NCBI GenBank assembly: GCA_937890335.1 | Contig: CALBXO010000738.1 | Span: forward strand, 1-32,474 | DNA: 32,474 nt | Direction of reading: 5' to 3' | From: an uncultured Pseudomonadota bacterium | GTDB taxonomy: Bacteria > Myxococcota_A > Bradymonadia > Bradymonadales > GCA-2716585 | In this document: piece after piece, positions 1 to 32,474 of the stretch | Numbering within the stretch: position 1 is the first letter of the stretch | How the letters are laid out: every line of letters starts with the position of its first letter | Translations under genes and position numbers: made by a program | The notes under the pieces: model-generated | What the model was told of the DNA's origin: nothing | The model's input: the letters and a program-made list of their open reading frames with translations, nothing else | The model's database searches: none

Positions 1-630
1 GTTGGGCAGCCCCACCGCGTCGTAGCGAACCTGCAGGGGCAGCTGCCCGTCCAGGACCACGTTGTCTCCCCCTGCGAAGTAGTACTCCCACTGGTCGATG
101 CCCTGCCGGAAGTCGGCGCTGACCTCGAGCTCCCAGGACGCGTCGGTGTCGATGTTGCCGATCACGCCGCCGTCTGTGTTGTCGGCAAACGACCAGCGTC
201 CGAGGAAGTCGCCGTCGCGAAGGAAGAACTCGGACCCGTTGTCGTCCGCCTGCGCGACCACCGCGCCCGGCGGTACCCCGGCGATGTCCATGTTTACGCG
301 GGCGGTGGGTTGGTGGACCCTCTCGGAGTCGAAGTCGATCCCGTGGGTGATGATCAGACTCAGCTCGCCCCGGCCCTCGCGCACGTCGCGGTGCAGGAAG
401 AGCAGGCTCTTGTTCACCTCCTCAAACCCCGTGTGCGAGGAGGCCGACGTATAGCTGTAGAACGTCGCCGCGCTCGACAGCGTCTCGACCGCCGGGATGG
501 TCACAGGATCGATTCCGTCCTGGCCGACCGTAAAGACACGTGCGTCAAAGACGACGGTCGGGTCGGCCGCGGCGGGAACGGCCAGTGTCAGGGTCACGAC
601 GGCCAGGGACAGTGCAGACAGTCTCTTCAT
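1..630 (-). CDS. secreted protein of unknown function, C-terminus cut by window edge
   Basis: The reading frame stays open from an ATG at 630 to the left edge, giving 210 residues without a stop, so the gene is partial. The first 22 residues form a clear Sec signal peptide (MKRLSALSLAVVTLTLA, then AAAD). The mature part starts PTVVFDARVF and looks like an extracellular beta-rich domain with many Asp, Gly and Thr residues. I do not recognise the family. A second ATG nine bases upstream runs into a stop after four codons, so 630 is the only sensible start. A TATAGT hexamer on the minus strand at 660-665 could be its -10 box. The gene is divergent from the regulator at 780 and shares about 150 bp of control region with it. 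The missing C-terminus may hold a sorting signal; that is only a guess. Confidence 0.75.
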   Translation of the reverse strand, partial: MKRLSALSLAVVTLTLAVPAAADPTVVFDARVFTVGQDGIDPVTIPAVETLSSAATFYSYTSASSHTGFEEVNKSLLFLHRDVREGRGELSLIITHGIDFDSERVHQPTARVNMDIAGVPPGAVVAQADDNGSEFFLRDGDFLGRWSFADNTDGGVIGNIDTDASWELEVSADFRQGIDQWEYYFAGGDNVVLDGQLPLQVRYDAVGLPN

Positions 631-705
631 CTTGAATCCATGGTGAACGGACTGATGGCACTATAACGGTAGCGACGGCTCCGGGCGAGTTGCCCGCACC
701 ATCCG

Positions 706-727
706 ATGGTGCCGTTTTTTACACCAT
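706..727. promoter_or_regulatory. inverted repeat in divergent control region
   Basis: ATGGTG at 706-711 is repeated inverted as CACCAT at 722-727, with ten bases between them including a run of six T. It lies between two divergent genes (starts at 630 and 780). A dimeric repressor could bind here, possibly the protein encoded at 780, but the repeat is short and could be chance. Confidence 0.3.
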
Positions 728-779
728 TTTCGGACGGCTCCAGACAGCATAGACTACAAGCGTCGCCGAGGAGTCCGCC

Positions 780-1787
780 GTGAATGTCGCCCTGTTGATC
801 GATGCCATCGTCCGTCAGACCATGATCCTCGTCGCCCAATTGGCGACCACGGCGGGTATGCGCGCGCCACTGGCCCACGTCGCCAACCAGGTGTTTCTGG
901 ACCTGGTCGGCGAGCTCCAGTCACAGGGTGTGGGGCAGAAGATCATCGCCGATATGTTTGGCATGGCGCTGCGGACGTACCACGCCAAGGTGCGGCGGTT
1001 GTCGGAGAGCGCCACCGACCGTGGCAAGAGCCTGTGGGAAGCGATCCTCTCCTTCGTGCAAGAGGGCGGGATGGTCAGCCGGGCCGACGTGCTCGCGCGG
1101 TTTGGGCGCGACGACGTGATGACCGTCAAGGGCGTGCTCAACGACCTGGTGGAGACCGGTCTGGTGTTCAAGGCGGGGCGCGGGGACCGGACCGCCTACC
1201 GGGCGGCGTCGGCGGAGGAGCAGGGCTTCTCCGGTGGGGCAGACCCGGTCGAGCAGGACGCCCATATGGTCTGGGTTTCCATCTACCGCCTGGGCGGCGC
1301 GCCGAGGGAGCAGATCGCGCAGATGTCCGCCGTGGAGGGCGACCGGCTCGACGCGGCGCTCGCAGCCCTCATGAGCGACGGCCGCGTCGTCTTGCGCACC
1401 GACGACGACGGGCGGGATGTGTACTCGAGTGACGAGTGCGTCATCCCCTATGGCGCCCCGGTCGGGTGGGAGGCCGCGGTCTTTGACCACTACCAGGCGC
1501 TGGTCGTGGCCCTGTGCACAAAGCTCGATCAGGGAGAGACGAGGGCGGATCTGCGGGACGCAAACGGGGGCAGCACCTACGGGTACGAGGTTTGGGACGG
1601 CCACCCCCTCACACAGGAGGTCCTCGAGCACCTGGGCCACGTGCGCGTGCAGGCCTCCGAGCTGCGGGGGCGCGTCCAGGCCTACAACGACGCGCACGCC
1701 GCGCCCCCAGGCGCCATGCGCGTGTTGTTCTACGCGGGACAATCCGTAAAGCTGGACGCCGGTCCCGAGGCGGAGGTGGCCCAGTGA
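780..1787 (+). CDS. probable DNA-binding regulator with winged-helix-like segments
   Basis: This 335-residue protein starts at a GTG with a good ribosome site (GAGGAG at 768-773). Residues about 50-75 (GVGQKIIADMFGMALRTYH) look like a helix-turn-helix. Residues about 85-142 look like a winged helix that ends in a basic wing (KAGRGDRTAY). Residues about 162-215 look like a second winged helix. The C-terminal part (about 230-310) is a separate, unnamed domain containing GGSTYGYEVWDGHP. There is no membrane segment or signal peptide, so a cytoplasmic transcription regulator is the likely role. Its TGA overlaps the ATG of the Kazal lipoprotein by one base, so the two are probably translated together. 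The family is not one I can name; function is inferred from fold-like segments only. Confidence 0.75.
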   Translation: MNVALLIDAIVRQTMILVAQLATTAGMRAPLAHVANQVFLDLVGELQSQGVGQKIIADMFGMALRTYHAKVRRLSESATDRGKSLWEAILSFVQEGGMVSRADVLARFGRDDVMTVKGVLNDLVETGLVFKAGRGDRTAYRAASAEEQGFSGGADPVEQDAHMVWVSIYRLGGAPREQIAQMSAVEGDRLDAALAALMSDGRVVLRTDDDGRDVYSSDECVIPYGAPVGWEAAVFDHYQALVVALCTKLDQGETRADLRDANGGSTYGYEVWDGHPLTQEVLEHLGHVRVQASELRGRVQAYNDAHAAPPGAMRVLFYAGQSVKLDAGPEAEVAQ

Positions 1788-2848
1788 TGCGGTGGGTATG
1801 GATGGCGGCCGCGCTGGCGGTGATGGGTTGCGGGGACGCGGGGACGGACCCGGTCCTCACGAGCGAAACCCACTGGATGCAGGCCTGCGCCGACGGTGAC
1901 GCCTGCGGTGACAGCGGCGTCTGTCTCTGCGGGGTGTGCACACTGGCGTGCGAGGACGATGGAGACTGTGCCGGTGCAGGAGCGCTGACGAGCTGTGTCC
2001 CGGCGGGCGCGCAGGCGACTGAGCTCGTGTGCGGAGCCGCGCTGACGCCGAGCCGCGCGCTCTGCCTGGCCCCGTGCGAAGGCCAGGACGCCTGCGGTGA
2101 GGTCGGCGACGGTCTGTCCTGCCAGGAGGCGCACTGTCTCCCGCCGGTGCCGGACCCGAGTGGATGCACCACGAACGCCGAGTGCGGGGAAGGGTTCTGT
2201 CGCAAGGCGGCGGGGCTGTGTGCCGACGGGGACGCACAGGGCGTTTGTGCGGCGATTCCTGAGGCCTGCACCGAGGAGTTTGCGCCCGTCTGCGGCTGCG
2301 ATGGACAGACGTATAGCAATGGCTGTTTTGCCGAGGCGGCGGGCGTAAACGTCGGCGCGCAGGGGGAGTGCTCCGAGCCGGACATCGAGTGTGTCGGCAA
2401 CGACGTCTGTCCCGACACACACTATTGCCGGTTCCCCGACGCGGACGCCTGCGGGCTGCTGCTGGAGTTTCCCGGCACCTGCGAGCTCCGCCCGGAGGCG
2501 TGTGACGGCGTGTTCGACCCAGTCTGTGGTTGCGATGATGTGACCTGGTCGAACGCGTGCGCGGCCGCCGCTGCAGGCGAGAACGTCGCCTCAGTCGGAG
2601 CCTGCGAGGAGGAGCCGGCGACCTGCGGCGGCTTCCGCGGCGAGACCTGCGACGACGGATTCTATTGCCATTGGACGCCGGATCTCATGTGCGGTGCGGG
2701 GGACCAGACTGGACAATGTCTGGTTGTCCCCGAGGTCTGCACCGACGAGGCGGCGCCCGTGTGCGGCTGCGACAATGTGACGTACAGCAACGCGTGCCAG
2801 GCGCACGCGCAAGGATACAGCGTCCTCCGGGAGGGGGCGTGTGAGTAG
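1787..2848 (+). CDS. lipoprotein with three Kazal-type protease-inhibitor domains
   Basis: 353 residues. The start at 1787 is chosen because it overlaps the previous stop (TGATG) and gives a lipoprotein signal: MRWVWMAAALAVMGC, lipid Cys at residue 15. A Cys-rich region (34-145) is followed by three Kazal-like domains at about 154-195, 232-273 and 311-352. Each has the pattern C-x(n)-PVCGCD-x-x-T-(Y/W)-SN-x-C. The inhibitory P1 position, two residues after the second Cys by alignment with avian ovomucoid, is Glu, Gly and Asp in domains 1 to 3. Kazal domains block serine proteases by a substrate-like loop. The protein is expected on the outer membrane. It resembles the next gene closely in module order and probably arose from the same ancestor. 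Confidence 0.85.
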   Translation: MRWVWMAAALAVMGCGDAGTDPVLTSETHWMQACADGDACGDSGVCLCGVCTLACEDDGDCAGAGALTSCVPAGAQATELVCGAALTPSRALCLAPCEGQDACGEVGDGLSCQEAHCLPPVPDPSGCTTNAECGEGFCRKAAGLCADGDAQGVCAAIPEACTEEFAPVCGCDGQTYSNGCFAEAAGVNVGAQGECSEPDIECVGNDVCPDTHYCRFPDADACGLLLEFPGTCELRPEACDGVFDPVCGCDDVTWSNACAAAAAGENVASVGACEEEPATCGGFRGETCDDGFYCHWTPDLMCGAGDQTGQCLVVPEVCTDEAAPVCGCDNVTYSNACQAHAQGYSVLREGACE

Positions 2849-2914
2849 ATGCGGGCTCAGAAAATCAGCCTCGCGCGCGTGCGCGCAAGGATTTATGGAT
2901 TGGAGGTTCTTACG

Positions 2915-4429
2915 ATGATGCGATCTCTGTTTGTAGCGACGGCATGTCTGCTACTCGTGGCCGCCTGTGGCGACGACTACACCGATGAAGATGTAAACAA
3001 CGGCGCGAACAACGGTGCCAACAACGGCGGCAACAACGGCGCGAACAACGGCGGCAACAACGGCGCGAACAACGGCGGCAACAACGGCGGCAACAACGGC
3101 GTCTGCCCCGAGATCTACGCGCCGGTGTGCGGCACCGACGGTGTGACCTACGACAACGAGTGCTTTGCCGGTGCCGCCGGCGTCGAGATCGCGCACGAAG
3201 GCGAATGCGGCGGCGGTCCGGGCAGCTGCATCAGCAACGAGGAGTGCGGGCGTGGCGGCTTCTGCCGGTTCCCCGAGGCGGATGTCTGCGGCCTCCTGCT
3301 CGAGTTTCCCGGCATGTGCGAGATCGTCCCTGACGGTTGCGACGACGTCTACGAGCCAGTCTGTGGCTGTGACGGCCAGACCTACGGCAACGCCTGTTCC
3401 GCCGCCGGCGCACGTGTGAACGTCGCCTCCGAGGGCGAGTGTGACGACCCGGACCCCAATGACGCCTGCGGGGGACGCGGCGGTCGGACCTGCGACCGCG
3501 GTCAGTACTGCCACTACGCCCTGGACGCCATCTGCGGGCGCGCGGATGCCCAGGGAAGCTGTGAGGACCGGCCGGAGGCCTGCACCGAGGAGTACGACCC
3601 GGTCTGTGGCTGCGACGGTCGCACCTACGGCAACGCCTGTGCGGCGGCGTCCGAGGGCATGAGCGTAGACTACCCGGGCGAGTGCGAGATGCCGGACCCG
3701 GACGTCGTCTGTGGCGGCCGCGGCAACCCCGTTTGCGACCCCGGCACCTACTGCCACTACACCCTCGATGACATCTGCGGGCGGGCCGACGCCACAGGCA
3801 TCTGCCAGGAGATCCCTGAGAACTGCACCCAGGAGTTCGCCCCGGTCTGCGGCTGCGACGGACGTACGTACAGCAACCGCTGCCACGCGGCGGGTGCCGG
3901 CGTCAGCGTGCTGCACATTGGCGCGTGCGAAGACCCCAACCCGGGCGACGACTGCGGCGGCATCCGCGGGCTGATCTGTGAGGACCGCAGCCAGTACTGT
4001 GCCTACGATGTGGACGAGATGTGCGGCGCTGGCGACCAGCTGGGAACCTGCAGCGACCGCCCGGAGTTCTGCACCGAGCAGTTCGATCCGGTCTGCGGGT
4101 GCAACGGCGAGACGTACTCCAACGGCTGCTTCGCTGCAGCGGCGGGCGTCAGCGTCCAACACCGTGGCGAGTGTGAGGGGCCGCAGCCAGGCGACGAGTG
4201 CGGTGGATTCCGCGGGCTGGTCTGCGAGGGGCGCAACCAGTACTGCTTCTACGAGGAGGAGGCCATGTGCGGCGCTGGCGACCAGACCGGCGTCTGCCAC
4301 GAGCGTCCGGACTTCTGCACGGACCACATCGAGACCGTCTGCGGCTGCAACGGCACGACCTATACGAACCCCTGTGAGGCTGCGACCGCGGGCGTCAGCG
4401 TCCTGCACACCGGGCGCTGTCGCCGGTAG
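2915..4429 (+). CDS. lipoprotein with Asn-Gly linker and six Kazal-type inhibitor domains
   Basis: 504 residues. The ATG at 2915 has GGAGG at 2902-2906. The signal ends in LLVAAC, lipid Cys 18. Residues 28-62 are a flexible linker of nine NNG units. Six Kazal-like domains follow, at about 64-98, 135-176, 216-257, 297-338, 379-420 and 461-502. Domain 1 has the classical form (VCPEIYAPVCGTDGVTY); domains 2-6 carry VCGC. Each of domains 2-6 is preceded by a second small Cys module; in four of the five it reads about CGG-x(5)-C-x(4)-YC. The P1 residues by alignment are Glu, Asp, Glu, Gln, Glu and Asp, so mostly acidic. This suggests inhibitors of acid-specific or broad proteases rather than of trypsin. 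Expected on the cell surface, held out by the linker. It lies 66 bp behind its three-domain relative, probably in one operon with it. Confidence 0.88.
   Translation: MMRSLFVATACLLLVAACGDDYTDEDVNNGANNGANNGGNNGANNGGNNGANNGGNNGGNNGVCPEIYAPVCGTDGVTYDNECFAGAAGVEIAHEGECGGGPGSCISNEECGRGGFCRFPEADVCGLLLEFPGMCEIVPDGCDDVYEPVCGCDGQTYGNACSAAGARVNVASEGECDDPDPNDACGGRGGRTCDRGQYCHYALDAICGRADAQGSCEDRPEACTEEYDPVCGCDGRTYGNACAAASEGMSVDYPGECEMPDPDVVCGGRGNPVCDPGTYCHYTLDDICGRADATGICQEIPENCTQEFAPVCGCDGRTYSNRCHAAGAGVSVLHIGACEDPNPGDDCGGIRGLICEDRSQYCAYDVDEMCGAGDQLGTCSDRPEFCTEQFDPVCGCNGETYSNGCFAAAAGVSVQHRGECEGPQPGDECGGFRGLVCEGRNQYCFYEEEAMCGAGDQTGVCHERPDFCTDHIETVCGCNGTTYTNPCEAATAGVSVLHTGRCRR
2996..3100 (+). repeat. 12-bp in-frame minisatellite coding NNG units
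   Basis: Nine copies of a 12-bp unit (AACAACGGC plus GCG, GGC or GCC) encode NNGA and NNGG units just after the lipidation site. The copies are nearly identical at the DNA level, so length could change by slippage without breaking the frame. Confidence 0.9.
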
Positions 4430-4455
4430 TCCGACCTTCCCAGGACTTGGACCGG
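4423..4455 (+). terminator. hairpin spanning the stop codon of the six-Kazal gene
   Basis: CCGGTAGTCC at 4423-4432 pairs with GGACT at 4443-4447 and ACCGG at 4451-4455, leaving a three-base bulge (TGG) and a ten-base loop. The TAG stop codon lies in the left arm. There is no T run after it, so it may be a weak or factor-assisted terminator or an mRNA 3' end stabiliser. Confidence 0.4.
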
Positions 4456-4561
4456 TGCGCGGTGCCGCGGACAGACCGTCTCCGGCGCCGCGCAGGCTCG
4501 CGTGTCGGATGCGGCCCGGCTCCGGGCTCGAGCTGCCCGCGTTCGGGAAGGACAGTTCCAG

Positions 4562-6067
4562 TCAGCGGCGGAGTATCCAGCGCAGCGAGCCGCGGGTTCG
4601 TCCGGCCTGGTCGCAGGCGGCCTGCGGGGCGCCGGTCGTCGGCCCGTCCTGCCAGGAGAGATCGCCGGTACCTGCGCCCTGGCCATCATCGACGAAGCCA
4701 GGGGCGTTGCCCCCGCCGACGAGGTTGCCGCCGCTGTCGTCCTCAGGCGGCTTGTTCTCCGGCGTTTCGCCGCCGCCACCCCGGCTGCAGATCGCGGCGG
4801 CGCCGGCTTCCTGCACACATGTCGCGCCATACTGTCCGCAGTCCTCGCGGCTGAACCGGCCCCCTTCACAGCGCACGACCGCCTCGCCGATGCAGTGACC
4901 GACGGCGTCCACGTTGCCGCAATTGGGCGTGTCCGTGCATCCGAAGCCGCCGCCGGAGGAGGCGCCGCAGACCTGTCCCTGGGACCGGCAGTCTGTGCGA
5001 CTCAGGCGCCCGCCGACGCAGTACTCGGCGATGTCGCCGTTGCACCGCCCGGCCGAACCGAGGTCGCCGCAGTCGCAGATGTGGCCGTAGTTCTCGTCGA
5101 TGTAGCGGCAGTTCGTGCCCAGCGCCGCGCAGTCGCGCTCCTCGAGCTCCCCCTGGTAACACCATTGGGCCACGTCGCCGTTGCACTGGCCGGCGTAGTC
5201 CACGCCGCCGCAGCTGTCGCCGCTCGGAGGATCGTCCTGCGGCGGGTCGTTCTGGGGCGGATCATTCCGGGGCGGGTCGTCCTGGGGCGGGTCGTCGCGC
5301 GGTGGGTTGCTGTCCTCGCGCAGGTGCTGGCCGGCAACCTGCTCGATCCAGTCCTGGACGCGGTCCAGACGCGTCATATTGTCGCGTCCTACGCAGGAGG
5401 AGTCGCCGTTGGACTCCACCGCGAGCTGGATGGGGCGGCCCTGGCTGTCGGTGGAGAACACCGGTCCCCCCGAGTCGCCAAAGCAGATACCTCGCTGCCC
5501 GTTGCCGTTGACCGTGATGTAGTCCTGCCCGACCGATTCCAGCGTCAGCACCGCGAACCATCGGCCGTCGCGGCTCGGGTCCCGCGTCTCGCCAAAACCG
5601 CCCGCTTCGACCTGGCGGCCCTGCCACCCGTTCATGGACTCCCGGTTGAAGGCGACGGGCTGGAGCTCAGGCACGAGCGTTGTCATGTCTTGCTCAAGGA
5701 TGAGGATCGCGGCGTCCAGAAAGGGATGGTTGTGAATCTCGGCTACGCCTACGGACGCGCGGGCCTGGGAGGGTGTCGTGCCCACGCCAAATCCCACGTT
5801 GCCGGCCCATTGGTCCTCGGTGCAGTGGGAAGCCGTGGCGACAACGCGCGGTGAGATCAGCGTGCCGGTGCAGAAGTTGGCGCTGGGGAATCCCGCCTGG
5901 TGCAGAAAGCCAACGGCGAGGATCTCGCCCGCGCTCAGCGGGATGGCCTGGGGGCTGCGCGTCCCGTTGACGATGGGCAACGCGGTGGTCTCAAGCGGAG
6001 GCGCGACGGGAGACTCGGCGCAGGCGCTGAGGAGAACGAAAAGGGATAGCCAGCCAAGGCACTTCAT
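4562..6067 (-). CDS. lipoprotein trypsin-fold (S1) serine protease with Cys-rich repeats
   Basis: 501 residues. The ATG at 6067 gives a lipoprotein signal, MKCLGWLSLFVLLSAC, Cys 16. The catalytic domain runs about 32-245 and begins after IVNGT, the usual S1 mature start. The triad is His81 (ATASHC), Asp118 (LDAAILIL) and Ser199 (GDSGGP). The residue at the trypsin Asp189 position is Gly193, so trypsin-like Arg/Lys cleavage is unlikely. A Pro/Asp linker (255-281) leads to three Cys repeats at about 286-331, 333-377 and 383-427 with the pattern GxCxGxxxxxC, then a Gly/Asp-rich tail ending in a basic stretch. It is convergent with the two Kazal inhibitor genes. It is likely a surface-bound or secreted protease; zymogen control through the N-terminal segment is possible. 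The -10/-35 region is not clear. Confidence 0.88.
   Translation of the reverse strand: MKCLGWLSLFVLLSACAESPVAPPLETTALPIVNGTRSPQAIPLSAGEILAVGFLHQAGFPSANFCTGTLISPRVVATASHCTEDQWAGNVGFGVGTTPSQARASVGVAEIHNHPFLDAAILILEQDMTTLVPELQPVAFNRESMNGWQGRQVEAGGFGETRDPSRDGRWFAVLTLESVGQDYITVNGNGQRGICFGDSGGPVFSTDSQGRPIQLAVESNGDSSCVGRDNMTRLDRVQDWIEQVAGQHLREDSNPPRDDPPQDDPPRNDPPQNDPPQDDPPSGDSCGGVDYAGQCNGDVAQWCYQGELEERDCAALGTNCRYIDENYGHICDCGDLGSAGRCNGDIAEYCVGGRLSRTDCRSQGQVCGASSGGGFGCTDTPNCGNVDAVGHCIGEAVVRCEGGRFSREDCGQYGATCVQEAGAAAICSRGGGGETPENKPPEDDSGGNLVGGGNAPGFVDDGQGAGTGDLSWQDGPTTGAPQAACDQAGRTRGSLRWILRR
5225..5308 (-). repeat. 15-bp repeats coding an Asp-Pro-Pro linker
   Basis: About five copies of a 15-bp unit encode (D/N)DPP plus one or two polar residues, linking the protease domain to the Cys repeats. 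It is a flexible spacer, in frame throughout. Confidence 0.75.
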
Positions 6068-6273
6068 GGGCGCGTTGTACTCCACGAATCGTGCCACCTG
6101 ACCTCGTGGAAGTCGGCGGTGGGGACGGTGGGTGACTGTTCTGGGTTGAACGGCAGGACCGGTGGCCTGCATGAGCAGCGCAGGCCGTTGTTGCCGGGCT
6201 CGGCGCGGCGGGACTCGGGAGCGGTGCCGCGACGCGTCCGCGTGACGTCGCCGCGCGGTTGTGACACGATCCG

Positions 6274-6289
6274 GGGGTCTGCAGTCCCC
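6274..6289. promoter_or_regulatory. near-perfect 16-bp palindrome before the kinase gene
   Basis: GGGGTCTGCAGTCCCC matches its own reverse complement at 14 of 16 positions and ends 11 bases before the kinase ATG. It could be an operator, for instance for the response regulator encoded downstream. No Shine-Dalgarno sequence is visible, so it may also affect translation. Confidence 0.35.
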
Positions 6290-6300
6290 AAACGTGAGTC

Positions 6301-7413
6301 ATGCGCGCCACGATCACCGAACTCGAGATCCTCCGAGACGTCGCGGAGGCACTCAACCGAAGCCGCGATCTGGACTCCGCCATGCAGGTGGTGCTGGACA
6401 AGGTGAGCGCACGCTTTGACCTCCCCACCGGCTGGATCTGGCTTCTGGACGCGTCGGGCGGCGCCTGGGTCGCAGCGTCCCGCAACCTGCCGCCGGCCCT
6501 TGCCGACGACCCGGAGGCGTTGCTGGGGACCTGCTGGTGCCTGGACAGCTTTCGCAACGGCAAACTGTCTGCCTCCACGAACGTCACGGTGATTCACTGC
6601 TCGCGTCTCAAGGACCGGGTCTGCGGGACCGGTGGGCTCCAGTACCACCAGTCCGTGCCCGTGCGCGGCGACGGTGGTCAGCGGGTGGGCCTGCTCAACG
6701 TCGCCAGCGCAGATTGGCGCGAGTTGTCCGAGGAGGAGCTGCGGATCCTCGTCACGATTGGCGACATGCTGGGCCTGGCCGTGGAGCGGGCACGGCACGC
6801 GCAGGAGGCGTCCGAGCTCGCGGCGGTGCACGAGCGCAACCGGATCGCGCGGGAGATCCACGACACCATCGCACAGCACCTCGTCGGGGCGGCGTTGCAG
6901 CTCGAGTCGGCGCAGGCCAACCTGGAGCTTGAGCGCGCCGGGAAGGCTGAGGAGGCGATCGGTCGGGCGCTGGAGCTGGTGCGATCGAGCCTGGACGACG
7001 CGCGTCGCTCCGTCCTCGACCTGCGCGCCGCGCCGCTTGAGGGGCGAACTCTCACAGAGGCGGTGGCCGAGCTCGCCGTGGACGGTGTACACGTGACAAC
7101 GACGGGTGTCGGAACCCTGTCCGCGCGGGTGGAGCTCGCAGTCTATCGGATCGCGCGCGAGGCGGTGAACAACGCGCGCGCGCACGCCGGCGGCGCGCAG
7201 GTCCATGTCGCGCTGGTCCGACAGGAGGGTGAACTCCTGCTGACCGTGCTGGACGAGGGCGTCGGTTTTGACGCAGCTGCGGTTGCCAGCGGCCGGTTTG
7301 GACTCATCGGGATGCGGGAGCGGGCCAATCTGGTGGGGGCTCGGCTGCGCATCGAGAGCACAGTGGGGACCGGGACCCGGGTCTCCCTGCGGGTTCCGCT
7401 GGAGGCGACGTGA
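6301..7413 (+). CDS. GAF-domain sensor histidine kinase (NarL/HisKA_3 type)
   Basis: 370 residues, no membrane segment, so a soluble sensor. Residues about 1-165 form a GAF domain. A HisKA_3 dimerisation helix follows with the phospho-accepting His187 in AREIHDTIAQHL, then a HATPase domain with the N box (AREAVNNARAHA, 286-295), DEGVGF (318-323) and GRFGLIGMRERA. The GAF part has four cysteines in a regular spacing: Cys78, Cys80, Cys100 and Cys108. From memory of NreB and AirS, soluble kinases of this kind sense oxygen or redox state through an iron-sulfur cluster, so a metal or redox sensor is a fair guess. The stop overlaps the GTG of the response regulator by four bases. Earlier starts are not available without crossing stops. 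Confidence 0.9.
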   Translation: MRATITELEILRDVAEALNRSRDLDSAMQVVLDKVSARFDLPTGWIWLLDASGGAWVAASRNLPPALADDPEALLGTCWCLDSFRNGKLSASTNVTVIHCSRLKDRVCGTGGLQYHQSVPVRGDGGQRVGLLNVASADWRELSEEELRILVTIGDMLGLAVERARHAQEASELAAVHERNRIAREIHDTIAQHLVGAALQLESAQANLELERAGKAEEAIGRALELVRSSLDDARRSVLDLRAAPLEGRTLTEAVAELAVDGVHVTTTGVGTLSARVELAVYRIAREAVNNARAHAGGAQVHVALVRQEGELLLTVLDEGVGFDAAAVASGRFGLIGMRERANLVGARLRIESTVGTGTRVSLRVPLEAT

Positions 7414-8039
7414 TTCGGATCCTGCTTGTGGATGACCACCCCGTGGTGCTCGATGGCCTTGAGGCGATCCTGGGCACACAGGACGATTTTGTCGTGGTCG
7501 GCACCGCCGGTGGCGGCGTCGCCGCGCTGGAGTTCTTGGAGACATCCAACCCCAACGTGGTCTTGATGGACCTGGAAATGCCCGAGATGGACGGGGTGGA
7601 GACGCTGCGTCGGGGGCGCGAGCTCCTCCCGGACCTGCGCGTGATTGTCTTCACGGCCTACGACACGGACGATCGGATCATGGACGCCCTTCGCGCCGGG
7701 GCACGGGGCTACCTGCTCAAGGGGGCGCCGCGGGCGGACGTCTTCTCCGCCATCCGCGTCGTCCACGCGGGCGGGTCACTTCTGGAGCCCAGCATCGCGC
7801 TGCGGTTGATGGAGGGCGTGCGCCAGCCCGCGCGCCCCGAGGTGACGCTGTCGCCGCGAGAGACGGAAGTGCTCGAGCTCGTCGCCGCCGGCCTCCTGAA
7901 CAAAGAGATCGCGGTGGAGCTCGGAATCAGCGAGCGCACCGTGAAGTTCCACGTCAGCGGTTTGATGAACAAACTCGGGGCTGGAAACCGCACCGAGGCC
8001 GTCGCCATCGCTGCCGGCAGTGGCATCCTGACGCTTTGA
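7410..8039 (+). CDS. NarL/FixJ-type response regulator
   Basis: 209 residues starting at a GTG inside the end of the kinase gene (GTGA overlap), a sign of translational coupling and of a cognate pair. The receiver domain (1-120) has the acidic pair Asp8/Asp9, phospho-acceptor Asp54 (VVLMDLEMPEMDG), Thr82 and Lys104 (GYLLKGAP). The C-terminal LuxR-type helix-turn-helix begins near residue 146 with LSPRETEVLELVAAG and contains the recognition part ISERTVKFHVS. It should bind DNA as a dimer when phosphorylated by the kinase. Targets cannot be read from the sequence; the palindrome at 6274 is one possible site. Length and motifs are normal for the family. Confidence 0.95.
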   Translation: MIRILLVDDHPVVLDGLEAILGTQDDFVVVGTAGGGVAALEFLETSNPNVVLMDLEMPEMDGVETLRRGRELLPDLRVIVFTAYDTDDRIMDALRAGARGYLLKGAPRADVFSAIRVVHAGGSLLEPSIALRLMEGVRQPARPEVTLSPRETEVLELVAAGLLNKEIAVELGISERTVKFHVSGLMNKLGAGNRTEAVAIAAGSGILTL

Positions 8040-8092
8040 AATTGGCGAGCGGTCAGCCGCATGTGGCATAAGGAAGAGCGAAGAGGAACAGC

Positions 8093-8956
8093 ATGAACAC
8101 CCAGCTCACCAAGCCCAGCAACGTCACGACGGCCGGGATTCTGCTCGTCATTGGTGGGATCGTGTCCCTGGTGGTCACGATGGGAACCGCTGCGATCATG
8201 ATCCCCATCACCTTCTGCGTCTGGACCCCCGTCTCCATCTACGGATTCGTGGCTTCGGTCCTGGCCATCGTCAAGGGAGCACAGCTCCTGGGGGACGTGC
8301 AGCCGGGCGCCGGTGTGCCCATAGCGGCCCCCGTGCTCCTCATGCTCAACCTGCTCAACTTCGACATCGTCGGCGCGGCGTTGGGGGTGGTGGCGCTGGT
8401 CCTGGTCAATGACACCTCCACCAAGAATTGGCTAACCGGGCAGGGTCCGGTCCTGCTCGCCCCTGGGGTGGGTGGACCCATGACCAATGTGACGCCGGGG
8501 GCGCAGCAATTGGTCCCAGCCGGCGAGCCGCAATGGGGCGCGCCGGCCCCGCCGGCCCCCGCTCCCCCTGCTCCGGCGCCCGCGGCCCCGCCTGCGCCCG
8601 AGGCGCAGTGGGGAACGGCGACGCCGGACTCCGAGGCGGCCGCGGACCGTGCAGCGGCCGGTGCCGATTGGTCGGATTGGGGTGCCACTGGAGCCGAGGC
8701 CGGCCCGCCACCCGCCGCGCCAGACGCGGCGCTGGCGACCACGAGCCCCGAAATGCCCGCTCCAGCGCTGTCCTCCGCTACGCCGGTGGAGACCCCAGCC
8801 GTGGCGACTCTGCCTCCGGCGCTGGCCCCGGCGTCCGGCGACGAATGGGGTGAATGGGGCATGTCGGACGTGTCGGTGGACGAGACCCCGCCCGAGGCCG
8901 ATCCGCTGCGACCGGAAGCCTGGGACCTGGCCGACGATCTCAAGAAACCCCAATAG
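8093..8956 (+). CDS. membrane protein with Pro/Ala-rich, Trp-Gly tail
   Basis: 287 residues. The start has GAGGAA a few bases ahead. Three hydrophobic segments at about 13-40, 44-62 and 75-105 form the N-terminal half. The second half is a disordered Pro/Ala-rich stretch carrying repeated Trp-Gly motifs: PQWGAP, AQWGTA, DWSDWGA and DEWGEWG. The C-terminus is acidic. I do not recognise the family. Repeated Trp in a disordered tail suggests a docking surface for other proteins or for the membrane edge, but that is inference. It follows the two-component genes by 53 bp and precedes the nuclease-like gene by two bases, so it is probably in an operon with the latter. Confidence 0.75.
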   Translation: MNTQLTKPSNVTTAGILLVIGGIVSLVVTMGTAAIMIPITFCVWTPVSIYGFVASVLAIVKGAQLLGDVQPGAGVPIAAPVLLMLNLLNFDIVGAALGVVALVLVNDTSTKNWLTGQGPVLLAPGVGGPMTNVTPGAQQLVPAGEPQWGAPAPPAPAPPAPAPAAPPAPEAQWGTATPDSEAAADRAAAGADWSDWGATGAEAGPPPAAPDAALATTSPEMPAPALSSATPVETPAVATLPPALAPASGDEWGEWGMSDVSVDETPPEADPLRPEAWDLADDLKKPQ

Positions 8957-8958
8957 AC

Positions 8959-9396
8959 TTGCCCGACCCCCGCGACATCGCGCTGGCGCTGGCGCTGGGC
9001 CTCCTGGCGCTGTTGTTCTTGCGGTGGCTGTGGCGCCGCGCCGCCGCGCGCTTCACGGCGTGGAACCGCATGCGCCGCTCCCTGCGCGGGGAACGCAAGG
9101 CCGAAAAACTCCTCAAACGGCACGGCTTCTCCATCCTCGACCGCCAGGTGCCCTGCACCTACGCCGTCCTCGTGGATGATGAGCCCGTGAACATCGAGCT
9201 GCGCGCGGACCTGCTGGTCCAGAATGACGAGGGCATCTTCGTCGCCGAGGTCAAGACCGGCCGGAGCGCCCCCCGGATCCGAAACGCCGCCACTCGCCGG
9301 CAGCTGCTCGAGTACGCGGTGGCCTACGATGCGATTGGGGTGCTGCTCGTGGACATGGAGATCGGCGAATTTAGCGTGGTCCGATTTCCTCTCTGA
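8959..9396 (+). CDS. membrane-anchored PD-(D/E)XK nuclease-like protein
   Basis: 145 residues from a TTG codon two bases after the previous stop. An ATG further up in frame (8854) would overlap the previous gene by about 100 bp and lose the clean signal-anchor start, so the TTG is preferred but not proven. Residues 6-28 form one membrane helix followed by Arg-rich sequence, so the domain faces the cytoplasm. The rest fits a PD-(D/E)XK nuclease fold: Glu49 in a helix (ERKAEKLL), Asp84 (LRADLLV), Glu97-Val-Lys99 (FVAEVKTGR) and a later RRQLLEYA helix. This set resembles RecB-like and Holliday-junction-resolvase nucleases and small NERD-like proteins. A real DNA or RNA substrate is not shown. 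The gene ends 83 bp before the chosen sigma factor start. Confidence 0.75.
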   Translation: MPDPRDIALALALGLLALLFLRWLWRRAAARFTAWNRMRRSLRGERKAEKLLKRHGFSILDRQVPCTYAVLVDDEPVNIELRADLLVQNDEGIFVAEVKTGRSAPRIRNAATRRQLLEYAVAYDAIGVLLVDMEIGEFSVVRFPL

Positions 9397-9399
9397 ACC

Positions 9400-9427
9400 T
9401 TGACACTTGCATGAACGTGCCAATGTT
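9400..9427 (+). promoter_or_regulatory. possible promoter of the sigma factor gene
   Basis: A perfect TTGACA at 9400-9405 is followed, 16 bases on, by AATGTT (9422-9427), a poor -10 match. If used, the transcript starts near 9434, which supports the sigma factor start at 9480 over the ATG at 9411. Confidence 0.3.
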
Positions 9428-9479
9428 CCGGTGCACCCCTCGCCGCCCGCTGCGGTTGACGGTCCCAAGGACGAGCCCG

Positions 9480-10535
9480 ATGATGCATACAGCCCCGGTC
9501 TCCAACGTTCGCAGGAAACTGCGACCGAACCTCACCCGGAGAACTTTGCCAGGCGACACCGACACGCAAGAGCTGACTCCAGAGGTCGTCACGTTCACCG
9601 ACGACGACTTTGAGGATCTCGCGCTCGATGAGACCACGACGACGCCCGTGATCCTGCCGCCGGACACAACGGGCCTTGTGCTCGATCCTCTCCAGCAGTA
9701 CCTGGGCCGGCTGCGGCACATCGAGCCGCTGCCTCCCGAGGAGCAACAGGGCCTCGCCATCCGTTTTCAGGAGCACGGGGACGTGGTGGCGGCGCAGAAG
9801 CTCGTCGTCACGAACCTGCGGCTTGTGGTCAAGATCGCCAGGGAGTACCAGCGGCGCTGGGCCGACCTGCTCGATCTGATTCAGGAGGGCAACGTCGGCC
9901 TCGCCGAGGCCGTCAGGCGCTATGACCCGTACCGCGGCGTGCGCTTCACGTCCTACGCCCAGTACTGGATCCGGGCGATGATCCTCAACTACCTGATGAC
10001 GCACTTCCAGCCGGTGAAGATCGGTTCGACGCGCGCTGGACGGAAGCTCTTCTACAACCTGAAGAAGGCGCGCGAGCAGCTGCGGCAGCAGGGCCTGGAG
10101 GCTACGCCTCGGCTCATCGCTGACATGCTCGATGTGGACGAGGCCGAGGTCGTGCGGGTCGCGGGTTACCTGGACGCGCCGCCCGTGTCCATCGACGCCA
10201 AGGCACCCGGATACGAGAAGACCACCTACGGCGAGCTGCTCCCGGCGCAGACCGACAGCCCCGAAGAGGCCGCCGGGGAGCGGCAGGTGGGCATGCAGAT
10301 CGCGGAGACGATTCAGGACTTTGGCAAGACGCTGGCCAAGGACCGTGAGATCGCCATCTGGTTTGAGCGCATGATCGCCGAGGACCCGGTGTCATTGGTG
10401 GATCTCGGAGACCGTTTCGGCGTGTCCAAAGAGCGCATCCGGCAGGTGGAGGCGCAGATCAGGACGCGCTTCAAGCACTTCCTGGTGGAGCGCCACGGCG
10501 CGGAAATCCAGTTCGAGTTCCTCAACGAAAACTGA
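9480..10535 (+). CDS. rpoH: RpoH-type (sigma-32 group) RNA polymerase sigma factor
   Basis: 351 residues from the ATG at 9480, which has AAGGA eight bases ahead. An in-frame ATG at 9411 would add 23 basic residues with no ribosome site. Region 2 (about residues 70-180) carries LVVTNLRLVVKIA, LLDLIQEGNVGLAEAV and RFTSYAQYWIRA. It is followed by GRKLFYNLKK, which matches the RpoH box found in heat-shock sigma factors. Region 4 at the C-terminus has VSLVDLGDRFGVSKERIRQ, the -35 binding helix-turn-helix. The long acidic N-terminal extension (about 70 residues before region 1.2) is unusual for RpoH. It probably directs stress or developmental genes. Myxobacteria carry several sigma-32 paralogues, so the exact regulon is open. 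Confidence 0.88.
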   Translation: MMHTAPVSNVRRKLRPNLTRRTLPGDTDTQELTPEVVTFTDDDFEDLALDETTTTPVILPPDTTGLVLDPLQQYLGRLRHIEPLPPEEQQGLAIRFQEHGDVVAAQKLVVTNLRLVVKIAREYQRRWADLLDLIQEGNVGLAEAVRRYDPYRGVRFTSYAQYWIRAMILNYLMTHFQPVKIGSTRAGRKLFYNLKKAREQLRQQGLEATPRLIADMLDVDEAEVVRVAGYLDAPPVSIDAKAPGYEKTTYGELLPAQTDSPEEAAGERQVGMQIAETIQDFGKTLAKDREIAIWFERMIAEDPVSLVDLGDRFGVSKERIRQVEAQIRTRFKHFLVERHGAEIQFEFLNEN

Positions 10536-10568
10536 TCGGTTTCCGCCGGCGCGCGGCCCGGTCTCAGC

Positions 10569-11012
10569 TCACGGCTTCCACATCAGCTGCACCCGTTTGG
10601 CCAGCGCGGTCTCCTCTGCGCGTTTGCGCGTGAGGGCAGCCGGATCTGTGATGTCATACCAGGCGTCCGCGTCGGGCGCCCGGTGCTGTTTGTGCACGGT
10701 GACGTTGATGCCAACGCCCATGGGCGCGACAATCACAGTGAACCGCACCCGTTCGCGCTGGTTCTCACCGGTGTCCATCCACTGCGTCGCCAGCAGCAGA
10801 TCCTGACGACTCTCGACCTCAATGGGCCACTTTTCCTCGGCCGCGACCGTCAGCACACAGTCCCACAGGGCGTTGACCTGCTCGGCGCGCGGGTCGGGTT
10901 TGCTCTCGGACAGCGCGCGCAGCTCGCTTGCGGTGTAGCAGGCGGGCAGCGCGAGTGTGAGGATGCAGGCGATGACCGGGGCATATCGCATGGTGTGCAG
11001 AGGTTGCCTCAT
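10569..11012 (-). CDS. small lipoprotein of unknown function
   Basis: 147 residues from the ATG at 11012; a second ATG at 10991 gives a tighter lipoprotein signal (MRYAPVIACILTLALPAC) and may be the real start. The lipid Cys is residue 25 from the first start and 18 from the second. The mature domain (about 115 residues) has WDCVLTVAAEEKWPIEVESR, then a run of beta strands (RVRFTVIVAPMGVGINVTV), similar in outline to small outer-membrane-associated lipoproteins, but I cannot name a family. The gene is convergent with rpoH (33 bp apart) and divergent from the TPR lipoprotein at 11049 (36 bp between starts). Confidence 0.75.
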   Translation of the reverse strand: MRQPLHTMRYAPVIACILTLALPACYTASELRALSESKPDPRAEQVNALWDCVLTVAAEEKWPIEVESRQDLLLATQWMDTGENQRERVRFTVIVAPMGVGINVTVHKQHRAPDADAWYDITDPAALTRKRAEETALAKRVQLMWKP

Positions 11013-11048
11013 GGATCACAAACCTGCAACGTGGGACCGGTGAACACG

Positions 11049-11960
11049 ATGGACATGAATCTACCTCCGTCGACGCCCGCCAACGCGCGGGTGTCCGTGG
11101 GTGTCTTGCGCGGGCTCTTCGGACCACTCGCGGCCCTCTTGCTCTGTGCGCTCTTCCTGACCGCCTGCCCCGGCGGCGCCGTCCAGCTCGAGGACGAAAA
11201 GCGCCGGGGTGTGGAGGGCGAGGTGCTGCCACGAACGAGCAGAACCGAAGCGCGCGGGCACTTCGTCAAGGGTAACGAGTTGTCCCGCGAGGGGAATTTC
11301 AAAGCGGCGGTTCGTCGCTACGACAAAGCCATCGCGATCGACCCGAAATTCCGCGACGCGTACATCAACCGAGGGATCGCCCACATGGAGATCGTCCGGT
11401 TCGACAAAGCGCTACCGGATTTTGCGGAGGCCCTCGAGATCGGCCCGGAAGACGCCCTTGTCTACTTCAATCTGGGCAACGCCTACGCCGTGCACGCGCA
11501 GTGGGAGATGGCGGTGAAGTGCTACGAGAAGGCCCTCGAACTGGACGATTCGCACGGCGGCGCCCGCAACAATCTGGGGAACGCGTTGGCATCTTCCGAC
11601 CGCGTGGACGACGCGGTGCGGGTCTTTGCAGAGTACAGTCAGCGCAACCCGGACAGCGCCGTTGGGTACAACAACCTCGGGGTCGCGCTCGAGATCGGTG
11701 GCCGCGACAACGAGGCCATGAGCGCATACCAGCGGGCCATCTCAGCGGACGCCAAGCACCCCGACGCGTACATGAACCTGGGCAAGCTCCAGCGCAAGCG
11801 CGGCAACGCCTGCGCCGCCATGGGCACCCTGTCGACGTTCATCAAGCTCGTGGACGACCCCGACGACATCTTCCGCCTGAAGATGGAAGGCATGCTCGGC
11901 AGCTTGCTGGCCCAATGCCCGAGCGGCGCGCACTACATCAATGACGTTGGAGCGAACTGA
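11049..11960 (+). CDS. TPR lipoprotein
   Basis: 303 residues. The signal has an unusually long N-terminal part before the hydrophobic core and ends in LFLTAC, lipid Cys 40. A GTG at 11040 with GTGGGA just ahead is an alternative start adding three residues. From residue about 68 there are roughly six tetratricopeptide repeats. Typical pieces are GNELSREGNFKAAVRRYDKA, YINRGIAHMEI, FNLGNAYAVHAQWEMAVKCY, NNLGNALASSDRVDDAV, YNNLGVALEIGGRDNEAMSA and YMNLGKLQRKRGN. TPR lipoproteins of this type often act as scaffolds in outer-membrane or type IV pilus assembly (PilF-like); the partner here is unknown. It is collinear with the lipoprotein on the other strand and their 3' ends overlap by 23 bp. Confidence 0.85.
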   Translation: MDMNLPPSTPANARVSVGVLRGLFGPLAALLLCALFLTACPGGAVQLEDEKRRGVEGEVLPRTSRTEARGHFVKGNELSREGNFKAAVRRYDKAIAIDPKFRDAYINRGIAHMEIVRFDKALPDFAEALEIGPEDALVYFNLGNAYAVHAQWEMAVKCYEKALELDDSHGGARNNLGNALASSDRVDDAVRVFAEYSQRNPDSAVGYNNLGVALEIGGRDNEAMSAYQRAISADAKHPDAYMNLGKLQRKRGNACAAMGTLSTFIKLVDDPDDIFRLKMEGMLGSLLAQCPSGAHYINDVGAN

Positions 11961-12717
11961 TCCGGGACTGGATCTTTCGCGCTTCGATTGACTCCGGGGG
12001 GCTCAGCGCCACAAAGCGCCGCAGCAGAGCCACGCCCTCCGCCTTGCGCCCTTGCCGGACCCGGAGCAGCCCAAGGTTGAAGTGGGCGTCCGGGTGGTCT
12101 GGGGCGATCGCCAGGGCGCGCTCGTACGCGGCCGCGGCCTCGGCTGGGCGCTTCTGCATCTCCAACATGGTGCCCAGGTTGTTGAAACCCTCGGAGCGGT
12201 CGGGGTAGCGGTCGTTGAACTCGCGGAAAATGGCCTCCGCCTCCGCAAAGCGCCCGTCTGATGCGTACGCGTTGCCGAGGTTGTTGAGGGTCCCGGCCTG
12301 GTCGCGGTCCTTGTCCAGGCTCTTCAAGTAGCAGTCGACAGCGTTGTCCCACATGGCCATCGCGGCGTAGACGTTGCCCAGGTTGTAGTAGGTTCCCGCG
12401 TCGTCAGCGCCGAGCTCGATGGCCTCCGCGAAGTCCACGAGCGCCAGGTCGAACCGCCGCGCCTGGATGTGCGCGATTCCCCGGTTGCGCCAGGCGTCGG
12501 CGAGCTGTGGGTTGGCATCGATGGCGTCGTCGTAGTGACGGATGGCCACCTTCCAACTCTGGTCGTCCATGGCGTCGTTGCCGGCCACGAAAGCGGCGCT
12601 GGCGGCGGGAGCGGGCGGCGGCACTTTGTCGGGAAGGGGCTGGGTGCGGTCCAGGGTTCCACACGCAGCTGCGGTGAAGACGAGGGGGGCGGCAACGAGC
12701 AGCAGGTATCGATTCAC
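11938..12717 (-). CDS. TPR lipoprotein, paralogue of the convergent neighbour
   Basis: 259 residues. The start is the GTG at 12717, with GAGGAG (12724-12729) six bases ahead; the ATG further upstream at 12759 lacks a ribosome site and would spoil the signal. The signal is MNRYLLLVAAPLVFTAAAC, lipid Cys 19. After a Pro/Ala linker come about six TPR units: AGNDAMDDQSWKVAIRHY, WRNRGIAHIQARRFDLAL, YYNLGNVYAAMAMWDNAVDC, NNLGNAYASDGRFAEAEAIF, FNNLGTMLEMQKRPAEAAAA and FNLGLLRVRQGRKAEGVAL. Unit order matches the neighbour at 11049 unit by unit, so the pair looks like an inverted duplication. The stop lies inside the end of that neighbour. Likely an outer-membrane-attached scaffold in the periplasm. 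Confidence 0.87.
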   Translation of the reverse strand: MNRYLLLVAAPLVFTAAACGTLDRTQPLPDKVPPPAPAASAAFVAGNDAMDDQSWKVAIRHYDDAIDANPQLADAWRNRGIAHIQARRFDLALVDFAEAIELGADDAGTYYNLGNVYAAMAMWDNAVDCYLKSLDKDRDQAGTLNNLGNAYASDGRFAEAEAIFREFNDRYPDRSEGFNNLGTMLEMQKRPAEAAAAYERALAIAPDHPDAHFNLGLLRVRQGRKAEGVALLRRFVALSPPESIEARKIQSRISSLQRH

Positions 12718-12819
12718 GGGCGACTCCTCGAAAGGGTGGCAGGGGGGACCGGCGCGCACGGGCGCAGTGGGAACCGGTCCCCGAAGCGTCAGACGGAGGC
12801 GCTGCGCGTTTCATTCAAA

Positions 12820-12844
12820 GGGGGGCCGTGGCATAGTGCCCCCC
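12820..12844 (+). promoter_or_regulatory. stem-loop abutting the deoxynucleoside kinase start
   Basis: GGGGGGC at 12820-12826 and GCCCCCC at 12838-12844 form a perfect seven-pair stem with an 11-base loop; the ATG begins two bases later. The loop holds CATAGT (12832-12837), a fair -10 box eight bases before the ATG, so the transcript might start at or near the ATG. There is no ribosome site. Confidence 0.4.
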
Positions 12845-12845
12845 G

Positions 12846-13493
12846 ATGCCATTGTTCGTCTCCATAGCCGGCAACATCGGAGCCGGAAAGACCACCGCCT
12901 GCAACGTGATCGCCGAAGCTTTTGGCCTGCGAACGTTGCACGAGCCCGTGGTCGACAATCGTTTCCTGTCGCCCTACTACGCGGACATGCGGCGCTGGTC
13001 GTTCACGCTGCAGATGGAGTTTCTGCTCAAGCGCATCGAGCACCATACGCTGGTGGACACTGCCAAGACGGGCTGCATCCAGGACCGCACACTGCTCGAG
13101 GACCCCGAGATCTTTGCCAAGTACCTGCACGGGCTGGGCAATATGTCGGACGACGAGCTCGATCTGTATTTTGACTACGTGCGGATGCTGTTACCGACGA
13201 TTCGGCAGCCCGACCGCATCATCTTCCTGAGCTGCCCGGACGTGAACGTATTGCTTCGCCGCATCGCCGAGCGTGGCCGGGCAGCGGAGTCCGGGCTCGA
13301 GGCCCAGTTCCTGCGGGGCCTGGCCCACTACTACGCGGTGTTTCCGCAGGTCTGCGAGTCGAAGTATGGCATTCCGACTTTGAGCATCGACGTGGATGCC
13401 ATCGACATCCGAACCCCGGCTGGAAAGGCGTCGTTCCTGTCGCAGGTCGAGGGGTTCCTGTTCGAAGACCAACGCTCGGGTCGCCTCTTCTGA
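12846..13493 (+). CDS. deoxynucleoside kinase
   Basis: 215 residues. It phosphorylates deoxynucleosides with ATP in nucleotide salvage, in the cytoplasm. Motifs of the dNK/dGK-dAK family are all present: P-loop GNIGAGKTT (9-17, Lys15), the catalytic-type Glu33 in LHEPV, Asp80-Arg81 in CIQDRTLLED, and an Arg-rich lid LLRRIAERGRAAE (136-148). Length is normal for the bacterial enzymes of this family. Which base is preferred cannot be read safely. No Shine-Dalgarno is visible; a GC stem-loop sits against the ATG. The TGA overlaps the next ATG by one base (TGATG), so the two genes are coupled. Confidence 0.93.
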   Translation: MPLFVSIAGNIGAGKTTACNVIAEAFGLRTLHEPVVDNRFLSPYYADMRRWSFTLQMEFLLKRIEHHTLVDTAKTGCIQDRTLLEDPEIFAKYLHGLGNMSDDELDLYFDYVRMLLPTIRQPDRIIFLSCPDVNVLLRRIAERGRAAESGLEAQFLRGLAHYYAVFPQVCESKYGIPTLSIDVDAIDIRTPAGKASFLSQVEGFLFEDQRSGRLF

Positions 13494-14908
13494 TGACAAC
13501 AGACCGTATCTGGGAAGGCGACGTAGTCGTTGTGGGTGCAGGGCCGGCGGGTGCCTGGGCTGCGGCTTGCCTGGCGCGGGGCGGTGCACGCGTGGCGCTC
13601 GTCGACAGACGGCCCCGCGGCGATGCCGGCGCGCAATGGGTCAACGGGCTCGCGTCCTGGCTCCTGGACGAAGCTGGCTGCGTCCACCCCCGCCCCCCGG
13701 AGCTGCTCGGCGCAGGTCACCGCTTCACGATCCTGTCCCCGCTCGGCAACCACCGCGTCGATGTCGACGACCACCCTCTCTACGAGGTGGACATGCGTCT
13801 GCTGGGTCTGCGTCTCGCCGACGAGGCGGAGGCGGCGGGGGCTGAGATGCTCTGGGAGACCGTCGCTGAGGAGGTGGAGATTGGCTCCGCCGGTCGGCCG
13901 GTGGCGCTGACCGCCACGCGCACCTCCGGTGGCATCGAGGAGCGGCTGCGGTTGCGCGCCTCTGTGTTTGTGGATGCCTCGGGGCTGCCGGCGGTCCTTC
14001 GCCGTCAGGTGCCCCGGCTTGCGCACGCCTGTCCGCCTCCGGCGCCGTCGGACCTCTGCGTGGCTGCGCAGGAGGTCCGGGAGATCTCAGATCGCGGCGG
14101 CGCCCGGGCGTTCCTGGGCCGTCACGACGCTGAACCGGAGCAGACCCTGGCCTGGACCGGCGTGGAGGGGGGCTACTCCGTGCTGAATGTACGGGTGGAC
14201 GCTGACTTCAACCGCATGTCGATCCTGACGGGCTCCACGGCCCTGCCGCGCTACCGGTCCGGGCGCCGTATCCTTGACGATTTTGCGCGCCAACACGACT
14301 GGGTCGGGCCGCGGATCTTTGGTGGTTCGCGCGCGCTGCCACTTCGGCGCCCGTACAGCCGCCTGGTCGCGCCTGGCATTGCGCTGCTCGGCGACGCCGC
14401 CTGCCAGGTCTACCCCACGCATGGCAGCGGCATCGGGATCGGCCTGGCTGCGGCGCGCATGTTGGCCGACGCCATCCTGGGCGCCCTGCGTCGCCGCGAG
14501 GATCCGGGCGCGCGCCCGGCCATGTGGGGCTATTCCAGCGCCTTCCACCGCAAGTGGGGCGCGCTGATGTGCAGCGCGGACGCGTTCCGTCGGTTCTCGC
14601 AGACACTGCGCCCGGCGGACGTGGACCGCATGATGGGCCATGGGATTCTGAGCCCGCAGATGGTGGCCGACGGGCTGGCGCAGAGGCCCGCGTCCGTACA
14701 CCTGGACGGCCTGTGGACCCAGCTGCGCGGCATGTCCAAAGCGGGCGATCTCGCGGCCCGCTTGATCCCGGTGCTCGCGCGCTTGCCACTGATCGAGCGC
14801 GTGGCCGCCACCTACCCCAAACGCGACAGCGGTCACATCCAGGTCGACATCTATCGGTACGAGCGACGCATGCGCTGGCTCGTAGACAGTGTTGGCTCGC
14901 GCAGATAG
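13493..14908 (+). CDS. FAD-dependent oxidoreductase (geranylgeranyl-reductase/halogenase-like)
   Basis: 471 residues. The N-terminal Rossmann motif VVVVGAGPAGAWAA (11-24) ends its second strand in Asp38, and a second FAD-binding motif LLGDAACQVYPTHGSGIG lies around residue 300. Both are typical of the p-hydroxybenzoate-hydroxylase-like group that includes geranylgeranyl reductases, lycopene cyclases and halogenases. The halogenase WxWxIP motif is not present, so a reductase or monooxygenase is more likely. The substrate is unknown. The ATG overlaps the stop of the kinase gene by one base. No signal peptide; the C-terminal region has basic patches that could touch the membrane. The link to a nucleoside kinase is unexplained and may only reflect operon packing. 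Confidence 0.85.
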   Translation: MTTDRIWEGDVVVVGAGPAGAWAAACLARGGARVALVDRRPRGDAGAQWVNGLASWLLDEAGCVHPRPPELLGAGHRFTILSPLGNHRVDVDDHPLYEVDMRLLGLRLADEAEAAGAEMLWETVAEEVEIGSAGRPVALTATRTSGGIEERLRLRASVFVDASGLPAVLRRQVPRLAHACPPPAPSDLCVAAQEVREISDRGGARAFLGRHDAEPEQTLAWTGVEGGYSVLNVRVDADFNRMSILTGSTALPRYRSGRRILDDFARQHDWVGPRIFGGSRALPLRRPYSRLVAPGIALLGDAACQVYPTHGSGIGIGLAAARMLADAILGALRRREDPGARPAMWGYSSAFHRKWGALMCSADAFRRFSQTLRPADVDRMMGHGILSPQMVADGLAQRPASVHLDGLWTQLRGMSKAGDLAARLIPVLARLPLIERVAATYPKRDSGHIQVDIYRYERRMRWLVDSVGSRR

Positions 14909-14919
14909 ACTCCGCAGCC

Positions 14920-15816
14920 ATGAAGAAGAAGGGCGTCCTCACCATTTTTGTTGTCTTTGGTTTCCTGGCCACCGTGTTTTTTCTTTTCATGCTGGCGGCG
15001 CTCGGCGGAGCCGACTCAGGCCTGGCGTTGACGGGTAAAGGCATCGGCGTCGTGGAGATCCTCGGCCCGATCATGGACAGCAAGAAGGCCGTCGAACAGA
15101 TCGAGTCCTTCGCCAAGAACGACAACGTCAAAGGCATCATCCTGCGCATCGACTCGCCAGGTGGCGCAGTGGCCCCGAGCCAGGAGATCTACTACGCGGT
15201 CCACGAGGCCAAGAAGAAGAAGAAGGTCTACGTCAGCATGGGCAACCTGGCGGCCTCGGGCGGGTATTACATCGCCTGCGCGGGAGACAAGATCTATGCG
15301 TTGCCAGGCTCGGTGACGGGGTCCATAGGCGTCATCACCCAGATCACCAACGTGTCCGAGCTCGCGGAGCTGGCCAAGATAAAGATGGTCACGATCAAGA
15401 GCGGCAAGCACAAAGACATGGGCAACCCGTTCCGGGAGTTCAGCGAGGACGACCGGGCCGTGTTCACCTCCATGATCGATGACATCTACGAGCAGTTCGT
15501 GACCCATATCGCCGAGTCCCGCGGGATGGAGGTGGAGAAGGTCAAGTCGCTGGCCGATGGCCGCGTCTACACCGGTCGCCAGGCCTTGGCCAACGGCCTC
15601 GTCGATGAGCTGGGGCCACTCCAGAAGGTGGCGCTCGACCTCGGCGCTGAGGTTGGAATCGAAGGCAAGCCCGCGTTGATCTATCCTCCCAAGGATGACG
15701 ACGAGTTCCTCAAGAGACTGCTCGAGGGCTCAGCCCAGACCATCACCCGAGGCGCTCTCCGCTCCCTCTCGGAGGCCTCGGTCCCCACGTTTGAGTACCG
15801 CTATGTGGGACCGTAG
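14920..15816 (+). CDS. sppA: signal peptide peptidase SppA, short form
   Basis: 298 residues. A basic start (MKKKG) and one membrane segment (6-28) anchor the protein, with the S49 protease domain outside the cytoplasm. Key parts are RIDSPGGAV (76-84), the nucleophile Ser113 in NLAASGGYYIA, and the catalytic Lys165 in SGKHKDMGNP. DGRVYTGRQALANGLVDELG closes the domain. SppA cuts signal peptides left in the membrane after export. The length fits the single-domain type rather than the long E. coli form. It begins 11 bp after the FAD gene, and its last 14 bp overlap the start of the TolC-like gene. An operon with the two export or envelope genes behind it is likely. Confidence 0.93.
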   Translation: MKKKGVLTIFVVFGFLATVFFLFMLAALGGADSGLALTGKGIGVVEILGPIMDSKKAVEQIESFAKNDNVKGIILRIDSPGGAVAPSQEIYYAVHEAKKKKKVYVSMGNLAASGGYYIACAGDKIYALPGSVTGSIGVITQITNVSELAELAKIKMVTIKSGKHKDMGNPFREFSEDDRAVFTSMIDDIYEQFVTHIAESRGMEVEKVKSLADGRVYTGRQALANGLVDELGPLQKVALDLGAEVGIEGKPALIYPPKDDDEFLKRLLEGSAQTITRGALRSLSEASVPTFEYRYVGP

Positions 15817-17356
15817 TCGGCCCCGTGGTCGGGTCGCGCTGGTTCTGTTCGTCGCGTTGGGCCTGTGTGGGTCCACGGTAGCGGCGGACGGCCTGAGCAA
15901 GGAAGAAGAGGCGCGGCGCAAGAAGCTGGTCCGCCTCGCCGCCGGCAAGCCCAAGCTCCCGGCGCCTACGGCCAAGGTCTATTCGCTCGAGGCGCTCCTG
16001 GACCGAACGCTGGACCAGAACCCCCTCCTCGTGGCCCGCAAACACGCCGAGTTGTACGCGGAGCTGCGGCAGGACGAGGCCAATTGGGCCGTCTCGCCCT
16101 CGATCAAGATCGAATCGCAGTTCACGGTCGTACCCGCGGACACCGACATCAACCGGGCCCAGGGCAACCTGGAGAAATACCTGGAGCTGGATGTCGGGCC
16201 GTTCTCGGCCAACTCTGTGCGCATCATCATTCCGATCTTCACCTTTGGGAAGATCGCAGCCGCCAAGGACCTGGCCGCCCTCGGCATCGACCAGGCGCGG
16301 CTCGACACCAAGAAGCAGCGGCTCAAACTCATCGCCCAGACCAAGGAGGCCTACTACAGCCTCCAGCTCGGCAAACACATCCAGGCGATCACCGCCGATG
16401 GCCGGTCGGTGATCAAGGAGGAGATCGAGCGGCAAAACGAGGCGCGTGAGTTTGGCGACGAAGACGTGGATGTACCTCAGCTTCGCAAGCTGCAGATTTT
16501 TGACGCGGAGTTCGACGTAAAGGCGATCGACAATGAGCGTCTGGTGGGCCTGACGCGAAGCGCGCTCGGCGCGCTGACCGGGATGGAGAACGACGAGTTT
16601 GATGTCCCGCCCTTTGACGAGTCGGACGACACCGGCGCGCTGCTCCCGCTGAGCGTCTACCTGGATCTGGCCAAGGACAATCGTCCTGACTTTGAGCTCC
16701 TCAACGCCCTGGTGTCCGCGCGCAAACGACAGGTCGACCTTGAGCGGGCCAAATTCTACCCGGACATCTACTTCGCCGGCGAGTTCCGCTACGGCTTCTC
16801 CACGGAGGAGGCCAAGGAACAACAGGTGAAGTTTGACGAGGACAACACCAACCTGCCGGACGCGTTCCGTGGTCTGGACGAGGGCGTCGTCACCGTCGCG
16901 CCCTTCAGCGATCCCTACAACTACACACGCTTTGGTTTCCTGCTCGGCGCCCGTATCGATTACAACCCAGCCCAGCGCTATTGGAAGTACCAGCAAGCCC
17001 AGGCCAAGCTCGCCGAGGCCCGCTCGCAGCGAACTGCGGCCCTTGAGGGGATCGACATTCAGATCGAGAAGCGCTGGCGGGAGACCGACGATGAACGCCG
17101 CAAGATCGAGGCGTGGCAGCGCAATCTCAAGGCGGCCGATCGCTGGCGCAAGCAGGTGGCGATTGCCTTTGAGTCCGGCGGCGCCGAGCTCAAGGACTTC
17201 CTGGAGCCTCTCAAGGCCTGGTACAACGCACGCCTGAAGCTCCTGGAAGCCCAGTACAATTTCCGGGTGAATCTCGCCAAGCTCGGCGAGCTCGTCGGGC
17301 TCACGGACATCGCAGCCGTGGCCGAGAGCATGCCGATGCCAGCCCGCGTTGAATGA
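15803..17356 (+). CDS. TolC-family outer-membrane efflux protein
   Basis: 517 residues. The ATG at 15803 lies inside the end of sppA and gives a Sec signal (VALVLFVALGLCGSTVAAD). The mature protein has the OEP pattern: long amphipathic helices with coiled-coil-like charge, in two halves. YSLEALLDRTLDQNPLLVARK is typical of the first repeat and LSVYLDLAKDNRPDFELLNA of the second. A barrel-forming stretch (DIYFAGEFRYGF and RFGFLLGARIDYN) lies between. Such proteins form the outer-membrane channel of efflux pumps and type I secretion. No inner-membrane partner is in this window. An insert around residues 345-375 is rich in acidic residues. The next gene starts 49 bp downstream. Confidence 0.88.
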   Translation: MWDRSRPRGRVALVLFVALGLCGSTVAADGLSKEEEARRKKLVRLAAGKPKLPAPTAKVYSLEALLDRTLDQNPLLVARKHAELYAELRQDEANWAVSPSIKIESQFTVVPADTDINRAQGNLEKYLELDVGPFSANSVRIIIPIFTFGKIAAAKDLAALGIDQARLDTKKQRLKLIAQTKEAYYSLQLGKHIQAITADGRSVIKEEIERQNEAREFGDEDVDVPQLRKLQIFDAEFDVKAIDNERLVGLTRSALGALTGMENDEFDVPPFDESDDTGALLPLSVYLDLAKDNRPDFELLNALVSARKRQVDLERAKFYPDIYFAGEFRYGFSTEEAKEQQVKFDEDNTNLPDAFRGLDEGVVTVAPFSDPYNYTRFGFLLGARIDYNPAQRYWKYQQAQAKLAEARSQRTAALEGIDIQIEKRWRETDDERRKIEAWQRNLKAADRWRKQVAIAFESGGAELKDFLEPLKAWYNARLKLLEAQYNFRVNLAKLGELVGLTDIAAVAESMPMPARVE

Positions 17357-17405
17357 AATCAAAGGACGGCCGTCCAACCGCTCGGACACCATTGAGGCAG
17401 CCAAG

Positions 17406-18005
17406 ATGATCAAGCGCCCCGTTTTCCTTTTCACCTTCCTGCTCGCCTTCCTCGTCGCTGTCCCGGCGTTCGCCGGGCCACCGACCGACTTCGTGAAGAA
17501 GAAGAGCGAGAAGCTGTTTGATGTCGTCAACCAACCGGTCGGCGCCAAGCGCACCACCGCCCTCAAGGCCGAGGCGCGCTCGCTGGTCAACTACGAGGAG
17601 CTCGCCAAACGCGCTCTCGGAAAGCACTGGGAAGCGCGCACGGACGTGGAGAAGAAGGCGTTCATCGACCTGCTCGAGCGCCTCGTGGAGCTCAACTACG
17701 CCAACCGCTTCCAGGCCAAGGCCAGCACGACCAAGTACACCGTCGCCTACACCGGCGAGAAGGTGCGCGAAGGTACAGGCCAGGCGATCGTGAAGACCAA
17801 GGTCACCTACGGCGACGAGGTCTTCACCCTCGACTACAAGCTGCTGATGAAGAAGGACGCCGAGCCCACGATCTACGACGCGGTCTTCGACGACATCTCC
17901 CTGGAGGAGACCTACCGCGACTCGTACGTCCCGATCATCGAGAAAGAGGGCTGGCCGTCCCTGATCAAGCGCATGAAGAAGAAGCTCGACTCCCTCGACA
18001 AGTAG
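17406..18005 (+). CDS. MlaC/Ttg2D-type periplasmic phospholipid-binding protein
   Basis: 199 residues. The ATG at 17406 has GAGG at 17394-17397 and gives a clear signal peptide ending in PAFAG; an upstream in-frame ATG at 17349 would bury the signal. The body matches the MlaC (Tol_Tol_Ttg2) family: NYEELAKRALGKHW, EKKAFIDLLERLVELNYANRF, then a beta-rich lipid pocket (KYTVAYTGEKV, AIVKTKVTYGDEVFTLDYKL) and SYVPIIEKEGWPSLIKRMKKK at the end. MlaC carries phospholipids between the outer and inner membranes for the Mla system. The mlaABDEF partners are not in the window. It is the last gene of the rightward run and probably shares its transcript with the TolC-like gene. Confidence 0.88.
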   Translation: MIKRPVFLFTFLLAFLVAVPAFAGPPTDFVKKKSEKLFDVVNQPVGAKRTTALKAEARSLVNYEELAKRALGKHWEARTDVEKKAFIDLLERLVELNYANRFQAKASTTKYTVAYTGEKVREGTGQAIVKTKVTYGDEVFTLDYKLLMKKDAEPTIYDAVFDDISLEETYRDSYVPIIEKEGWPSLIKRMKKKLDSLDK

Positions 18006-18011
18006 GAATCC

Positions 18012-18042
18012 GGCGTCGCGGAGGATCGTCTCTCCGGGCGCC
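18012..18042. terminator. possible bidirectional terminator hairpin
   Basis: Between two convergent genes, GGCG/CGCC (18012-18015, 18039-18042) enclose CGGAG/CTCCG (18019-18023, 18032-18036) with an eight-base loop. There is no T run, so the call is weak. Confidence 0.25.
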
Positions 18043-18062
18043 AAGGTGCGACGGCTCGCGGC

Positions 18063-18875
18063 TCAGGCCAGCCGGGCCTGCACGGCGAGGCCGCCGCTGA
18101 GAGCGCCCACGTCGTGGGTACGAATCCAGTCCGCCCCCTGCCGCGCGCAGTAGAGCTCGGCGGCCAGTGTGGGCGGCCCCGACTGCTCCAATTCACATCC
18201 GGTGATGCGCCGTAGGAACGACTTCCTGGAGACGCTGACCAGGACCGGGAGCCCAAAACGCTCCCGCAGCCTCGGCAGCGCCCTCAAGATGGCCAGCGAC
18301 GAGTTGGGGTCCCTACCCAGGAAGAACCCCATGCCGGGGTCCAGGACCAGCCGTTCCCGCGCGACGCCCGCGCGCACCAGGTCTCCAATTCGTCGCTCGA
18401 AGAAGGCGACGACTTCCGTGTAGATCGTAGCCGGGTCCGACGCCGCGCGGGTGGCTTTGCCTCCCCGCTGGATCGAGTGCATCACGATCAAGGTACAGTC
18501 GCCGGCCGCAAGCTCCGGGTAGAACTCTGGGTCGGCAAAGCCCTGAATGTCGTTGATTGCGTCGACGCCGGCCTGCATGGCCCACCGCTGGGTCTGGGTC
18601 AGGTAGGTGTCAATGCTCAGAGGTACCCCCGCGAGGGCGTCCACGACGGGTTCCAGGCGCCGGATCTCCTCTAGCGCGGTGACCGCTTCCGCGTCCGGAT
18701 GTGTAGACGCCGGACCCAGATCGACCATGGCTGCGCCACTCTGGAACAAGGCACGCGCGTGCGCCACGGCATTGTCAGGGTCCAGGTACAGTCCACCATC
18801 GGAGAACGAATCCCGCGTGACGTTGACGATGCCTAGGATCTTTGTGGTGGGGCCGTTGGGCGCGCTCAGCGGCAC
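18063..18875 (-). CDS. folP: dihydropteroate synthase, divergent form
   Basis: 270 residues. The enzyme joins p-aminobenzoate to the pterin pyrophosphate in folate synthesis. Family motifs: GIVNVTRDSFSDGG (15-28), INDIQGF (107-113), DPGMGFF (179-185), SVSRKSFL (214-221) and RTHDV (252-256). Loop 2, normally DVGGESTRPG, reads DLGPASTHPD here (52-61), so the conserved Arg is His. The usual Lys after the GFG motif is also missing (GFFLG). Either this is a divergent but active synthase or a related pterin-binding enzyme. Its ATG lies ten bases inside the end of the double-FHA gene, so it is probably the last gene of the FHA operon. Length is normal. Confidence 0.85.
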   Translation of the reverse strand: MPLSAPNGPTTKILGIVNVTRDSFSDGGLYLDPDNAVAHARALFQSGAAMVDLGPASTHPDAEAVTALEEIRRLEPVVDALAGVPLSIDTYLTQTQRWAMQAGVDAINDIQGFADPEFYPELAAGDCTLIVMHSIQRGGKATRAASDPATIYTEVVAFFERRIGDLVRAGVARERLVLDPGMGFFLGRDPNSSLAILRALPRLRERFGLPVLVSVSRKSFLRRITGCELEQSGPPTLAAELYCARQGADWIRTHDVGALSGGLAVQARLA

Positions 18876-20272
18876 TGCGGGGCGACTTCGTAGGGCTTGA
18901 AATCCGGGTACCGGCGGCGCTGACGTTGCATTTTGTCTTCTGCGGCCGTGATCTGATCCCGAATCTCCTTGAGCGCTGCCTTCTGGTCGGTCTTTCCGCG
19001 CGCACAGATGAGCTCGAACGCCTTGACGAAGGCTTCCTGGGCGGTGCCGTACTCGTTCTTGTCCATGGCCTCGCGCGCGGCCTTCTTGTACTGGTTGGCC
19101 AGGATCTGCCGGACCTCGTCGAGCTCCTTTGCGGCGGTGTCGTGCGCGCTGGTGCCGTCGGGCACGGACTCGAGCTTCTTGAGGGCGTCGTCGTACTGGG
19201 CTTTGCCCTTGAGCTTGAGGCCCGCCTCGAATTTCTCCTGGGCGTCCTGCTCCTTGACCGCCTGGGCCTTGAGCTTCTTGGCGTCCTCGCTGTCCGGCTT
19301 GGCCGTCAGCGCCTCGTCAAACTTGGCGATGGCGTCCGTCCACTTCTGCTGGGACATGAGCGCGCGCCCGTCGTTGACGAGCGAGTCGGCCTTCTGCTCG
19401 GGGCTCAGCTCCGTCGCGATCGGCGGAACCTCTTCCACCTGGCTCGAGCTGTACAGCCACCATCCCGCGGCAGCGGCGATGGCGAGCGTCAGGAACAGAA
19501 GCATGACGATGAGCAGGCCGACGATGATGACGCCGATGCCGATTCCGCCGCCGCCACTGCTGCGTCCGGAACCGCCGGTCTTGGGCATGGGGGCCGCGGG
19601 CCCGGCGTACTTGCTGACGTCGACGTTCTCGCCGCTGGGGACGAAGATGAAGTCGACGTTTCCAAAGCTGACGCGGTCCCGCTCGCGAAGGATTGTGGGT
19701 CCGGAGATGCGCTTGGCACCCACCGAGCTTCCGTTGGAGGAGCCCAGGTCCGCGAGGGTGTAGACCATGCCATCGCAGTCGATGTTCGCGTGGCGGCGGG
19801 AGGCCGAGGGATCGTTAAGGAAGATGGTGTTGTCTTCCGTTCGACCGACCGTGTTTCTGCGCTCGGTCAGCGGGAAGACTTCTCCGGCGAACGAGTCGCC
19901 GACGCGGACGAGTTTGTAGGCGTTCTCGTCCTGGCTGACGATGTGCGTAGAGACGACATCCTGCTTGTCGTCCTCCTCGTTGTTGAACTCGAGGTAGAGG
20001 TAGTAGTCGCCGATGCGGATCTGCGCGGCCGAGCCCAGATCGCGCTGACCCTGAATCCGCTGCCCATCGACGATGACGCCGTTGGACGAGCCCAAGTCTT
20101 CAATGAAGCACTTGGAGTCCCGGATGAACATACGGGCGTGCTGCCGCGACACATTGCTGCTGGGCAGAATGATGTCGTTGCCGTCGACCCGTCCTATCAG
20201 GTAGGTCCCGTGATTGAACGAGAACTCGTCGGCGATGACGCCATTCTTGTCCTCGATGATCAGGGTATACAT
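18866..20272 (-). CDS. double-FHA membrane protein with periplasmic TPR-like region
   Basis: 468 residues. Two forkhead-associated domains sit at the N-terminus: FHA1 about 1-100 (Gly27-Arg28, SRQHAR 42-47, GSSNG 61-65) and FHA2 about 118-212 (Gly143-Arg144, SRRHAN 158-163, GSSNG 177-181). Both keep the residues that bind phosphothreonine. A Gly-rich linker leads to one membrane helix (about 244-273). The C-terminal 190 residues are charged and helical, with TPR-like units (SLVNDGRALMSQQKWTDAI, KFEAGLKLKGKAQYDDALKK), and should face the periplasm. It thus could link a phosphorylated cytoplasmic partner to a periplasmic scaffold. SD GAGG precedes the ATG; 17 bp separate it from the FHA-CpaF gene. 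Confidence 0.88.
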   Translation of the reverse strand: MYTLIIEDKNGVIADEFSFNHGTYLIGRVDGNDIILPSSNVSRQHARMFIRDSKCFIEDLGSSNGVIVDGQRIQGQRDLGSAAQIRIGDYYLYLEFNNEEDDKQDVVSTHIVSQDENAYKLVRVGDSFAGEVFPLTERRNTVGRTEDNTIFLNDPSASRRHANIDCDGMVYTLADLGSSNGSSVGAKRISGPTILRERDRVSFGNVDFIFVPSGENVDVSKYAGPAAPMPKTGGSGRSSGGGGIGIGVIIVGLLIVMLLFLTLAIAAAAGWWLYSSSQVEEVPPIATELSPEQKADSLVNDGRALMSQQKWTDAIAKFDEALTAKPDSEDAKKLKAQAVKEQDAQEKFEAGLKLKGKAQYDDALKKLESVPDGTSAHDTAAKELDEVRQILANQYKKAAREAMDKNEYGTAQEAFVKAFELICARGKTDQKAALKEIRDQITAAEDKMQRQRRRYPDFKPYEVAPQCR

Positions 20273-20289
20273 CAGACCTCAGACTCGAG

Positions 20290-22293
20290 TCAGCCGAAGA
20301 TGCTCGTGTCCACCGCCTGACCGGCGGCACGCAGCGCCTCGTAGAACACGGGAACGTAGCCGGTGGCGACAAAGTTCCCACCCCCTGTTTCCGCGCGCCA
20401 GTAGAACACATCGTTGATGCGGAAGGCATCCATATCCATGCCTTGCACCTCCGAGATCTGCTGCACGCGGGCCTGTCCGTTTCCGTCGTGGTGGACGACA
20501 ACGACCAGGTGAACGGCGCGTGCGATCTGCTCCCGAAGCCCGCGGGGCGACGCGTCGAATGCGCCGAGCTGGGCCAGGGATTGGAGGCGACCGATGGCGT
20601 CCTTGCTGGAGGAACCGTTGACCGTGGCCAGCGATCCGGACGTACCGGCGGCGGCGGCGGCGACCCACTCGTAGGCCTCGCCGCCCTGGAGGGTGTTCAC
20701 CAGAATGCGCTCAGGTGCCATGCGCAACGCGGCGCGCAGCAGGTAGCGTGTGTCGTATTGCCCAGCGGAGGCGACGTCGAGGTTGACGACGCTGTGCTGC
20801 GGCAAGTGGACGGAGCCCGAGTTTTCCACCAGGACGATGCGGGTGCCGTCTGCGATTCCGGCGCCGAGGGAGCCAAGGAGCTCGTCTCTGGCGGCGGCCG
20901 AAGCCCCGGCGATCAGGATGGTTCTGCCGGCGTCAACCGCCTGCCGAAGCATCTCTGCCATGCCGGTGCTCATGACACCAGCGGTGGCCAGATCATCCAG
21001 GCTGCGTGCGGCCCCGCGGCTCTTGCGCACCGTGAGCACAGGACCTCGCGGCGCCAGTGGTGGCATGAGGATGTGCACGCGCGTACCGTCGGAGAAGCGG
21101 ACTTCCTCGGCGGGCTGGCTGTTGGGGTCCTCCAACCGTGCGCCGAGCAATCGCTGCGCCGCCAGGAAGAGGAAGTCGGGGTGGCTGTACGCCCGCGCCG
21201 CCGTGGAGACGCGGTTGCCCTGCTTGGTCAGGATCTGGTCAAAGCTGTTGACGTAGATCTCTTCGACATTCTGGTCGTCGAGGAGGTTCTCAAGCGGTCC
21301 GAGGCCGACAATCTCGCTGAGCAGGTGGTCGGCGACCTCCGAATTGCCCTGCGCGGCGTCGGACGCGGCGCCTTCCCACTGGGCCCGGTCCTCGGGACTG
21401 GGCGGATAATGGGCCGGAAGCGTCGACGGATCCACGGTTGCGAAGAAGCGTCCGGCGGCGTCCGCCTGGCTCTGCGCGAAACCCTCGTCGCGCTGCTGCA
21501 CGAACTCGGGCTTGGTGGTGACGATCCCAGCACCGGGCGTGTAGAGAGAAGGCATGGCGCCAAGCTGCGGCGGAGGCGCAAGGGGTGCGGGCGCATGCAC
21601 CGGTGCAGCCGGACCCGGAGGCGCCGACAGCGGTGGCGCGCTGCGCGGTTGCACCGCAGGCGTATTTTGGGCTGTCGCAGGGCCGGCGAGGGGTCCCGGG
21701 CGAGGCGGCGCAGGCGTCGAGACCGGTGCCGGGGAGCCGGACAACGGAGACGGACCGGGCGCGCCTTGGCGCGGTGACAACGCGGGCGCAGGCTTGGCTG
21801 GCTTCGGCGGTGGCGCCGGCTTGGGCACCGCTGCGGGCGGCAGCGGCGCGGCCTGCGGCATCGCGGGGCTGCTCTGGCGCGGCGAGATCGGAGCGGACGG
21901 ACCCTGGCCAGCCAACGAGGGCGGTGGCGCGGGCGCGTTCATCTCCTGGATCCCAGGCCCTGGCCCTGGCATGGCCGGGGCGTCAGGTGCCGCGCCGGCT
22001 GCCGCCGACTCCTGGATGTTGAGTACGAAGTCACCGATGTACACCTTGTCGTTGGTCTTGATCACCTGCGGAGAGGTGATCTTGCGACCGTTGACGTAGG
22101 TGCCGTTGGTGCTTTTCAGGTCGACGACAATGAACTTTCCGTCCTTGACGACGATCCGACTATGACGCTTGGAGACGTTCCCCTTCGGCAGGACAATATC
22201 ATTGCCCTTGACCCGGCCAATACTGACCTCGGTCTTATCGAACGAATAGGTAGACTGGGGACCGTCTTTCTCAGAAACCGTGACTGCGAACAC
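20290..22293 (-). CDS. FHA domain fused to a CpaF-type secretion ATPase domain, probably inactive
   Basis: 667 residues from a GTG with AGGAG six bases ahead. The FHA domain (1-95) has Gly26-Arg27, SKRHSR (41-46) and STNGTYVNG (61-69). A 200-residue Pro/Ala/Gln linker follows (about 96-295). The C-terminal part (about 318-615) follows the CpaF/VirB11 ATPase plan: EIVGLGPLENLLDD, EEVRFSDGTRVHIL, GRTILIAG, ALRMAPERILVNTLQGGEA, GSLATVNGSSSKDAIGRL. The nucleotide-binding residues are lost: the Walker A site reads GASAAARDEL (463-472) with no Lys-Thr, the usual VGEVRGGEA is VNTLQGGEA, and the usual His in ATVHANS is Asn. So it keeps the fold but probably not ATP hydrolysis. It may act as a phosphothreonine-directed adaptor. 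Confidence 0.88.
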   Translation of the reverse strand: MFAVTVSEKDGPQSTYSFDKTEVSIGRVKGNDIVLPKGNVSKRHSRIVVKDGKFIVVDLKSTNGTYVNGRKITSPQVIKTNDKVYIGDFVLNIQESAAAGAAPDAPAMPGPGPGIQEMNAPAPPPSLAGQGPSAPISPRQSSPAMPQAAPLPPAAVPKPAPPPKPAKPAPALSPRQGAPGPSPLSGSPAPVSTPAPPRPGPLAGPATAQNTPAVQPRSAPPLSAPPGPAAPVHAPAPLAPPPQLGAMPSLYTPGAGIVTTKPEFVQQRDEGFAQSQADAAGRFFATVDPSTLPAHYPPSPEDRAQWEGAASDAAQGNSEVADHLLSEIVGLGPLENLLDDQNVEEIYVNSFDQILTKQGNRVSTAARAYSHPDFLFLAAQRLLGARLEDPNSQPAEEVRFSDGTRVHILMPPLAPRGPVLTVRKSRGAARSLDDLATAGVMSTGMAEMLRQAVDAGRTILIAGASAAARDELLGSLGAGIADGTRIVLVENSGSVHLPQHSVVNLDVASAGQYDTRYLLRAALRMAPERILVNTLQGGEAYEWVAAAAAGTSGSLATVNGSSSKDAIGRLQSLAQLGAFDASPRGLREQIARAVHLVVVVHHDGNGQARVQQISEVQGMDMDAFRINDVFYWRAETGGGNFVATGYVPVFYEALRAAGQAVDTSIFG

Positions 22294-22367
22294 AATCCGC
22301 TCCTGAGGGGGGTGGGTTCCGGAACGACTCGGAAATCGTTGACGCGGGCCAACTGGACCGTGCGCCG

Positions 22368-22396
22368 AGTCTCACCCCCACGCCGAACCTTGTCAA
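22368..22396 (-). promoter_or_regulatory. probable promoter of the FHA operon
   Basis: On the minus strand, a perfect TTGACA (22391-22396) is followed after 17 bases by GAGACT (22368-22373), a three-of-six -10 match. The start codon is 75 bases further on, which leaves a leader of about 68 nt. Confidence 0.4.
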
Positions 22397-22519
22397 GAAC
22401 GTTCCATGCGCCGTTCCCATGGGCCTCCAGACGCCTGGGATCGGTCTCGGACTTCGGTCGGCACCAAGGCGGCGCGAACTTCGTGCTACCATGAAGCGGG
22501 GCCATCGAGCGGGGATGTG

Positions 22520-22849
22520 ATGGCGGACCACCCACAGGCGATTGTACTGCTCCTGGAGGACGCCCAGGGCGCCGTCGGCGAGGGGTCGTGCAGGTTCCGG
22601 GTAGAGCGTGAGGCCATCATCGGCCGAGGCGCCGATGCCGATCTGACTCTGGCGGATGTCCGCGTGTCCCGCCGGCATGCGCGCGTGTTTGCCGAGCAGG
22701 ACGCCTGGTGGGTCGAGGACGCGGGCAGCACCAGCGGCTGTTGGCTCAATTCCACCCGCGTAGCCGGTCGTCGTCGAGTCATGCCCGGCGACGAGCTCCG
22801 GCTGGGAGGCGTGGTGTTGAGGGTGTCCAAGGAGCCCGAGGCTCCCTGA
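22520..22849 (+). CDS. stand-alone FHA-domain protein
   Basis: 109 residues from the ATG at 22520 (GTG at 22517 is also possible; GGGG lies five bases ahead). Almost the entire protein is one FHA domain: Gly35-Arg36 in IIGRGADADL, SRRHAR at 50-55, and a GSTSG loop at 69-73 in place of the usual GSTNG. It should bind phosphothreonine peptides, the His and Arg of the binding loops being present. It has no other domain, so it is likely a small adaptor. It is divergent from the FHA-CpaF gene, with 226 bp between the starts, and 80 bp before the next lipoprotein. Confidence 0.87.
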   Translation: MADHPQAIVLLLEDAQGAVGEGSCRFRVEREAIIGRGADADLTLADVRVSRRHARVFAEQDAWWVEDAGSTSGCWLNSTRVAGRRRVMPGDELRLGGVVLRVSKEPEAP

Positions 22850-22929
22850 CGGCCCGAGGTGTAACGGCCGGCAACGCACACTCCCGGTGCGGCTACGTCC
22901 AAGGCACGAACCCTGGACGAGGTAGTATC

Positions 22930-24594
22930 ATGCGGATTTTGACGGTGTTCCTTTTGGTCTTGCTCAGCGCCTGTGGTGGCGACGGCAACTCCGACGACGG
23001 CGTAGCCCGGCTCGGTAGCGTCGAGTTGAGCGAGGAAGCCCTGGACTTTGGCCCTGTGGAGGTCGGAGACCAGGCAACGCTCGTTGTCGCGGCGGTAAAC
23101 AGCGGCAACGCGGCGACGCGGATCGAACTCGAGCTCGCCAGTGGCCCGTTTGAAGTACTGGGCGGCTGCGGCGAATCACTCGCGCCCGACGAGGCCTGCG
23201 AACTGAGCATCGCATTCACGCCCACCAACACCGGCGACGCGTCGTCGATTCTGCGGGTCACTGGGGGTGACACGTCCGCTGCGGTGGTCCTGACCGGGTC
23301 GGGCGCCGAGCCCACCGCGCCCGTGCTGACTCTGTCGCAGACCGAGATTGATCTCGGTACCTTCCTTGTCGGTGCCGAGACCGACACCTCCATTACAGTG
23401 ACGAACACAGGGAACCGCGCGTCCGGGGAGCTGGCCATCGAGCTGATGTCCGACCCCGGCTTCTCCCTCGGTGCCGACGACTGCGACGACGGTTTGGCTC
23501 CGGGCGCGGACTGTACCATCACCGTACAGGTCGTGGTCAGCGGGCGCGGCACAACCGAAGCCGATCTGACGGTCTCGGCGGGTGGTAGCCAGGCGACGAC
23601 GGTCCTTCGGGTCCGCGGTGAAGTCCCCGCACAGCTCGACGCCCCGGCGGAGATCGTCGTGGAAGGGCTGCGCGCCGGAGCCAGTCGTCCCGTGAGTTTC
23701 TCTGTGCGCAACAACGGCGACTACCCCGCTGAAAACCTTCGCGTCGGGGTGTCCTCGCGGGCCCTCTCGGAGTTTGAGGTGGACTGCGTGAACCTCGCCC
23801 CCGGCGAGGACTGTCGCGTGAGGGCGCAGTGGTCGGCGCCGCGTTCAGGGGGCCCGGCCACTGAGATTCTCAGCGTCTATTGGGACGGCGGCGTTGTGGA
23901 GGTTCGGCTCGTCGCCGAGGTGATCGGCAATGGCACCTTCGTGGTGGAAGGCGACCGCACGGTCACGCTGGACGAAGAACAGATCGGCGCGACGAGGGCC
24001 TTCAGCTTCACGGTCCGCAACAGCGATGAACAGTATGACATTACCTTTATCCGCGCGGAGATCTCCCTGGTCCGCCAGGGCAGCCTCACCATCAACGCAG
24101 CCGAATGTGCGGGGACTCTGGCTGCGGGTCGGAGCTGTACGATTCACGGCGAGTTCGAGGTCCTGGGCGGAAGTCAGGTCGCGACCGTGCAACTTGTGGG
24201 GACCGGCGTCGAGAGCCCGGTGATGACCGTACGGGCCAGCGGGCCATCGGTGATCGTGGTCGAGCCCGCAAGCGAGATCAGGTTCGGCACCGTCACCTCG
24301 CGCTACGTCGTCAAGCGCAGGGTTACGGTCCGCAACACGACCAACGAGGATCTCAACATCACCGCCGTCCCGGACCACAACGGTAGCTTCTTCATCGACG
24401 ACGACCCCTTGGACGCCGTCCGCGGGTGCAACGCTCGTCTGAGACCGGGGGGCAGTTGTGCGCTCGACCTGGCCCTGGAGGGCAGCCGCCGCAACGGCGC
24501 ATTCGACTTCCCGCTGACCATCACGTCATCGGTTCCCTTTGGGAGTCGCAACGCGGTCGTGATTCTGCGCTTCACCGGTAACGTGAATCGTTGA
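22930..24594 (+). CDS. lipoprotein with tandem ASH/HYDIN-like immunoglobulin-fold repeats
   Basis: 554 residues. The ATG at 22930 (GAGG about eight bases ahead) starts a short lipoprotein signal, MRILTVFLLVLLSAC, lipid Cys 15. The rest is about five repeats of roughly 100 residues of the ASH/HYDIN/choice-of-anchor-D kind. Each opens with a strand like LDFGPVEVGDQATLVVAAVN or IDLGTFLVGAETDTSITVTN, and most have a Cys pair around CGESLAPDEAC, CDDGLAPGADC, CVNLAPGEDC, CAGTLAAGRSC or CNARLRPGGSC. Such repeats form rod-like surface proteins in Myxococcota and related groups. Likely exported to the outer membrane and exposed; binding partner unknown. Confidence 0.88.
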   Translation: MRILTVFLLVLLSACGGDGNSDDGVARLGSVELSEEALDFGPVEVGDQATLVVAAVNSGNAATRIELELASGPFEVLGGCGESLAPDEACELSIAFTPTNTGDASSILRVTGGDTSAAVVLTGSGAEPTAPVLTLSQTEIDLGTFLVGAETDTSITVTNTGNRASGELAIELMSDPGFSLGADDCDDGLAPGADCTITVQVVVSGRGTTEADLTVSAGGSQATTVLRVRGEVPAQLDAPAEIVVEGLRAGASRPVSFSVRNNGDYPAENLRVGVSSRALSEFEVDCVNLAPGEDCRVRAQWSAPRSGGPATEILSVYWDGGVVEVRLVAEVIGNGTFVVEGDRTVTLDEEQIGATRAFSFTVRNSDEQYDITFIRAEISLVRQGSLTINAAECAGTLAAGRSCTIHGEFEVLGGSQVATVQLVGTGVESPVMTVRASGPSVIVVEPASEIRFGTVTSRYVVKRRVTVRNTTNEDLNITAVPDHNGSFFIDDDPLDAVRGCNARLRPGGSCALDLALEGSRRNGAFDFPLTITSSVPFGSRNAVVILRFTGNVNR

Positions 24595-24974
24595 TTGGCG
24601 GGGCGTGGCGCCTGTCGGCGGGTGTCGCGGCTAGTCCCGGAAGAAGCGAAGATTTCGTTGCGAGGGCGTGGAGACGGCGACGATGACGGCGTTCGTGCCG
24701 CTAACGACGACGTAGGCTGAGCAGAGTTCAGGTGAGGAGGAGCGGCGGCGCGGGCGCCGTCAGCGGCGGTGTATCCGCGTCCGCAGCAGGAATCTTCGCT
24801 TCTTTCGGGGCTACTACCCCCGACCCAAACTCCTGCCCTGGTCTGCGCCCGCGCCAGCACGCCGTCCGCGACGCCCTTGGTCCTCACGTGTTCGAAACAC
24901 GCTTCGGCCTGCAGGCGCCACGGTCGCCGCACCGGCACGACCGGTCACCAGGACAAGACTTGCGGTCGGGAGCA
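24595..24974. other. non-coding stretch between convergent genes
   Basis: No credible gene is seen in these 380 bp; open frames here are shadows. It holds the probable MITE described separately (24634-24811). A small hairpin at 24887-24901 (CGTGTT, CGA, AACACG) may act as a weak terminator. The rest shows no clear feature. Confidence 0.7.
24634..24811. mobile_element. probable 178-bp MITE with about 21-bp terminal inverted repeats
   Basis: The left end (24634-24654, GTCCCGGAAGAAGCGAAGAT plus T) matches the reverse complement of the right end (24791-24811) at all but two positions. TA follows the right repeat directly (24812-24813) and TA precedes the left repeat (24632-24633), so the element would be bounded by a TA duplication. 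TA duplication is the mark of IS630/Tc1-mariner insertion. No transposase frame is present, so it would need an enzyme from elsewhere. A loop of about 136 bp is too long for a normal terminator. One copy alone cannot prove mobility. Confidence 0.6.
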
Positions 24975-24989
24975 CTAGAACCCGACCGC
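24962..24989 (-). terminator. stem-loop across the stop codon of the barrel gene
   Basis: GCGGTCGGG (24962-24970) and CCCGACCGC (24981-24989) form a perfect nine-pair stem with a ten-base loop that holds the TAG stop. On the minus strand it is followed by AAGTCTTGTCC, which is slightly T-rich. Confidence 0.5.
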
Positions 24990-26519
24990 GACGCCGCCGC
25001 CGATGAACCAATTGTCCACGGTGCGGTAGGGGTTGTCGTCCTGGAGGTCGGCGCCATCTTTGAGGCGCCACAGGCGGCTCCATTGGGCCAGCAGGTAGAC
25101 CCAGTTGGTCACGAAGTAGCGCGCCTCCGCTACGAGCAGGGCGTCTTTGAGCTCGAAGGCGTTGTCGATCCCGTCAAAACCGGTCTTGCGGTAGAGAGCG
25201 CCGAGGACGACCGGGCCGATGCGGGGGAGCTGGGCGCGGAGCAGGAGGCTTGCGTTCTCCGGGCCCTGGTAGTCCTCGTACGCGCCCGTGATCTGTGCCA
25301 GCCCGATGAAGTCGAAGGTCAGCTCTCCGTAGGCGCCAAAAACCGATCCGCGGTCCTGGTTGCGCAGCACCGTCAGCTTGGGGGCGCCGCCGCCCTGCCA
25401 GCCGAAGAAGGCGTCCCGCTCAATCTCGTACAGGGAGCTGAAGTAGTCGGGGATGTAGTTCTCGCCCACCCACCGCAGCTCCAGTCGCGAGTACAGCGAG
25501 AAGGATTCAGCCGGTCGCAGGTTGGTCAGGGCGCCCAGATGCGCTCCGGGGGAGCCGTCCAGGCTGAAATTGATGTCCAGGTAGGGGATGAAGTCCACCA
25601 GGGGCTCCTGGATGAGCAGGAGCTCGTTGTCGATGCCGAAGACGCCTGTGACCTCCGTCTTGGAGGGGACCAGCCGGCCTGCGTCGTCCACGGCGAAGGG
25701 CATGCCGTCGTCTTCCAGGACGTTGATGCGCTCGAAGCCGGTGGGCGCATCCACATCCAGCAGCAGGCTCGTGCCCACGGCCCAGCGCGTCCACCACGAG
25801 CTCGGCTCCACGAAGGTGATGGGTCGCGCATAGACGCGATAGCCCATCACCTCGGGGTCGATGAAGTTGTCGAGGACGAGCTCGATGCCGCCGTGGCGGG
25901 AGTTGAGGTCTCCCGTGAACCCCAGCTGGTAATGGTCCACGTCGATGACGTTGAAGTAGCGGTTCATGATCGTGCCGTGGCCTATCACCACACCGCCGAG
26001 CTCGCCGACGCGCAGGTGGAGGGGCTCGCGCTTGTGGCCGTACTCCACAAAGCGGACGATCTTCAGGTAGTCGCCCACCTCGTCCCAGTCCTCGGACCGG
26101 ACCAGGCCCTCGTCCTTGGGCGCCCGGTCGACGATCCGGAACCGAAGCGGGACGCGGAACCCGGTGGTGAGGTCGGTCCGGCACTCGTCGTTCTTCTTGT
26201 CCTTGTCGAGCCCTGCGTCGGCGCCGCCGTCTACACCGGGACTGGGAGCGTCAGCCTCTTCGCCGTCGATGGGGAAGTAGCCGTGGCAGAAGGCTTTGGG
26301 GACCTGGAGCCGGAAGGCCCAGACCAGGTTCACGCCGAGAAAGAAGTCCTCGTCCAGCTTGCCGAAGGTCGCCTCGCCCCCCGCATACCCGCCGCCGCGC
26401 GGCGACGTCAGCTCGCCGGGCGAGGTGTCTTGTGCGTTCACCTGGGCCGTGGAGAGCACGGCGAAGGCGACGATCAGGGCGGTCGTGGCGAGTTTTTGAG
26501 GCGAGGGTCCGTACTGCAC
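24975..26519 (-). CDS. outer-membrane beta-barrel protein of unknown function
   Basis: 514 residues from a GTG with GGAG six bases ahead (26526-26529). The signal peptide (LATTALIVAFAVLSTAQVNAQ) is followed by a long series of amphipathic beta strands with aromatic residues. The last residue is Phe (GGGVAVGF), as expected of proteins inserted by the BAM complex. A negatively charged loop with Asp/Lys (around residues 87-115) lies near the N-terminus. I cannot name the family; the pattern suits a porin-like or solute-specific barrel. It begins one base after the ugd stop, so both are likely on one transcript. Confidence 0.8.
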   Translation of the reverse strand: MQYGPSPQKLATTALIVAFAVLSTAQVNAQDTSPGELTSPRGGGYAGGEATFGKLDEDFFLGVNLVWAFRLQVPKAFCHGYFPIDGEEADAPSPGVDGGADAGLDKDKKNDECRTDLTTGFRVPLRFRIVDRAPKDEGLVRSEDWDEVGDYLKIVRFVEYGHKREPLHLRVGELGGVVIGHGTIMNRYFNVIDVDHYQLGFTGDLNSRHGGIELVLDNFIDPEVMGYRVYARPITFVEPSSWWTRWAVGTSLLLDVDAPTGFERINVLEDDGMPFAVDDAGRLVPSKTEVTGVFGIDNELLLIQEPLVDFIPYLDINFSLDGSPGAHLGALTNLRPAESFSLYSRLELRWVGENYIPDYFSSLYEIERDAFFGWQGGGAPKLTVLRNQDRGSVFGAYGELTFDFIGLAQITGAYEDYQGPENASLLLRAQLPRIGPVVLGALYRKTGFDGIDNAFELKDALLVAEARYFVTNWVYLLAQWSRLWRLKDGADLQDDNPYRTVDNWFIGGGVAVGF

Positions 26520-26520
26520 G

Positions 26521-27849
26521 TCAGGCTCCGGTGGGAGAGGGCCTTCCTATGCTGTAGTAGATGAAGCCCATGCGCTCCATTTTTTCCGGACGATAGATGT
26601 TGCGACCGTCCACCAGCAGCGGTGTGGTCAAACGCTTCTTGATGTCGTCAAAGTCCGGGTTTCGGTAATCGTTCCACTCGGTGCAGACGACGAGCGCGTC
26701 GGCGCCGTCGATGCACTCGTAGCAGTCGGAGAAGAACTTCACCTTGTCGCCCAGGTGCGCGACCTCCGGGGGCGCGGTCTCCAGAGCGACCGGGTCCGTG
26801 GCGTGCACGGTGGCGCCGGCGTTGACCAGCAGCTCGATGGTGACGAGGGCGGGTGCCTCGCGCATGTCGTCCGTGCGGGGCTTGAACGCCAGGCCCCAGA
26901 TGCCGATGGTCTTGCCGCGCAGGTCCTCACCGTAGTGGTCCACGATCTTCTCGAAACAGGTCCGCTTCTGCCGTGCGTTGACGGATTCCACGGCCTCGAG
27001 GACCTCCATCTCCACGCCATATTGGCTGCCGGTCTGGACCAGGGCCTTGATGTCCTTCGGGAAACAGCTGCCGCCGTAGCCGCAGCCGGGGAAGATGAAG
27101 TGCGGCCCGATGCGTTGGTCCGTGCTCATCGCCTTGCGGACGTTGTCCACGTCGGCGCCGACCTTCTCGCACAGCCGCGAGATCTCATTGATGAAGCTGA
27201 TCTTGGTCGCGAGCATGGCGTTGGACGCGTATTTGCTCATCTCGCTGGAGCGCAGGTCCATGGTGAGAATGGGCTTGCCCGTGCGCACGAAGGGCGCGTA
27301 GAGCTCCTCCATGATCTCCTTGACCCGCTCGTTCTCGCACCCGACCACGACGCGGTCAGGCTTGAGGAAGTCCTGCACCGCGGCGCCCTCTTTGAGAAAC
27401 TCGGGGTTGCTGACGACCTGGAACGGCCGGTCGCTGTTGTTGGAGATGATGGTGCGGACGAGATCGCACGTCCCCACGGGCACAGTGCTCTTGACGATGA
27501 CGATCTTGTCGTCGGCGTTCAGGTTCGTACCGATGGTCTCGGCGACGGCCAGCACGTGCTGCAGGTCGGCGGAGCCGTCCTCACCCGTAGGGGTTCCCAC
27601 GGCGATGAAGATCAGGTCGCTGGACTTGATGCCCGACGCAACATCCGTCGTGAAGTGCAGGCGAGCCTTGGCCATATTGTGGCGAACGATCTCGCTCAGG
27701 CCGGGCTCGTAGATGGGTAGGATCCCGTCGTTGAGGCGGTTGATCTTGCCCTCGTCGATGTCTGCGCAGGTGACGTGGTTGCCGCTGTTGGCAAAGCACG
27801 CCCCGCTGACGAGGCCGACATATCCGGTACCGATGACGCAAATCTTCAT
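26521..27849 (-). CDS. ugd: UDP-glucose 6-dehydrogenase
   Basis: 442 residues. It oxidises UDP-glucose twice with NAD to give UDP-glucuronate, used for polysaccharides and envelope sugars. The Rossmann motif VIGTGYVGLVSG lies at 5-16. The catalytic Cys262 is in GYGGSCFPKD, with Lys206 and Asn210 in SEMSKYASNAML and Asp266 as expected from the S. pyogenes enzyme. An upstream GTG at 27858 is possible, but the ATG at 27849 has a GGAG ahead and matches the usual protein start (MKICVIGTGYVG). The GGAG is part of a small palindrome (GGAGTGCTCC), so it might be masked by pairing. Confidence 0.97.
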   Translation of the reverse strand: MKICVIGTGYVGLVSGACFANSGNHVTCADIDEGKINRLNDGILPIYEPGLSEIVRHNMAKARLHFTTDVASGIKSSDLIFIAVGTPTGEDGSADLQHVLAVAETIGTNLNADDKIVIVKSTVPVGTCDLVRTIISNNSDRPFQVVSNPEFLKEGAAVQDFLKPDRVVVGCENERVKEIMEELYAPFVRTGKPILTMDLRSSEMSKYASNAMLATKISFINEISRLCEKVGADVDNVRKAMSTDQRIGPHFIFPGCGYGGSCFPKDIKALVQTGSQYGVEMEVLEAVESVNARQKRTCFEKIVDHYGEDLRGKTIGIWGLAFKPRTDDMREAPALVTIELLVNAGATVHATDPVALETAPPEVAHLGDKVKFFSDCYECIDGADALVVCTEWNDYRNPDFDDIKKRLTTPLLVDGRNIYRPEKMERMGFIYYSIGRPSPTGA

Positions 27850-27905
27850 AGGGAGCACTCCAGGGTCCGATGCCGTGGCCCGACAATGGCCGGGTTTGCG
27901 GACGC

Positions 27906-27921
27906 GGTCTGATACCAGACC
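27906..27921 (-). terminator. hairpin just after the rhomboid gene
   Basis: GGTCTG (27906-27911) and CAGACC (27916-27921) form a six-pair stem with a tetraloop, six bases beyond the rhomboid stop. There is no T run. It may separate the thiD-rhomboid transcript from ugd, or only shape the 5' region of ugd. Confidence 0.35.
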
Positions 27922-27927
27922 CGTGCG

Positions 27928-28737
27928 TCAGCGGGCAAGAAGGTGCTCGGGATAGCACGCGAAGAACCGCGGGCCTGCCCCGGCGCACGTCGCCAGCTGG
28001 TGCAACATGAATACCAGCCCGACGGCGATGAGCAGAATGCACAGCCCAAACGCCACCTCGAGGGCAACGCTGCGGATGCCGCGCGGCTTCCCAGCCAGGG
28101 CAGAGCCCATGGTGACGGAGAGCGCGGTCCCGGCGATCAGGCCACCGATGTGCGCGGCATTGTCGATGGGCAGCCCCGGTATCAGGCCGATGACAAGATT
28201 GATGGCCACCCATGGGAGCAAGCCTGCTCCAAATGCGCGCGCGACGCGCGGCGGGAGACTTGTGCGGAACTTCAGTCCAAAGACCACCAGCGCACCGAGC
28301 ATGCCAAAGATGGCACCGGACGCGCCAACGGACGGCCCGTCTGTGAAGAAGACGCTGGCAACGCTGCCGGCCAGCCCGCTGAACACGTAGATGACCAGGA
28401 ACCTGCGTCCGCCATAGAGCCGCTCCAGCAGCGGGCCGATGAGGTAGAGCGCGTACCCGTTGAACGCCAGGTGCAGGAACCCGCCGTGCAGAAACTGGCT
28501 CGACACGAGCCGCCACGATTGCCCCTCCCACACCAGCTCATTGATCTTGGCGCCGAACAGGAGGCTCAGCCCGCCCTGGCCCGCCGGCGTCAGGCCCGAG
28601 TGTTCGGCGAAGAGGAAGGTGATGTGGACGGCGAGTACGATCCCAAGCAACCCCCATGTCAACGGGGTCGGCTGCCTGAGCGCCCGCGCGAAATTCGCCT
28701 CGCGTCTGTAGGTGTCGACGACGTCGCCGGGATTCAT
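27928..28737 (-). CDS. rhomboid-family intramembrane serine protease
   Basis: 269 residues with about seven hydrophobic segments. The catalytic dyad is Ser140 (GASGAIFGMLGA) and His196 (DNAAHIGGLIAG), with the oxyanion residues His89 and Asn93 in HGGFLHLAFNGYALY. Rhomboids cut membrane proteins within the bilayer. The N-terminal 25 residues are cytoplasmic and basic. The ATG overlaps the TGA of thiD as ATGA, so translation is coupled to a vitamin enzyme, which is unusual and gives no hint of its substrate. A C-terminal extra helix and a small Cys-containing tail follow the core. Confidence 0.94.
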   Translation of the reverse strand: MNPGDVVDTYRREANFARALRQPTPLTWGLLGIVLAVHITFLFAEHSGLTPAGQGGLSLLFGAKINELVWEGQSWRLVSSQFLHGGFLHLAFNGYALYLIGPLLERLYGGRRFLVIYVFSGLAGSVASVFFTDGPSVGASGAIFGMLGALVVFGLKFRTSLPPRVARAFGAGLLPWVAINLVIGLIPGLPIDNAAHIGGLIAGTALSVTMGSALAGKPRGIRSVALEVAFGLCILLIAVGLVFMLHQLATCAGAGPRFFACYPEHLLAR

Positions 28738-29495
28738 GAAGGCTGCCTCACATGGGCGAAGATGCCTGCTGGACCGCGCGCTGTCACGACCTGAAGCGAG
28801 CCGAGGTAGGACCGCGCGCGCCGGATGGCGCCCTGCACGTCGGTGGGGTCGCCGGCGAGTCCGGCCGCGATGGCCGTGGACAGATGGCATCCCGTGCCGT
28901 GAATCTGCCGCAAGGGCAGCGCTGCGTCGTAGTCCAGCCAGACGGGTTGGTCGTTGTGGAGGAGGTCTGCCCCGAGGTCTTGCAGGTGTCCGCCCTTGAG
29001 CATGACGTGGGCAGCGCCGGTCTTGCGCAGCGCGGCGGCGGCGGCCTCTATCTCGCCACGCGTGCGCGCGCGAACGCCGGTGAGGGCTTCCGCTTCCGGG
29101 ATGTTGGGCGTAGCCACGGTGGCCAGTCCCCACAACCGGAGACTCCCGGAGCCCATCCGGCTTCCGTCTTGTCCATTGTGGAGCACCGGGTCCAGTACAA
29201 TGGGCACCGACACGTCGGCCAGGGCGTCGGCGATGGCGTTCTCGATCGCGAGGTTGGGGGTGAGGCCGATCTTGATGGCCGCGACCTCGAGGTCCGCCAG
29301 CACGGCGTCAATCTGGGCTCGTACGATGCGGGCGGCGATGGGCGCGCTCGCCGTCAGGCCCGATGTGTTCTGCGCAGTCACCGCCGTGATGGCCACGGCT
29401 GGGTGCAGCCCGAAGTCAGCGGCGACGGCGGCGTCGGCGGTGGCGCCGGCCCCGGAGACCGGGTCCGTCCCCGCGATGATGAGCAGGCACTTCAC
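28734..29495 (-). CDS. thiD: hydroxymethylpyrimidine(-phosphate) kinase
   Basis: 253 residues from the GTG at 29495. It phosphorylates the pyrimidine half of thiamine (HMP to HMP-P to HMP-PP), in the cytoplasm. Motifs of the ribokinase-like fold: IAGTDPVSGAG (7-17; the usual form is DPSGGAG), TAVTAQNTSG, TPNIPEAEAL, VMLKGGHLQD and the anion-hole HGTGCHLSTAIAAGLA. The start has no clear ribosome site; a TATAGT lies seven bases upstream, so the mRNA may be leaderless. Position before a rhomboid gene with ATGA overlap is not a usual thi arrangement; no other thiamine genes are in the window. Confidence 0.93.
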   Translation of the reverse strand: MKCLLIIAGTDPVSGAGATADAAVAADFGLHPAVAITAVTAQNTSGLTASAPIAARIVRAQIDAVLADLEVAAIKIGLTPNLAIENAIADALADVSVPIVLDPVLHNGQDGSRMGSGSLRLWGLATVATPNIPEAEALTGVRARTRGEIEAAAAALRKTGAAHVMLKGGHLQDLGADLLHNDQPVWLDYDAALPLRQIHGTGCHLSTAIAAGLAGDPTDVQGAIRRARSYLGSLQVVTARGPAGIFAHVRQPS

Positions 29496-29502
29496 GTGCC
29501 GG

Positions 29503-29508
29503 ACTATA
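29503..29508 (-). promoter_or_regulatory. -10 box of thiD, possibly leaderless
   Basis: TATAGT on the minus strand ends seven bases before the thiD GTG. That puts the transcript start at or next to the start codon. No convincing -35 box is seen at 16-18 bases, so the assignment is tentative. Confidence 0.35.
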
Positions 29509-29557
29509 CCCGACCCTTCGCATCGCGTCTGCGCAACGCCTGGCGGGCGACGCCGCG

Positions 29558-29586
29558 TTGCCGGGAGGAGGCCGGCGGCGTAGGTT
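29558..29586 (+). promoter_or_regulatory. possible promoter of the M48 protease gene
   Basis: TTGCCG (29558-29563), 17 bases, then TAGGTT (29581-29586); the ATG is six bases on. This would also give a leaderless or nearly leaderless mRNA. Box quality is moderate (4 and 3 of 6). Confidence 0.3.
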
Positions 29587-29592
29587 ACGGCG

Positions 29593-31191
29593 ATGGATGA
29601 TGTCTTCGACCCGGCGCGTGCGCTCCTGCCAGCTTGGACACTGTGGGCGAATCTGCCGGTGGCCGTGGCGCTGGGCTTTGCGCTCGGGCTGGTGGGCACC
29701 TGGGCGTCGACCTTCTTCGGACTTCGGGCGTTCAAGGCCAGTGCAGACGGCCATTGGACCGAGCGCGCGCGGCTTTCGTTCCCGATCCGCACGCGGCTGG
29801 GGCTGGCGGCGTTGACGACCCCGCTGTTTGGCCTCCTGATCGGAGCGTTTCTGTTTGCAGGGGAGCTGTCGTATGTGCCGGCGGCCGTCGTGGGGCTCGG
29901 CTGCGGCGCGGGCGCCTTTGCGGGGTCGCTCCTTGTGGGGTGGCGCCGGGCGGGCCTGTTCCGCGTGCGCACCGTCCCCTTTGCCGAGTACGCGCGCGGG
30001 GTGGTGGTCGAGTGGGTTCTGCGGCGGCCGCACGTGCTCGTGCTGACCGTGGCCATGGCGGGTCTGCCGGCCGCAGTACAGAATGGCGAGCTCTTTCTCA
30101 TCGGGTGGTCGTGTGTCGGCGCGGTCCTGTTTGCGGCCTCGGGGCTCCTTGCGGGTCTGCCTGTGCTCATCGTGCTGCGTGTGGCGCGCCCGCTCGAAGG
30201 CGAGCGCGCGGTGCGGGTGCGCGCCATGGCACAGCGCATGGGGGTGCGCCTGCGCAGCGCCTGGGTGGTGCCGTGGCCTGTGGCCAACGCCCTGGCGCTC
30301 ATCTACTCCCGGCAGATCGTGTTCACCGAACGCATTCTGGAGCTCCTGGACGACGAAGAGCTGGATGCCGTCACCGCCCACGAGCTCGGTCATGTCGGCG
30401 AGCCGCTGTCCGCGAAGATGGGGCGGGGCACCGTGGTCGTGGCCCTCTCGCTGGTCATGCTGGCCACGCCGTGGCTGTCTGCGCTCGGCCTCACAGGTGG
30501 GCTGCTGGTTTTCCTCCTCGTCGTGGTGGGGGCTCTGCTGGTACGGCGGGTGGCGCGGCGCATGGAGGAGCGCGCCGACAAGCTGGCTGCGGAGCAATCC
30601 ATCGATCCGGCCGTGTACGCGCGCGCGCTGGAAAAGCTGTACGAAGCCAATTTGATGCCGGCGGTGACTGGGTCCAAGCACCGTGCGCACCCCGATCTCT
30701 GGGATCGGATGGTCGCGGCGGGGGCCACACCCGCGTACGAGAAGCCCGCGGCGCCGCCGAAGGGCGCCGCGCGGCTGGGTCTGATCGCGTTGATGCTCGC
30801 GCTCGTCTTCTGCGCGTGCCCGCTGGGCACGGTGTCCCGGGTCCCCCTGGGCTACGGCGCCACCGCCGCGCATTGGTCCATCGCCGTGGGCGGTGGTCAC
30901 GAGGCGGCGCTGGCAGAGCTGGGCTCCCTCGCCCAGGAGGAGGGCCGCTGGCAGGACGGCGCGGACTTGTTTGTGGCCGCCGCGCACCTGTCGGGCTACC
31001 GGGATCGCGAGCTGATGGATGCAGCGCAGGCGATGGCGTACGCGGACGACTGCGAAGGCGCGGCCGGTTTTGCCGCGGTTGCCCTTGAGCACGACCTGGA
31101 CCCGCTTCCGCGTGACGCGATGATGGCCGCGATTCGCGGCCGCTGCCCCCACGTCGATCTTACCCTCGATCCGCCCCCGAAGAGCCCTTGA
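29593..31191 (+). CDS. M48-family (HtpX/Ste24-like) membrane metalloprotease with C-terminal extension
   Basis: 532 residues with several membrane helices. The zinc site is His263, Glu264 and His267 in VTAHELGHVGEP, with the third ligand likely Glu325 in MEERADKLA. HtpX-like enzymes degrade misfolded membrane proteins. It has more N-terminal helices than E. coli HtpX (about 293 residues, from memory). After another helix (about 395-420), the C-terminal 110 residues are helical and TPR-like (LGSLAQEEGRWQDGADLFVAAAHL, MAYADDCEGAAGFAAVALEHD) and probably lie outside the cytoplasm. This extension may bind substrates. No strong ribosome site is seen. It is divergent from thiD (97 bp between starts). 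Confidence 0.87.
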   Translation: MDDVFDPARALLPAWTLWANLPVAVALGFALGLVGTWASTFFGLRAFKASADGHWTERARLSFPIRTRLGLAALTTPLFGLLIGAFLFAGELSYVPAAVVGLGCGAGAFAGSLLVGWRRAGLFRVRTVPFAEYARGVVVEWVLRRPHVLVLTVAMAGLPAAVQNGELFLIGWSCVGAVLFAASGLLAGLPVLIVLRVARPLEGERAVRVRAMAQRMGVRLRSAWVVPWPVANALALIYSRQIVFTERILELLDDEELDAVTAHELGHVGEPLSAKMGRGTVVVALSLVMLATPWLSALGLTGGLLVFLLVVVGALLVRRVARRMEERADKLAAEQSIDPAVYARALEKLYEANLMPAVTGSKHRAHPDLWDRMVAAGATPAYEKPAAPPKGAARLGLIALMLALVFCACPLGTVSRVPLGYGATAAHWSIAVGGGHEAALAELGSLAQEEGRWQDGADLFVAAAHLSGYRDRELMDAAQAMAYADDCEGAAGFAAVALEHDLDPLPRDAMMAAIRGRCPHVDLTLDPPPKSP

Positions 31192-31253
31192 CCGCGGCTC
31201 AGAAGGCTCCAGAACCCGGCTGTCTTCGGCGTCGACCGCCCTCCTTTGTTGGC

Positions 31254-31282
31254 TTGACCTTGGTGGGCGTGGGCGCGAGATT
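31254..31282 (+). promoter_or_regulatory. possible promoter of the esterase gene
   Basis: TTGACC (31254-31259), 17 bases, then GAGATT (31277-31282). The -35 matches five of six. It resembles the boxes of the FHA operon promoter in spacing and in the GAGA-T -10. Confidence 0.3.
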
Positions 31283-31317
31283 GTCGTGCACTAACGCAAT
31301 CCTTTTTGAGGTCCCGC

Positions 31318-32474
31318 ATGCTTCGATGCGCGTTCGTTCTCTCCACAGCGCTGCTACTCGCCTCCGGCTGCTCCGACTCACAATCGTCCCAGGACGACCC
31401 GGACGTGGGGGCGGACCAGGATACCGCTCCCGACGTCCCGGTGGATGACACCTCCGATCCGGAGGACGGTGGAAGCGACGTCGACCCCGATCTTGCCGAT
31501 GTGGGAGGCCCGGAGGGCCCCGAGGCAACCGTCGCGCAAGGTACCCTGCGTGGCGTAGAGGCTGGTGGTGCGTTGGGATTCAAGGCGATTCCGTACGCAG
31601 CACCGCCTACCGGGGACTTGCGGTGGCGTCCGCCCGCCGCGCCGGCCACATGGGACGGCGTCCGGGATGCCACCGCCTTTGGGTCGGGCTGTCCGCAGCG
31701 GGATCTCCTCGCCCCGACGGCGCCCGCAACGGGGGACGAGGACTGTTTGACGCTCAACGTCTGGACGCCGTCGCTGACGCCGGATGCGCCCCTGCCCGTC
31801 ATGGTGTGGGTGCACGGTGGAGCGTGGATCACCGGGTTGGCCTCCACCAACAGCTACGACGGAACGTCATTGAGCCAGCAGGGCGTGATCGTCGTCACGC
31901 TCAACTACCGCCTCGACGTACTTGGCTACCTCGCCCACCCCAAGCTGACCGAAGAGAACGGGGGCACCAGCGGCAATTGGGGACAACTCGATCAGCGAGC
32001 GGCCCTGGCCTGGGTTCGGGAGAACATCGCGGCGTTCGGCGGTGACCCTGAGCGGGTCACACTCTTTGGGGAGTCCGCGGGCGGCCACTCGGTCTGCACG
32101 CATATGATGATCAGCCAGGGGCTGTTCCAGGCCGCCATCAGCCAGAGCGGCTTGTGCCTGTTTCAGCTCGATGATCTGGAGGCCGCCCACGGTCACGGGA
32201 GCAACCTCGCGGCCGATGTCGGGTGCGGCGACGCGGAGGACGTGCTGGCGTGCCTGCGAGCAGTGCCCCTCGAGGACATCGTCGCCATCACGGACCCCAA
32301 AGCCATCCCCGGCAGTCTGCTCACCCACCCACTGCCGTTCAAGCCCGTCGTCGACGGCACGGTCGTAACGGAGCAGCCCTCCGCGGCCTTTGCCGCGGGC
32401 CGGGTTGCGCAGGTTCCCTTTCTAGCAGCCTGCGGCAAAGCTCCAAAACGGAAGGCGTTCCTTGACGAGTCGCT
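31318..32474 (+). CDS. type-B carboxylesterase lipoprotein, C-terminus cut by window edge
   Basis: The frame is open for 385 codons to the right edge. The ATG has GAGG six bases ahead. Lipoprotein signal MLRCAFVLSTALLLASGC, lipid Cys 18; an Asp-rich linker (about 26-62) follows. The catalytic domain has EDCLTLNVWTP (141-151), the oxyanion motif WVHGGAW (164-170), NYRLDVLGYL, and nucleophile Ser253 in FGESAGGHS. It should hydrolyse ester bonds outside the cell or at its surface. Close to the edge the protein departs from the family: after QVPFLA (365-370) the expected motif with the catalytic Glu is replaced by ACGKAPKRK, while another frame reads SSKTEG there. This suggests a frame disturbance at about 32425-32460 (see findings). 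Confidence 0.88.
   Translation, partial: MLRCAFVLSTALLLASGCSDSQSSQDDPDVGADQDTAPDVPVDDTSDPEDGGSDVDPDLADVGGPEGPEATVAQGTLRGVEAGGALGFKAIPYAAPPTGDLRWRPPAAPATWDGVRDATAFGSGCPQRDLLAPTAPATGDEDCLTLNVWTPSLTPDAPLPVMVWVHGGAWITGLASTNSYDGTSLSQQGVIVVTLNYRLDVLGYLAHPKLTEENGGTSGNWGQLDQRAALAWVRENIAAFGGDPERVTLFGESAGGHSVCTHMMISQGLFQAAISQSGLCLFQLDDLEAAHGHGSNLAADVGCGDAEDVLACLRAVPLEDIVAITDPKAIPGSLLTHPLPFKPVVDGTVVTEQPSAAFAAGRVAQVPFLAACGKAPKRKAFLDES

What the first reader, a model, noticed from the sequence alone, without database searches (positions are those of the whole stretch)
20290..22293. FHA-CpaF fusion with eroded ATPase motifs: a pseudo-ATPase adaptor
The CpaF-like domain keeps its length and landmarks (GSLATV..., ...GGEA), but the Walker A Lys-Thr is gone (GASAAARDEL at 463-472), the Glu/Arg of VGEVRGGEA are Thr/Gln, and the usual His is Asn. 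The open frame is intact and FHA residues are conserved, so it is not a decaying gene. A secretion-ATPase fold used as a phosphothreonine-controlled scaffold would be new to me.
Basis: partly seen in the sequence, partly recalled or inferred. Interest (0 to 1): 0.75.

Follow-up and report, generated by a model that had tools for sequence, protein, structure and literature searches.

The report
Pilus motor turned phospho-reading pseudo-ATPase
In a lineage of predatory-type bacteria (Bradymonadia, Myxococcota), a pilus-motor protein has kept a nearly unchanged phosphate-reading FHA domain but has lost, in several groups, the residues needed to burn ATP, so the motor fold appears to have been re-used as a non-motor signalling adaptor.

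Summary
The 667-aa minus-strand ORF is FHA, Pro-rich linker, CpaF/VirB11-type ATPase domain. It lacks the Walker A Lys (it is Arg469), the catalytic Walker B Glu (Thr534), the neighbouring Arg (Gln536) and the His (Asn559).
It is not one broken copy. All five sampled genera of its family share the loss. So do all sampled copies in two other families of the class and in two genera of the sister family. That sister family (Bradymonas, Persicimonas relatives) otherwise keeps Lys and Glu. Together these 32 genes form one clade, separate from the Kil/Tad motors (100/100). Every member has also lost the two loops predicted to grip the pilus platform and the Mg-binding Glu312.
Constraint has moved to the FHA. 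In the same 12 genomes the ATPase domain averages 60% identity, against 84% in the true Kil motor. In the window's own family FHA identity is 89% and ATPase-domain identity 60%. A membrane-spanning FHA-FHA-TM-TPR protein is always encoded next door. Genomes of the window's family have no Tad pilus.
FHA-CpaF fusions are known (KilF, 'class III' CpaF). A platform-uncoupled, ATPase-dead clade was not found in the literature searched. The adaptor role is inferred, and nucleotide binding without hydrolysis is not excluded.

The parts
20290..22293 (-). FHA-CpaF2 gene (667 aa, GTG start), here called CpaF2
   Evidence: intact ORF, orthologues
22033..22227 (-). FHA domain, residues 23-87, with GR, SKRH and TNG residues intact
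   Evidence: Pfam 4e-18; 89% mean identity within the family
21409..21996 (-). Pro/Ala-rich, probably disordered linker, residues about 100-295
   Evidence: sequence; variable in length between orthologues
20374..21396 (-). CpaF/VirB11-like domain, residues about 300-640
   Evidence: phmmer to CpaF structures 3.8e-38
21115..21144 (-). loop 8 region, residues 384-393 (GARLEDPNSQ), lacking the GRRxD platform motif
   Evidence: alignment; motif from PMC12019362
20878..20907 (-). degenerate Walker A GASAAARDEL, residues 463-472; K287 equivalent is R469
20746..20796 (-). shortened extended pore loop, residues 500-516 (17 residues against 22 in Tad motors)
20674..20703 (-). degenerate Walker B LVNTLQGGEA, residues 531-540; E357 equivalent is T534
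20617..20619 (-). Asn559 in place of the conserved His
18866..20272 (-). operon partner, FHA-FHA-TM-TPR (468 aa), 17 bp downstream; TM near residues 248-266
   Evidence: Pfam FHA x2 2.3e-34 and weak TPR; TM in all complete copies; adjacent to CpaF2 in the loci examined that are not cut by a contig end
22406..22849 (+). divergent single-FHA protein upstream (likely start at 22520)
   Evidence: Pfam FHA 3.5e-16

Best explanation
The gene belongs to a distinct clade of FHA-CpaF proteins of Bradymonadia, here called CpaF2, that is a paralogue of the Kil/Tad pilus motor. It was first uncoupled from the pilus platform, and later lost ATP hydrolysis in several lineages including this one. Most likely it now works as a phosphorylation-dependent adaptor. 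The almost invariant FHA domain docks on a phosphothreonine protein. The CpaF fold serves as an oligomerisation or display platform, probably ring-shaped. The co-encoded FHA-FHA-TM-TPR protein links the assembly to the inner membrane and periplasm. Shown: motif losses, their distribution, loss of platform loops, shift of constraint to the FHA, fixed gene pairing, absence of Tad genes in the host family. Inferred: phosphothreonine binding (from FHA residues), oligomerisation (from homology), adaptor function, and partnership (from synteny).
For: Family-wide loss of Walker A Lys and Walker B Glu. CpaF2 separates from 43 canonical CpaF/KilF rows with 100/100 support. All 32 clade genes lack E312, the GRRxD loop-8 motif and the full-length pore loop, including those with intact Walker A. 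FHA identity against ATPase-domain identity is 89 vs 60 in the window's family and 92 vs 69 in f5. In 12 shared genomes FHA/domain identity is 67/60 for CpaF2 and 73/84 for KilF; FHA exceeds the domain in 56 of 65 CpaF2 pairs but 2 of 65 KilF pairs. The partner is adjacent, with a TM segment. There is no CpaB, KilH or other CpaF in any of the five f1 genomes. No Tad genes were seen near CpaF2. R469 is conserved as Arg in 14 of 15 Lys-less copies, mostly with CGC codons.
Against: No experiment and no reliable structure (pLDDT 40.9). A faster-evolving ATPase domain could reflect relaxed constraint on a leftover domain. Walker K-to-R can leave ATP binding intact, so 'nucleotide-free scaffold' is not established. 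Seventeen orthologues of the sister family keep Lys, and 16 of them keep the Glu, so ATPase activity may still matter there. The neighbourhood outside the gene pair differs between families (Opp transporter against UDP-glucose dehydrogenase), so no pathway is pinned down.
Confidence: 0.5

Rival explanations
1. Nucleotide-binding switch: the K-to-R P-loop still binds ATP or ADP without hydrolysis, and the ring is a nucleotide-gated adaptor rather than a nucleotide-free scaffold.
For: Arg is kept at the Lys position in 14 of 15 copies although neighbouring P-loop residues drift. R347, R217 and R223 are kept in the window protein. From general knowledge, Walker K-to-R in RecA/Rad51-type folds can bind ATP without turnover.
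Against: Thr288, E312 and E357 are also gone in the window protein. The P-loop Gly pattern is broken (GASAAAR).
Confidence: 0.22
2. Auxiliary Tad/Kil motor or regulator that is losing its role where the pilus was lost; the window copy is a lingering relic.
For: All 13 CpaF2 genomes without KilH have Lys-less copies and all 17 Lys-bearing copies are in Tad genomes (Fisher p 3e-7). It shares the FHA-CpaF architecture with KilF.
Against: Only 1-2 phylogenetically independent contrasts, not significant. Two genomes with Tad genes (G219, G082) have Lys-less copies. Platform-binding loops are missing even in the Lys-bearing copies. The gene was not found in a Tad cluster. The FHA is hyper-conserved and the ORF intact in Tad-less families.
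Confidence: 0.2
3. Ordinary gene decay: a dying paralogue with no present function.
For: Catalytic residues lost; the ATPase domain evolves fast.
Against: Intact frames in every complete Lys-less gene across 3 families and 2 further genera; 89-92% FHA identity between relatives; fixed operon partner.
Confidence: 0.05

Closest known systems
KilF (MXAN_3107), FHA-CpaF motor of the Myxococcus xanthus Kil/Tad system (PMC8460266, PMC12075869)
   Same: FHA, linker, CpaF architecture; same phylum; the domain is homologous along its whole length
   Different: KilF-type proteins sampled here keep every catalytic residue and both platform loops, and the one whose neighbours were scanned sits in a Tad cluster. 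CpaF2 is a separate clade without the loops, outside Tad clusters, and here without Lys or Glu.
Class III CpaF (FHA-IDR-CpaF), and C. crescentus CpaF structures 8rkd/9e24 (PMC12019362)
   Same: Domain order and fold by sequence (E 3.8e-38)
   Different: K287, T288, E312 and E357 are all replaced; pore loop shortened; loop-8 GRRxD absent.
EssC/EccC of type VII secretion (PMC4925161)
   Same: FHA domains fused to P-loop ATPase modules, some of which have degenerate motifs
   Different: FtsK/SpoIIIE family, membrane protein. EssC FHA domains lack the pThr-binding residues, the opposite of the present case.
T6SS Fha/PpkA phosphothreonine pathway (PMC3953482)
   Same: FHA reading of phosphothreonine controls a secretion machine (proposed analogy)
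   Different: Fha carries no ATPase fold (own knowledge). No T6SS genes were seen next to CpaF2; presence elsewhere was not searched.

Membership tests
PilT/VirB11-like secretion ATPase (Pfam T2SSE PF00437) | Sequence homology over NTD and CAD | tested here: met
   Pfam 1.6e-15, CpaF 3.8e-38
PilT/VirB11-like secretion ATPase (Pfam T2SSE PF00437) | Walker A GxxxxGK[ST] and catalytic Walker B Glu | tested here: not met
   GASAAAR(D), VNTLQGGEA
PilT/VirB11-like secretion ATPase (Pfam T2SSE PF00437) | ATP hydrolysis and hexamer formation | not testable with these tools
   no reliable model
Tad/Kil pilus motor (CpaF/KilF) | Platform-contact elements: loop 8 G204/R205/R206/D208 and extended pore loop E331/G334 | tested here: not met
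   lost in every CpaF2 row
Tad/Kil pilus motor (CpaF/KilF) | Encoded with or alongside Tad platform, secretin and CpaB | tested here: not met
   no CpaB or KilH in any f1 genome; no Tad genes near CpaF2; the genomes are drafts
Tad/Kil pilus motor (CpaF/KilF) | Falls inside the KilF/CpaF clade | tested here: not met
   separate clade 100/100; root unknown
Class III CpaF architecture | FHA-IDR-CpaF domain order | tested here: met
Phosphothreonine-binding FHA | GR, SxxH, TNG residues | tested here: met
   nearly invariant across the clade
Phosphothreonine-binding FHA | Binding of pThr peptide | not testable with these tools
   needs biochemistry

The most novel reading that the evidence does not exclude
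A pilus-motor hexamer was uncoupled from its platform once in the ancestor of Bradymonadia and turned into a phosphothreonine-reading ring. Its ATPase was then lost independently in up to four lineages, leaving a pseudo-ATPase adaptor paired with a membrane FHA-FHA-TPR protein: a new use of a secretion ATPase fold.
Probability: 0.42. Interest if true: 0.75.

Novelty: new variant of a known kind. Interest (0 to 1): 0.6.

Why it matters
Pseudo-enzymes are well studied for kinases but hardly described for type IV pilus or type IV secretion motors. This clade is a natural series in one class: intact motor (KilF), platform-uncoupled but Lys/Glu-bearing (sister family), and Lys/Glu-less (window family). 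That makes it possible to test in which order a motor loses coupling and then catalysis, and what the fold is good for without ATP turnover. It also warns against annotating every FHA-CpaF protein as a pilus motor or as evidence of a Tad/Kil killing system.

Tried and rejected
'Single loss' test: holding all Lys-less rows together, motif columns removed, is 21.7 lnL worse but not rejected (AU p 0.149), so the number of independent losses is not proven by the tree alone. Unordered parsimony also allows one early loss plus regain; I disfavour it because at least four catalytic residues would have to return. The link between Walker A loss and absence of Tad was considered causal and set aside, since only 1-2 independent contrasts exist. 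First idea that 14524-15816 is MlaD was wrong: it is an S49 peptidase. Literature searches for pseudo-ATPases of pilus motors gave nothing relevant (open-access library only).

Full report
WHAT IS THERE. The ORF at 20290-22293 on the minus strand is real and intact: 667 aa, GTG start after AGGAG. It has an N-terminal FHA domain, a roughly 200-residue Pro-rich linker, and a full CpaF-type NTD and ATPase domain. On C. crescentus CpaF numbering (residue roles from PMC12019362), K287 is Arg469, T288 is Asp470, E312 is Ser494, E357 is Thr534, and the His is Asn559. R217, R223 and R347 are retained. In the printed table the column headings G286/K287/T288 are shifted by one; the column headed G286 is K287. 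By inspection, no other GxxxxGK[ST] occurs in the protein.

RELATIVES. Searches of 284 genomes of the phylum, then all 26 held of the order and 57 of the class, gave the distribution. The class is Bradymonadia. One sampled sister-family genome has exactly the published length of Bradymonas sediminis FA350 (5,045,683 bp), and another is within 100 bp of Persicimonas caeni. Family labels f1 to f7 and genus labels g1, g2 and so on are those given by the tool. All five f1 genomes (the window's family) have one CpaF2 gene, without Lys and Glu. The same holds for five sampled f5 genomes, the one f6 genome, and genera g13 and g15 of f2. The other 17 f2 genomes keep Walker A Lys, and 16 of them keep Glu (Gln in L049). 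These f2 copies have instead lost R347 (Ala, Ser or Gly), and like all clade members lack E312.

TREE. With 76 rows and LG+C20, CpaF2 is separated from 43 canonical KilF, TadA and CpaF rows by a 100/100 branch. Inside, the order is (f5,f6) against (f1,f2). The clade holds 33 rows but 32 genes, because one f5 gene (L104 and L126) was fetched twice. Under no-regain, Lys and Glu were lost four times: in f5+f6, f1, g15 and g13. g13 is nested among Lys-bearing genomes both in the motif-free CpaF2 tree (SH 88) and by its TadA-type gene, which groups with g14 (97/94). The alternative of all Lys-less genes forming one clade is worse by 21.7 lnL but not rejected (AU p 0.149). So 'several independent losses' is favoured, not proven.

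UNCOUPLED FROM THE PILUS. CpaF is predicted to grip its platform proteins with loop 8 (G204, R205, R206, D208) and an extended pore loop (E331, G334) (PMC12019362). The KilF-type rows keep the GRR-D motif, and every canonical row keeps a 22-residue pore-loop segment. All CpaF2 rows, with or without Walker A Lys, lack the GRR-D motif and have the segment cut to 15-21 residues. In f2 the true KilF motor lies in a Tad cluster with CpaB, secretin and two T2SSF proteins (L107). CpaF2 lies elsewhere, downstream of an oligopeptide ABC transporter operon in most f2 loci examined and next to one in f6. In f1 there is no CpaB, no KilH and no other CpaF at all. Drafts may miss genes, but five of five agree.

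CONSTRAINT HAS MOVED TO THE FHA. Within f1 the FHA averages 89% identity and the ATPase domain 60%; within f5 92% against 69%; canonical motors across families show the reverse, 42% against 67%. A paired control in 12 f2 genomes gives the same picture: CpaF2 FHA 67%, domain 60%; KilF FHA 73%, domain 84%; FHA exceeds the domain in 56 of 65 pairs for CpaF2 and 2 of 65 for KilF. The phosphothreonine-binding residues are conserved throughout. At the dead P-loop, Arg is kept in 14 of 15 Lys-less copies, often as CGC, at least two changes away from a Lys codon. This suggests the Arg is selected, perhaps for binding a phosphate.

PARTNER. Directly downstream (17 bp in the window) is an FHA-FHA protein with one TM segment and a C-terminal TPR part. 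The TM is seen in all complete copies, and the gene is adjacent in the loci examined that are not cut by a contig end. The expected topology, FHA domains in the cytoplasm and TPR in the periplasm, is inference.

MECHANISM. Best explanation: a phosphorylation-dependent adaptor built on a retired motor fold (0.5). Rivals: a nucleotide-binding but non-hydrolysing switch (0.22); an auxiliary Tad factor becoming a relic (0.2); plain decay (0.05).

NOVELTY. FHA-CpaF fusions are known. A clade of them that is platform-uncoupled and partly ATPase-dead was not found in the papers searched (open-access only). I rate it a new variant of a known kind.

Noticed in passing
L078:881-10302; also L070, L071, L072, L085, L087: In most of the sister-family loci CpaF2 follows an OppABCDF-type peptide transporter operon in the same direction; the functional meaning is unknown.
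   Followed up: partly
window:24975-26519 (-): 514-aa protein with signal peptide and a barrel-like C-terminus (ends GGGVAVGF), no Pfam match; it sits upstream of CpaF2 with UDP-glucose dehydrogenase and rhomboid genes in three genera of the family.
   Followed up: partly
window:14524-18005 (+): S49 peptidase, TolC-like and MlaC genes, convergent to the FHA pair; this block is conserved next to CpaF2 in both families of the order.
   Followed up: partly
L069:12702-14978 (+), L077:10546-13224 (-): Ser/Thr protein kinase genes near CpaF2 in Bradymonas and in family f6.
   Followed up: no
L104/L126-L130, f5 family: f5 copies have a degenerate P-loop GAQxxGRT and VDSI-type Walker B; one f5 genome (G141, 99% complete) had no CpaF match at all.
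   Followed up: no
f2 genomes, e.g. L108, L114, L118: A third CpaF-type ATPase (about 372 aa, no FHA, intact motifs), often about 16 kb from kilF.
   Followed up: partly
window:22708-24594 (+): Choice-of-anchor D / ASH-Hydin-type Ig protein inserted between CpaF2 and its usual upstream neighbours.
   Followed up: no
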